From a virus: DNA of 46,837 bases. Positions 1 through 46,837 of the stretch are shown here, in pieces (within the stretch, counting starts at the first letter, position 1; each line of letters starts with the position of its first letter). A program made the position numbers and the translations under genes. Location of the stretch: positions 1 to 46,837 of IMG/VR virus record IMGVR_UViG_3300037247_000801, one strand, 5' to 3'. Under the pieces are notes generated by a model that worked only from the letters and a program-made list of their open reading frames with translations, had not been told where the DNA came from and ran no database searches.

Positions 1-127
1 CTTTTCAACAAATTGCTCATTGGTGACATCTTCAGCAACTATGCCCTTCGCTTTTGCTATCTCAATATGTTGGTCAATCGTGAAGGATTCTTTAGTGCCC
101 TGATACCGTGGACTAATAGCTAATTTG
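1..127. repeat. Terminal direct repeat, left copy
   Basis: These 127 bases recur exactly at 46711-46837. A coding sequence runs through both copies in frame, so the repeat marks where a circular sequence was opened. A length of 127 equals a common maximum k-mer size of de Bruijn assemblers, which suggests assembly overlap rather than a biological terminal repeat (inference). Confidence 0.95.
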
Positions 128-2256
128 CCTTCTACCGTCTTGATAGAGTCCTTGCCTTCTGGCGAGCTGGTATCAATGCCGCCTTGCTCTTCGACGGACT
201 CTCTAATTTTCGCTTGAAGAGTCAGAGGGGATTCTATAATTACAGGATCGGGCCCAGTCAAAGTTGGATTAGCGGGCGTATCTTCGCCTCTAGCTTTGGC
301 TTCTTCTGCTGTAAAGAAATCGCCTTCTTTGATACCTGTTTTTGCTGGAGCGTCGGGGATACCTTGGAACGTGCCACGGCCAGAGCGTTCGACTTTGACC
401 TTCTCTACAATGGCAGCAAGTTTGTCTTTTTTGTCTTTACGCTTTTTGTCTGCCTTGGCTTTTTCCTTCTGGTGGAACTTCGCTGCTCTCTGCTCTTTAG
501 TGTCAGGAGGATCTATAGCAAAATCCTTATCACTTTTTTCGGTGAATTGGCGGTTAATGGCCTTGGCTACAATTCCTTCCGCATCAGCTTCACCGTTGGT
601 AAGATCGTCAATAATGCCAGTCATTCTATCAAACTCACCACTTCTAAACAGGTAACTAGCCAAGTCTTTAGGATCTTTGATATTATTATCTTTTACGAAA
701 TTCTCACTCTGCATCAAAATACTTAAATTCCGTTCAGCATCTTCACGGAGTGTCGCTTCGCCTTGAGCGCGAGCCTCTTCTTTAGTCAGTACACCTTCTT
801 TACTAATGCCAGTCTCTTGACCAGCGCCGAACTCTTGAACTTCAGCGCCTCTTTCAGAGAGTATATCACCTTCCTTTAAGCCATCGCCTTCTGGTAGTCC
901 TGATACTTGAAGTTCAACGGCTTGTTGATCCAGCAAGCCTTCTTCAGTGATACCCGACGGCTCAGTCATCGCGGCATTGAAGTCAAAATCCTTGACGCCA
1001 TACGCTTCTGCTAACTGCTTTTGCATTGCGAGTTCTGCCGCCTCCCGTGGATGGGCAGGATCTAGCTTAGGCCCACCTCTCACAATATTAGCAATATTAC
1101 GCTTATGCTTTTTTAGAAATGCTTTATTCTGGTCTAGGAAGTGATCGAATTCCTTCCTATTAAGGTTGCCCCGAGCAGCTTCACCAACAGCACTTATAGG
1201 GCCACCAACAAGAGCACCCGCAAGACCTTCTTTCCATTTCTCAGTGCTAATGAGATTACTTCCAGCAATAAGGATAAAATCATCTTTATCTTCTGCGCTA
1301 ATCGCTGTGTCTTCAATGATCCCCTGAAACATTTCAGTAGCCGTTTCAGCACCAGCAGCCGCAGCAACTCTGTTGAATGCATTACCCGCCATATGCTTTC
1401 TAAATGAGCCTAGCACCTTACCGACACCAAACGTCTCAAGAGCAGCAGATAAGACACCACCAGCACCAGCGCGGACTAGTCTTTCACCAGCCGACCTTTT
1501 TGGTATATCCCCTGCCTCTTCGGCAGCTCTTGACCTTACATCAATACGGCCAGCCGCATCAGCAGCAAAATAAGAACCCGTAACAAATGCCCCAGCAGGG
1601 CCACCAAGCATAAAGCCAGCCGCCATAGCAGGAGCGTCGCCACCAATTTTATTGATTATTTGGCCCATACCAGCGCCCGATAAAAGCCCTTGTTCTTCGA
1701 CAGCTAGATTACGGCCACGCCTTGTAGGATCTTCGGCAATAACGTCGCTTGCACCTTGGCGTACTTCACCAAGTTCATCAATGCTTTCTTGTAGTCCAAC
1801 TCTAAAAGGAGTTCTTACATATTGTTGACGCCATTCTTGAAAGGTTTGCGCTATACTCGCCGCGCCTTGAACCATTTCGAGCCCCGGATTTGTTGAGGCA
1901 GCACCCACAACAAAATCACCTACAGGACTAGATGTAATATGAGGCTTAATCGCGTCATCTATAAGAGATTCAGTTTCCTTGCGCTCTTCTTTGCCTTGGA
2001 CTAAACCTTCATTAACAAGGTGCCGCATGTAATCTTGTTTATAACCCTCAAGCCAAGTCCTCTGATCAAAGCGGTTAATGCTCTGAAACTCAGGAGAGGA
2101 AGTCATTGATTCAAGCGTAGGGAAGTCATCGACTGCGCTTTCCTCAACCTCTTGCAAACCTTCTTCTTGCGCTACTGCGTCGGCGGCGGTAATGAAACCG
2201 CCAAACTCGTCATTAAGGTTATTCTCTTGTGCTTCAAAGTCTGCTAGTCCAGCCAT
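1..2256 (-). CDS. Giant internal virion protein, N-terminal 752 codons (continues across the circle junction)
   Basis: From ATG at 2256 the minus frame is open to base 1 and stays in frame after joining base 1 to 46710, because 46,710 is divisible by three. Twenty further sense codons join it to the long frame ending at 43390, giving about 1,858 aa. This N-terminal part has an acidic start, then Gly/Ala-rich hydrophobic stretches (around residues 210-240 and 350-370), a segment with ETATEMFQ, and a Lys/Glu-rich charged region around 570-620. That pattern is typical of large ejected internal proteins of podoviruses, comparable in position and size to T7 gp16. The start lies 3 bp after the stop of the 641-aa gene. 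The ribosome site is weak (GGGA about 13 bases upstream), so translational coupling is likely. Confidence 0.85.
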   Translation of the reverse strand, partial: MAGLADFEAQENNLNDEFGGFITAADAVAQEEGLQEVEESAVDDFPTLESMTSSPEFQSINRFDQRTWLEGYKQDYMRHLVNEGLVQGKEERKETESLIDDAIKPHITSSPVGDFVVGAASTNPGLEMVQGAASIAQTFQEWRQQYVRTPFRVGLQESIDELGEVRQGASDVIAEDPTRRGRNLAVEEQGLLSGAGMGQIINKIGGDAPAMAAGFMLGGPAGAFVTGSYFAADAAGRIDVRSRAAEEAGDIPKRSAGERLVRAGAGGVLSAALETFGVGKVLGSFRKHMAGNAFNRVAAAAGAETATEMFQGIIEDTAISAEDKDDFILIAGSNLISTEKWKEGLAGALVGGPISAVGEAARGNLNRKEFDHFLDQNKAFLKKHKRNIANIVRGGPKLDPAHPREAAELAMQKQLAEAYGVKDFDFNAAMTEPSGITEEGLLDQQAVELQVSGLPEGDGLKEGDILSERGAEVQEFGAGQETGISKEGVLTKEEARAQGEATLREDAERNLSILMQSENFVKDNNIKDPKDLASYLFRSGEFDRMTGIIDDLTNGEADAEGIVAKAINRQFTEKSDKDFAIDPPDTKEQRAAKFHQKEKAKADKKRKDKKDKLAAIVEKVKVERSGRGTFQGIPDAPAKTGIKEGDFFTAEEAKARGEDTPANPTLTGPDPVIIESPLTLQAKIRESVEEQGGIDTSSPEGKDSIKTVEGKLAISPRYQGTKESFTIDQHIEIAKAKGIVAEDVTNEQFVEK

Positions 2257-2258
2257 GA

Positions 2259-4184
2259 TTATAATAATCCCAGTGGTGTGTCCGTTGACCTACGTGCGGT
2301 TCCTGAATCTTGTTCGGTTTTTCGTAGCTTATCCGCGATATTCTTCTTGCGCTTAACTTGTCGCTCCGCTTCAACTCTTTTCTCCTGAACGGCTTCTTTT
2401 TGCGAAGACATCTTATGTTTGAATTTCTTGTAGCCGTTGCCCGACTTGAAGCTAGCAAGTATGTCGTTGATATGTCCGTCCACAACACTTTGATCAATCT
2501 TGACGCTTAGCTCTTCTTTAAGAACTTTAGTCGCAAACTTTATTCTGTCAGGATCATCAGAAGCGAGATCGGCTTGAAGCGTCGAGCCCATTCTCTCTTC
2601 GTACAATTTACGCTTAGCGTTACTTAGTCTATTCTTGCCTTGAGTCGCTGTCACTAAAGCTCGCTTCGCTGCAACGTGCTTGACCGCTTCAATCGTATCA
2701 GGCTCATTACCCAGTATGAATTTACTTGCTGGTCGGCCCTTTCTAGCTGGTGTAGCAGTAACTTCAAAGCGCTGTAATCTCTCGTCAGAAGACATCTTAG
2801 AATTAAGGTTTTGAGCTGATTTTTGAGCCTGAAACTCAGTAACATCAGACTTGGTATCTGCCGCTGTGAATGCCTGTGTCCTATCAGCTTCGGCTTTGCC
2901 TATAGCGTCAAGTCTTAACTTTTCGTATTGCTGTTTATTCTCAGCTACAGCACCCGCAACTAGCTGCTGCTCTTGTTGGTTGATACCCATACCGTCAAGG
3001 AGTGTCTTTGCTAGCCTGTCATCGAGTTTAGATATGCCGCCAGCAGGCAAGAGGTTGACATGTTTGGCACTGTCTTCGTTGCGATTCATCCACGCATTAA
3101 AACTGTCATTGTCTATTGTCGGCTTACCATTAGCAAGACTCTCAATCTTTACGCCGTATCTCTTCATGGTGGCTAGACCAGTGGCAAGCTCGGCACTCCT
3201 ATCTTTACCGTCTTCAGCTCCACCGGCTTTGGTTTCCTGCTGTCTCTTGACGAGATTAGCTAAAGTGTATGCCTTAGTCAATTGAGGATCTTTCTTTATC
3301 CATTGAGTGAATTGGTTAGCTACTAGCCCTATCTCAGTATCGTCGAGCTGGTGACTGCCTCCATCCTTGATAGACTCTTTAACAGCATTATCAATATTTT
3401 TAGTAATAGAGATCAACGCGCCAGATTGCGCATTCTCAGCAGTCATATAAGCGTTTTGGACTTGCTTAACAAAAGCCGTTGTTCTTTCTTTTAAAGCTTG
3501 GTGAAACTCGCGAGCGCCTTTCGTTGTTACAGGGAAGGCTTTGCCTGTGCCTTTTAGCGTAAAGAATGCAGGGCTGTCATCGCCTACCGCTGGATGATAT
3601 TGGCCACCAGCTTTATTAATGCCAGCCATAACATTCTGCATAGCCCTTTTTTTCATTCTTGGATCGGCAGAGTTTTCGTGTATATCCATACTCTTGATAA
3701 CATAATCACCAGCAGCCATAACATTACCAGATTGCGCCCAGCTAGTGATCGACGTAGCGGCTGGCTCATCAGGGTTTTCAACAAAGTCATTTGACGGGCC
3801 AAAGTTTCCCTTGACCATATTATTGACAGTGTTCCTATTGTACCCGTTCGCCCTGTTGCCCATAATCATATTATTACGCTTCTCAATGTCAGCGTATTGT
3901 TGCGCTTCGCTCTTCTGTTCATTAATGCGGAAAGCTTGATCTCTTGCCCTAGAACGCTGATTAAACTCAGCTTGAGCTCTAGTATCGGCAGTAGCTTGTC
4001 TTTTTGCTTGTTGAGCAGCTTTTAGCTGTGCCGCGTCCCTATCTTGAAACTGTTGAGCTGTTTTAACACCAGCAAGAAAACCACCACCCAGACTATCAGC
4101 TTGAGAACCAGCAGCCGCACCAGCAAGAGCTCTAAGAGCAAGCCGCCCAAAATCAAATCCACCGCTTTCATCTTGTGTAGCCAT
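2259..4184 (-). CDS. Internal virion protein (641 aa)
   Basis: A long hydrophilic protein with an Ala/Gly-rich N-terminus (residues 10-40), a Gln/Ala/Arg-rich predicted helical stretch at about 45-95 and a Lys/Arg/Glu-rich C-terminal coiled region (590-630). I see no enzyme motif. ATG at 4184 is preceded by GAGG at good spacing. It sits between the GNAT-like gene and the giant internal protein gene, the place where T7-like and other podoviruses encode their second internal core or ejection protein (gp15-like). The role is inferred from size, composition and gene order, not from recognised homology. Confidence 0.6.
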   Translation of the reverse strand: MATQDESGGFDFGRLALRALAGAAAGSQADSLGGGFLAGVKTAQQFQDRDAAQLKAAQQAKRQATADTRAQAEFNQRSRARDQAFRINEQKSEAQQYADIEKRNNMIMGNRANGYNRNTVNNMVKGNFGPSNDFVENPDEPAATSITSWAQSGNVMAAGDYVIKSMDIHENSADPRMKKRAMQNVMAGINKAGGQYHPAVGDDSPAFFTLKGTGKAFPVTTKGAREFHQALKERTTAFVKQVQNAYMTAENAQSGALISITKNIDNAVKESIKDGGSHQLDDTEIGLVANQFTQWIKKDPQLTKAYTLANLVKRQQETKAGGAEDGKDRSAELATGLATMKRYGVKIESLANGKPTIDNDSFNAWMNRNEDSAKHVNLLPAGGISKLDDRLAKTLLDGMGINQQEQQLVAGAVAENKQQYEKLRLDAIGKAEADRTQAFTAADTKSDVTEFQAQKSAQNLNSKMSSDERLQRFEVTATPARKGRPASKFILGNEPDTIEAVKHVAAKRALVTATQGKNRLSNAKRKLYEERMGSTLQADLASDDPDRIKFATKVLKEELSVKIDQSVVDGHINDILASFKSGNGYKKFKHKMSSQKEAVQEKRVEAERQVKRKKNIADKLRKTEQDSGTARRSTDTPLGLL

Positions 4185-4186
4185 CT

Positions 4187-4618
4187 TTAAACCTCATATA
4201 CAAAAGTGTTATCGTCAGCGTTACTGCTAACAAATTTATAACCTGCACTAACGACAAATCGTTGAGCCGCTTTATTATCTTTCAAAATGTTAGCATAGAA
4301 GCGATTCACTTTCATATGCTGCTTAATCCTGTCCATTACTAGATCAATTCCGATCAAGGCATCCTTGCCACGGTAGCCAGCATAGAAATAGACATGACCG
4401 TAAAAGTCGCCGCTGGTGTATGTGCCGTGTATCAAGCCAATTGGGGCACCGTCTTTCATTACCGCATATACGTTATAATGGCCCACGCCCCATAAGGTTA
4501 AAAGCTTGTGTAGAGAGTAGAAGTTTCTGTCTGCACTACGATGATCGGGAGCAAAGTAAACATTGGAAAAGAATTCCATGCCCCTTTCATCTGCTTTTAG
4601 TCTTACAGCTTCATGCAT
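4187..4618 (-). CDS. GNAT-like protein of the virion operon (143 aa)
   Basis: The sequence has the look of a GNAT acyltransferase fold: a central strand region (YNVYAVMKDGAPIGLIHG, about 48-65), a segment resembling a degenerate motif A (YRGKDALIGIDLVMDRI), and a C-terminal half with NKAAQRFVVSAGYKFV, typical of the N-x-x-A-x-R-x-x-x-x-x-G-[FY] motif B. The R-x-x-G-x-[GA] acetyl-CoA loop is not clearly intact. GNAT-like proteins just upstream of internal core protein genes occur in several podoviruses, where they may be structural rather than catalytic. Here it is followed after 2 bp by the 641-aa gene. Confidence 0.6.
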   Translation of the reverse strand: MHEAVRLKADERGMEFFSNVYFAPDHRSADRNFYSLHKLLTLWGVGHYNVYAVMKDGAPIGLIHGTYTSGDFYGHVYFYAGYRGKDALIGIDLVMDRIKQHMKVNRFYANILKDNKAAQRFVVSAGYKFVSSNADDNTFVYEV

Positions 4619-4620
4619 TA

Positions 4621-5286
4621 CTAACCACCACTGCCAGTGAGGGCACTAAACATACTGGCGTCAGACTGCTGGCCAGCACTTGCACCTTGTCCGAACATTC
4701 CAGAAAATGCACCTTGGCTGCTCAAGTCGGTCAATGCAGAACCAGCCGCGCCGCCTAATGCGCCAAGACCGTCACCGCCACTTGATACACTTTTAATCAT
4801 AGGGGCATTGTTACTGCCAGAAGGTCTAGGAGTCTGCTTTAATATCGCATCTATACCAGCGCCTCTGACGCCTTGTTCTGTTTGAGTGAGGCTATTTCTT
4901 TTGCTAGTATTTACATTACGCTGTAACATTGCGGCTAATTGCGTAGCAGAGAACGCGCCTTCAGCGCCTACAGCACCTTCAGCACCTAAGCGCTCTTGGG
5001 CCAGCTCCGTAGTTTGCTTATCAAAACCACCCTTCATAAGCGTTTGACCTAAGATTCTCTCTTGGGGATCAGAGCTAAACAACGTATCCATTTGATCGGT
5101 CAAGTCATCCAGATTCTCGAACTCTTTATTTAACTCAAAATCTTTAGTCGCCTGATAATAATCATGCAATCTTGGCAATGTAAAGTCTTGATAGAACGCT
5201 TCACGATCCTTGAGAATCTCAGCTTGTTTTTTTGATAATTTTGTTTCAACAACTTCGGTTTCTGAACCACCGCCACCGCCACCCAT
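4621..5286 (-). CDS. Gly-rich virion-operon protein, paralogue A (221 aa)
   Basis: It starts with a poly-Gly tract (residues 2-7), followed by a 45-residue region clearly related to the next gene upstream: both carry ET-K/R-L-x-x-x-Q-x-x-x-L-x-DRE-x-F, then P-x-L and a Phe/Leu-rich helix. The middle is Ala/Gly/Gln-rich and the C-terminus is Gly/Ser/Ala-rich with low complexity. I recognise no enzyme. The position between the tail genes and the internal core genes suggests a small internal or tail-associated virion component. It lies in a tight operon, 1 bp after its paralogue and 2 bp before the GNAT-like gene. Confidence 0.6.
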   Translation of the reverse strand: MGGGGGGSETEVVETKLSKKQAEILKDREAFYQDFTLPRLHDYYQATKDFELNKEFENLDDLTDQMDTLFSSDPQERILGQTLMKGGFDKQTTELAQERLGAEGAVGAEGAFSATQLAAMLQRNVNTSKRNSLTQTEQGVRGAGIDAILKQTPRPSGSNNAPMIKSVSSGGDGLGALGGAAGSALTDLSSQGAFSGMFGQGASAGQQSDASMFSALTGSGG

Positions 5287-5287
5287 A

Positions 5288-5938
5288 TTAACCTCCTATT
5301 GCGCTTCCAGTTGCACCACCTACTGCCATACCTGCCGACATTCCAGCAGGCCCACCAACCCATAAACCAGCGAGGCCACCAATGGCACTACCAATCATTT
5401 GCCCCATACCACCGCCACCTTCAGTAGTTGTTCTTGTACCTACTGGAGCTGCTTGTGTCGGTTGTGGAGCCAGTGACATCAATTGACCTAATGCGTCAGA
5501 TTGCTGACCAAACTCAATCATTCTATTTTGATTTTGAACGTCTATCCTTTGATTCTGAGATGCAGTTTGCCCCATGAATGCCTGTGTTGCAGCACCTTGT
5601 AATTTCGCATTACGTTGAGAACCTAATTGAGCTAAGGCACCAGCCTCAAAGCCAGAGCCACCCAAACCACGTTGGGCAAAATTCCCTTGTAGCTGTTCTT
5701 GTTGGAAGTTGAATTGCTGACCAATCTGAGCCGCTGGAGCGCGTAATAGATCTTCAGCCTTAGTAATTTCAAAGCTGTCATCTAGCGCAAAATTATCAGT
5801 CTCACTCATAAATTGCTCTAATTCAGGGAAGACAAATTCTTGAGCGAATTGCTCCCTATCTTGGAGTACTTTAAATTGCTCGCGAGTTAGTCTGGTTTCA
5901 CCACCTGTTGTAGTGCTACTGTCGCCACTTGAACCCAT
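5288..5938 (-). CDS. Gly-rich virion-operon protein, paralogue B with glycine zipper (216 aa)
   Basis: Residues 14-57 match the start of the neighbouring 221-aa protein (shared DREQF/DREAF core). The middle is Gln/Phe/Gly-rich. The C-terminal 45 residues form repeated GxxxG-type segments (IGSAIGGLAGLWVGGPAG and similar), a glycine-zipper pattern often seen in membrane-inserting proteins. A role in forming or lining the DNA translocation channel at infection would fit this and the gene order, but that is inference. The stop codon of the upstream membrane-protein gene overlaps its start region. Confidence 0.6.
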   Translation of the reverse strand: MGSSGDSSTTTGGETRLTREQFKVLQDREQFAQEFVFPELEQFMSETDNFALDDSFEITKAEDLLRAPAAQIGQQFNFQQEQLQGNFAQRGLGGSGFEAGALAQLGSQRNAKLQGAATQAFMGQTASQNQRIDVQNQNRMIEFGQQSDALGQLMSLAPQPTQAAPVGTRTTTEGGGGMGQMIGSAIGGLAGLWVGGPAGMSAGMAVGGATGSAIGG

Positions 5939-6264
5939 TATCGATCTCCCAGAGCTATAATCGTTTTACTCATAATATCGTTGCTGGTTTGCATGCACTT
6001 TGTATTTTCTTGGATCGACTTAGCGCACTCCATATTGACCTTCGTAGATTCTTTAGTGCAATCAAGGAGCTCTGTTCGACAGAAGCTTTCCAAACTGGTA
6101 AAGCGCTCATCTTGCGAGTAATCACGTTCGGCCTTAGTCTTGGCTTCTGCCATATCTCTCTCACCCTGGCTTTTCTCTCGCTGATTGGCCTGCCACATGA
6201 ACCAAACCACTAGAGCGACTGGTAAACCGACAGTCTTGATAATCTCGACAAGATCACTCATCAC
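5938..6264 (-). CDS. Single-pass membrane protein, holin- or spanin-like (108 aa)
   Basis: There is one N-terminal transmembrane helix (residues about 9-25, VGLPVALVVWFMW), followed by a charged helical region and a C-terminal part with four Cys residues (CRTELLDC, MECAK, TKCMQ). The topology matches small BhlA/UviB-type holin-like proteins or an inner-membrane spanin, but no family-specific motif settles it. It overlaps the tail-tube gene by 4 bp. It is one of few candidates for a lysis role in this genome, since no endolysin was recognised. Confidence 0.45.
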   Translation of the reverse strand: MMSDLVEIIKTVGLPVALVVWFMWQANQREKSQGERDMAEAKTKAERDYSQDERFTSLESFCRTELLDCTKESTKVNMECAKSIQENTKCMQTSNDIMSKTIIALGDR

Positions 6265-7778
6265 AACCTCCTAGTAATATATTCATAACTGACACCCCTC
6301 ATTGATCCCGTACCTTTTATTTGAACTTGCATTCTTCGCCCTTCAACAAGTGGGCTAATGAACTCTCGTCTATGTCCTGAGCCTTCCATTATATTGCGCC
6401 AAACTTCTTGACCATCCACATAAAATATGATGTGTAGCGCACCGTCTGAATCTACTGCCATTCTACCAAACTGCTTGAGCTTCTGCATATCTTCAGCAAC
6501 AAACTCAGGAGACAAGTAAGTCCATTCGTATTCTTCACCACCTTGCGCGTCGTAGAATACTTCACCTTTCTTACCAACTAAAATATCATCATCCTTGTCG
6601 TACCAACCCCAGTCAAACCGCCAATCGAGCCGGTATACTTTCATATTCTCAACGAAGTCGAAAGCAATAGTCTCATCTTCGTAAAAGAGATAATAGATGT
6701 CATTCGCTACTTGAGCAGCAAGTGAGTTTGGTGGCAATTTGAAAATATTATGAGTTAAGACCGAGATCTTACGTCCAGACCTTTGGTCGTATGGCTGATA
6801 GGCACAAAGACCGTCATTCGACACCCAGAGAGGCATATTCTTAACGCGGGCAATCGTCTGCCAATTAGCAACACCCTGCGAGTCGGGTATCTCTTGTTTT
6901 GCAAAATCAAGAGCGCTATTGCCGGTTATCTGATAAGCTCTATTTCTTGTGAAGACTAGCGTGTAGGTTTCCGTCGATATAGTCCCAGTAATCGTATCAT
7001 CAAACGTAATAAAATTAAGCTGATCATAAGCGTGTGGGTTCGACTGCTCTGAGACATATATCTTATCATCAACAGCAATGTAAAATACACTATTTCGCTC
7101 TGTCAGGTAGCGGCCAAAGTCTGGCTTACCTGCTGGCGAAGTTAAATCGTATTGCTCTTGTATAAGTAGCTCAATATTGGTCGTCTCATCCTCATAGACT
7201 ATATCGCCTTCAGATGCCCATCGTTCAACAGTACCAGAAAGATAATAAACTGAACCATTAGCGGCTGTTCTCCAGTATTCGATGTGACTTACTGAGTCTG
7301 GTATAGTTGCATCGGCACCCGAAACAACCATAGTCCCTAAGTCTGAGGTGACGGTAAACTCCGACACATCAGAGATTGAGAATGGAGAAGACCTAAAACC
7401 CTCAGTTGTTCTGTAAGTATAAAAATATTTGTAGACTTCACCAGTAACAAATCGACCACCAGCAGGGCCAGCCGTCACAGTACCTTTATTGAGTGGCGTA
7501 GGGACACCCAAATAACCAAGGCTAGAATTGAGTTCACCAGTTTCATTATCAGACCAATAGAAGACACCACCAAATTTTAGGAGTGACCTTTTGCCGTCCT
7601 GATAGATTAAACTTTCATCAGGTAAAGAGTCAAGAATCAGTGGCGCGTTATTACTGGATATCGCGCCGTTCTGAATTCGGCAATTTCGCAAGTCTTTAGA
7701 CACGTTTGGCCCAAGCAAATGCGACTCGACGATATTATTTATACCGCCGTTAAACTGAGCTGTGACTATTTCTGCCAT
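6261..7778 (-). CDS. Tail tube / nozzle-like protein (505 aa)
   Basis: The N-terminus (MAEIVTAQFNGGINN...SKDLRNCRI.NGAI) resembles the start of podovirus tail nozzle or stabilisation proteins, which begin with a short strand and a D-x-x-N/R-[CV] segment ahead of a beta-rich body. The remainder is beta-rich with many aromatic residues (YFYTYRTTEGFRSSPFS, YEDETTNIELL, the WRFDWGWYDKDDD region), fitting a propeller-type tail tubular protein such as the T7 gp12 type. It lies between the fibre genes and the membrane-protein gene in the virion operon. The call rests on composition, N-terminal resemblance and synteny. Confidence 0.6.
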   Translation of the reverse strand: MAEIVTAQFNGGINNIVESHLLGPNVSKDLRNCRIQNGAISSNNAPLILDSLPDESLIYQDGKRSLLKFGGVFYWSDNETGELNSSLGYLGVPTPLNKGTVTAGPAGGRFVTGEVYKYFYTYRTTEGFRSSPFSISDVSEFTVTSDLGTMVVSGADATIPDSVSHIEYWRTAANGSVYYLSGTVERWASEGDIVYEDETTNIELLIQEQYDLTSPAGKPDFGRYLTERNSVFYIAVDDKIYVSEQSNPHAYDQLNFITFDDTITGTISTETYTLVFTRNRAYQITGNSALDFAKQEIPDSQGVANWQTIARVKNMPLWVSNDGLCAYQPYDQRSGRKISVLTHNIFKLPPNSLAAQVANDIYYLFYEDETIAFDFVENMKVYRLDWRFDWGWYDKDDDILVGKKGEVFYDAQGGEEYEWTYLSPEFVAEDMQKLKQFGRMAVDSDGALHIIFYVDGQEVWRNIMEGSGHRREFISPLVEGRRMQVQIKGTGSMRGVSYEYITRRL

Positions 7779-7784
7779 ATTAAC

Positions 7785-8747
7785 CTACCCCAGCCACCTT
7801 ATGCAATACTGAACACCTACGTTTCGAGGTCGAGTTTCAGCCCCGCCTTCTTCTTCGAGGAACTGACGAGCAAGCCCTATCGCAGAAGGGAATTGATTTA
7901 CACTGTCATTTGGTGCCCCTGATAGAGAATTAATAGGGTTATTCGTCGTCACATCTTGGGTGCTGAAGTGCTCAAGGTCTACTAACGTATGATGATGCGA
8001 ACCAAATTCAGATGCCTGCTTAGTGCCAACATTATCGCCTATAGTCAAATCGCCCCTATCAGTCCTTGTAGACGAATCAGGATCATTGCCAGCTCCATGA
8101 TCCCAACCACGCAAAAATTCACCTCTATAGTCTGGTAAATTAAAAGTCAATGAGCCGTCACCATCGCCATATTTAGAGCCAAGTAGAGCGTATAGGTTAG
8201 AATATGTTGATCTACTTACAGCAGCGCCATTACATTCAAAAAAACCAGAAGGAACGACATTTGTAGGGAAGCCAATCACAGCCCCTACTGGCATAATGTT
8301 ACCAATGTCTGTTATTTGATCTATTTGAGCTTGAGTCAAGCCAACCAATGCGCCTAGCTTATTGCGTTCTGCTACAGTGATTATCTGGCCAGAGCCAGTA
8401 TCTAAAATTCTATTTAGCTTAGCTCTTTCATCGCTACTTATGACCGCGCCCGATCCTGCCGATTGTATAGCATCAAGTATCTCTTCGTTCTGGAACTTGT
8501 GGATAGACGCGAGGCTGGTGCATATTTGAGTTAAAGCCCCGTCAACCTCTTCAGCATCCAATACACCTTGATCATAAAGTGCTAAAGTTCTGGTCGTCAA
8601 CAGTAATGGAATCTGTGAAGAGTTTAAACCTTTAATGCTCATCGCATCGCCAGTTGAGATCTTCCTATTATAACTAGAGCCTACGCCTTTTGTATCGAAG
8701 AAAATATCTTCAAAACCAAGTAAATTTTTTATATAGTTTTCAGCCAT
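7785..8747 (-). CDS. Tail fibre / collar protein with phage tail collar domain (320 aa)
   Basis: Residues about 178-240 carry a clear phage tail collar (MTF/collagen-tip type) signature: PVGAVIGFP, then GFFECNGAAVSRSTYSNLY, then FNLPDYRGEFLRGWDHG. The Asp/Arg-rich tail (SSTRTDRGD) and GSHHHTL complete it. The first 50 residues match the start of the 493-aa protein encoded upstream (YxKxLLGxEDIxFDT...STG...IP), so both probably attach to the same site in the tail. The short region before the start reads AGGTAATAAAAATG, giving a usable ribosome site. Likely a receptor-binding fibre or tip (inference from domain). Confidence 0.8.
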   Translation of the reverse strand: MAENYIKNLLGFEDIFFDTKGVGSSYNRKISTGDAMSIKGLNSSQIPLLLTTRTLALYDQGVLDAEEVDGALTQICTSLASIHKFQNEEILDAIQSAGSGAVISSDERAKLNRILDTGSGQIITVAERNKLGALVGLTQAQIDQITDIGNIMPVGAVIGFPTNVVPSGFFECNGAAVSRSTYSNLYALLGSKYGDGDGSLTFNLPDYRGEFLRGWDHGAGNDPDSSTRTDRGDLTIGDNVGTKQASEFGSHHHTLVDLEHFSTQDVTTNNPINSLSGAPNDSVNQFPSAIGLARQFLEEEGGAETRPRNVGVQYCIRWLG

Positions 8748-8786
8748 TTTTATTACCTATACGGTTATCCTTAGGACGCCAGAACA

Positions 8787-10268
8787 TTAGACATTCCCCA
8801 CTATTGTGCCGCTGATCCAAACGCCATAGCCTTCATATATTTTCGGCGCAGTAAATGTAAATGTTGCATTTACAGTGGGGAAATCTTGATTTGCCATTGA
8901 TCCCCTTACCATGCTGACCAAAGTAGTGCCGTTGCCACCACTGTAGTTGACATTGATTGTGCCAGAATTTACTTCTATAGCAGTACTAGCAATGTCAGTT
9001 TCAAAGACAGTAGCTATTGCATCAACATTTGATGTATTGATCAAGAAACAGCATGTGGAGACGATAGCAGCATCACCACCGACAATATGTGAGCTACACC
9101 AAGATGATTTGCAGTGAGAGCTATTGGCAGTCCAGACGACCGCGTTCGCCTTCGCTTTAAATGCGATACCACTAATCTCAATAAGAGCACAGGTGTTTGA
9201 GACGAAAGCAACAGCAGCTTGAGAGGCACGGAAATCCCAATGACCATAAATATTTAAAAAATCATGGGCGAAATCAATCGCAGGGGCATTATTTATATTC
9301 TCTATAATTACTGTCTTAGCTGAGTGGTCAAAAGGATAACCAACAGAGGGGATTAAATTAAGACCACCAGCCCCATAGAAGCCGTCGAAGCGTAGAGCTT
9401 CCGTGACTTGCATGGTTTGATTATCAAATTCAATCGTAATCAAAACGCCTCGATGAAGATTTTTGCCAATTGCATCAATTATTACTTGAGCTTGTGGCCC
9501 AGTAGTTCCAGCAGGAATTGTAATCGTTCGGCTAAATAGTTCATCGCCGCCTTGGCTAACACCATCGATCTCGCCAGTAAATTTATACTTAGCTGCTACG
9601 CCAGTATTGTTCCATACAATTGAAGAGTATATAGCATAGTCGGCGCTCACCACAATTGGTTGATTAGGAGTGTGTTGCGCACCGCCAGCAGTTAAGTGAG
9701 TAATACTATTCCCAGTGCTAGCCTTAATGATTGTTACTTGCCAGCCTTCACTTAAGTTTTGGGCACTAAACACGGTAACATCGAAAGCACTTGTAAAAAC
9801 AAGCATCTTGCCAGTATCACTTTCAATGAAAGTGTAGGAGCTTTCGGCAATGACTTTAATGTCTTTAATAACCGTCAAATAGGTCTCAGGGTCGACTGGC
9901 CCGTCTGGAGGATCAACACCTTCAGGTACAGTAAGAAATAAATTGCCGTTACTATCAAAAGCCAAATAGAGGTTTTTACGATCTTCTTTGCCGGGAATAT
10001 TAAAAGCAGAATCAGAGGTTACCGCAGCTACATGGAATCCATCAAGATGCTCTAAATGAAGCAGTATTTTGCCAATAAAATCTTCGACAGATTCCACACC
10101 AGCAGTACTCAAGAAGTTACTGACAGGTATATGTCTAGCGCTAAGCTTCGTTATTTCTTGACTGGCACCAGTGGAATTTACACGACTAAAAGTTGCATTG
10201 TTTCTATCCGTATCGAAGCAGATATCTTCGACACCAATTAAAGCTTTTTTATAATGATTATCAGGCAT
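8787..10268 (-). CDS. Tail fibre / tail-associated protein (493 aa)
   Basis: The N-terminal ~50 residues are homologous to those of the 320-aa collar protein and probably form the tail-docking part. The rest is Thr/Ser/Asn/Val-rich and predicted beta: residues 110-215 resemble a generic fibre repeat domain with a phrase of the type YTFIESDTGKMLVFTSA, and 240-490 form a trimeric-fibre or beta-helix-like body. No catalytic motif for a depolymerase stands out. Three Cys near residues 385-410 (CALIE, SSHCKSSWC, STCC) are unusual for a fibre. Its stop region lies 39 bp before the next gene and it overlaps the connector gene at its start. Confidence 0.65.
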   Translation of the reverse strand: MPDNHYKKALIGVEDICFDTDRNNATFSRVNSTGASQEITKLSARHIPVSNFLSTAGVESVEDFIGKILLHLEHLDGFHVAAVTSDSAFNIPGKEDRKNLYLAFDSNGNLFLTVPEGVDPPDGPVDPETYLTVIKDIKVIAESSYTFIESDTGKMLVFTSAFDVTVFSAQNLSEGWQVTIIKASTGNSITHLTAGGAQHTPNQPIVVSADYAIYSSIVWNNTGVAAKYKFTGEIDGVSQGGDELFSRTITIPAGTTGPQAQVIIDAIGKNLHRGVLITIEFDNQTMQVTEALRFDGFYGAGGLNLIPSVGYPFDHSAKTVIIENINNAPAIDFAHDFLNIYGHWDFRASQAAVAFVSNTCALIEISGIAFKAKANAVVWTANSSHCKSSWCSSHIVGGDAAIVSTCCFLINTSNVDAIATVFETDIASTAIEVNSGTINVNYSGGNGTTLVSMVRGSMANQDFPTVNATFTFTAPKIYEGYGVWISGTIVGNV

Positions 10269-11145
10269 AAGTCCCCCTTGTGCTCATGTTGGCATGTTGG
10301 CCGCTCGAAACTCTACCGATTTCGCGGTTTACTCTTTCTTGATACCGCTGTTCGTATAGGTTTGAGAGTTCAATATTTTGTATTGGCCCGTCTTTCTCGT
10401 AGCACTTATGAAGCGTGTAGTATTGCATTGCTTGAAGGTCATCTATTTCAAGAATGTCTTCGCGTGGGTAACGGACATACCAGACACGGAAAGCGCCTTC
10501 GGTATTGAGGACTTGAACGACTTCACCTTCTTCCAGATTGAAAGTGTTTGTGTCTCTGCCGAATTCATCCAATGAAGTGTCGTCAACAGTTAAGCCTAGT
10601 TCACTAGTGAAAGGCAATGACTCAAGATCCTGAAGGAATAGAGGCCCGTCAACGTCAACGATCTCGACGTTATCAACGATGAGTGGCTCAATCGTATATT
10701 CGCCAGCTTGAGTAACTACGCCAAGTTCGCCTTCAAACGATCTATAAGTTGACGTAATGCTATCGTCAGGGATTGGGTAAAATCTCAGTTGGCGCATACC
10801 GTCAAGGTCTTGGTAGTAGACTTGTGGTCGACCAAAGTCACTGCGGTAATTTCTTCCTCGCGAGCGAGCGAGATCACGGGAGGTAGTTTTAGGGATTAAA
10901 TAGCCGTCGTTCCGTTCCATTCGATCTACAATAAAGCAGTCATCAGGTAAGGTATATATCTCGGAATTTTCCCGAACGGTCAAGGGAGCCTCTGCGCGGA
11001 GAATCATTGTCTTTTCACAAAATTCCCGCTGGCCTTCATTTATATAATCAATCAGCTCATCCTTAGACCAGCGAGTGTATTTGGAGTCACCCGTCAATCT
11101 TAGGACACGCTCAAGGATCTTATCAAATGCATGTGGTAGTGCCAT
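10261..11145 (-). CDS. Head-tail connector / adaptor protein (294 aa)
   Basis: The N-terminal helical segment (ILERVLRLTGDSKYTRWSKDELIDYINEGQREFCEK, described here by its ends) with its WS/T-x-D-E-L-I-x-[WY]-[IL]-N-x-[GA] pattern is characteristic of podovirus adaptor proteins that ring the portal. The following beta-rich part carries YTLPDDCFIVDRM and PQVYYQDLDG. Size and position, two genes after the capsid protein and ahead of the tail genes, fit the adaptor role. It would dock to the portal and accept the tail nozzle. It overlaps the 493-aa gene by 8 bp. Confidence 0.65.
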   Translation of the reverse strand: MALPHAFDKILERVLRLTGDSKYTRWSKDELIDYINEGQREFCEKTMILRAEAPLTVRENSEIYTLPDDCFIVDRMERNDGYLIPKTTSRDLARSRGRNYRSDFGRPQVYYQDLDGMRQLRFYPIPDDSITSTYRSFEGELGVVTQAGEYTIEPLIVDNVEIVDVDGPLFLQDLESLPFTSELGLTVDDTSLDEFGRDTNTFNLEEGEVVQVLNTEGAFRVWYVRYPREDILEIDDLQAMQYYTLHKCYEKDGPIQNIELSNLYEQRYQERVNREIGRVSSGQHANMSTRGTYA

Positions 11146-11163
11146 AAGAAGCCCCCTTGTTGC

Positions 11164-11589
11164 TTAGGCTAGTTCTTGGATGTAATACTCAGCGATAACC
11201 AAGATTCTAGCGGTATCCAAATCAGCACTCGGTATAAGGTCGAGTGTTGCATTGGCGTTATAACGCAAGCCATTAGCAGCTAAAGCACCGCCGCCTTTAA
11301 TAAGACCGCCTAGAGCATTAGCGTCAGCAGCAGCTACCCAACCATTGGGATCGGCAAGACTACCAACGTCGTAAACAGCAACGCCACCCTCAACAGTTAG
11401 AGTCTCGACGCGTACATCGGTGAGAATTGCGTTGTCAGGTAGAATGATTGCTTTAACGACATCAGCAGCAGCGACATTGAAGCCGTCGAGTGAGAAGTCG
11501 AGAATATTCTCAGCAACGATCTTGTGACCGCCAATGTGGACTAAAGGAGCACTAGCAGCGCCCTTCAAATGTTTTGTGATTGTAGCCAT
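11164..11589 (-). CDS. Small virion protein, candidate head decoration (141 aa)
   Basis: An Ala/Gly/Leu-rich beta-type protein with no charged low-complexity regions. It lies directly downstream of the major capsid gene, where phages often encode decoration or head-stabilising proteins. Segments such as NAILTDVRVETLTVEGG and LDTARILVIAEYYI alternate hydrophobic residues as in a beta-sandwich. I recognise no named family. The gene is preceded by AAGGAAAATCTC before ATG, a good ribosome site, and follows a stable hairpin after the capsid stop. Confidence 0.5.
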   Translation of the reverse strand: MATITKHLKGAASAPLVHIGGHKIVAENILDFSLDGFNVAAADVVKAIILPDNAILTDVRVETLTVEGGVAVYDVGSLADPNGWVAAADANALGGLIKGGGALAANGLRYNANATLDLIPSADLDTARILVIAEYYIQELA

Positions 11590-11620
11590 GAGATTTTCCT
11601 TAATTTATTTGAGTGAAGAA

Positions 11621-11640
11621 GGGAGCCCCGAAGGACTCCC
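11621..11640 (-). terminator. Stable hairpin after the capsid gene
   Basis: On the minus strand an 8-bp stem (one G-T pair) closes a TTCG tetraloop, just after the capsid stop codon. A pyrimidine run TTCTTC follows instead of a clean T tract. It may be a partial terminator or an mRNA 3-prime stabiliser that raises capsid mRNA over downstream genes (inference). Confidence 0.5.
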
Positions 11641-11646
11641 AAGCGA

Positions 11647-12705
11647 TTAACCAGATATTGAAGCTGTGTAGTACTGAATGATGCCGTTGTCATCTTTGGT
11701 GCCTTCAGCTTCCTTGTTAAAGGCAAGCTTCTTGATTCCTTTAATGTCGCCGACGGCTATTCCGATCTGGTTTTTATAATCAAAATTTTCTTCAGTCCAC
11801 TGCATAAAACCACTCTGTCCGTCCATTAACGGGCCAGCAGCCCAGTTAATTGCAAGAGCCGCAGAACCCATAAATAGGTTACGTGCAACAGTTACTGAGC
11901 CAGCATTGATTTCACGTACAACTTTATCACACTCAACAATGATCACACCGTCGATAGTAGTGATGCCGCCGTTAAAGAACTTTTCACGGCCCTTACCTTC
12001 TTCAACCGCATAAGGGAGATAGTCAGGGTCAAGCTTCAAATCTTGTAATGACCACGGGTCAAGGAACAAGAGGAAAGTTTGACGACCAAACTGCGCATCG
12101 CGCCAAGGCTTGATCTTCTCAGCAGCACCATCGGCACCAGTGATAGCCCAAAGCTTCAGCTTACGAATACCTTTTACAGATACGATATCTGTAGTGGCAA
12201 TGTCATCAATACCAGCAACTGGCACAGACGCATCATGCGTGTGAGTTGAGTCAGCCGCAAGAACACGGTTGACAGATGGAGCAGCAGAAGCAGCCGCGAA
12301 AGTCGCGTTGTCTGTCTCTTGTGTCTTCCATTCCATTAGGACTTCACGCGCATCATTTCTGAAGTTCATTGAAGTACGCTGAGTTGACATACCAAGACGG
12401 AAACGAACAGCGTTTCGAGTCTCTTCAGCGAGCAAGATATCGTCGCCGTATTCTAGTGACTGCTCTTTACCTTCAAGAGTAGTTGAACCAGTTACGCCAG
12501 AATCTTGCTCTAGTAAGTAAAGCTTAGGCAGAGAAAGCTTATCACCAGCAGTCTTTGTAAGCTCGCGCTTCATTATAACAGGTGAACGCATACTGTCAGA
12601 CGCATAAGGTCTGAAGTAGATTTCATTCACATGCTCTTTGAACATCATGTCTGACCACTTTTTCTGTGTCAGCTGGTGTGTTGTTTGGATATCAGTTAAA
12701 GCCAT
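11647..12705 (-). CDS. Major capsid protein (352 aa)
   Basis: The sequence fits the N4-gp56/DUF4043-type capsid family: an N-terminal arm ending in WSDMMFKEHVNEIYFRPY, an extended E-loop-like segment with LTKTAGDKLSLPKLYLL and VTGSTTLEGKEQSL, then a helix with RFRLGMSTQRTSMNFR. The length of 352 aa is usual for this group. It follows a highly acidic scaffold gene by 24 bp and precedes a small candidate decoration protein, the classical head order. The ribosome site is AGGTAAATAAA before ATG. It forms the shell after scaffold-guided HK97-fold assembly (family knowledge). Confidence 0.85.
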   Translation of the reverse strand: MALTDIQTTHQLTQKKWSDMMFKEHVNEIYFRPYASDSMRSPVIMKRELTKTAGDKLSLPKLYLLEQDSGVTGSTTLEGKEQSLEYGDDILLAEETRNAVRFRLGMSTQRTSMNFRNDAREVLMEWKTQETDNATFAAASAAPSVNRVLAADSTHTHDASVPVAGIDDIATTDIVSVKGIRKLKLWAITGADGAAEKIKPWRDAQFGRQTFLLFLDPWSLQDLKLDPDYLPYAVEEGKGREKFFNGGITTIDGVIIVECDKVVREINAGSVTVARNLFMGSAALAINWAAGPLMDGQSGFMQWTEENFDYKNQIGIAVGDIKGIKKLAFNKEAEGTKDDNGIIQYYTASISG

Positions 12706-12729
12706 TTTATTTACCTATTAAGTAGTGAC

Positions 12730-13575
12730 CTATCGGCTGACTGTCCCTCTTTTAAACTGACTATCGAACATTCCATCAAGAGTGTCCTTAGTCTTAGTCT
12801 TGCTCACGTTACCGCGTGGCGAAGAAGGGACTTTGCGCAGATTTGGTCTAGTTGTAGTTTCGTCATTTCCTTCTTCCATTTCTTTGAGGATTTTTTGTCG
12901 GAGTTGTTCTTCAAATGCTACAGGATCTTCTTTCATTCGGGCTAGATTCTGAAGCTTCAAACCTACTTCATAAGCTGTCTGAGCCTTGTTGTTGCTGGTT
13001 TGAATTTGTTCGACAAGCTCAGGGTGATAAGCGGATACCTTCTTCAGGTTATCAATTACGTCATCATAGTCAGCGTGTAGACTTCTCTGTACGCCTTGCT
13101 GAATCTGTATTTCCATATCGGCTTGACTATTTTGCGGCTGCACTTGGCCTTGCATATATTGAAAAGCCTTCATAGGATCTTCATACATAAGGTCTTGCAA
13201 CTGCTCTTTAGACATTGCCTCTTCTTGCTTTGGCGCTGCTTGTTGCTGAGATCCGTTGGCTATAAACTCATTGAATTTCTTCTCAAGTTCATTGTGCTTA
13301 GAGTCTGAGTAGGATTGGTTTTTACGCCTCAATTCCTCAGCTTCTTCGTACTTAGCTTTCCAGTCAGTTTCGTCTGGCTGTTCAGTCTCAGTTTCAACCT
13401 GTTCAGTTTCGACTTGTTCAGTCTCTGCGTGTTCCTCAACATGCTCAACCTCAGTCTCAACTATGTCATTGATTTCTTCAGTGCCTTCAATCTCGGAAGT
13501 AGCCGTAGCATCTTCAGCAGTTGTTTCTGCACCAATTTGACTATCAAATAGTCCATCTAAATCTGAATCTGACAT
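12730..13575 (-). CDS. Scaffolding protein (281 aa)
   Basis: Extremely acidic N-terminal half (repeated EVEHVEEHAETEQVETEQ-type stretches, residues 25-70), then a Lys/Glu/Gln-rich predicted coiled coil (70-240) and a short basic C-terminus (residues 250-281, SSPRGNVSKTKTKD...FKRGTVSR). This acidic, helical body with a basic C-terminal hook is the usual layout of phage scaffolds that bind the coat protein through the C-terminus. The position between portal and major capsid genes supports it. The phrase L-D-G-[LM]-F-D-S-Q occurs both near the N-terminus and near the C-terminus, a curious internal echo. Confidence 0.8.
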   Translation of the reverse strand: MSDSDLDGLFDSQIGAETTAEDATATSEIEGTEEINDIVETEVEHVEEHAETEQVETEQVETETEQPDETDWKAKYEEAEELRRKNQSYSDSKHNELEKKFNEFIANGSQQQAAPKQEEAMSKEQLQDLMYEDPMKAFQYMQGQVQPQNSQADMEIQIQQGVQRSLHADYDDVIDNLKKVSAYHPELVEQIQTSNNKAQTAYEVGLKLQNLARMKEDPVAFEEQLRQKILKEMEEGNDETTTRPNLRKVPSSPRGNVSKTKTKDTLDGMFDSQFKRGTVSR

Positions 13576-13599
13576 TTTATTTCAACTCCGTATTTGTAG

Positions 13600-13655
13600 G
13601 TAGCCGTAGCATCCTGTTTTTTTAGCAGGGTTATTGGGTAGCCGTAGCATCCTGT
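13600..13655. repeat. Short duplicated segment at the portal 3-prime end
   Basis: An 18-base string beginning GTAGCCGTAGCATC occurs at 13600-13617 (intergenic) and again at 13638-13655 (last codons of the portal gene). Its first 14 bases also occur at 13499-13512 inside the scaffold gene. In the two coding copies it encodes D-A-T-A-T. A small recent duplication is the simplest explanation. Confidence 0.7.
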
Positions 13656-15349
13656 CCCGCTGGTTGTGATGGCGGCAAAAAGCTTTGCGCCATTTCCTCT
13701 TTATTTGGAAGATTGGTAGATTTTATTATCTCAGCTAAGAACTGTGGATTGTTTTGTAGCGATGGAGCGACCTTAATAAGCTCAACTAAGCTGTTCAGTG
13801 TTGCCTCGTTTGCGTTCGCTGACGCCGCAGTTTCAGTGATGACAATATCGTATTTGAAAATGTCTTGGAGTTTATTGGACTCCACGTTTAAGATTGCACT
13901 GCCAACAGTCTCTTGAGTGACGCCGTTGACGGTAGTCTCTTGGATTTCACCATTGGGTGACTTGTAGCGCATGACTTCTTCAGTCTTCATATATTGCGCC
14001 ATTAGGTAGACGTAAATTTCAGCAATACGCTTCTTAGTTTTCTCTAATGAATCATAGATCGAAGTAAGTACGGTGTTACCTTGTCTGAGTCTCATGGAAA
14101 TAGCTGTGCCACTTCTGACGTTAGACGAAAGCCCCTGCATTTCAGGATTCACACCAGATACTCTGCTCATGGCGTTAACACCTATTTCAAAGTGCTGAAA
14201 TGCCATAGCAGCGTCAGCGCGATTCTCTTCAATACGCACTCGGTTGTTCTGTAGTGAACCATCTTCAAAATCATTGATTATGGCGTCAGGCTTACAGATT
14301 TCCTCTTGTACTTTCTGTACGTTTGGAAGTGCGCCTTTCTCTGCTAAGATTTGGCGAGTGCCAAGTATGTGCATTGACTTAGAGAAAGAACGGTTTATGA
14401 CGTCTTGAGGATCAACAAGATCCTTAACTAAGCCATACGGCTTATGGTGTCTATCGCGCATAAAGTAAGTGGGGATAATCGGGAACTTGCCATGCTTACG
14501 GCCAAACAACTTCGGCTCATTTATGAAGATATCTTCAGCGAAAACACAATTATATATTTCATTCTTCTTGGTCTTGTCATTAAGTTGGTAGTACCAAGCC
14601 TCAACAAGCCTTACGCGTTCTCTTTGAGGATCATACCACTTAGTAGGATCGTCATTAAGTTCATCGTAATACTGGCCGCTATCTCTACCTTTTGGCTCAT
14701 TGTGATCTTCGTATTGATCTTCATACTCAGACTGGCCCGTTGCTATCTTCTGTAGTTCCTTCTCTTTGTCAGGGAACATTTCGATAGCTACATCGAGGTC
14801 AACCCACTTCGCATGAAAGACATGACGGGCATCTTCATAGTCAACGCGCTTACTTGCAGCGTCCCAGAAAACTTCCTGCCAGTCAAGGTATTCTCTCTCG
14901 ATAGAATCCTCATCATTCCAATCTGCCCAGATGGCACCACGTCCACCAATTACACCATCCTGAAACGCCATAGTAATCTCATAAGGGAAATATGTGTCTG
15001 CATTGGCTTGGCGGTAAATATCAGTGAGTAGCTGAGAGGGTAGGGTGTCAGAGTCTTCGTGACCTACGAACTTTATATCGCTTCGGCCCTGAATCTCTTG
15101 ACCAGTGACAAGATTCACAATGGATTTTATTAAATTGAACTTCAAAGGCGGCTGAGATCTTGCCTCCATTTGGAGAAGTATTTCGGCTGAGAGTTGGTCG
15201 CCGTGGTAGTAATCATGCCAGACTCTTGCGCGTCTTCTAAACTCTTTATCATTATCAGCTGAAGCTCTAAACCATCGACTAATTTTTTTGAAGGCTTTCT
15301 GGTGCTCTTCGCTCATATCGTCAGACGGATTGTGTAGCACTTCGCTCAT
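13631..15349 (-). CDS. Portal protein (572 aa)
   Basis: Matches the P22-type portal layout: N-terminal helical region with WFRASADNDKEFRRRARVWHDYYHGDQLS, then PPLKFNLIKSIVNLVTGQEIQGR (LxxxxNxV/I-xGxE-R type, near residue 75-95), and a central region with the phrase FPIIPTYFMRDRHHKPYGLVKDL. The later helices (VRSGTAISMRLRQGNTVLTSIYDSLEKT) are the portal stem/crown pattern. A Gln/Pro/Ala-rich tail ends the protein. It would form the dodecameric DNA channel and bind the terminase. First gene of the minus-strand virion operon, 124 bp from the divergent terminase gene. Confidence 0.85.
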   Translation of the reverse strand: MSEVLHNPSDDMSEEHQKAFKKISRWFRASADNDKEFRRRARVWHDYYHGDQLSAEILLQMEARSQPPLKFNLIKSIVNLVTGQEIQGRSDIKFVGHEDSDTLPSQLLTDIYRQANADTYFPYEITMAFQDGVIGGRGAIWADWNDEDSIEREYLDWQEVFWDAASKRVDYEDARHVFHAKWVDLDVAIEMFPDKEKELQKIATGQSEYEDQYEDHNEPKGRDSGQYYDELNDDPTKWYDPQRERVRLVEAWYYQLNDKTKKNEIYNCVFAEDIFINEPKLFGRKHGKFPIIPTYFMRDRHHKPYGLVKDLVDPQDVINRSFSKSMHILGTRQILAEKGALPNVQKVQEEICKPDAIINDFEDGSLQNNRVRIEENRADAAMAFQHFEIGVNAMSRVSGVNPEMQGLSSNVRSGTAISMRLRQGNTVLTSIYDSLEKTKKRIAEIYVYLMAQYMKTEEVMRYKSPNGEIQETTVNGVTQETVGSAILNVESNKLQDIFKYDIVITETAASANANEATLNSLVELIKVAPSLQNNPQFLAEIIKSTNLPNKEEMAQSFLPPSQPAGQDATATQ

Positions 15350-15375
15350 ATCATTACCTGTTTGGGACTTATTGA

Positions 15376-15397
15376 TATTGATAAATCATTATCAATA
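15376..15397. promoter_or_regulatory. 9-bp palindrome between the divergent late operons
   Basis: TATTGATAA and its exact complement TTATCAATA are separated by ATCA. The palindrome covers the -35 of the rightward promoter and lies just downstream of the -10 of the leftward one. This is well placed for an operator controlling both terminase and virion transcription. A second palindrome with the same ATCA spacer occurs at 29819-29838. Confidence 0.6.
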
Positions 15398-15406
15398 ACC
15401 TATACT
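15378..15406 (+). promoter_or_regulatory. Candidate rightward promoter for the terminase operon
   Basis: TTGATA (15378-15383), a 17-bp spacer and TATACT (15401-15406) make a good sigma70-like promoter about 70 bp upstream of the small terminase start. Confidence 0.55.
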
Positions 15407-15426
15407 AATCCCATAAGTAATTGCAA
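15399..15426 (-). promoter_or_regulatory. Candidate leftward promoter for the virion operon
   Basis: On the minus strand TTGCAA (15426-15421), a 16-bp spacer and TATAGG (15404-15399) precede the portal gene by about 50 bp. The -10 overlaps that of the rightward promoter, so polymerase binding should be mutually exclusive. Confidence 0.45.
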
Positions 15427-15472
15427 TAGATAGTGAAGTGAAACTTCCATAAAAACGCATAAGTAGGCATGG

Positions 15473-15856
15473 ATGGCAATTTCCAATAAAGAAAAGGATC
15501 GGCGCGGTGCTAAGAAGCTCTACGAAAAGGTAGATACCTTCTTCGATGATGTGATGGAGGATAGCGACTTCATTGAGCAGACTGTCAAAGCATGGGCCAC
15601 AGCAGACCCAAAAGGCTTCATGACCTTACTTGAGAAGCGACTCCCCAAGGTTCAACCAGTAGATCAAGATTTGCAGCGAATGACGTTGGGACTCAAAGAC
15701 CTTTTAGGTGAACTCCCAGACTTCGACGACATCGCCTTAGAGCTCAAGAAAGCCAATAAGAAGATCAAAGACCTTGAGGTTGCACTATGCAACATGACGG
15801 AAGAAAAGGAACATTGGCGAAAGAAGTGTCTGAAGGAACGAAAGAAGAATGAGTAG
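15473..15856 (+). CDS. Terminase small subunit, candidate (127 aa)
   Basis: A short, charged helical protein whose last 40 residues form a strong coiled coil (KKANKKIKDLEVALCNMTEEKEHW...). The gene overlaps the large terminase start by 8 bp, the normal position of the small subunit, which recognises the packaging site. The N-terminal helices (YEKVDTFFDDVMEDSDFIEQTVKAWATADPKGFMTLLEKRLPK, positions 17-59) resemble the alpha-helical core of unclassified small terminases. No HTH can be asserted. The call rests mainly on synteny. Confidence 0.6.
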   Translation: MAISNKEKDRRGAKKLYEKVDTFFDDVMEDSDFIEQTVKAWATADPKGFMTLLEKRLPKVQPVDQDLQRMTLGLKDLLGELPDFDDIALELKKANKKIKDLEVALCNMTEEKEHWRKKCLKERKKNE

Positions 15857-17417
15857 CATTATCACAGACCAAGAGCTGAAGTATTTGCGCAAAAAGCTAA
15901 AGACTCATATGAAGTTTTGGCAGCGTAATCCAGTCGCTTTTGTCTACGATAATAAGATTGCTAATATTCTACCGTATCAGGCTGAGATCATGCAGTCTGT
16001 AGTCGATCATAAAAGAACGATAGTCCGTTCAGGGCATGGACTTGGTAAGACCTTTATCATGGCACTTGTCGCTATGTGGTGGCTCTGCACTCATTGGAGA
16101 AAAGGCGAAGGTTGTTCAATCGTTGTGACCAGCCCGTCGGCGTCAAACTTAACAACCGTTTTTATGGCACAACTATCTAAGTGCTTAGACCTACTCCCCA
16201 AATACTTTAAAGACCAATTCGAGATTACAGCTGAATCTATCTACAACAGAGAAGATGCCAAAGGCTGGCGGCTCGATTTGCGTACTGCCAGAAAAGATAA
16301 CCCCGACGCAATGCAGGGACAACATAATGTACTTTTCCTAATTGATGAATGGTCAGGAGTTCCAATTGAAATCTATCGCGTCATTGAGGGCGCTATGGCC
16401 TCTGAAAACTCAAGAATCCTTGCAATTGGCAATCCGATTAGACGCTCAGGCTGGGGATACGAAGCGTTTACCAAAAACAAAAAATTATGGAAAAGATTCC
16501 ACCTAGATGCAGCAATCTACAATATAGACGCAGAGTTTGAGACTGATTGGGAAGATATCTACGGCCTAAAACATACCGATACGAATAATGGTCGTGTCTC
16601 CAGTAATGAGATACAAAAGTGGTTAGATATCTCAGGTGGAGATCCAGATGCATACGATTATAGAATTCGTGTCGCTGGTGAGTTCCCAATGGCTGGCAAG
16701 AACCAGTTTATCGACCTTCGATATGTTGAGCAATGCTTTAAAACTGAATTCTACTCAGAGCAGAAGAAGACCCACACTTTAGGGCTTGACCCTGCTACAG
16801 GCGGTGAAGGTGACGAGATCGCCCTTGTTCATCGTTGGGGCTCAAACATTATGAACATCAAGACTTGGAGGAGTACCGACACTCGGCAGATAGCCTACAC
16901 TGTTCGCGAGTGGCTTCAGGCTGAAGGCAAAAGCTACCGCTTTAAATTCCTTGCCGTCGACTCAATCGGTGACGGCAAAGGTGTATACGATTCACTTTTA
17001 GAATTTAAAGAAGGTAATGGCTTAGGTAATGTTGAAGCCGTCTACCAATACAAATCATCACACGAAGCCAATATCAAAGAGCGCTTTGATCGTTGCCGCG
17101 ATGAAACTTGGCAGAAGATGAAAGATTGGTTCATCAACGATAAGCCCCATTTCCATAAAGACCATCAGCTAAAATGTGAAGAGCTTCGCGAAGAGCTTGT
17201 AGCCCTAACTGCTGGCTTCACCAACCACGGCAGACTGAAGATAGAATCTAAAGTCGACCTTAGAAAGCGTGGTGTTAAATCTCCGAATATTGCCGATGCC
17301 CTTGCGATGACTTTTAGCCGTCACGATGACATCGAGCACTCACAAAAACTAGACCGTTACAAAATGGCCATTAAAAAGGCTGTTAAACATATGAAATTGG
17401 ATTGGAGGGCGAGTTAA
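15849..17417 (+). CDS. terL: Terminase large subunit (522 aa)
   Basis: The packaging ATPase and nuclease. Walker A is SGHGLGKT at 61-68, Walker B is VLFLIDE at 161-167 with the catalytic Glu, and a coupling motif region follows near 190-200 (ILAIGNP). The C-terminal RNase H-like nuclease shows LGLDPATGGEGDE (Asp314), FLAVDSIGDGKGVYDSL (Asp371) and SPNIADALAMTF near the end as the third acidic site. Length and motif order are normal. It couples ATP hydrolysis to DNA translocation through the portal and cuts the concatemer. The stop codon overlaps the next start as TAATG. Confidence 0.93.
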   Translation: MSSIITDQELKYLRKKLKTHMKFWQRNPVAFVYDNKIANILPYQAEIMQSVVDHKRTIVRSGHGLGKTFIMALVAMWWLCTHWRKGEGCSIVVTSPSASNLTTVFMAQLSKCLDLLPKYFKDQFEITAESIYNREDAKGWRLDLRTARKDNPDAMQGQHNVLFLIDEWSGVPIEIYRVIEGAMASENSRILAIGNPIRRSGWGYEAFTKNKKLWKRFHLDAAIYNIDAEFETDWEDIYGLKHTDTNNGRVSSNEIQKWLDISGGDPDAYDYRIRVAGEFPMAGKNQFIDLRYVEQCFKTEFYSEQKKTHTLGLDPATGGEGDEIALVHRWGSNIMNIKTWRSTDTRQIAYTVREWLQAEGKSYRFKFLAVDSIGDGKGVYDSLLEFKEGNGLGNVEAVYQYKSSHEANIKERFDRCRDETWQKMKDWFINDKPHFHKDHQLKCEELREELVALTAGFTNHGRLKIESKVDLRKRGVKSPNIADALAMTFSRHDDIEHSQKLDRYKMAIKKAVKHMKLDWRAS

Positions 17418-17983
17418 TGCCAAAACTAACAGAGAAAGAAATTGCACGACGGAAAAAACTATCTATTGCAGCTAAGGCGCGTCACGCAAAGAAAAAAGCA
17501 GAGAAGGAAGCTACGAGAGAAGCTGAGGATACTATTGTCAGCGGCAGCATCGACACATTGATGGAAGATGGAGAGAAGCAAGCAACTCAAGACTTGATTC
17601 AACAAGCCATTGCTAACTTTATCTCTGCCCAAACTGATACCGCTAAATCAGCGAAGAGAGTCAGGATAGGCAAGTGCTCACGACATCCCGACATCGATGT
17701 GAAAGCTGGCGAAAACTGCAAAGTCTGTATCAAAAACACTCTTGTATTTAATGCCCGTACTGACGCGGCAAAGTTCGTTCTACCTTGCCCTATATGTGAT
17801 CGAAAGACACGCTCTGAAGACGGCGGCAATATCCAAACATTCTATTCAAAAAGAGGTGCATATGCATGTGCTATGTGTGAGATCGACTATACGACATCGG
17901 GCGAATTAGTTAAGTGGCAATCGGGACAATCTCAGAACGCCGTAAACAAAGAAATTGACCAAAGATTAAGGAGAGCAAAATGA
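17417..17983 (+). CDS. Cys-rich zinc-binding-like protein (188 aa)
   Basis: The start is set at ATG 17417, which has GGAGG about 8 bases upstream and overlaps the terminase stop. The N-terminal 55 residues are Lys/Arg/Ala-rich and helical (KKLSIAAKARHAKKKAEKEA). The C-terminal half has CSRHPDIDVKAGENCKVC and CPICDRKTR...CAMCEIDY, i.e. two Cys-pair sets likely to hold zinc. No family recognised. Between terminase and small virion genes, it could be a packaging accessory or nucleic acid-binding protein (inference). Confidence 0.6.
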   Translation: MPKLTEKEIARRKKLSIAAKARHAKKKAEKEATREAEDTIVSGSIDTLMEDGEKQATQDLIQQAIANFISAQTDTAKSAKRVRIGKCSRHPDIDVKAGENCKVCIKNTLVFNARTDAAKFVLPCPICDRKTRSEDGGNIQTFYSKRGAYACAMCEIDYTTSGELVKWQSGQSQNAVNKEIDQRLRRAK

Positions 17984-18291
17984 GTAATTCCAATTCACTA
18001 GGGCAAAGAGAGTTTACAGGCGAAGGCAATGACGCGCTAGTCGGTTGCGCAACTTCACAAGAGTTATGGGTGCCAGGGGATGGCGATATAACATTGGGCC
18101 GTAGCGCTGCCTTTGATTTCCCAATCCCAAGATTCATGACTTGTAATGTAGCTGGCACTCTCGTCTGCACAGGCTGGTCTGCTGGAGAATCTCCATTAAC
18201 TCGAAATGTTGTTGCTGGTCAAGTCATTCACTTTAGACCTAAGAGCATTACGGCTGCTGGCTCCACCGCTGAAGTAATCTTGGAATACTAA
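17980..18291 (+). CDS. Small beta-type virion candidate (103 aa)
   Basis: The start overlaps the previous stop as ATGA. The protein is beta-rich without charged helices, containing a central GDGDITLGRSAAFDF and a C-terminal segment VVAGQVIHFRPKSITAAGST. The layout is like small spike-base or fibre-base proteins of phages, but I cannot assign the family. Being directly upstream of the BspA-repeat protein gene in the same operon, it may form the base on which that protein sits (inference). Confidence 0.5.
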   Translation: MSNSNSLGQREFTGEGNDALVGCATSQELWVPGDGDITLGRSAAFDFPIPRFMTCNVAGTLVCTGWSAGESPLTRNVVAGQVIHFRPKSITAAGSTAEVILEY

Positions 18292-18292
18292 G

Positions 18293-19501
18293 ATGTTACA
18301 GGTCGGGCCGCACGTTCGGCCTCACACTTCTTTCGGTGCCGTACTTGGTACCCCTTCTTTTGACCATTTCGTAGCAATTTTCGACACAGAAAAACTCGGA
18401 GGCACTGGCTCTGCGACTAAAACCTTATTGCTTCCTTTTACCGCTGGCTATGAGGTGCATTGGGGGGACGGGGTAATTAACAGCCTCAACACCCATACCT
18501 ATTCGACAGGAGGCGAATGGACTGTTGAAATATTTGAACCTGTTACGACATTTGCCTTCCAAGGTGGCGGCGACTGCCTAAAATTGGTCGATATGGTTAG
18601 CCTCGGAATTGGCTTCGAGATCAACACCACAGGCACTTGGCAAGGCTGTAGGAATATGGTCTACTCGACCACTGACACGCCAGACATAATCACAACCGAC
18701 TTGACTAGTACCTTTAATGCCGCCGAGCTAATGAACGGCAATATCGGTAATTGGGATGTAAGTGCAGTCACGAATATGACCAACATGTTCTTTGGGGCTT
18801 TCCTTTACACAGGAGCTGGTATTGCGAGCTGGGACGTATCCTCAGTAGAGAGTTTTAGTCAATTCGCCTTTGCAGCTCATAATTTCTCTGAAGAAATAGA
18901 CGTTTGGAACATGATAAGTTGCACTAATATTGGAGGCATGTTTAGATCAGCTAATAACTTCAATGTAAATGTAAATGGTTGGGGTGCAACGACTGCGAAT
19001 ATACAGCAGATGAACCATGTGTTTAATGGGACTAACTTCACTCACGATTTACCCGACTGGGATGTGGGTTCAGTCAATACCACTCATGCAATGTTTGGCT
19101 CCACGGACTACAACGGAGACATTTCTAGCTGGGAGCTGACTTCAGCAACCGATACGTCATGGATGTTTGCAGGCAATAATACATTCAATAATCAAGTCGG
19201 TGACGGCAATTTCCCTCTAGTTACCAATATGTCCAACATGTTCGGCGGCGCGTCAAGCTACAATCAAAATATGGGTGGCTGGCTTGTGCCTAATGTCACA
19301 AATATGGCGACTATGCTGGATAACTCTGGATTGAGCACAACCAACTATAATGCGTGGTTAGTCGGCTTAGACGGCCAGACACTTCAAACAAATATCCCTA
19401 TGGGTGCGCAAGGGCTCGTCCATAGTGGCGCGGGCAGCACTGCAAGGGCTAGCCTAATAATTGCACCTGCCTTTATGACAATTAGCGGAGACTCCACATG
19501 A
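18293..19501 (+). CDS. BspA/DUF285-repeat surface protein, candidate receptor-binding protein (402 aa)
   Basis: Residues about 26-85 look PKD-like, with HWGDGVINSLNTHTYSTGG. From about 145 to 350 there are eight ~23-28-residue repeats with the DUF285/BspA signature, e.g. IGNWDVSAVTNMTNMF, IASWDVSSVESFSQF, LPDWDVGSVNTTHAMF, ISSWELTSATDTSWMF, MGGWLVPNVTNMATML. DUF285 repeats are best known from surface and adhesin proteins of bacteria and protists. Here the gene lies between virion genes of a phage and ahead of the largest fibre gene, so it most likely binds the host surface (inference). Stop and next start overlap (ATGA). Confidence 0.75.
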   Translation: MLQVGPHVRPHTSFGAVLGTPSFDHFVAIFDTEKLGGTGSATKTLLLPFTAGYEVHWGDGVINSLNTHTYSTGGEWTVEIFEPVTTFAFQGGGDCLKLVDMVSLGIGFEINTTGTWQGCRNMVYSTTDTPDIITTDLTSTFNAAELMNGNIGNWDVSAVTNMTNMFFGAFLYTGAGIASWDVSSVESFSQFAFAAHNFSEEIDVWNMISCTNIGGMFRSANNFNVNVNGWGATTANIQQMNHVFNGTNFTHDLPDWDVGSVNTTHAMFGSTDYNGDISSWELTSATDTSWMFAGNNTFNNQVGDGNFPLVTNMSNMFGGASSYNQNMGGWLVPNVTNMATMLDNSGLSTTNYNAWLVGLDGQTLQTNIPMGAQGLVHSGAGSTARASLIIAPAFMTISGDST

Positions 19502-19824
19502 TATGCACCCACAATACAGTCACCAACGTAACCACCAACGATAAGTACGTTTTGGTTCACTGCGGTGATGATCTAATTATGGCTAAATTCACTGGGGGGG
19601 AAACCTCCAGCTCTCATAATGTAGAGGTTTTTGATACCGCTCAAGAGATTATAGACCGAGGATTAGAATTAGGGCTTACCTGCTCCGTTGACCACATGTT
19701 AACAGCTATGGAGCACGGGGCTATCCTACCTCAAGATAGCCTTGATAAGCTACATCTTGTCGTCTGGGATATGGATATTGACTACATCAACAGAATGAAA
19801 GCCTTAGGCTACACGCAACCATAG
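19498..19824 (+). CDS. Hypothetical protein between adhesin and fibre genes (108 aa)
   Basis: Soluble mixed protein with an N-terminal beta hairpin region (TTNDKYVLVHCGDDLIMAKF) and a C-terminal alpha/beta part (DKLHLVVWDMDIDYINRMKALGY). Overlaps the upstream gene by 4 bp and is followed, after an AGGAG ribosome site, by the 746-aa fibre gene. A fibre assembly chaperone is one option given its place, but nothing in the sequence proves it. Confidence 0.55.
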   Translation: MICTHNTVTNVTTNDKYVLVHCGDDLIMAKFTGGETSSSHNVEVFDTAQEIIDRGLELGLTCSVDHMLTAMEHGAILPQDSLDKLHLVVWDMDIDYINRMKALGYTQP

Positions 19825-19833
19825 GAGATAATT

Positions 19834-22074
19834 ATGAGCAATGAAATTATTCAACAGAAAGAAGGCGCTGCTAGTAATATCTATGAGCGGGTATTAAACG
19901 GTAATGAGAACGATATCTGTATCATCGATGGCGATGGCAAGAAGGTTTGGGTTGATCCTACTGTAACGCCAATTGTTGGAATCGGCGCAGAAGATGAAGT
20001 CTATAGCACGAACGACGTTGGCCTAAATATCTTCCGTGGAATACCAATTAATTACTGGATACCAAATTGGGATAACGACACAGTAAAAGCAGGCACCTTA
20101 GCTTATGACGTTGGCTGGACTATGCTTTCAAATAAAGCTACAGAACAACGACCAGCGCCACAACCAAATGGCAGTCCTGAGACTGGCTTCGATAATACCG
20201 AAACCTACGATGAGCTAAGCAATGTTTCAGTTGTTTTTTCTGGCCAGACCTACACTTTCCTCAAGAACGGGGTGATTGAAACTATATACGCTCGCGTCCC
20301 TGAGTTATCAGCGACTACCAACTATCGCTTTGTTATCATCAACCTTACGACCAATTCCGTACATACCATTGAAGAGCCTTTCCTTACTGCTGGAGATTGG
20401 ACGCCGATTGCTATCGGGACGCAAATTGTACAAGTCGGCGAACAATGGATTGCCTATATTGATGCGATCAATACTGGCGCTGATACCAATATTTCAGGTG
20501 GATGGACTCGCGGGGCAAACGACCAAACAGCAGTACCATCAAGCGGCGGCTGGAATCAGACCAATCAAAGCAACTTGGTAAGAATTCATAAGACTGATGC
20601 CGACACTACAAACAGGAGCGCTGAACTACTTGGTGTCACTGTTGATTCGACTATCACTTTCGTTCAAACTAACGATACCAACAGAAGCCTTACTTATCGC
20701 GTAACTCAAGTGCCCGTGGATCAAGGCACTTATGTTGAGTATCCAGTTAGTCACCTATCTACAGGGCCAGCAGGAGAGCCAAGCGTGGGCGAAGTTTGTA
20801 CGACTGACATCGATGTGCCAATCGCTCAAGCTACAAAATATTATTCAGTGACTGACCATTGGGTAGGAGATCCAGCCTCTTTTGCTTTATCTTCTGGCTT
20901 CTTACATTTCGATGGAGCTGATCAGGGTGGAAATGCGAACAATGGTTTTGGCATAGACCTACGTTTTCAAGAAGCTTTTATCTCTCCAGACTGGGATCTA
21001 GTTAGCCACTCAACATCAGCATCAATAGGCTCACAACCTGTTGATCCTATTGACCCAATTACGACAACTGCGAGCAAGACCCTTGTCTATGGTGTCGATG
21101 ATACCACGTTGGCAGACCCGACAGCGGCTCCAATTATCCTAACTCTCCCTGATGCCGCGAGTAATATAGGTCAGGAGTTTTTCGTCAAAAGGATTACCAA
21201 CGGTGGAAATCTAGTGACTTTACTACCTGTTGGTAGTGACACTATTGACACTGAGGCTAATTACCTTCTCGATAACATCGAGAAGTATGTAAGAGTCATA
21301 TCTGATGGCACCGCCATATGGCGAGTGATAGGCACATCAATTCCTGTGCCTATCGACCCAGTTACAACAACTGCGAGTAAAACCCTTGTTTATGGTGTCG
21401 ATGATGATACGATGGCAGATCCAACGCTTGCGCCAATTGTTTTAACTCTTCCCGATGCTGCAAGTAATATAGGTAATAAGTTCTTTGTTAAGAGAGTCGT
21501 CAACGGAGGGAACGCAGTGACCCTGCTACCTGCTGGCAGTGATACCATTGACACTGGGGCCAGCTATATTCTCGCCAATAATTTTGAGTATATAGGCGTT
21601 GTCTCTGATGGCACAACCGCATGGAAAGCGACTGAACAGAGATCATTTAGCTTTGCGTCAATGCTAATTACTGTCCCAACCAGTATATCGATAGACCCCA
21701 CATTTATAAATCTAAATATTTGGAACACTAACGCATTTATAACACCAGCAAGACTTGAGCCCGATGAAGTTAACGGCCAGCTAAAGATCCTTCACTCCAC
21801 CGCGCCGCAAGAAGGCTATAACGTGAGGGCTACTGTAACTTTTGAGTTCACTAATAATCAGATAGTTACTATGCAAGCGTATGTAAATGGTGCTCTTGCT
21901 GGCGTGCCAGTAGCAGCGAATGGATTAGGCGCAGGAAAGCCAATAACTTTAACGATTGCTCAGCCTATCGCAACTGTTGGAATAACGAATATTGAAATTC
22001 GTGTGAAAGGCGAAAGCTCTGGAGTGTTGACTGTAGACTCAGCGTCCTTTGTTGCTGATAGAATTGGAGGTTAA
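19834..22074 (+). CDS. Large tail fibre / tail spike protein (746 aa)
   Basis: Thr/Asn/Val/Ile-rich beta protein. The N-terminal ~60 residues (ENDICIIDGDGKKVWVDPTVTPIVGIG) probably attach to the virion. Residues about 110-300 look like a carbohydrate-binding jelly-roll region. Residues about 406-505 and 506-605 are a tandem duplication of a ~100-residue fibre domain starting TTTASKTLVYGVDD. The last ~130 residues form another beta domain. An AGGAG ribosome site precedes the start by 7 bp. It likely recognises host surface glycans. No hydrolase motif seen. Confidence 0.7.
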   Translation: MSNEIIQQKEGAASNIYERVLNGNENDICIIDGDGKKVWVDPTVTPIVGIGAEDEVYSTNDVGLNIFRGIPINYWIPNWDNDTVKAGTLAYDVGWTMLSNKATEQRPAPQPNGSPETGFDNTETYDELSNVSVVFSGQTYTFLKNGVIETIYARVPELSATTNYRFVIINLTTNSVHTIEEPFLTAGDWTPIAIGTQIVQVGEQWIAYIDAINTGADTNISGGWTRGANDQTAVPSSGGWNQTNQSNLVRIHKTDADTTNRSAELLGVTVDSTITFVQTNDTNRSLTYRVTQVPVDQGTYVEYPVSHLSTGPAGEPSVGEVCTTDIDVPIAQATKYYSVTDHWVGDPASFALSSGFLHFDGADQGGNANNGFGIDLRFQEAFISPDWDLVSHSTSASIGSQPVDPIDPITTTASKTLVYGVDDTTLADPTAAPIILTLPDAASNIGQEFFVKRITNGGNLVTLLPVGSDTIDTEANYLLDNIEKYVRVISDGTAIWRVIGTSIPVPIDPVTTTASKTLVYGVDDDTMADPTLAPIVLTLPDAASNIGNKFFVKRVVNGGNAVTLLPAGSDTIDTGASYILANNFEYIGVVSDGTTAWKATEQRSFSFASMLITVPTSISIDPTFINLNIWNTNAFITPARLEPDEVNGQLKILHSTAPQEGYNVRATVTFEFTNNQIVTMQAYVNGALAGVPVAANGLGAGKPITLTIAQPIATVGITNIEIRVKGESSGVLTVDSASFVADRIGG
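21050..21645 (+). repeat. Tandem duplication of a ~100-residue domain
   Basis: Two adjacent ~300-bp segments encode nearly the same domain. Shared phrases include TTTASKTLVYGVDD, ILTLPDAASNIG/VLTLPDAASNIG, FFVKR, NGGN, VTLLP and GSDTIDT. The DNA copies differ at many third positions, so the duplication is not very recent. Confidence 0.85.
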
Positions 22075-22075
22075 A

Positions 22076-22447
22076 ATGTTACCTTACGACCCAAGACGAA
22101 ATTATTTCGGTGCTGAAGGCTCTAAGCTAGCTGACGTATTTGCTGAAATTCTAAAGCTCATGCCAGCTCTGCGCGGTGGTTTTAATTATGCAGCCTATCG
22201 GCACGATGTTGCCTATAGTGGAACAAAGAAGAAAGGCTTCTTTGCGCGTATCAAGAATTTCTTCGCTCGCAAAAAGGCTGATAAGAAGTTTCGCGACGAC
22301 TTAGAGGCCGCTATAGCTTTTACTGAAGATGAAGGAAATATCACTACTGAGCAGGCCGATAGAGCAATGGTATTAAAGAAGCTCTCATACAAAGCAGTCA
22401 GATACCTTGGCTGGAAATCTTATCGAACAGGAGATGCAAATGACTAA
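22076..22447 (+). CDS. Phospholipase A2-like protein, parvovirus-type HDxAY motif (123 aa)
   Basis: I place the start at ATG 22076, with GGAGG 6 bases upstream, not at an earlier ATG inside the fibre gene. Residues 9-15 (NYFGAEG) look like a Ca-binding loop, residues 40-49 (AYRHDVAYSG) contain the His43-Asp44 catalytic pair in the HDxAY form of the parvovirus VP1 PLA2 domain, and residues 68-76 (ADKKFRDDL) match the later Asp-containing helix (ADxxFxxDL). A basic Phe-rich insertion (KKKGFFARIKNFFARKKA) lies between them and may bind membranes. It probably hydrolyses or binds phospholipids during entry or lysis (inference). Confidence 0.65.
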   Translation: MLPYDPRRNYFGAEGSKLADVFAEILKLMPALRGGFNYAAYRHDVAYSGTKKKGFFARIKNFFARKKADKKFRDDLEAAIAFTEDEGNITTEQADRAMVLKKLSYKAVRYLGWKSYRTGDAND

Positions 22448-22739
22448 GCAAGAGTTGATCGACGAGCTTATACGACTGGGCTATGATGCCAGCGAAGCAA
22501 AGATTAAGAGGAAAGCTGAACTGGAGGATATCTACAACAACATCGACACAGTTATCACCAAAGACTTGGTTATCACCTCAAAGCGTAGTGATCGGTACTG
22601 GCTGGAAGATGGCAGTGAAATACTGTTCAAGGATATTCCAGAGTACATCATGGATGGCCAGATAACGCCATACCCAAAAGCCAAGGATTTTGCTATAGTA
22701 GTCAACGGAAGATTAACTTCGTTTATTCTACAGCCGTGA
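22440..22739 (+). CDS. SAP/HeH-like small protein (99 aa)
   Basis: ATG 22440 is favoured because AGGAG ends 7 bases upstream. It overlaps the PLA2-like gene by 8 bp. The first 35 residues (TKQELIDELIRLGYDASE...KAELEDIYN) have the spacing of HeH/SAP helix-extension-helix motifs, which bind nucleic acid or act as short anchoring domains in phage proteins. The rest is a small beta-type region with no recognised family. Its operon with a lipase-like protein and a lipoprotein suggests a late function. Confidence 0.5.
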   Translation: MTKQELIDELIRLGYDASEAKIKRKAELEDIYNNIDTVITKDLVITSKRSDRYWLEDGSEILFKDIPEYIMDGQITPYPKAKDFAIVVNGRLTSFILQP

Positions 22740-22939
22740 AGAGGCCAGCATGTTTGTTGCTCGCACTTGTCTTAAATGGCTGCATAATCAGTGGCCCATA
22801 TACAGGCACCAAATACGAAATCGGCGTAAGCGAAGAAAATGGAGTATTTGCGTCTGCAAAGCCAATAGGCTGGAACGCCGTTTCTAACACCTATAAGCTG
22901 TTGACTGAAGACGATAGCGAAAGTATTGTGAAGGACTGA
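22736..22939 (+). CDS. Small lipoprotein (67 aa)
   Basis: GTG start overlapping the upstream TGA (GTGA). A signal sequence of about 15 residues (KRPACLLLALVLNG) ends at Cys16 in LVLNGC, an acceptable lipobox. The mature part (IISGPYTGTKYEIGVS...) is short and not proline-rich, so it is not a classical Rz1. It slightly resembles YceK-type small lipoproteins. Outer-membrane spanin-like or host-surface modifying roles are both possible. It is the last gene before the terminator at 22973-23004. Confidence 0.55.
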   Translation: MKRPACLLLALVLNGCIISGPYTGTKYEIGVSEENGVFASAKPIGWNAVSNTYKLLTEDDSESIVKD

Positions 22940-22972
22940 CTAGGAACTCGCCCTTTTAGTCATTCTCGCGGG

Positions 22973-23004
22973 GAGCCGTCAATTCATTTTGGCGGCTCTT
23001 TTTT
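22973..23004 (+). terminator. Rho-independent terminator of the terminase/fibre operon
   Basis: GAGCCG pairs with CGGCTC around a 14-nt loop and is followed by six T. The stop codon of the convergent regulator gene lies inside the loop. Confidence 0.75.
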
Positions 23005-23395
23005 CGTGTATTCTCTGCCTTAAGGCGATACTAGCTTGCCGCTGCTCTTCGGCTTTATCGACCAGTGGCCCTAACTCCCGGAAAATTCTAACCCTCTTTC
23101 TTTTATTGACCTCACTCATGCGTTCACAAAATGCACGAACATCATGTCGCAAAGCTCTAAAATTCCTCGCAGTCTTAACAGATTGGAGCTCATCGAGAGG
23201 CAAAGTAAAATCATCAGGATCGACATCGGGAAATTGCTCTCTCATAAGAGTCTGTCTATATTTGTTCGGCCTTCTCGCTCCTGTCTTCCAGTTGCTGATT
23301 GCTTGCTGAGTCAATCCCAACGACCTTCCAAAGTTTACTTGGCCCAGTACATAAGTTTCCATTACCTCTTCGATATATGCTGCCCAATTAATCAT
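22979..23395 (-). CDS. Cro/C1-like HTH transcriptional regulator (138 aa)
   Basis: Residues about 18-45 form a helix-turn-helix (QVNFGRSLGLTQQAISNWK, with GARRPNKY following), typical of Cro/CI-type DNA-binding proteins. The C-terminal half is a charged helical region (RMSEVNKRKRVRIFREL...) that may dimerise. No protease or cleavage site (Ala-Gly plus Ser/Lys dyad) is present, so it is not a LexA-type repressor. It is transcribed divergently from the GNAT-led accessory operon, and the gap between them contains GGACATT and a CCTATAGG palindrome. It is a candidate for the factor reading the ATGTCC sites listed elsewhere (inference). Confidence 0.7.
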   Translation of the reverse strand: MINWAAYIEEVMETYVLGQVNFGRSLGLTQQAISNWKTGARRPNKYRQTLMREQFPDVDPDDFTLPLDELQSVKTARNFRALRHDVRAFCERMSEVNKRKRVRIFRELGPLVDKAEEQRQASIALRQRIHEKRAAKMN

Positions 23396-23430
23396 TCGTC
23401 ACTCCTTGTTTAATGAAGTGCCAACATAAC

Positions 23431-23458
23431 TTGTTTTTGGACATTTACACCCTATAGG
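23431..23458 (+). promoter_or_regulatory. Candidate promoter/operator of the GNAT-led operon
   Basis: TTGTTT (23431-23436), 16-bp spacer, TATAGG (23453-23458). The spacer contains GGACATT (23439-23445), the same word found at other promoter gaps of this genome. Start codon 28 bp downstream. Confidence 0.45.
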
Positions 23459-23485
23459 TAAATAAACTAAATAAAGGGAATAACA

Positions 23486-23989
23486 ATGCCACTTGATGAC
23501 GATGTATCGACAATTGAAATGTTTCTGAAGGATGGAGCGAGTTTCGTAAAAATGCTGGATGACTCCAACAAATTTGTAAAGACTAGCTTTGGCGAGATAA
23601 AAATTTACGCCGCAGATATTGGGATGCATATTGTTGGCTATAAAAACAAAGAGCTTGCTGGCATGGCAATAGCTACCGCCGTTACTGACGTTATTAATGA
23701 GCACATCAAGGTCATCAAAGTAGAGTACGTCACGCTCCCCAAGTTTCGCCGACAAGGACTCGCCAAGAAATTAGCTAAAGTAGGTGCGCAGTGTATGACA
23801 CAATGGGGCATAAGGATGGCAAAGCCATTCAACCTAATTGAGGCCGATGTTGCGCCAGATAACGAGTCCAGCGCTAGAGTAGCTAAAAGTCTCGGTCTAC
23901 AGCTAAGCCGCAGCTATGAGCACAAAGGTAAAAAATACCTTGTCTACGCTGATATGATCGAGTACAAAGGTGATAAACTTGACTCCTAA
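23486..23989 (+). CDS. GNAT family N-acetyltransferase (167 aa)
   Basis: Shows the GNAT core: motif A at about 73-96 (VEYVTLPKFRRQGLAKKLAK, with the acetyl-CoA pyrophosphate loop RRQGLA) and motif B at about 115-135 (EADVAPDNESSARVAKSLGL), ending with the usual beta strand (KKYLVYADM). Length is typical. Substrate unknown. AAAGGG precedes the start. It heads a plus-strand operon of seven small genes, most of them unknown, and is better conserved in its CoA loop than the GNAT-like gene of the virion operon. Confidence 0.75.
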   Translation: MPLDDDVSTIEMFLKDGASFVKMLDDSNKFVKTSFGEIKIYAADIGMHIVGYKNKELAGMAIATAVTDVINEHIKVIKVEYVTLPKFRRQGLAKKLAKVGAQCMTQWGIRMAKPFNLIEADVAPDNESSARVAKSLGLQLSRSYEHKGKKYLVYADMIEYKGDKLDS

Positions 23990-24263
23990 TTTTGACTCAA
24001 GGATGAAGAGCGCGGATAAATTAGTAGATAAAGCCTCAAGGCTAAACCGCTGCATTCTTGTAATACTTTTCGTACTTATACCCACTCAAGTATATACTTC
24101 ATTATGGATCAAGGTTGACATAACCTATACCGCAGGGACAACTATGGCGATGATCTTACTATCCAAGTTTATCAGTAGAACCTGCATGGATTATATGGGA
24201 GAAGCTACAGCGCTCTTGCACAGCGCAATTAACATACAACTCAAGGAAGCTAATGAGGCATAA
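23970..24263 (+). CDS. Small membrane protein (97 aa or shorter)
   Basis: Two hydrophobic stretches are visible: RCILVILFVLIPTQVYTSLW (about 28-47) and the weaker TAGTTMAMILLSKF (54-67). The GTG at 23970 gives 97 aa. TTG at 23979, 5 bases after AAAGGTGA, may be the true start and would give 94 aa. The gene overlaps the GNAT gene and the next gene, so translation is probably coupled. Possibly forms a two-component membrane unit with the following membrane protein. Confidence 0.5.
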   Translation: MINLTPNFDSRMKSADKLVDKASRLNRCILVILFVLIPTQVYTSLWIKVDITYTAGTTMAMILLSKFISRTCMDYMGEATALLHSAINIQLKEANEA

Positions 24264-24540
24264 TCTAGCAATGTTATTCTTCGGCTTCTTCGTCGGAGCA
24301 AATTTAATATACACCGCATGGATGGCAGGTACTGGGGAGCCTATCTTTGGTACTATTTTATTTATGGTCAATTTATTTACGTTGATAGTGATGATTAAAA
24401 ATATCCTCATGCATGAAAGATTAGATCGAATAATGGAAGCACGGTATCGCGCACTAGAAGCCCTTATGGAGATCAGAGAGACACTTGAACGATGGAAAGA
24501 AATAGCAAGAGTAGAAGATGAGTCAGCCAGAATTGAGTAA
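24253..24540 (+). CDS. Two-helix membrane protein, holin-like shape (95 aa)
   Basis: Two transmembrane helices at about 5-24 (LAMLFFGFFVGANLIYTAWM) and 30-50 (IFGTILFMVNLFTLIVMIKN), then a charged coiled coil (residues 55-95). Size and topology would suit a class II holin or a membrane anchor, but it is not near a lysis enzyme. Overlaps both neighbours in a compact operon. Confidence 0.5.
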   Translation: MRHNLAMLFFGFFVGANLIYTAWMAGTGEPIFGTILFMVNLFTLIVMIKNILMHERLDRIMEARYRALEALMEIRETLERWKEIARVEDESARIE

Positions 24541-24718
24541 AGCACAGCACAAATACTACCAAGACAAGTTAGCCAGACTAGGCGAGATGTACGACAAGCT
24601 GGTTGTTATCCATAATAAGCTGAAAGGTGAACTTGATATAGCCAACGAAGGCTTACTTGCCGCTCACATGATTGGATTTCAAAAAGGAAAAGAAGCAAAG
24701 AAAAATGAAAAAGGATAA
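24518..24718 (+). CDS. Small helical protein (66 aa)
   Basis: Charged, all-helical with heptad spacing (LARLGEMYDKLVVIHNKLKGELDIA), ending in a Lys/Glu-rich tail. No family recognised. Overlaps its neighbours, supporting a real coupled gene. The coiled coil suggests an oligomer or a partner of the upstream membrane protein, whose C-terminus is also helical. Confidence 0.5.
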   Translation: MSQPELSKAQHKYYQDKLARLGEMYDKLVVIHNKLKGELDIANEGLLAAHMIGFQKGKEAKKNEKG

Positions 24719-25085
24719 TAAGCACTTAAACAAACACAGAATCACAACTGGCAAACTGGCCAGCGATAGTAGCTACGGAATGGTAGGGGCATTCACTATC
24801 CCATTTACCACAACTCGCAGGTTTATTGTTATCTCAAGTGGCTCAGGAGCCACAGACTGGGAGCACGTTAGCGTAAGGGCTCAGGAGAAGAGCGGTAAGA
24901 AGTTTAAAGATAAAGTGCCTACATGGACTGAGATGTGCTACATAAAAGGTCTTTTCTGGGATGATGAGTGTGTCATTCAGTATCATCCAGCAAAAGAGGA
25001 CTATGTAAATATTCACGATCATGTGCTTCATCTCTGGAGGCCACTAAAAGAGAAAATTCCAACACCACCAAGGATAATGGTATGA
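24705..25085 (+). CDS. DUF7694-like phage protein (126 aa)
   Basis: ATG 24705 is taken as start because upstream residues are only the overlap with the previous gene. The core is W-E-H-V-S-V-R followed by PTWTEMCYIKGLFWDDECVI and QYHPAKEDYVN-x-H-x-x-x-LHLW-R-P, a pattern I recall from a widespread uncharacterised phage family (DUF7694). Its function is not known. It overlaps the next gene as ATGA. Ribosome site weak. Confidence 0.6.
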   Translation: MKKDNKHLNKHRITTGKLASDSSYGMVGAFTIPFTTTRRFIVISSGSGATDWEHVSVRAQEKSGKKFKDKVPTWTEMCYIKGLFWDDECVIQYHPAKEDYVNIHDHVLHLWRPLKEKIPTPPRIMV

Positions 25086-25267
25086 CAGAATATAGTGCCG
25101 TCACCGAACTTATTCGACAATCGCTTAAAGTATCATACACAGATGCCCTGAAGATAGTCGACGCATACGCCTTAGCGGCTCTCGCTAGAGATTTAGATAT
25201 GTTCGGCGTAGATGATCTCAAAGAGACGCTTCTCAAGGCTCTCGATAAAGGAAATGAAAAAGGATAA
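25082..25267 (+). CDS. Small helical protein (61 aa)
   Basis: ATG 25082 overlaps the previous stop and is preceded by AAGGATAATGGT. Fully helical (TELIRQSLKVSYTDALKIVDAYALAAL, described in part), with a UBA- or CUE-like length but no firm match. The next gene uses the same 16-base leader AAGGATAATGGTATGA, which supports both starts. Confidence 0.55.
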   Translation: MTEYSAVTELIRQSLKVSYTDALKIVDAYALAALARDLDMFGVDDLKETLLKALDKGNEKG

Positions 25268-25271
25268 TGGT

Positions 25272-25541
25272 ATGAGGACACTTAGCACAGGACAGCCAGC
25301 GACACTTGGCTCTTACTTAAAGAACGCAAAAGCTATGTTCGGTGAGAAGAGCGCCGCCACGAAGTTCGTTCAGGAAATGGTAGATAACCATGAGAAAGGC
25401 GAAGATGAAGAAGTGGTAGCCCACGAAAGCCAGTTCCTACATCTACTGGGGCAGAAACACATCGAGTGGCTGGCAGACCAGCATCATAATGAGTTAAATA
25501 AAAAAGCCCCGTCAGAAAAAGGACTTAACAAAGGATTCTAA
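25272..25541 (+). CDS. Hypothetical protein (89 aa)
   Basis: ATG 25272 is preferred over 25254 since AAAGG lies 8-9 bases upstream and the leader repeats that of the preceding gene. Mixed helical protein, acidic in the middle (NHEKGEDEEVVAHE) and Lys-rich at the C-terminus. No family recognised. Last gene of the GNAT-led operon. Confidence 0.5.
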   Translation: MRTLSTGQPATLGSYLKNAKAMFGEKSAATKFVQEMVDNHEKGEDEEVVAHESQFLHLLGQKHIEWLADQHHNELNKKAPSEKGLNKGF

Positions 25542-25542
25542 G

Positions 25543-25572
25543 AATGTCCAAGATATTAACAGAAAGGACATT
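25543..25572. promoter_or_regulatory. Inverted ATGTCC pair
   Basis: AATGTCC (25543-25549) and GGACATT (25566-25572) form a perfect 7-bp inverted pair 16 bp apart, right after the last gene of the operon. A weak promoter-like pair TTTACA/TACTGT with a 16-bp spacer begins at 25571 and points to the terminator at 25652. Confidence 0.45.
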
Positions 25573-25635
25573 TACACTACGAAAAGCCGTGCTACTGTTA
25601 AGGCATAACTCGATAGGTTCCCCTTCCTATTGTTG

Positions 25636-25914
25636 TTATAAGATGACCCTGCCTCCTGAGTCCCCCTTACTCAGGAGGTTTTTTTCTAGTTCAATTCTAA
25701 TTTTACTCAGAGCTGATTCTAGGTGAGCAAGGCCCTCTAAGTTCAAGAATTTAAGAACTAGAGCTAACTCGCGGGGATGGTCTTTTGGCACAATATCGCC
25801 CAGCTTCAGACCCTCTTTTAAGATATTCAATCCAAGAGCAGGCGTGCCGTCATATGAACCTACACCATAACCAACACGGCCAGCGCCAAACGTTATTATT
25901 GTGACCTCTCTCAT
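25636..25914 (-). CDS. Hypothetical protein (92 aa)
   Basis: Starts with a beta-Gly region (VTIITFGAGRVGYGVGSYDG) and continues as a helical C-terminal half (HLESALSKIRIELEKNLL). No family recognised. Start overlaps the AraC-like gene stop as ATGA. Its last 15 codons run across the terminator hairpin of the convergent operon, so its 3-prime end is under double use. Confidence 0.5.
   Translation of the reverse strand: MREVTIITFGAGRVGYGVGSYDGTPALGLNILKEGLKLGDIVPKDHPRELALVLKFLNLEGLAHLESALSKIRIELEKNLLSKGDSGGRVIL
25652..25685 (+). terminator. Strong rho-independent terminator
   Basis: CCTCCTGAGT pairs perfectly with ACTCAGGAGG around a 7-nt C/T loop, followed by seven T. It ends plus-strand transcription about 110 bp beyond the last gene and faces the convergent minus-strand cluster. 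Confidence 0.9.
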
Positions 25915-26261
25915 TTTATTCTACCATTTCTATGCCGAGTCTCCTTAAGAGTCACACCCATAGTCTCGCCAAATATACGCTTATATTGTCTACTGAAGCC
26001 TTGGTAACTCTTTATGCCATAATCACCTATCACACTACGGATACTTCGATTTGTGGTTAGAAGCGTCTTTCGTATTTGGATGAACTGCTTGCGGCGAAAA
26101 TAGGAATTAGGAGTCTTGCCATACATGTGCTTGAAGTGACGATTAAAAGCAGTGTAGCCTATACAGAACCCCTCACAGAGCTCTCGAATCTTCCAATCAA
26201 TACGAATGTTCCCGATTACTAAATCATGGATGGCCTTAACAGTCTCAGGATAGTTCATCAA
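25911..26261 (-). CDS. Stand-alone AraC-type HTH DNA-binding protein (116 aa)
   Basis: The whole protein corresponds to an AraC/XylS DNA-binding domain: first HTH around 20-45 (IDWKIRELCEGFCIGYTAFNRHFKHMYGKTPNSYFRRKQF, positions about 20-59), linker helix with IRKTLLTTNRSIRSV, then second HTH and the family end signature around 80-105 (YGIKSYQGFSRQYKRIFGETMG). No ligand-binding domain is attached, as in MarA/SoxS. It is the second last gene of the minus cluster and may regulate the phage or host genes (inference). Confidence 0.8.
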   Translation of the reverse strand: MMNYPETVKAIHDLVIGNIRIDWKIRELCEGFCIGYTAFNRHFKHMYGKTPNSYFRRKQFIQIRKTLLTTNRSIRSVIGDYGIKSYQGFSRQYKRIFGETMGVTLKETRHRNGRIK

Positions 26262-26707
26262 TACAAGTCCATGTCGGCCAGATCACCACCAAAGCAACCC
26301 TCCTTAGTTTCAATCCACTCAATTATAGAATTATCACTCTTATTCAGCTTACCTATAGCAAAATAACGCTCCTTTGAATGGCGCTCCTGCAAATGAAGAA
26401 GGATAGCAGACTCAGAATTGCTATCGTTCAGATCGCCATACTTATAACCATCAATACTCTCGCGAGTCTGCATAAAAACCTCACAGGCCATACCGCAAAC
26501 ATCTGAGGGTATTGTGGCATTACACTCTTTCATTACACGAAGAATCTTATAAGGATCTTCACCACCATCGGGACACGGAAGAAGAACGACGTGTGAGTCG
26601 CGGCAGCCAATGCCAATTGGCTTCTGTATCTCGCCATCCCTCTTGTGGAAGTGCTCATGGACTCTGTGTTGGATAATCTCGCTGGCTATTGATAGTTTAG
26701 CGTTCAT
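26258..26707 (-). CDS. Hypothetical protein (149 aa)
   Basis: Soluble mixed protein with five Cys (CRD, LPCPDGG, ECNA, VCGMACEVF) and a Gly-Asp-rich C-terminus (CFGGDLADMDLY). No family recognised. Overlaps both neighbours by 4 bp. Cys spacing is irregular for a standard zinc finger. Confidence 0.55.
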   Translation of the reverse strand: MNAKLSIASEIIQHRVHEHFHKRDGEIQKPIGIGCRDSHVVLLPCPDGGEDPYKILRVMKECNATIPSDVCGMACEVFMQTRESIDGYKYGDLNDSNSESAILLHLQERHSKERYFAIGKLNKSDNSIIEWIETKEGCFGGDLADMDLY

Positions 26708-26898
26708 TGTGAATCTTCCATTATAATCTTCTTCATCGCATCACTCACTGACATCACTGGACGATACATAGAGAATCGCTCATAGAAATTGACATCAGTC
26801 ATCATAATTTCCATAGCCAAATCATTCACCATGTAAGTCGCCTCTTCGTCATTAAGGCCAAAGACCAGCTTACATATCTCAACCGCTGATTTTGTCAT
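26704..26898 (-). CDS. Small acidic protein (64 aa)
   Basis: ATG 26898, with GGAG 7 bases upstream, is chosen over an upstream start that would add a biased Leu/Ile/Arg tract read out of frame from the neighbouring Ala-rich gene. Helical, Met-rich (MVNDLAMEIMMTDVNFYERFSM). Overlaps both neighbours. Function unknown. Confidence 0.55.
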   Translation of the reverse strand: MTKSAVEICKLVFGLNDEEATYMVNDLAMEIMMTDVNFYERFSMYRPVMSVSDAMKKIIMEDSQ

Positions 26899-27226
26899 TA
26901 GCTTTCTCCGACTTCTGATTATTAGGATGATTAAGAGAAGCCTTAGCAGCAGCATTATAAGAAGCCTTAGCAGCAGCATGTAAATTACATAGAATAACAT
27001 GAAGAGCACTCTTGAAAGCACCGTGGGCAACTTCATGGCGGTCTGTAAGCTCAGGTCGCCTTATCAGAAACTCATAGACATAATGATCAATCAAGCCCTC
27101 TTTCTCGCTGTTAATCAAGATCTCCACAGCAGCATAAGCAGTAAGCAAGCCGTCAAGATCTTTAGCAGAAACGCCAAGACCTTTCTTAGGGATTATTTTT
27201 ACAGGATCACCCATTATCTTGCTCAT
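26879..27226 (-). CDS. Hypothetical protein, paralogue of its neighbour (115 aa)
   Basis: Shares with the next gene upstream a pattern LGV-x-x-x-D-x-x-GL-x-x-A near residue 18-32 and GAFKSALHV...AAKA near 73-90. Between residues 85 and 100 the phrase A-A-A-K-A-S occurs twice, a short tandem repeat also visible in DNA. All helical. No function known. Part of the tightly overlapping ten-gene minus cluster. Confidence 0.55.
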   Translation of the reverse strand: MSKIMGDPVKIIPKKGLGVSAKDLDGLLTAYAAVEILINSEKEGLIDHYVYEFLIRRPELTDRHEVAHGAFKSALHVILCNLHAAAKASYNAAAKASLNHPNNQKSEKANDKISG

Positions 27227-27515
27227 CTTGAGGATTCTCTAAGAGCCAACCCTTCTCAGCTGTCTTAGCAGCTTGGGTTATACTCCTGCCCATAACATGA
27301 AGAGCCTGAGCAAAGCCAGCCTTCACAGAGTCAGGGTGAAGAATATCAGCAGAGTGCTTATTATCATCCATAAAACGCTTAATGCATTCATCGGCAATAA
27401 CCTCATTCTCAACGAAGTGATGAATTACTTTCACAGCCTGAACAAGGCCAGTGAAGTCATCGCCAGTTACACCAAGCTTGAGTATATTAGGTTCATTATT
27501 TGTTGGACTAACCAT
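27207..27515 (-). CDS. Hypothetical protein, paralogue of its neighbour (102 aa)
   Basis: Start at ATG 27515 is supported by AAGGAG 7 bases upstream. It overlaps the stop of the previous gene by 8 bp. Matches the downstream paralogue at LGVTGDDFTGL and GFAQALHV...AAKTA. Helical with a His-rich middle (IHHF, DNKHSADILH). Function unknown. Confidence 0.55.
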   Translation of the reverse strand: MVSPTNNEPNILKLGVTGDDFTGLVQAVKVIHHFVENEVIADECIKRFMDDNKHSADILHPDSVKAGFAQALHVMGRSITQAAKTAEKGWLLENPQDEQDNG

Positions 27516-27828
27516 TACACGACTCCTTGGCTGCTTGTTCTGAAAGTCTGACAAGGCGGTGAAGGTCAGTCACTAAAATGGACAAGTTACCAACTATGTT
27601 TTCATCCAAGTTGTTGAGCGCAATCAAGTAACCCTCTTGACGCCGATCAGTAATAAGACCACGCTTCTGGATCTCCGTCAGATTCTGAACCAAAGTGCAT
27701 TTTGCCACACTCATAGAGTGAATAAAGTCCACCAAGTCCTTTAAGCTTGAAACCTCATCATGCAGCGAGGTGGATGTTGGCTCAAGCTTGTCGGCATCCT
27801 GAAGGAAGTTCTCAAAAAAATTACTCAT
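27508..27828 (-). CDS. Hypothetical helical protein (106 aa)
   Basis: All helical with heptad-like leucines (SLKDLVDFIHSMSV, LIALNNLDENIVGNLSILVTDLHRLVRL). AAAGGG precedes the start region. No family recognised. It may begin a sub-operon, since the 86-bp gap upstream holds promoter-like elements on both strands. Confidence 0.5.
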   Translation of the reverse strand: MSNFFENFLQDADKLEPTSTSLHDEVSSLKDLVDFIHSMSVAKCTLVQNLTEIQKRGLITDRRQEGYLIALNNLDENIVGNLSILVTDLHRLVRLSEQAAKESCNG

Positions 27829-27850
27829 GTCATTACCCTTTAGAGTTAAG

Positions 27851-27888
27851 TTGACTCAAACAATAGCACGATATATAATAATGTCCAA
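27851..27888 (+). promoter_or_regulatory. Strong promoter-like element with ATGTCC site
   Basis: Plus strand: TTGACT (27851-27856), 17-bp spacer, TATAAT (27874-27879), then AATGTCC at 27880-27886. It faces into the 3-prime ends of minus-strand genes, so it would make antisense RNA. On the minus strand TTGGAC (27888-27883), 17-bp spacer and TATTGT (27865-27860) form a weaker promoter suited to the 27828 gene. Confidence 0.5.
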
Positions 27889-27914
27889 AAAGAATGATTA
27901 AGGATTATGTGGGC

Positions 27915-28220
27915 TTATATATTCCGTAGTTTAGCCTCCTTCTTCTCTGCCCACACTGGTGACATATCAGCAAAAGAATCAACGCACTCAATAACAAGGT
28001 CGTGCAAAGCTCGCTTATCCCGAGAAAGATCATTAACCTTTCGCTCAAGATCATCACCTCGCTCCATATAGTGATCAATGAAATAGCATTGTTGAGCAAG
28101 AAAATTAATCAGCTCCTTCTTCTCTAAGCTCATCCAGTACTCAGCTACACTACCTTGACGGTCTGGCATATTATGAAGCTTCGCGTTGAACTTTTTGAAA
28201 TCCATTAAAGGCTCAGTCAT
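27915..28220 (-). CDS. Hypothetical coiled-coil protein (101 aa)
   Basis: Helical and charged, with a coiled-coil-like middle (HYMERGDDLERKVNDLSRDKR). No family recognised. Followed by an 86-bp gap with promoter-like elements before the next minus gene. Confidence 0.5.
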   Translation of the reverse strand: MTEPLMDFKKFNAKLHNMPDRQGSVAEYWMSLEKKELINFLAQQCYFIDHYMERGDDLERKVNDLSRDKRALHDLVIECVDSFADMSPVWAEKKEAKLRNI

Positions 28221-28223
28221 TTA

Positions 28224-28409
28224 TTAATCCTCGGTACGGCTTTTTAAGTATTCTAGCTTTCTTTCATGCTCCTTAAGGCGCTTAACTATTTCGCTTTGGG
28301 TGTTTACTATACTCGTTAATAACACCTCAAGGCCCTCAGGATAATCGCCAATCGGGCTACTAATACATTCAGTGCAAGGCTCTTGTTGGTGATGAACATC
28401 ACAATACAT
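28224..28409 (-). CDS. Small protein with Cys/His pair and coiled coil (61 aa)
   Basis: The N-terminus has C-D-V-H-H-x(4)-C-T-E-C, a compact potential zinc site, and the C-terminus is a heptad helix (QSEIVKRLKEHERKLEYL). Function unknown. Lies 3 bp before the next gene of the cluster. Confidence 0.5.
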   Translation of the reverse strand: MYCDVHHQQEPCTECISSPIGDYPEGLEVLLTSIVNTQSEIVKRLKEHERKLEYLKSRTED

Positions 28410-28413
28410 AAAA

Positions 28414-28638
28414 TTATTCCTTGGTTATCTCGCCATAACACTTAGGGCAATCCCAACCGCCATGACTACGCTTATGAAAACTCTCAAGCAAGCCAATGTA
28501 ATCACAATCAAGACACACAAAACTCTCACAAGACGCATGACGGGAAATAGAGTAATCACCAGACCCTACAGTAAAACAACATTCGCCGTCAGGAATTTCT
28601 TCTTGGCAGACATAACACTTCACAGGATCTATACTCAT
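28414..28638 (-). CDS. Small zinc-finger protein (74 aa)
   Basis: Contains CYVC at residues 8-11, CCF at about 20, H/C in ISRHASCESFVCLDC (30-45) and CPKC near the end, enough ligands for two zinc sites. Such small proteins often bind DNA, RNA or a host protein. It is the first gene of the minus cluster and diverges from the 51-aa gene at 28729. Confidence 0.6.
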   Translation of the reverse strand: MSIDPVKCYVCQEEIPDGECCFTVGSGDYSISRHASCESFVCLDCDYIGLLESFHKRSHGGWDCPKCYGEITKE

Positions 28639-28665
28639 TTAATTCTCCAGTTTGATAAGTAGCAC

Positions 28666-28679
28666 TATAGGCAATGTCC
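28666..28679 (+). promoter_or_regulatory. TATAGG plus AATGTCC element in a divergent gap
   Basis: TATAGG (28666-28671) is followed by C and AATGTCC (28673-28679), 50 bp upstream of the 51-aa gene. No convincing -35 is seen. The same -10/ATGTCC pairing occurs at 27874 and 42706. On the other strand the same bases give TATAGT. Confidence 0.4.
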
Positions 28680-28728
28680 GTTAAAGTGAAATAAGGAACA
28701 GAGAAAAAAGAAAATTTTTGGAGTGAAA

Positions 28729-28884
28729 ATGCACGAATACTATGTAAGAGAAAAGACGGTATACGAAATCATTCAGGTAGATGGAGAGGAAAGCTACGTC
28801 ATAGATGAAGCTGATACCGAAGCAAAAGCAAATAAACTCAAAGAAGAGTATGAAGAGGATGATCAGGAGAGAAGTGACACATGA
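28729..28884 (+). CDS. Small acidic protein (51 aa)
   Basis: A short gene with a clear ribosome site (TTGGAGTGAAAATG) and a 4-bp ATGA overlap with the 193-aa gene. Acidic with Tyr-rich start (MHEYYVREKTVYEII) and a Glu/Asp-rich tail (KEEYEEDDQERSDT). Such small acidic phage proteins can bind host enzymes, but this is only a possibility. Confidence 0.6.
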   Translation: MHEYYVREKTVYEIIQVDGEESYVIDEADTEAKANKLKEEYEEDDQERSDT

Positions 28885-29462
28885 CAAAAGAGCCAGAAGT
28901 TAAGAAAGAAAAATTCAGCTTTCACCTCAATACCAAAGAGCTTAAAGAACACTTTGGACATGATCTAATGTTGATCGAGCGACAACTTGATGAATTAGAC
29001 CTGAAGATGAAGATCATCGATGACCGAAGAATCTACATCTATAGCGAGTGGTTCTTCTTTAAAAAGACCGAGCAATTCTTGAGTATCCTTATAGAATATG
29101 ATGACGACTATATGGAAGGTACTTGGCTAGAATCACTGGAAAATCCCGACAGAGATGAGGGCATGTTTCACATCGAGTATTATATCTCATGGACAAGGGT
29201 ATACATGGGAGCTTGCGATGATGGCCATAAATACATGTTTTTGCCAGGTATCGAAAACCTCTGCAAAATGAGACCCTACACTGGTTTTGATATATTCGGG
29301 GCTGGCAACGGATGCGGAATACACAATGATCTTGGAGGTGTCAGAGATGCAATAAGTCGAAAAGAATTAAGCAAAGAACTAAGTAGGTTCATTAATAATT
29401 ATATCAAAGGCATGGCAAAAGAACTGGAGCTACTGGACTTTATGGGGAGATATCCAGACTAA
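28881..29462 (+). CDS. Hypothetical protein (193 aa)
   Basis: Mixed alpha/beta, with a long N-terminal helix region (residues 15-45), aromatic-rich strands (IYIYSEWFFFKK) and a Gly/Cys phrase GFDIFGAGNGCGIHNDLGG near 138-156. No family recognised. Operon partner of the 51-aa gene and last gene before the 497-nt non-coding island. Confidence 0.55.
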   Translation: MTKEPEVKKEKFSFHLNTKELKEHFGHDLMLIERQLDELDLKMKIIDDRRIYIYSEWFFFKKTEQFLSILIEYDDDYMEGTWLESLENPDRDEGMFHIEYYISWTRVYMGACDDGHKYMFLPGIENLCKMRPYTGFDIFGAGNGCGIHNDLGGVRDAISRKELSKELSRFINNYIKGMAKELELLDFMGRYPD

Positions 29463-29959
29463 GGGGATTAAAAACATCATCATCACCCCTTCAGATTGCA
29501 ATCATTCAGGGCTCAGAGTCAGCGGAGAGAAAATTAATCTTCCTGTACTGAAGCAGAGCGCACAGTCTCACCTCTTTTGTGCGCACAAGGCCCGTACTGA
29601 GGCCTTACCATCACCGTCGTGATAATTAAACAATATAGGTTATGTCCTTAAAAGGTAAATAAGGATTGGGAAATTTGGGAGGGATTTTCTGAGGGGCCGA
29701 TGGGATATATGGAACAGCTCCGAACGGTTTTGCCCCCCTCACTTATATAGGCATTGAGCAGCGTGAGTCACCGTCTAATATATGATATATGTATCCACAA
29801 GCACAACACCTTAGACATTGAGTCAAATCATTGACTCATTGATACTGATTAGTGCTCAATCATACGCTTAATCATACTGCTGTGGGGTTGGTGTGTTGGC
29901 ACTGTGTTGGGCGTGTGTTGACACTGTGTTACTGGGTGTTACAGTTTATTAATCTGCCC
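29463..29959. other. Non-coding island between convergent genes
   Basis: No credible gene is seen in these 497 bases, which lie between the 3-prime ends of convergent genes. They hold a 6-bp AAGGGG/CCCCTT stem (29461-29491), a 7-bp GCGCACA/TGTGCGC stem (29558-29584), a 6-bp AAGGCC/GGCCTT stem (29587-29606), TATAGGTTAT (29634-29643), the palindrome TGAGTCAA-ATCA-TTGACTCA (29819-29838) and an 18-bp direct repeat at 22-bp period (29891-29930). An origin or structured RNA is possible. Confidence 0.5.
29891..29930. repeat. Direct repeat, 22-bp period
   Basis: GTGTGTTGGCACTGTGTT (29891-29908) and GTGTGTTGACACTGTGTT (29913-29930) differ at one base. They lie in a strongly G/T-skewed stretch. Confidence 0.75.
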
Positions 29960-30235
29960 TCATTCAGTACCATCTCGCTTACTCTCTTGCTGTACTGTTG
30001 CCTCGCGTGCGTAGTTATCAGGGCTATCAACTGCCTTACATAACCTCTTGAATACGTCAGCAACTGGCGAGCCTGTCTTGTGTGCTAGTCTATTGAGTGC
30101 GACTTGTAGAACTGCTTCGATTCTCAGTGTTGGCTGTGAGTGATGATGAACAATATACATCTGAGCTTCAAGCTGCTTCCAGACTTGGATTTTTTTAAGT
30201 CTCTTGAGATTCTTAGGTGGTCTTGGCGTTGTCAT
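29960..30235 (-). CDS. Hypothetical basic protein (91 aa)
   Basis: Lys/Arg-rich N-terminus (RPPKNLKRLKKIQVWK) then a helical middle with HHHSQ and RIEAVLQVALNRLA. It has protein-like composition, better than the opposing frame on the plus strand. AAGG lies 9 bases before ATG. A TTGACA at 30443-30438 is a possible -35 without a good -10. Function unknown. The 250 bases upstream hold no other credible gene. Confidence 0.4.
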   Translation of the reverse strand: MTTPRPPKNLKRLKKIQVWKQLEAQMYIVHHHSQPTLRIEAVLQVALNRLAHKTGSPVADVFKRLCKAVDSPDNYAREATVQQESKRDGTE

Positions 30236-30485
30236 AATGATTTGCCTTGTGTATCTAAAGAGCTTACCGGCAGTTTGCCTTGTGATTCTGCATTGACCTG
30301 TGATTGTGTTGCCGATGGCGCTTGTTTGAATTGTATTTACTATTCATTCCAGTGTGTACGCCTTCGGCGTTGTCCTCTGAATGATAGTTTAATTTCTGGA
30401 AGTGCTCTAGTTGAATTAAGCACGTGTTTCAAATAGCTGTCAAGTCGGATTATAATTTAACATGCAAGATACAATTAGTAGACAC

Positions 30486-30524
30486 AAAAAAGCCTGCTAT
30501 GCCGCTGTAACAGCATAGCAGGCT
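30486..30524 (-). terminator. Terminator of the methyltransferase/lipoprotein operon
   Basis: A perfect 12-bp stem (AGCCTGCTATGC and complement) with a 10-nt loop is followed, on the minus strand, by six T. It ends transcription coming from 31902. Confidence 0.88.
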
Positions 30525-30550
30525 AGGTACTAATACAATCTTAGTTTACA

Positions 30551-30709
30551 TCATCTTGGCAGATATTCTTCTGCGCTGTAATCAACTTCATATGCTTCAC
30601 TTTCATATTGATCGCTTGATTCATACTTATAAGAGTTTTGACTCTTGCTGATAAATAGAATCATAAAGACTATTGCAAGTATTATTAAATCACGTTTGAG
30701 ATACTTCAT
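30551..30709 (-). CDS. Small single-pass membrane protein (52 aa)
   Basis: ATG at 30709 overlaps the stop of the BamE-like gene (ATGA). One transmembrane helix at about 7-21 (DLIILAIVFMILFIS) is followed by an acidic, Tyr/Ser/Glu-rich tail (YKYESSDQYESEAYEVDY). Too short for most gene callers. Its place in an operon with an envelope lipoprotein suggests a joint membrane role, perhaps lysogenic conversion (inference). Confidence 0.55.
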   Translation of the reverse strand: MKYLKRDLIILAIVFMILFISKSQNSYKYESSDQYESEAYEVDYSAEEYLPR

Positions 30710-31017
30710 CTATAACCCATTCCTTGTAGCCCTAAGCTTTGGCTCTGGTGATACTCATGCATATTTTGTTGCCATCCAGTTAATTCACCATTCTTAAACG
30801 TCAGGTAATACGGAATTTGACCCTTGAACGCTTTGAACGCTGAATACTTCCAGATTGATACACCATTATTCATTTGCTTATTTTGTGGCGCGCCTAAATA
30901 GCTCTGGACTTGTGATTTGGTCATACCTTCATAAAGTTGGTTCATATCGTCAACAGTTGTGCTTATACAGCTCACACTCATTAATAATATTACAGCCAGT
31001 GTTAGTTTCTTCATCAT
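30706..31017 (-). CDS. BamE/SmpA-fold lipoprotein (103 aa)
   Basis: Signal sequence with lipobox ending at Cys17 (AVILLMSVSC). The mature part has the BamE/SmpA signature: LYEGMTKSQVQSYLGAP followed about 15 residues later by the SIWKYSAF strand and YYLTFKNGELTGW. Members of this fold sit in the outer membrane and act in beta-barrel assembly or as superinfection/envelope factors. It is short and lacks the BamE C-terminus. A phage-encoded mimic acting on the host envelope is plausible. Confidence 0.7.
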   Translation of the reverse strand: MMKKLTLAVILLMSVSCISTTVDDMNQLYEGMTKSQVQSYLGAPQNKQMNNGVSIWKYSAFKAFKGQIPYYLTFKNGELTGWQQNMHEYHQSQSLGLQGMGYR

Positions 31018-31019
31018 CT

Positions 31020-31715
31020 TTACTTACCCCATATTTGTATTATTTCTTTTTTCTCTTTGAAGCTACGCGAGTACAAAAAATCAACATCATCACAAGTGAA
31101 TACTTGATGAGGTCTTTTGTTTATCTTCTTCCTTGAGTGTACGTCGCTGTGACCAACATGAATATACATATCACAGCTATCCAGAATCCAATCTTCATCC
31201 ATGCCATAGACATTTAAGTCATTTTGAGTAACCCATGAGGCGACAATCACCTGCGGCTTAAACTTTATGATTGCCTTTTTGTAATCGAGCTTCTTAACGT
31301 CGTTTGGGTAAAATACAGTCTTTTGACCGCCTTCCTTGTATCTCTTGATAATGTCGGGCCATTGTTGCATTTTGTTGTCTGTTCTGTGAATACCTAGAGC
31401 GCGACCTAAACAACCATTTCCTGAGCCAATTTCAATCGCTGTACGTCCACCGATACGAGTCTTAATAAACTCAACCAGTTCATTCGTTGGTAAACCATAC
31501 AAGGCTTGATCTTGCCCGAGCATTACGCGTTCCATTTGTGGCGTATTTTCCCAAAACGCCGACGGCATACATTTTAATAGTTTGCCGTCCATACATTGAG
31601 CTTTCAGCTCTTTTATGTCTGGCGCGTGGTCTTGAGCCATCATCATTGCATCACCCCGAAGTAGGCCGTCAAGCCCCATTTCGTGACCACTTGGCAGAGT
31701 CTTGTCAACCTTCAT
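31020..31715 (-). CDS. SAM-dependent methyltransferase-like protein (231 aa)
   Basis: A class I SAM-binding motif I is visible at about 93-108 (TAIEIGSGNGCLGRAL), preceded by a helix (LVEFIKTRIGG). A possible motif IV region is PQVIVASWVTQNDL. There is no DPPY/NPPY, so it is probably not an adenine-N6 or cytosine-N4 DNA methylase. The substrate is unknown. The C-terminus has an unusually basic stretch (HSRKKINKRPHQVF). Lies between a 61-aa gene and the BamE-like gene in one operon. Confidence 0.6.
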   Translation of the reverse strand: MKVDKTLPSGHEMGLDGLLRGDAMMMAQDHAPDIKELKAQCMDGKLLKCMPSAFWENTPQMERVMLGQDQALYGLPTNELVEFIKTRIGGRTAIEIGSGNGCLGRALGIHRTDNKMQQWPDIIKRYKEGGQKTVFYPNDVKKLDYKKAIIKFKPQVIVASWVTQNDLNVYGMDEDWILDSCDMYIHVGHSDVHSRKKINKRPHQVFTCDDVDFLYSRSFKEKKEIIQIWGK

Positions 31716-31716
31716 C

Positions 31717-31902
31717 TTAATAACCTAACCATTCTAAAGCAGCTCGAAGGCAATACATACCTTTACGCCTTTTATACTCATCAGATTCTTTATACTGGTC
31801 ATACTCTTGCCCATGATCTTTTATCATTCTGGTTAAGTGAGCCCATTTAATTAAATGCTCAAAATAACCATCTTCTAATATTTCGTCGCTTGTTGCGCTC
31901 AC
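31717..31902 (-). CDS. Small protein (61 aa)
   Basis: GTG start immediately after AAAGGAGTAACAACG, the same leader type as the ArdA and integrase genes. Charged, Tyr-rich and helical (HGQEYDQYKESDEYKRRKG). Function unknown. First gene of the operon driven by the leftward promoter at 31932-31960. Confidence 0.55.
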   Translation of the reverse strand: MSATSDEILEDGYFEHLIKWAHLTRMIKDHGQEYDQYKESDEYKRRKGMYCLRAALEWLGY

Positions 31903-31931
31903 CGTTGTTACTCCTTTTTGGTTTCTTTTAT

Positions 31932-31960
31932 ATTATAGTCTCGTTTATCTATTCTGTCAA
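31932..31960 (-). promoter_or_regulatory. Consensus sigma70 promoter, leftward
   Basis: On the minus strand TTGACA (31960-31955), a 17-bp spacer and TATAAT (31937-31932) match consensus at all positions. About 30 bp upstream of the 61-aa gene. Confidence 0.85.
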
Positions 31961-32005
31961 ATTAGCTAACGCATCAAAATAATATATCTTTTTAGTGCTT
32001 TTGTA

Positions 32006-32033
32006 TTGACAGACAGTTTTGACTGAGTATAAT
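32006..32033 (+). promoter_or_regulatory. Consensus sigma70 promoter, rightward
   Basis: TTGACA (32006-32011), a 16-bp spacer and TATAAT (32028-32033). It drives the ArdA operon and lies back to back with the leftward consensus promoter. Confidence 0.85.
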
Positions 32034-32070
32034 TATATCGACAACACAAACGAAATTATGAGGTTATTAC

Positions 32071-32238
32071 ATGAATACAGCAGCAATCACAGTCTACGAA
32101 GTCAGACTATACAATACACTCCTTAACTACTGGTATACCCATACTATCAACCGCAATAGACTGAGAGCTGAGCAAATCGCTAACCGTCAGGAAAATCTGG
32201 GTTTTCAGTCTGATATTGTAGCCGTGGTGGTAGACTAA
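32071..32238 (+). CDS. Small protein (55 aa)
   Basis: ATG 32071 follows GAGG at 8 bases. Reads MNTAAITVYEVRLYNTLL and continues basic and aromatic (NYWYTHTINRNRLRAEQ) to a hydrophobic end. No family recognised. It is the first gene after the strong rightward promoter, which makes it one of the best-expressed early proteins if the promoter acts as it looks. Confidence 0.55.
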   Translation: MNTAAITVYEVRLYNTLLNYWYTHTINRNRLRAEQIANRQENLGFQSDIVAVVVD

Positions 32239-32342
32239 TGATTATTGCAACCCCAATTAAAAACACTATGCCTCTTGCACCAAGCTCACCGCGCGAACTT
32301 AAGCGAAGAATAAACGGAACACGCATTAATATTAATCTTTAA
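32238..32342 (+). CDS. Very small basic protein (34 aa)
   Basis: The start overlaps the previous stop (TAATG). The product is Pro/Arg/Lys-rich (LAPSSPRELKRRINGTRINI). Coding is uncertain given its length. Coupled translation with the 55-aa gene is the main support. Confidence 0.35.
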   Translation: MIIATPIKNTMPLAPSSPRELKRRINGTRININL

Positions 32343-32391
32343 GACATCAACACACGGCAGGATAAAACCTGCTCTGACTTGATTTTTTAAA

Positions 32392-32427
32392 CGAAGTAAC
32401 AACACAAACACAAACGGAGTAACAACA
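32392..32427 (+). promoter_or_regulatory. A/C-rich leader and ribosome site of ArdA
   Basis: Holds CGAAGTAACAACACAAACA (32392-32410), repeated exactly at 38544-38562, then GGAGTAACAACA directly before ATG. The same GGAGTAACRAC leader precedes 31902 (minus), 33208 and 36163 (minus). It probably gives an unstructured, efficient translation start. Confidence 0.6.
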
Positions 32428-32958
32428 ATGGCAGAACTAGCACAGATATTTTTAACGGATTACGCGAGCTATAACGACGGCTCACAATTTGAATTTGGTC
32501 ACTGGGTAAACCTTGACAACTTCGACGATGCCGACGAGCTCGCAGAGTATATGCGCAACCACTTTGCCAAGGCCGACAAGAAAAGACCTCTTGACTCTTG
32601 GGGCTCCAAGCGTGAGGAAATTATGATCACTGACTTCGAAGGTTTCCCGCGTGAACTTTACAGTGAGTGTATGGACTTCGAGCCAGTCTTTGAATTCCTC
32701 AATATGGATGAAGGCGAAAAGCTCATTTATCAAATTGCCAAAGAAGTAGACCGCACCGACTTGGAGAATATTCAATTTTGGGAAGGCTCCGCGCATGACT
32801 GGCGCGCCGTTGACGACATATACGAGGAGCTTTACCCAGAAGCATACGCAGCGGCTGAGAATGTGCCTTATATGGTCTTTAACTGGGAGCAGTTCGCACA
32901 TGAGTGCCTTTATGAGGTTGTTGTGGATGGCACGTCTTACCTAGTATTGGCCGAATAG
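32428..32958 (+). CDS. ardA: ArdA-like antirestriction protein (176 aa)
   Basis: Matches the ArdA family in length and acidity: N-terminal IFLTDYASYNDG followed by GHWVNLDNFDD, a middle MITDFEGFPRELYSE (the D-[YF]-E-G-[IF]-P box), and a C-terminal acidic helix-rich region (VDDIYEELYPEAYAAAE). ArdA dimers mimic bent B-DNA and block type I restriction enzymes. Its early position behind a consensus promoter and a strong leader fits expression at entry, when incoming DNA is at risk. Confidence 0.85.
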   Translation: MAELAQIFLTDYASYNDGSQFEFGHWVNLDNFDDADELAEYMRNHFAKADKKRPLDSWGSKREEIMITDFEGFPRELYSECMDFEPVFEFLNMDEGEKLIYQIAKEVDRTDLENIQFWEGSAHDWRAVDDIYEELYPEAYAAAENVPYMVFNWEQFAHECLYEVVVDGTSYLVLAE

Positions 32959-33146
32959 TGATAAAGCGCCGTAAAGTAAATTGCCAAGTATTCCTTGAAT
33001 GCTCCAACGGCTACAAGTGGCAAACGACAGTCAACACCACCAGCCCCGACGATAAGATTAAATTCTACTTTATCAACAACATATTCAACGCACCAACAGA
33101 GCAGGAAAGAAGCCTCTGTATAAAGTGCAAGATAGTAAGAAGCTAA
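32958..33146 (+). CDS. Small basic protein (62 aa)
   Basis: GTG start overlaps the ArdA stop (TAGTG). Basic beta-type sequence with Cys at residues 9, 15, 54 and 57 (CQVF, ECSNGYKW, CIKCK). Last gene before the terminator at 33153-33180. Function unknown. Confidence 0.5.
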   Translation: MIKRRKVNCQVFLECSNGYKWQTTVNTTSPDDKIKFYFINNIFNAPTEQERSLCIKCKIVRS

Positions 33147-33152
33147 CCCACC

Positions 33153-33180
33153 GCCGCCAGTTAAGTCTGGCGGCTTTTTT
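33153..33180 (+). terminator. Terminator of the ArdA operon
   Basis: GCCGCCAG and CTGGCGGC pair around a 6-nt loop and are followed by six T. Confidence 0.9.
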
Positions 33181-33207
33181 ATGCAATTAAACAAAGGAGT
33201 AACGACA

Positions 33208-33771
33208 ATGATGCCCATAGAAAAAAAAGAAACAAAACTAGTCGATTCGCGTCGTGAGCAGACGCTAAAAGCCAATGTCATTGGCTATAATAATCTAGTT
33301 AAAGCTGGTCAAGCTATCAAGCCTATAATTGACAAGTACACCGCTGAGAACGACATTAAACTGAATGACGACGGCAGTATATACAAGAAGCAAAAAGATG
33401 AGCTCAATCGGCTCATTAAAGAAGCGACAGAAAAAACCAAATTGCAGCGCTTTAAGATAAGGGCTTGCAAATACGACAGAGGTGTGGAGCTTTGCGTTGA
33501 TATTCGAAATATCTATTATGAAGCCGCCGACGCAAACGGAATGACTAGTCGTCAGCCTCTCGACTGCTTAGTTTATTCAACTGTGGGAGATTGGAGAGCC
33601 AACAATTTTGAGCGCAAAACCGTAACGATTAAACAAGTAAGAGCCGCCGCCGACAAAATAACAAAGCTTTACGCAAAAAAAAGAGACCTAGAACAGAAAA
33701 TGAGAGCCATATATCAACCTTTCTCTAGTTTCGGCGAAGTTGCCAATAGATACAAATGCGCGGATCTCTAA
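33208..33771 (+). CDS. Hypothetical basic protein (187 aa)
   Basis: ATG 33208 follows GGAGTAACGACA, the conserved leader of this region. Lys/Arg-rich helical protein with a coiled start (LVKAGQAIKPIIDKYTAEND) and a C-terminal coiled coil (RAAADKITKLYAKKRDLEQKMRA, in part). No family recognised. Flanked by terminators, so it is its own transcript or reached by read-through. Confidence 0.55.
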   Translation: MMPIEKKETKLVDSRREQTLKANVIGYNNLVKAGQAIKPIIDKYTAENDIKLNDDGSIYKKQKDELNRLIKEATEKTKLQRFKIRACKYDRGVELCVDIRNIYYEAADANGMTSRQPLDCLVYSTVGDWRANNFERKTVTIKQVRAAADKITKLYAKKRDLEQKMRAIYQPFSSFGEVANRYKCADL

Positions 33772-33795
33772 TAAACCACCACATAACCCACAAGA

Positions 33796-33822
33796 GCCGA
33801 CCTTAACCGCGTCGGCCTTTTT
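33796..33822 (+). terminator. Rho-independent terminator
   Basis: GCCGAC and GTCGGC pair around a 9-nt loop and are followed by CTTTTT. Ends the 187-aa gene transcript. Confidence 0.8.
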
Positions 33823-33875
33823 GGTGTAAGGATCAGACAACCGCCTTAAAAGGCATTTAAACAGGATTGGACACA

Positions 33876-34082
33876 ATGGAATTATTCGACATGTTAGTAT
33901 TAGCCGACTGGGTGAAAATCACCAGCGACGGCTTGAAGATATACACCTTCAACGATTACCAAATCAGACAAGACTACGACAGCGACCAATGGCTGACATC
34001 TAAAGATGATATGTGTCTTGAGCCTTGCGACACATTAACGGAAGCCTTCGAATATCTCGCAGAGCATGAGAGGTTCAATTAG
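33876..34082 (+). CDS. Hypothetical small acidic protein (68 aa)
   Basis: ATG 33876 with AGGA about 10 bases upstream. Acidic, beta then helix (WVKITSDGLKIYTFNDYQI, then LTEAFEYLAEHERFN). The stop overlaps the next start as TAGTG. Function unknown. Confidence 0.5.
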   Translation: MELFDMLVLADWVKITSDGLKIYTFNDYQIRQDYDSDQWLTSKDDMCLEPCDTLTEAFEYLAEHERFN

Positions 34083-34351
34083 TGACCGCCGCCGAATTCA
34101 AAGAAATCAGAAAGCATTTAAAATTGTCGTGTCGTCAGTTGAGCGAAGTATTTTTTAAGAACGTGACGACAATTCAACGCTACGACGACGACAGGGTGCC
34201 AGTGCCGAAAATGATAGCAAAGGCAATGCGCGAAATGCTTGCTAAAGCTACCGTTGATCAAACCCGACCGCAACTTTTAGACATAGCCTTAAGACTGATT
34301 AAAAGCCCTACTGACATTGAAACTTTCATCACCAAGCTTAATACTCTTTAG
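34082..34351 (+). CDS. Small HTH-like protein (89 aa)
   Basis: GTG start. Residues 5-45 look like an HTH of the Cro/YdaS type (EFKEIRKHLKLSCRQLSEVF, then NVTTIQRYDDDRVPVPKMIA), similar to regulators that read DNA by an arm and two helices. Located between a terminator and the att region, so an excision or lysogeny control role is possible (inference). Confidence 0.55.
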   Translation: MTAAEFKEIRKHLKLSCRQLSEVFFKNVTTIQRYDDDRVPVPKMIAKAMREMLAKATVDQTRPQLLDIALRLIKSPTDIETFITKLNTL

Positions 34352-34371
34352 ATCCTGTTTGATTGCATACC

Positions 34372-34406
34372 ACCGCTCAAGTTTAGATTAGCTTGAGCGG
34401 TTTTTT
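34372..34406 (+). terminator. Strong terminator before the att region
   Basis: A perfect 10-bp stem (ACCGCTCAAG and complement) with a 10-nt loop is followed by T6. A second 9-bp stem with a 4-nt loop (34418-34439) follows without a T run. Confidence 0.88.
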
Positions 34407-34502
34407 GTGTCTGGGTAACGGGCTCAATTCTGAGCCCGTCGGGGTTTCTTGACCTTTTACTGATAGTTTTTATTCGTTGGTGTACGGTACTCTAAAGGGG
34501 AT

Positions 34503-34723
34503 GACTCAAAACGCCGAAAAATGGCAGACTCAGAAAATGGTGGAATAAGACTCAAAAATAACGAAAAAAGCGGACTCAGAGCCCCTATTTTAGGACTCGC
34601 GCCGTGCTTAAGGTTAATATAACCTATATTCATCTGTGAGCACAAAAAAGCCCAAGTGACTCTAAAACTCAGACTCAAGTGGGTATTTTGGTTGACTCAA
34701 GACCAGATTTAAAAGCCGACTCA
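34503..34723. other. Candidate attP: two groups of GACTCA arm-type repeats around a palindromic core
   Basis: GACTCA or a one-base variant occurs on the same strand at 34503, 34527, 34549, 34573, 34594 (GACTCG), 34658 (GACTCT), 34672, 34694 and 34718. Most spacings are 21-24 bp. The 58-bp gap at 34600-34657 holds AGGTTA-ATA-TAACCT (34611-34625). This arm-core-arm layout next to the integrase gene is that of a phage attachment site. The exact crossover cannot be named without the host sequence. Confidence 0.65.
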
Positions 34724-34777
34724 TAACGGTATTAATCAAGAGGTATATTTTGAAAATACACCTCTCGAAAATCCAAA

Positions 34778-36163
34778 TCACATATCAATCACACCCAAAT
34801 CAACAAGGATATAATTCTCTTCAGCCATAGCTTTAGAGTTACCGAGGATCTTTGCAATATGCAATGAAGTCAGTTTCTTCTCATTGAAGAGCCAAGACGC
34901 CGTTGAACGTCTCATCATTCGACAATTAATATCCTTGGGGAGTATACCCACTCTATGGTCATTCAGCCCCGTTTCAGACCAAACACGACCAGTTCTAACA
35001 TGCGGAAACAAGTAGTGATTTTCTTTCCTAGTCTTCATAAGATCTAAAAGCAACGGTTTAAGAATCTCAGTATTCATTGGAATTTGACGATAGACAGTTT
35101 TGAAATTTGAATTTACATCTATGTCTACATGTTCAGCAGTTAAATGGACAATGTTATTTTCAAAATCCAAAGCACTAGGCATTAGATAAGCCGCCGCCAT
35201 TTTCCTGACGCCAGTAAATAGGTATAGGGCGACAAGAGCCTTATCATAAGGATTTGTTTGTTGATCAATAAGGGGCTGAAAAGCGGAGTATTTCAAAGCC
35301 GTTAAAGCCCCTAGATTCTTACCTTTCTTAGTACTGTATCTTGATGATCTAAATGTAATAGGGCTCTTAGCTACTAAGCCTTCTTCAACGAGATCATTAA
35401 AGAATTGAGTAAACACTTGTTTGCGTGTCCTTAATCTAATGGCTGACTTCCTTTCACCATCAAGAGAGCCGTCCTTAATAGCCTCCATATAAGTTAAGCA
35501 ATTATCTCTAATTGCATCATTAGTCATTATTGTGATCTTCTCACTGACATCAAAACCAGAACTAATAATGAAGTCAACAATGATATTATAATGAGACGAA
35601 GTTTTATGTTTCTCTCTTTTAGTTAGCTTCTTCATTACAGCAGCACGAAACTTTGTTATATCATTAATGTCTTTAATCTGTATTTTGAATCTATTGTTAG
35701 TAATAGAATTAAAGAAGTATCTGCAAGCCCCAAGAATTGTTGGTACTTTATTAGAATAGTCTTCCGCATCACCCTGTAATTTGACAAGTAAGCCGCTAAT
35801 CACTTTAGTTAAACGGTGATTCTCACGCTCAAGAACTAGATTCGCCTCTTTAAGTGCTACGGGATCATTGCTAATACTTTCTTTCATTACGAATTTAGTA
35901 ACGGTCTCTTTAGGTATCACCTCAGGCACTAAGCCGTTAAATATATCCCAAGCCGTTTTACAGGCTCTCTCGCCTTTCCCTCCAATGATATCGCATATAT
36001 CACTTGAAAGTATATTGGCCTCGCGTGGATTCATGGTATAAAGCGAATGTTTTGCCCTTTTACCTAGCGCGTTGGTGAATTGTAAACTCCATACGCCTGT
36101 TTCTTTCCCGCCTCTCTGAAACGGCCTATAGTCTGGCCGTCTTTTTTTGCTATTCTTCGTCAT
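34778..36163 (-). CDS. int: Tyrosine recombinase / integrase with altered active-site residues (461 aa)
   Basis: The C-terminal catalytic domain (about 285-461) has Arg320 in LYLFTGVRKMAAAYLMP, a box II RMMRRSTASWLF with Arg418 but Arg415 where His is usual, LGNS with Asn442 in the place of the His/Trp, and Tyr451 in EENYILV as nucleophile. A core-binding domain lies at about 140-270 and an N-terminal basic region (KKRRPDYRPFQRGGK) may be the arm-binding part. The changed histidines are unusual but occur in divergent family members. The start has the GGAGTAACAACAC leader. It would integrate and excise the phage at the adjacent attP. Confidence 0.85.
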   Translation of the reverse strand: MTKNSKKRRPDYRPFQRGGKETGVWSLQFTNALGKRAKHSLYTMNPREANILSSDICDIIGGKGERACKTAWDIFNGLVPEVIPKETVTKFVMKESISNDPVALKEANLVLERENHRLTKVISGLLVKLQGDAEDYSNKVPTILGACRYFFNSITNNRFKIQIKDINDITKFRAAVMKKLTKREKHKTSSHYNIIVDFIISSGFDVSEKITIMTNDAIRDNCLTYMEAIKDGSLDGERKSAIRLRTRKQVFTQFFNDLVEEGLVAKSPITFRSSRYSTKKGKNLGALTALKYSAFQPLIDQQTNPYDKALVALYLFTGVRKMAAAYLMPSALDFENNIVHLTAEHVDIDVNSNFKTVYRQIPMNTEILKPLLLDLMKTRKENHYLFPHVRTGRVWSETGLNDHRVGILPKDINCRMMRRSTASWLFNEKKLTSLHIAKILGNSKAMAEENYILVDLGVIDM

Positions 36164-36243
36164 GTGTTGTTACTCCGTATTGTTGTTACTTCGTTTGGAT
36201 TTGGCCTTGTGGCCCCGATTGGATTGCAATCGAGGCCGCTAAC

Positions 36244-36441
36244 CTACACCATATGATCTTTCATCCAGCGCTTTAAGGTGCGCTTTGCCTTACTGTCTAT
36301 TTTATTCAAAGCCGTTCTGCCATTTTCCCAATTAGCGACAACCGCCTCAGTTACATTAAGGCTATCGCCCAATGCCTCCTGCGAAATATTCATTACTGCC
36401 CTAAGTGCCTTTAATCTGCCGATGGTGATATGATTCGTCAA
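36244..36441 (-). CDS. Small XRE-type regulator (65 aa)
   Basis: Starts at TTG 36441, 6 bases after GGGAGG. Residues 7-60 are a complete XRE/Cro-C1 HTH domain (LKALRAVMNISQEALGDSLNVTEAVVANWENGRTAL, in positions 10-45). No second domain, so this is a minimal repressor or Cro. Its place between integrase and a divergent HTH gene makes it the most likely lysogeny switch component on this strand. The control region upstream holds 27-bp repeats. Confidence 0.75.
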   Translation of the reverse strand: MTNHITIGRLKALRAVMNISQEALGDSLNVTEAVVANWENGRTALNKIDSKAKRTLKRWMKDHMV

Positions 36442-36811
36442 ACTAACCCTCCCTTTAAATTAACATTCATTATAAAAAACTCAAATATTTTAATTTTTTT
36501 TCATAAGGGCAAAATTCCCCTGTTAATAAGTCCGCTATACCTTCACTCCCATAATGGTACTTTTGCAAACCCAACCCATTTGGATTTTACGCACACTAAG
36601 CGCAGTCGTTATTCCGTTTTTCTATAAGGGTTACTTTGCTCTGTTAATAACATTATGGTAACTATTACATCCAATTTGGATCTTTGCAAGTTCTCGGACT
36701 CAAATTGAGATTTACGCCCAAAAACTCGTATTGACTTTGCTCAATGGCTAACCTAAACTATTCCCATCAACTGGCAGGGAGCTCGTCGATATGCAAACAG
36801 GAGTAAATATT
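36442..36811. promoter_or_regulatory. Lysogeny control region
   Basis: No gene is visible in these 370 bases between divergent HTH genes. Two 27-bp direct repeats (36503-36529 and 36624-36650, 21 of 27 identical) start ATAAGGG and end TGTTAATAA. Further paired words are CCATTTGGATTTT/CCAATTTGGATC and TTTGCAA. It is AT-rich near 36470-36500. Likely operators and promoters for both regulators. Confidence 0.6.
36731..36759 (+). promoter_or_regulatory. Candidate rightward early promoter
   Basis: TTGACT (36731-36736), 17-bp spacer, TAAACT (36754-36759), about 50 bp before the 85-aa HTH gene. A GACTCAAA word lies upstream at about 36712. Confidence 0.5.
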
Positions 36812-37069
36812 ATGAAAAGCCAGACAGTCGGAAGACCGCGTAAGTTCAAGAAGAATAGACGCTTACTACAGGCAATGCGGAATAAAATGATAACAGGGAA
36901 AGCCCTAGCAAAAGCCGTAAGAGTCACTGAAAATACTATCACAAACGCACTTGCAGGTAAGGCAATACTACATAGTAATGCGTCGAGAATTAGCATGATA
37001 CTTAATATGGAAATTAAAGATATATTTGATGTAGTTTCTATATCTGGAGATCTACACTGGCTCAATTAG
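36812..37069 (+). CDS. Cro-like HTH protein (85 aa)
   Basis: Start set at ATG 36812, with AGGAG upstream. The earlier ATG would include its own ribosome site. Basic N-terminus (GRPRKFKKNRRLLQAMR) then an HTH (GKALAKAVRVTENTITNALAGKAI, residues about 34-57). First rightward gene of the early operon, the position of cro in lambdoid phages. Confidence 0.65.
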   Translation: MKSQTVGRPRKFKKNRRLLQAMRNKMITGKALAKAVRVTENTITNALAGKAILHSNASRISMILNMEIKDIFDVVSISGDLHWLN

Positions 37070-37073
37070 AGTC

Positions 37074-37105
37074 AAAAAAAACCCTAGTAGTTCGAGCTAC
37101 TAGGG
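37074..37105 (-). terminator. Minus-oriented terminator with no matching gene
   Basis: CCCTAGTAG and CTACTAGGG pair around 6 nt. The T8 run is on the minus strand (A8 at 37074-37081), so it would stop leftward transcripts. No leftward gene is recognised to its right. Confidence 0.6.
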
Positions 37106-37147
37106 CAGAAAAACGAAAACAATAGTGCAAACAGGAGTCATCATTTC

Positions 37148-37417
37148 ATGACCATCATACAACTAAGTCCCCAATCAGTCAACAATGACCGAGATCATAA
37201 TTTAATCTTTACTAAGTCACCTAAGGCTTATGAGGTATTTAAGTCGTTCCTTAATAAGGACGGGCCACCCTTTCCCCATGATTACATTAATGCCTGTGTG
37301 GCAGCGAAGGCACCATTCGAGGATTATTACTATCACTTTGTAGTCCTCACCTATCTCGATCCTGCTTATCAGGAACGCTTTAGAAACAAAATCTACGAAG
37401 CCTACAAGCTGGGCTGA
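37148..37417 (+). CDS. Hypothetical protein (89 aa)
   Basis: ACAGGAG lies 13 bases before ATG, a somewhat long spacing. Aromatic-rich alpha protein (SPKAYEVFKSFLNKDGPPFPHDY, then FEDYYYHFVVLTYL). No family recognised. Early operon position. Confidence 0.5.
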   Translation: MTIIQLSPQSVNNDRDHNLIFTKSPKAYEVFKSFLNKDGPPFPHDYINACVAAKAPFEDYYYHFVVLTYLDPAYQERFRNKIYEAYKLG

Positions 37418-37511
37418 AAACTCAGCCCAGTTCAAATAAACTATATATCGCTTTGGCTATTCCCTGCCCAAATAGTTGCGCTATGCATCATTTATAAATT
37501 TAAGGAAGATT

Positions 37512-38309
37512 ATGGAAATCATACCAATTAACAATAGCAACGACGGCGAGCCTACAGTAAACTTGAGAGACTTATGGTCTGGTCTTGGATGCAAGAAGAA
37601 GTTTGCAGACTGGAAAGATGATAGACTGCAAGGACTTATAGAAGGTCAAGACTTTTTCCCCGTTTTGGGAAATAGGTCTGGCGGCACAAAAGGCAGAGGT
37701 AAAAAGGACTATGACGTACCTCTCGACGTTGCCAAAAGTATAGCAATGATGGAGCGAAGCGAGAAAGGCCAACAGATCCGCAACTATTTCATCGAAGCTG
37801 AGAAGAAATCTCGATCAATGCAGCCGAAAACATTGTCAATGTCTGATATGTGCCGCGCCTACCTAGAGCAGGATGCAAAGCACAATATTGAGAAGGCCCG
37901 CATTAAAGACAAGCGCGAAGCCACTGTAATGGTTGAACTAGCCCTGCTCTCAACTGACGCTGAGATGAAAAGGATAGTCAGGGAATCTCAAGATAATTGT
38001 AAAGGACTTCTAAACCCCAAGAAAGTCGCCCAGATCGGAGAATTTCAGTCACACATATATGTAAACAAGATCTTACTCGCTATGAGTTTTCAATACATAC
38101 TGCCAAAAGATGAAAGGGAGGTCAGAAAAAAGGTCAAAGGCGAATGGGTTACTTTTACAAGAAAGTTTGAGCCTACTAAAGAAGGCGAGCAATTCGCTAG
38201 AAAATGGCTCAACAATATCGGCCCAAGAACCCTTCAGATATCACTCCGATGGAACCCCGAAATCATCGACCATCTTGACGCCTATATAAATGATCAAGAA
38301 AGCGTATGA
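37512..38309 (+). CDS. AntA/AntB-type antirepressor (265 aa)
   Basis: ATG 37512 has TAAGGAAG 6 bases upstream. Residues about 13-98 are an AntA domain: VNLRDLWSGLGCKKKFADW, GLIEGQDF, then GRGKKDYDVPLDVAKSIAMM and ERSEKGQQIRNYFIEAE. The C-terminal half (about 110-265) is a helical basic domain with TFTRKFEPTKEGEQFARKW, similar to effector parts of other antirepressors. Such proteins bind and inactivate the prophage repressor or act as early regulators. Operon continues with an overlap into the next gene. Confidence 0.82.
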   Translation: MEIIPINNSNDGEPTVNLRDLWSGLGCKKKFADWKDDRLQGLIEGQDFFPVLGNRSGGTKGRGKKDYDVPLDVAKSIAMMERSEKGQQIRNYFIEAEKKSRSMQPKTLSMSDMCRAYLEQDAKHNIEKARIKDKREATVMVELALLSTDAEMKRIVRESQDNCKGLLNPKKVAQIGEFQSHIYVNKILLAMSFQYILPKDEREVRKKVKGEWVTFTRKFEPTKEGEQFARKWLNNIGPRTLQISLRWNPEIIDHLDAYINDQESV

Positions 38310-38524
38310 AAATCTACGCCAACACCATCATCGCCGACGCTACTGACCAAGGCATTCTGATCGACATCGAGCCAACGAAAATAATCTTTGAGAATCTAAC
38401 AGAAGAGGATTGGATACTGGATAAAATGGACTTCAAAAATGTTATCGAATCAGTGACTTGTGATGTATGCAAAAATTGTGGCGGTCATCCCGAATGTTGG
38501 AACTGTAAAGGCTGGCTCGAATAA
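38306..38524 (+). CDS. Small zinc-ribbon-like protein (72 aa)
   Basis: Overlaps the antirepressor stop (ATGA). The C-terminus has CDVCKNCGG-HPECWNCKG, three Cys pairs or half pairs within 20 residues, a likely zinc site. N-terminus beta-type. Function unknown. Follows the pattern of short regulators in early phage operons. Confidence 0.6.
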   Translation: MKIYANTIIADATDQGILIDIEPTKIIFENLTEEDWILDKMDFKNVIESVTCDVCKNCGGHPECWNCKGWLE

Positions 38525-38543
38525 AAAGAGCCCCCAAGACGCC

Positions 38544-38562
38544 CGAAGTAACAACACAAACA
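38544..38562 (+). repeat. Leader repeat shared with the ArdA gene
   Basis: CGAAGTAACAACACAAACA is identical to 32392-32410. Here it lies 63 bases before the RecT-like start and is followed by CAAACG and an A/C-rich stretch. Confidence 0.75.
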
Positions 38563-38625
38563 AACGCCAAGAGGACTCACGCTCAAAACCTACACCCAAA
38601 CCATAACTAATCAAGAGGAAAAATC

Positions 38626-39237
38626 ATGTCTAACGAAGTATCGAAAGTTGAAGAAGTTCAAGAAATCGCAGTATCCCATGATGAGCAAGCATTTGCGCTA
38701 ATTCAGCGTGAGGCGAAGGCATTAGCGTCAAGCCAGCTAATACCAAAGCACTTTCAAGGAAAGGTTGCAGACTGCATCATTGCCTTAGAAATGGCAAAGC
38801 GTATTGGTGCCGCGCCTATGGCTGTACTCCAGAATATTTACATCGTACATGGAAAACCTTCTTGGTCATCCGCTTTCATTATCGCGATGATTAACACAAG
38901 TAAAAGATTTAAACCCCTAAAGTTTAAGTATGAAAAAACCGACGATGACACGGCTTGTATTGCTTATACGGACTATCTCGATTCAGACGAAAAAGTGATC
39001 GGCCCTAAAGTCACCATGTCTATGGCAAGGGCTGAAGGCTGGTATGATAAAGCTGGCTCAAAGTGGAAGACAATGCCACAGCTAATGCTGAGCTACCGAG
39101 CGGCAACATTTTTTGGTCGCTTGTACTGTCCTGACTTATTAATGGGTATGCACTCAGTCGAGGAAAACGCAGACATCTACCAAGTCGATAAGCCGACGTT
39201 CAAGACAGTGGAGGACTTCAAAGATGTGGAAGACTAG
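38626..39237 (+). CDS. RecT-like single-strand annealing protein (203 aa)
   Basis: Contains the RecT-type core LIPKHFQGKVADCIIALEMA, KRIGAAPMAVLQNIYIVHGK and PSWSSAFIIAMINTSKRF (residues about 38-100), then GPKVTMSMARAEGW and MPQLMLSYRAATFFGR. Ends with an acidic tail. RecT proteins anneal DNA strands after exonuclease resection. Directly followed by a YqaJ exonuclease and an SSB-like protein, a standard phage recombination cassette. Confidence 0.82.
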   Translation: MSNEVSKVEEVQEIAVSHDEQAFALIQREAKALASSQLIPKHFQGKVADCIIALEMAKRIGAAPMAVLQNIYIVHGKPSWSSAFIIAMINTSKRFKPLKFKYEKTDDDTACIAYTDYLDSDEKVIGPKVTMSMARAEGWYDKAGSKWKTMPQLMLSYRAATFFGRLYCPDLLMGMHSVEENADIYQVDKPTFKTVEDFKDVED

Positions 39238-39886
39238 AGAGCTAAAATTTCCACAGTTAAGCATTGAGTGGAAGAAGGCCAGACATGGAGTTCTTACGGG
39301 TTCCATAGTTGGCAAGATTATGCCGAGCAAGACAGGAAAATTGCCAGACGTTTCGGAAATGCTCTGCAAGAAAGCTGCTGAACATATGGCCCAAAAAGAC
39401 GAGTCAAAACCGATCCCAAAAGCCAACTCAGAATGGGGCCATGAGTGGGAGCCATTCGCCGCTAATGCCTACGCTGACGAAACAGGTTTAGAGCTGTACG
39501 AACCAAGCCTCATTCAATCAGATTTTGAGGAATTGGTGGCCTCTTCGCCTGATAGAATCACAGAAAATGGCCGTCGGGTAATAGAGATCAAATGCCCGAT
39601 GACTATGGCTAAACACCTCAGTTATATCGAGAAAAGCCCTGCTACAAATATGTGGTCAACCAGTGCCGAAAAGTGCTACTACTGGCAAGTACGCCACCAC
39701 ATGCTTTGTACTCGCATAAAGCGTTGTGATTGGGTTAGTTATAATAATGAATTCGCACCACATCCAATCTTCATTGATACGGTCGAATGGGATGAAGTTG
39801 AGATGGCGACAATGCAGGAAGTTTGTGAGAACTTCGTTAAGAAAATGAAACAACTTTGTAAAAGGACTTTGAACTATGGGAAATAA
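39224..39886 (+). CDS. YqaJ-type exonuclease (lambda-exo-like, 220 aa)
   Basis: PD-(D/E)xK nuclease: HGVLTGSIVGKI at residue 21, WGHEWEPFAANAY with Glu76, ASSPDR with Asp110, VIEIKCP with Glu121 and Lys123, then CYYWQVRHHM. These match the lambda exonuclease/YqaJ family that digests one strand of double-stranded ends. Overlaps the RecT-like gene by 14 bp and the SSB-like gene by 11 bp, indicating joint expression. Confidence 0.88.
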   Translation: MWKTRELKFPQLSIEWKKARHGVLTGSIVGKIMPSKTGKLPDVSEMLCKKAAEHMAQKDESKPIPKANSEWGHEWEPFAANAYADETGLELYEPSLIQSDFEELVASSPDRITENGRRVIEIKCPMTMAKHLSYIEKSPATNMWSTSAEKCYYWQVRHHMLCTRIKRCDWVSYNNEFAPHPIFIDTVEWDEVEMATMQEVCENFVKKMKQLCKRTLNYGK

Positions 39887-40202
39887 AGAATTCATCGGTT
39901 GGGTAGCAGTTAAAGAAGCAAACCATAACGGCCAAACGTGGCAATACACTCAGATTTCATTCAAGCTTGAAGACTTGGAGAAAATGAAGGGCTTTATGAA
40001 TGAGAAAGGCTATGTCAATCTGAAGCTGAACCGATCCCAGAAGGGCAAAGAGTATCTCGAAATTGATACCTATGGCCTTAATCAAAACCCAATGCCGCCA
40101 ATCGAGCAAGGGCCAATGGATGCACCAGTATCGCAAGCAGCCCCAACACCGCCGCCTATGGATTTTATCAACGGGGCGTCCGACGACGAGGTGCCGTTTT
40201 GA
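39876..40202 (+). CDS. SSB-like protein with acidic C-terminal tip (108 aa)
   Basis: A short N-terminal beta domain (residues 1-70, e.g. WQYTQISFKLEDL, VNLKLNRSQKGKEYLEI) is followed by a Pro/Gln-rich linker and ends in SDDEVPF. The last six residues, DDEVPF, closely resemble the DDDIPF tip by which bacterial SSB binds its partners. The N-terminal part is shorter than a full OB-fold SSB (about 110 aa). Position after RecT and exonuclease supports a single-strand DNA or partner-recruiting role. Confidence 0.65.
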   Translation: MGNKEFIGWVAVKEANHNGQTWQYTQISFKLEDLEKMKGFMNEKGYVNLKLNRSQKGKEYLEIDTYGLNQNPMPPIEQGPMDAPVSQAAPTPPPMDFINGASDDEVPF

Positions 40203-40390
40203 GTAAACGAAAATCATACAAAATGTACAGAGTTTTTCGCTGCACAAACTGTAGTCGCTATAGCAATTTTCATCGTCACCCAACTGTCACAGTCCCTAAT
40301 TTTTGTGGCGATTGTGGGACGAGGACACTAAAGAGAGTCAGTAGTGAGCTATTCGGAGAATCGTTAAAGCAAATGGCGAGAGAACTGTGA
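40199..40390 (+). CDS. Small zinc-ribbon protein (63 aa)
   Basis: TTG start overlapping the upstream stop. CTNC at residues 15-18 and CGDC at 36-39 form a clean zinc ribbon. Basic overall. A small nucleic acid-binding or transcription-related protein is likely. It overlaps the replication gene by 4 bp. Confidence 0.6.
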   Translation: MSKRKSYKMYRVFRCTNCSRYSNFHRHPTVTVPNFCGDCGTRTLKRVSSELFGESLKQMAREL

Positions 40391-41007
40391 GCTTTGAGCT
40401 AATGGCCCAAGTCTGGAAGGCCGAAATGAGTAACATAAATGATAAGTTTGTGTTGCTTGCTTTGGCCGACTATGCCGACGAAGATGACAAGTGTTTTCCT
40501 AGTTCAAAAACTCTTGCTACAAAGTGCTGTTTACATAAAAGAACAGTTCAGAAAGCAATCGTCAGACTTGAAGAAGCTGGCTATATCACCAAAGAGGAAA
40601 GAGTGAGAAAAGATGGCTCCTGTAGTTCAAACCACTATGTAGTGTCCCTGAGCCGTCTAGGTGATGGCCCACAGCCACCCTGTAGTGCCCCTGAGCCGAC
40701 AGCATTCTTGAACCAGTCAGTTAACCAACCAGAAGAACCTACCAAAAAGATCATAGAGACCTCGCCGTTTGATGTGTTTTGGGCTGACTATCCAAAGAAG
40801 AAAGGCAAAGGAGCAGCAAGAGCCGCTTACGCTAGAGCCCTCAAGAAGACAACCAGTGTTACGATTATGAGTGGCCTTCTAAAGAGTGATATTCAAACAG
40901 CGAAGGATATACAGTTTGTGCCACACCCAGCAACTTGGTTGAATCAAGAGTGTTGGGACGACGAGGATACCAAGGAAACCTTAAAGCCATACTGGGGCAA
41001 AAAGTGA
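40387..41007 (+). CDS. HTH replication initiation protein (206 aa)
   Basis: GTG start. N-terminal winged HTH of the phage replication (helix_turn_helix_36-like) type: KFVLLALADYADEDDKCFPS, SSKTLATKCCLHKRTVQKAI, LEEAGYI. A linker follows (residues 105-130), then a C-terminal region FDVFWADYPKKKGKGAARAA...HPATWLNQECW that matches the C-terminal part of many phage O/DnaD-like replication proteins. It probably binds the origin and recruits the loader encoded next. Confidence 0.78.
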   Translation: MSFELMAQVWKAEMSNINDKFVLLALADYADEDDKCFPSSKTLATKCCLHKRTVQKAIVRLEEAGYITKEERVRKDGSCSSNHYVVSLSRLGDGPQPPCSAPEPTAFLNQSVNQPEEPTKKIIETSPFDVFWADYPKKKGKGAARAAYARALKKTTSVTIMSGLLKSDIQTAKDIQFVPHPATWLNQECWDDEDTKETLKPYWGKK

Positions 41008-41747
41008 ATTCTCTGTGCATAGTCTGTCAGAAAACTTTTGAGTATAAGCCTATCAAAACAGGTGGAACACTCAATCTAAGCGCCTTAAGACCGACAGTGT
41101 GTTCTAATGAATGTCATGAAGTCTATCAACAGATAGAGGCTCAGAAGGCACGCGTTGAGGCTTTTAGAAGGATATTGAAGGTAGTTCCAGACTGCTATCA
41201 GGGAGTTAAGCTATCAGACTTCGCTGATATGAAGCTAGAACACGCGATGACTGGTCAATCAATTACGGCTAGTGATCTACTTTCAAGGTATCTGAAGAAC
41301 CCTTATTGGAATCTGACATTAGGCTCAACCAACTATGGCACTGGTAAGACTCGCTTAGGGCTATTTGCACTAGCTGTAGCAGCTTCTAAGGGGATCTACA
41401 GAACAAGCGAGATTCATACTATCCAAGACGCTGGCTATTATTCAGCCCTGAGCATCACGAAAACTCTAAGGACTGAAAGCTTCGACTCAAAGCAGTTCCA
41501 TATGAAGTTGTTTTGTGGCTCCAGAATTCTAATGATCGACGATCTAGGTCAGGAGAATGAAAGGGACTCAGGAGAGATAGCAGGGATTTTGAAAGTCAGA
41601 GAAGAGAACAACCGCAAAACCATCATCACCACGAACTTAGATGAAGATGGATTAAAAGAACGCTACTCAGGCCGAATAGCTTCAAGACTTGCTAGGGGAG
41701 TATTCCAAGTGATCGGGGAGGACTGGCGACAGAATGACAAGAAATGA
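41004..41747 (+). CDS. DnaC-like helicase loader ATPase (247 aa)
   Basis: Start set at GTG 41004, overlapping the upstream stop. The N-terminus has C5-x-x-C8 and C33-x-x-x-C37, a likely zinc site. Walker A GSTNYGTGKT (107-116), Walker B ILMIDD (175-180), sensor region KTIITTNLDED and SRLARG as arginine finger are those of DnaC/IstB-type AAA+ ATPases. It loads the host or phage replicative helicase. No phage helicase gene is seen, so host DnaB is probably used. Confidence 0.82.
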   Translation: MNSLCIVCQKTFEYKPIKTGGTLNLSALRPTVCSNECHEVYQQIEAQKARVEAFRRILKVVPDCYQGVKLSDFADMKLEHAMTGQSITASDLLSRYLKNPYWNLTLGSTNYGTGKTRLGLFALAVAASKGIYRTSEIHTIQDAGYYSALSITKTLRTESFDSKQFHMKLFCGSRILMIDDLGQENERDSGEIAGILKVREENNRKTIITTNLDEDGLKERYSGRIASRLARGVFQVIGEDWRQNDKK

Positions 41748-41919
41748 AGAAATCTTAGCCGTCAATATGAAGTTTTGGGATAGCCCCAAGACTAGAGCAG
41801 CGGCTGACGCAGTTAAACTTAAAAAACAAGAAGCACAAAAGGAAGTAGACAATGAACGAAACGCAGCTCTTTACAAGTACAGAACTACAGCCCCAAGAAA
41901 AACCCGTAAGAGGCATTAA
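41734..41919 (+). CDS. Small basic protein (61 aa)
   Basis: Overlaps the loader gene by 14 bp and the next gene by 68 bp. Lys/Arg-rich, helical (ADAVKLKKQEAQKEVDNERN, then TTAPRKTRKRH). Function unknown. The long overlap with the next gene makes it less certain. Confidence 0.4.
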   Translation: MTRNEEILAVNMKFWDSPKTRAAADAVKLKKQEAQKEVDNERNAALYKYRTTAPRKTRKRH

Positions 41920-42220
41920 AGCGGTCATTATTCGTCAGCTTATCAGTCAAGGTTGGGACGTTAACAAGATCGTTAAACAAACGGGATTCACTTACAATTA
42001 CGTCCACAAGACTTTTCGCAATTATCCAGAGTGGAAAGTTAAGCAGGACGCTAAAGATAAAGTACGCAGATTAGGTCAGTTACTACGTGGCGAAAGAGTT
42101 AAGGTATTCGGCACCAAGCTAACGTACTTACATCACACTAAGACTCACGTTTATTTCATCAACGTAGGCGGCAAGATCGAGAACATGAAGAAGGAAGACT
42201 TTGTAGGCGAGCTGATATGA
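41852..42220 (+). CDS. HTH-containing protein (122 aa)
   Basis: AAAGGAAG precedes ATG. Residues 25-58 are HTH-like (IRQLISQGWDVNKIVKQTGF, then NYVHKTFRNYPEW). The C-terminal half is a basic beta region (ERVKVFGTKLTYLHHTKTHVYF). Possibly a DNA-binding early regulator. Overlaps the resolvase gene by 4 bp. Confidence 0.6.
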   Translation: MNETQLFTSTELQPQEKPVRGIKAVIIRQLISQGWDVNKIVKQTGFTYNYVHKTFRNYPEWKVKQDAKDKVRRLGQLLRGERVKVFGTKLTYLHHTKTHVYFINVGGKIENMKKEDFVGELI

Positions 42221-42696
42221 TTACTATCGCAGTAGACGCAGGGAAGACGGGAGCAATAGCGATTCGCTACGAAGGAGGCGACGTAGTTGTGGTTAAGATG
42301 CCCGAAAATAGATATGAGATTCAAGATTTTTTTAAGAATATTAGTATTTGCATTAAGAGAGATGGGAATAAGGCCGTCGCCATCATTGAGCAGCTACACG
42401 CAGGTAGCGCCGCCCAAGGATTCAAAAAAGGAGTAAAACAAATATGGAGTCAGTCAGCCAACTATTCAGACTTAATGTGCGCTCTATACAACGCAGGGAT
42501 TAAGACCATTGAAGTGTCGCCACAAAAATGGATGGGTAAAGTCACAGGGACTCGACCTAAAGAGTACAAGGAGCGCAAGAGCTGGTTGCACGAACAAGCT
42601 AAAATGACGTTCCCAGACCTGAAGGCACCGAAATATGCCGCCGACGCTTTAATGCTGCTCCACGTTTCGAGTCATTTTATATTTGACAACAAATGA
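42217..42696 (+). CDS. RuvC-like Holliday junction resolvase (159 aa)
   Basis: RNase H-fold with acidic residues in RuvC order: Asp7 in ITIAVDAGKTGA, Glu58 in AVAIIEQL, and Asp143 in YAADALML. The middle contains VSPQKWMGKVTG, typical of the RuvC W-K segment, and a Lys-rich helix. It resolves branched DNA before packaging, which suits a phage with a RecT/exonuclease cassette. Last gene before the promoter at 42683. Confidence 0.82.
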   Translation: MITIAVDAGKTGAIAIRYEGGDVVVVKMPENRYEIQDFFKNISICIKRDGNKAVAIIEQLHAGSAAQGFKKGVKQIWSQSANYSDLMCALYNAGIKTIEVSPQKWMGKVTGTRPKEYKERKSWLHEQAKMTFPDLKAPKYAADALMLLHVSSHFIFDNK

Positions 42697-42742
42697 TTCG
42701 CGTTCTACTGTCAAATGTCCAAGTTGTGAGAATGTTGGACAT
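42683..42742 (+). promoter_or_regulatory. Promoter with ATGTCCAA palindrome operator
   Basis: TTGACA (42683-42688), 17-bp spacer, TACTGT (42706-42711). The predicted start lies in ATGTCCAA (42715-42722), paired exactly with TTGGACAT (42735-42742) 12 bp further. A regulator bound there would block initiation of the 180-aa HTH gene. Confidence 0.65.
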
Positions 42743-42765
42743 CAACGAAAACAAAAGGTGCGAAA

Positions 42766-43308
42766 ATGAGAAATCTTATTTTAGAGAACAAAGAAGAGGG
42801 TTTACCTAAACACTTGGAGATAAAGACAGCTAGAACTCTCCATGAAAAGAAAGTTCCAATTAAAGATATAGCTAAAGCAATTAAGTCCACTCAAGCATAT
42901 GCCAGAGATATACTAATAAATGAGGGACTAATGACACCTAGACTTGGTACAATGATTCAATGGAAAACTAAAGAAGACCATATCTACAATCAATTGGTTC
43001 AAGATTTTACTTATGGTCAAATCGCTGAACGCATGGGAGTCAGCAACCCACAAAACAAAGCGCAGGGAATGGGTTCATATATAAAGAAGAAATGGGGCAG
43101 CAAAGAAGACTTCTTAAAGAACTTTAAACCAAAGCACCAGAAAATTGCCGCTGAGAAAAAAGAAGAGATCGACAAAGAGAAGCTAAAGAAAGAAAAAGAG
43201 GTGATTAAAAAAGTAATAGCCCTCAATGCTTTGATTAAACTTGACCATCCAGAGATATACGCAGAGTCAGAAAAGCGCTTGGATGCCATCTACGAAATAT
43301 TAAAATAA
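42766..43308 (+). CDS. HTH-containing protein, possibly autoregulated (180 aa)
   Basis: Two HTH-like units: residues 32-55 (KKVPIKDIAKAIKSTQAYARDIL) and 84-105 (FTYGQIAERMGVSNPQNKAQGMG), then a Lys/Glu-rich coiled coil (KKEEIDKEKLKKEKEV). It resembles DNA-binding late regulators in size but matches no family I can name. It follows an operator-like palindrome, so feedback control is possible. The tRNA-like sequence lies right after it. Confidence 0.55.
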   Translation: MRNLILENKEEGLPKHLEIKTARTLHEKKVPIKDIAKAIKSTQAYARDILINEGLMTPRLGTMIQWKTKEDHIYNQLVQDFTYGQIAERMGVSNPQNKAQGMGSYIKKKWGSKEDFLKNFKPKHQKIAAEKKEEIDKEKLKKEKEVIKKVIALNALIKLDHPEIYAESEKRLDAIYEILK

Positions 43309-43314
43309 ATAAGC

Positions 43315-43388
43315 GCCAGCGTAGTGCGAAATGGACAACACACCTCCGCTCTAGGAGGAAATCTAGGTTCGATTCCTAGCGTTCGGCA
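43315..43388 (+). tRNA. Degenerate tRNA-like sequence, 74 nt
   Basis: The T arm is perfect (CTAGG-TTCGATT-CCTAG). A 5-bp stem CCTCC/GGAGG takes the anticodon-stem position, with a 4-nt variable loop. D stem GTG/CAC. The acceptor GCCAGCG pairs with CGTT-C-GGC through a bulged C. The anticodon loop has only six bases (GCTCTA), so the anticodon is unclear (TCT or CTA). It may be an inactive or odd tRNA. No CCA is encoded. Confidence 0.5.
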
Positions 43389-43389
43389 T

Positions 43390-46300
43390 TTAATTCTTCT
43401 TAAAGAAATTTACAGTTTCGGAGCTGATCGTTGCCGCTTTGTCATATATTTTTCTTAATTTAGCTTTCTTAACATCAGGTGACATTGTTTTGTGAGTCAT
43501 AACAAAGTCAGCTTGCTTCATTAAGCTTCTAACATTTGAGCGAGTGCTTCTAACGCGCCCATCCATTCTGAGTAGCCGAGCATTTTCAGGGTCTGACATT
43601 AAGCTCTGCCTCAGATCCGTATCAGCATTTTTAATTGTAGTTTTCAGTCCTGAAATTTGCTTACTTAGCTTATACATTTCAACTATTGGTGCCGCTCCAG
43701 CATCAGGATTAGTCGCAAAGAATCTCCGCACCCCGAAAGCATCAGCAAGAGCACTGCGGCCTAGTTCTGGCGTTGGCTTAGGTATACTGTCTTCAATGCT
43801 ATTTATGAACACCGAGTCAATGACATTCGTTCCGAATTTTCCCCAGTTGGTGAAGTAACCTGTAACCATATGATCGAAGAAGATCGGGCTAATCATACCG
43901 CCAGTTTCACGACTTATAAACTTGGCAGTTTCTGAAGTGTACTTAGTGAATTGAGCCTGCTTAGGTTTATTTTTCAGGTACTCTGAAATTATCGGCGCTT
44001 CTCTGAAGAATGAGTAATTTGTCCAATATTCGGCAATTGGCTTAATCACACTAGGAATCATTGAGCTGGCTTGGCCTTTTACGGCATTCCAAGTTTGCTC
44101 GTTGGCCATACCTAATCTCTCTTTCGCGCTGCCTTCACTAAATAGTTGCTTTCTGACAAGATTGCCGAAGAATTGATAGCCTAGAGGTTTTTTGATCTTA
44201 ATAAGACCTTCAGCACCTTCACCTACTCTGATATAAATATACTCTCTTCGATTATCCTCTGACTGCCTCAAGTAGTCCTCATCATCAGAGAGCGCAAGCC
44301 ACTGAAGTATCTCAGGCAATATCACTAAAGTCGCAATGCCGATTCTACCTTTGTTTGAGGTCATTATAGTCTCTAAGACTTTATGCGTACCTTGAATAGC
44401 AGGATTTAAAAATGCGACATACCTATTACTTAGAAGGCCATCGCCAGCAACTGACGTACCCATTTTTGAGTAATCCATATGGTCGCGAGTCTCAAAAGCA
44501 GCAGTGCCCATAGCCTCTTGGATGCCTTGGGATTCACCGTCCCACACTCTATTAAAAGTTAACTCAAACTCGCCTGCTCGCGTAGTCTCTTCTGCAAATT
44601 GAGAGATTTTCTCCATCTTTATTAGTTGGTTATCAAGCCATTCAAGCGCCGCGCCAGCTTTGCCTTTCTCGCCCTTTGGGGCAACTTTACTTATTCTCTC
44701 ATTGAGCACTTTAGTATAGGTCGATTGCCCAGCTCCAGAAGCCTTGTAATAGCCCAACATCTTTGGGTCAATCTTCATAAATGAAGCAACAGTAGGAAAT
44801 TTTTTAGAGAGCAGGATAGCCGCGCCTCTGATACTCTGATAGTACGGTATATTGAAATTCTTAGACTGAATAGCAACTTGAATAGGGTCAGTGACTAAGT
44901 TTCTGGTAACGAAGTTGAGCGAGCCCACCGCAGTACGTTTTAATACTCTATTAGTCTTTGCCGCGAAGTTTGCCAGACCTTCATTCATAGAAGATACAGA
45001 GCCTTTCATGACTGGCGAGTATGTCATGGCGTCCCAGAGAAGATCATCCTTAATACTAATATGAGTCGCCTTGCCGTTCTCATCATAAACAGTGAAGATG
45101 TTTTCACCTTTGATTTTATCAGAACCAACAATCTCAAGGTATTTGCCAACGCCGCCAAGATCTTTTTCGACTAAGTTCTTTTCGCGATTAGCCGCGTCGA
45201 TTAATGACTTGTTGATCAGCGAGTCAAAACCAGCCTTGACCATCATCAATAGATTATTTTCCAATGCAGGCAAGCCGTAGCCTGTTGATGCCGTATCGCC
45301 CTTTATTACTTGAAGGGGATTGCTATTGTTTGACGTTTTGAGAGTTGCCTTAGTTACCTCATCGTAGATTCTAGCAAGTGGTATGTAGGCATTGTTTTTG
45401 CCCTTGATTCTGCCTCTCTGCTCTTCACTAAGAATACCAGACTCAACCATCCAGTCTAGCATGGCGTCAGTAAACCCTTTCATGTCTTGGGCTACTTCTT
45501 TGAAGTGTGGAAATTCCCTTTCGTACTTGGCAACACTCTCAGCAGACTTTGAGTCTATCGGGCCACCGCGAATGCCTCTTGGCTTCAAGTCAATGGCAAT
45601 CCTTCTATCCTTCATGTAGCCCTCAAAATCAAGTAGCTCATTCTCTTGGATAGGTTTAAGTATTCCCTCTAAACCGTCGGACATTTTCTCGTTTGTGTAT
45701 GGGTGATGTATGCCATCTTGAAAGTAGAAATTTGCAATATCAGCAGAGCCTTCAGAAACTCTTGAGAGTCGGTAAGTATCCTTTGCATAAGGGATGACAA
45801 TATTACCATAAACCCGTCCCATTAGATTTCTAAATGGAAGCTTTCTGTCTTGATTCTCGACGAGGGTTTTATCTATAAATTGCTTAAACGTGGTCGTTGC
45901 TTTTCTGTCCCGTCCTTGTGACGCCTTAGTCCGTTGCTGTGGCGTCTGTGCAAGGATATCACCATAAGCCGCTGTCAGCTTATCGAGCCCTTGTTCAATC
46001 TCAGGGAATTCAGCAAGCCGCTTGTTGAATTCAGCGTCAAAGTCTGGCGCTATCGCAGTCGCCGCATTGGGATCAGTGAGCCGCAGTCTCATGTATTCCG
46101 CTCGACCTTCTTCACGTCGCCGCGCTACTGGAGCTTCAGGGCCAGCTTGAGCTTCAGCCAATACAAACAACTCGGAGTCGAACTGGCCAATGGTACTTTT
46201 ATTGAGTCCCATTTGATTTGAGATGCCGTGGCCGACTTCGTGAGCTATCACGGTAAGATCTTCAGCAAACTTAGTCCTGATAGCTCTAGGGCCACGCTTA

Positions 46301-46837
46301 TGTACACCTAGTTGATTTTTCTTGCTACGCTCCATTTTCCCAATGGGGATTTGGAGATCATTCTCAACGATCTTGGCAATATCTTTAATTTTTCGCGAAG
46401 TGTCTTTCTTGACTTCAGCGTTAGTTTCCAAGTCAGTCGCCAGCTCCATAAACTGGCTGAAATCTCTAGGCTTGACGGGCTTTAGTGGTGCCTCTGCATC
46501 CTTCGCTTCCTTGCGCTCCGTCGCCCTTTCTTTAGCAGCTTGTACTTTTGCTACTTGCTCTTTAGTGGGCAGCGCCTCAGTTGGGTCGCCAAAAAAATCT
46601 TCATCAGGAGCAATTTCACTAGCTGGCACGTCCTGCTCTTGGCTCTTCAATAATTCCAGAGACGGCCGCGATTCTACCTCTTGTTTTAAGTCTGAAACTT
46701 TGCCTTGAAGCTTTTCAACAAATTGCTCATTGGTGACATCTTCAGCAACTATGCCCTTCGCTTTTGCTATCTCAATATGTTGGTCAATCGTGAAGGATTC
46801 TTTAGTGCCCTGATACCGTGGACTAATAGCTAATTTG
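43390..46837 (-). CDS. Giant internal virion protein, C-terminal part, with HEVGH zinc-peptidase motif
   Basis: Continuation of the gene starting at 2256. The frame stays open through 46651-46710, so the TTG at 46650 is internal. In full-length numbering HEVGH lies at about 909-913 (VIAHEVGHGIS), and EEGRAEYMRLRL about 45 residues later gives the usual third zinc ligand of gluzincins. Around 1315-1390 the phrases NRVLKRTAVGSLNFVTRNL and TDPIQVAIQSKN match the large polyvalent protein associated domain type (LPD38-like) found at the C-terminal side of giant ejected phage proteins. The C-terminus is helical and basic. It probably enters the cell with the DNA, perhaps with peptidase activity (inference). 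The stop is 2 bp from the tRNA-like sequence. Confidence 0.82.
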   Translation of the reverse strand, partial: KLAISPRYQGTKESFTIDQHIEIAKAKGIVAEDVTNEQFVEKLQGKVSDLKQEVESRPSLELLKSQEQDVPASEIAPDEDFFGDPTEALPTKEQVAKVQAAKERATERKEAKDAEAPLKPVKPRDFSQFMELATDLETNAEVKKDTSRKIKDIAKIVENDLQIPIGKMERSKKNQLGVHKRGPRAIRTKFAEDLTVIAHEVGHGISNQMGLNKSTIGQFDSELFVLAEAQAGPEAPVARRREEGRAEYMRLRLTDPNAATAIAPDFDAEFNKRLAEFPEIEQGLDKLTAAYGDILAQTPQQRTKASQGRDRKATTTFKQFIDKTLVENQDRKLPFRNLMGRVYGNIVIPYAKDTYRLSRVSEGSADIANFYFQDGIHHPYTNEKMSDGLEGILKPIQENELLDFEGYMKDRRIAIDLKPRGIRGGPIDSKSAESVAKYEREFPHFKEVAQDMKGFTDAMLDWMVESGILSEEQRGRIKGKNNAYIPLARIYDEVTKATLKTSNNSNPLQVIKGDTASTGYGLPALENNLLMMVKAGFDSLINKSLIDAANREKNLVEKDLGGVGKYLEIVGSDKIKGENIFTVYDENGKATHISIKDDLLWDAMTYSPVMKGSVSSMNEGLANFAAKTNRVLKRTAVGSLNFVTRNLVTDPIQVAIQSKNFNIPYYQSIRGAAILLSKKFPTVASFMKIDPKMLGYYKASGAGQSTYTKVLNERISKVAPKGEKGKAGAALEWLDNQLIKMEKISQFAEETTRAGEFELTFNRVWDGESQGIQEAMGTAAFETRDHMDYSKMGTSVAGDGLLSNRYVAFLNPAIQGTHKVLETIMTSNKGRIGIATLVILPEILQWLALSDDEDYLRQSEDNRREYIYIRVGEGAEGLIKIKKPLGYQFFGNLVRKQLFSEGSAKERLGMANEQTWNAVKGQASSMIPSVIKPIAEYWTNYSFFREAPIISEYLKNKPKQAQFTKYTSETAKFISRETGGMISPIFFDHMVTGYFTNWGKFGTNVIDSVFINSIEDSIPKPTPELGRSALADAFGVRRFFATNPDAGAAPIVEMYKLSKQISGLKTTIKNADTDLRQSLMSDPENARLLRMDGRVRSTRSNVRSLMKQADFVMTHKTMSPDVKKAKLRKIYDKAATISSETVNFFKKN
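46711..46837. repeat. Terminal direct repeat, right copy
   Basis: Exact copy of bases 1-127. It should be counted once in the circular genome. Confidence 0.95.

Follow-up and report, generated by a model that had tools for sequence, protein, structure and literature searches.

An array of GACTCA direct repeats beside a divergent integrase gene as the probable arm sites of a phage attachment site

Nine copies of a 6 bp unit, seven of them exact GACTCA sequences and the others the variants GACTCG and GACTCT, are spread across positions 34503-34723 of a viral genome, all on the + strand, in a block that ends 54 bp from the stop codon of a divergent tyrosine integrase gene (int). Judged from its letters and by analogy with attachment sites of other phages, this block probably supplies both arms, P and P', of an attP used by a lambda-type, or heterobivalent, tyrosine integrase.

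The repeat array and its genomic surroundings

The virus record (IMGVR_UViG_3300037247_000801) was analysed over its full 46,837 nucleotides, termed the window. It is 43% GC and has a 127 bp terminal direct repeat, as expected of a complete, circular-type record. The features around the array are, by position:

34082-34351, + strand: small HTH regulator-like ORF, converging on int (phrog_14076, E = 4.1e-5)
34372-34409, + strand: intrinsic terminator at the end of the convergent upstream unit, with a stem of 12 pairs and a run of T
34503-34508, + strand: repeat 1, GACTCA, exact match, candidate P arm
34527-34532, + strand: repeat 2, GACTCA, exact match, candidate P arm
34549-34554, + strand: repeat 3, GACTCA, exact match, candidate P arm
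34573-34578, + strand: repeat 4, GACTCA, exact match, candidate P arm
34594-34599, + strand: repeat 5, variant GACTCG, candidate P arm
34600-34657, no strand: repeat-free gap of 58 bp, candidate location of the core; includes a 6-3-6 palindrome (34611-34625)
34658-34663, + strand: repeat 6, variant GACTCT, candidate P' arm, 14 bp before repeat 7
34672-34677, + strand: repeat 7, GACTCA, exact match, candidate P' arm
34694-34699, + strand: repeat 8, GACTCA, exact match, candidate P' arm
34718-34723, + strand: repeat 9, GACTCA, exact match, candidate P' arm
34736-34768, no strand: dyad with 16 bp arms, TCAAGAGGTATATTTT-G-AAAATACACCTCTCGA; alternative candidate for a core-type site, or a hairpin at the 3' end of int
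34778-36163, - strand: divergent tyrosine integrase of 461 aa, the presumed repeat binder (PF00589, E = 2.7e-5, below the curated cut-off; phrog_1, E = 3.8e-18)
36244-36442, - strand: HTH_3 (Cro/CI-type) ORF upstream of int, its TTG start read from the sequence (PF01381, 28.2 bits, cut-off 23)

A preliminary description had listed seven exact and two variant repeats in one direction, as well as a gap of 58 bp holding AGGTTA-ATA-TAACCT, and all of these were located, the repeats being split 5+4 by the gap. The spacings from start to start are 24, 22, 24, 21, 64, 14, 22 and 24 bp. Their proposed phasing by two helical turns holds in that the array is regular, with most spacings being 21-24 bp, but one is only 14 bp and the positions fit approximately 11.2 bp per turn and not 10.5 bp. 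A period of 10.5 bp gives no phase coherence (R = 0.10); the strongest coherence comes at 11.2 bp (R = 0.78) and is of modest significance once the scanning of periods is allowed for (p about 0.02). The conserved unit consists of GACTC followed, in most cases, by A, and there is little information in the flanking columns. No other non-simple 6-mer in the genome reaches the density of GACTCA, with its seven copies in 221 bp; among 60 genomes simulated with a third-order Markov model, the maximum for a 6-mer over the same length was mostly four and never exceeded six. As the array is closed in all six reading frames, it does not correspond to a coding repeat.

With the small ORF and its terminator to the left and the minus-strand int to the right, the array is situated at the junction of two convergent units. 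On sequence grounds, the HTH_3 ORF is a candidate repressor or directionality factor, and beyond it are found an AntA antirepressor, RecT/RecE genes, an O-like initiator and a DnaC-like loader. The HTH_3 ORF and the antirepressor are further lysogeny-type genes of the window, and the phage is probably temperate. No match to the IHF consensus, allowing up to one mismatch, was detected between positions 34372 and 34777. Likewise, the array region yielded nothing resembling a tRNA or host sequence, and an Rfam search of it returned neither a tRNA nor a tmRNA remnant.

Elsewhere in the window, a convergent intergenic region contains a tRNA-like element (43315-43387, + strand), which scores 22.5 bits against the Rfam tRNA model (gathering threshold 29). 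Its T arm is good (CTAGGTTCGATTCCTAG), and its anticodon loop could read CTA; ARAGORN made no call. The element may be a decayed tRNA, a phage tRNA or a tRNA-derived att remnant. It was set aside as an alternative core, being 7 kb from int, lacking a repeat array and scoring below threshold.

The integrase

Approximately 180 residues of the integrase lie ahead of the part matched by phrog_1, in register with that profile. This N-terminal region matched no arm-binding model in Pfam, even at E ≤ 10, and an AlphaFold model of the lone protein was uninformative (pLDDT 33). In alignment, Arg320, Arg419 and Tyr451 are kept, and the box III residue is apparently Asn. Recombination activity is not certain, because the same alignment places Met416 where the box II histidine is expected.

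Comparison with attachment sites of other elements

The annotated attP sites of P2, HP1, 186 and lambda are located as the array is, at the 3' end of int. That of P2 is similarly found between the terminator of a neighbouring convergent gene (ogr) and the 3' end of int, and has TGTGGAC repeats in one direction on both sides of the core; it differs in its motif, in having three exact same-direction copies of a 6-mer in the stretch examined and in its annotated IHF and Cox sites. Coliphage 186 shares the location relative to int, with three arm sites annotated to the left and two to the right, and has same-direction 6-mer copies, one pair of which is 23 bp apart. However, its arm consensus is 11 bp long (YAYCGCCAYTY), its core is in tRNA-Ile and its sites number five rather than nine.

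Among the phages searched, the most similar integrase, though only weakly so, belongs to Rhizobium phage RHph_N65 (E = 8e-4, with 29% identity over 139 aa). In this phage, a stretch of 46 bp on the 3' side of int matches a Sinorhizobium replicon exactly, within a tRNA-Thr gene, and is flanked by TTTGCGCACC repeats in one direction, one to the left and two to the right, and the positions and spacings of these repeats are conserved in a related IMG/VR contig. From their sequences, both stretches (5163-5420 of L142, the RHph_N65 locus, and 4759-5016 of L143, the related contig) can be recognised as attP sites with a tRNA-Thr core and direct repeats of TTTGCGCACC and ACCTACA; the GenBank annotation of the RHph_N65 stretch lists no att feature. 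The locus resembles the array in that its core is on the 3' side of int and the repeats to the left and right of it share one direction, whereas the core at the 3' end of a tRNA-Thr gene, the number of TTTGCGCACC repeats (three) and the separate ACCTACA set are differences.

Similar arrangements have been described in mycobacteriophages. In the attP of Pixie, two arm-type sites on the left and three on the right are in direct orientation and a further one is inverted, and that of L5 has pairs of sites in direct orientation as well as additional sites (PMC3203893); unlike the array, these have longer motifs and an actinobacterial host, and in Pixie the one inverted site. In the attP of an ICE, efficient integration requires every one of the five arm sites (PMC11963761). 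Arm sites elsewhere are usually longer, at 10-11 bp in ICEMlSymR7A, 186 and CrimD, in contrast to the 6 bp unit here. When same-strand copies of 6-mers were counted in the same way at each locus, the comparison loci reached three to four, versus seven in the array; HP1 attained six, only with the A/T-only word TTTAAA. The view that the same-direction arrangement is unusual was thus not borne out: since in P2, 186, RHph_N65 and Pixie alike arm repeats to the left and right of the core point the same way, it is copy number, not direction, that distinguishes the array.

The identification of the array as the arms of attP is based on its position 3' of int, as in P2, HP1, 186 and lambda, and on the RHph_N65 core with its same-direction repeats. 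The earlier suggestion of arm sites and a core beside the integrase therefore survives as the best reading, given the location, the repeats that flank the gap on both sides and the shared layout, without the palindrome as the core. By this reading, the N-terminal domain of the integrase would bind the GACTC(A) arm-type sites, of which five belong to P and four to P', while the catalytic part would act at the core, most likely within the 58 bp gap. Monomers bound to the arms would bridge to the core through bends in the DNA, forming an intasome that could recombine attP with a host attB.

Candidate core sequences

The palindrome in the gap was dropped as evidence for the core, as inverted repeats equal to it occur in 8.5% of random 58 bp windows of the same genome, a frequency at chance level, and a longer dyad is present at 34736-34768. 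This dyad lies outside the array, with the last repeat on one side and the int stop codon on the other, and pairs at 14 of 16 positions. An attP in which it formed the core (AGAGGTATAT-TTTGAAA-ATACACCTCT), with all nine repeats constituting arm sites on one side, is an unlikely alternative. The dyad is one of the two strongest of the genome, with a comparable structure arising in one in eight simulated genomes, and as no T run follows it on either strand it is not a classical terminator. Yet such a core would leave the P' arm nowhere but inside int, which has no GACTCA on either strand, and the dyad may instead be a hairpin at the 3' end of the int mRNA. Neither of the two core candidates that were searched for in IMG/VR, of which the dyad was one, yielded any copies.

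Other types of repeat array

Direct repeats of this kind might alternatively form a centromere- or operator-like array to which some other protein binds, such as a ParR-type protein, a repressor or an excisionase. In the parC locus of plasmid R1, two sets of five direct repeats surround a gap, which the 5+4 layout recalls, and an HTH ORF flanks the unit of array and int on each side. Nevertheless, no ParM or ParR homologue was present among the proteins scanned, no promoter-like site was found in the region 34500-34740, and the block is downstream of both adjacent genes. The sites of excisionases (RDFs) are direct repeats one helical turn apart (PMC7498355), whereas the spacings here, mostly 21-24 bp, correspond to two turns. 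A role of this general type is improbable.

Slightly less probable again is an iteron-type replication origin bound by a phage initiator, for although direct repeats 22-24 bp or so apart resemble iterons, the O-like gene has no visible iterons of its own and the minimum of cumulative GC skew is about 2 kb from the array, the conserved unit, GACTC(A), is just 6 bp rather than 17-22 bp, the O-like initiator is approximately 5.7 kb away, the DnaA box consensus TTWTNCACA occurs nowhere in the window and GC skew here tracks gene direction. It is the short conserved unit, the distance to the initiator and the lack of DnaA boxes and partner genes that count against both the origin and the operator or centromere.

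Distribution of the integrase and the repeats

Searches for relatives of the integrase, comprising profile scans of IMG/VR with one and two sequences, tblastn against phages and plasmids and a scan of one bacterial genome, returned only remote matches, and no phage with the same integrase was present in these collections. A host was not identified through searches with the terminase, portal and RecT proteins; similarly, no attB, attL or attR was found in the plasmids and phages searched.

A scan of IMG/VR for triple GACTCA arrays identified at least 119 stretches. Among the matches listed, those looked at were coding, simple repeats or unrelated, an integrase domain was present in 6 of 49 records checked, and none was judged to be an attP beside int. 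Another sequence (L046, 204-273) has four sites of the TGACTCA type at intervals of about 20-22 bp, the first of them inverted, just upstream of a repeat-rich phage gene; this looks like an operator array.

Three IMG/VR records, and a short fourth, share portal, terminase and capsid genes with the phage at approximately 65-72% identity. Neither the integrase nor a GACTCA cluster was detectable in these four, some of which are fragments. This joint absence is consistent with int and the array travelling together, a weak indication given that nearly the whole non-structural half differs and that some records are incomplete. A DUF285 (BspA-like repeat) protein encoded directly after the packaging genes (18293-19501, + strand), perhaps a host-recognition protein, is kept in the three longer of these relatives at 37-61% identity.

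Discussion

The non-coding array at the 3' end of int, with repeats in one direction to either side of a gap, matches an architecture found at attachment sites elsewhere. Doubt attaches to the attP reading on account of the unmatched N-terminus of the integrase, Met416, the lack of a consensus IHF site and, above all, the failure to find a host junction.

An intasome assembled on up to nine same-direction 6 bp arm sites with a phasing of about 22-24 bp, by an integrase without the box II histidine and at a locus without a consensus IHF site, might depart from the lambda form in being more filament-like and less reliant on host factors, a speculative proposal with little likelihood of being correct. 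The array is most likely a new example of a familiar attP arrangement, in which the set of candidate arm sites is unusually large relative to the well-known phages examined.

For a divergent phage lineage that has few relatives, the array singles out a specific candidate for the site of integration, one whose repeats are defined. Should the attP reading be true, its many evenly spaced, same-direction sites would be a convenient system in which to study the number of arm sites required by an intasome and to ask whether regular spacing can replace bending by IHF.
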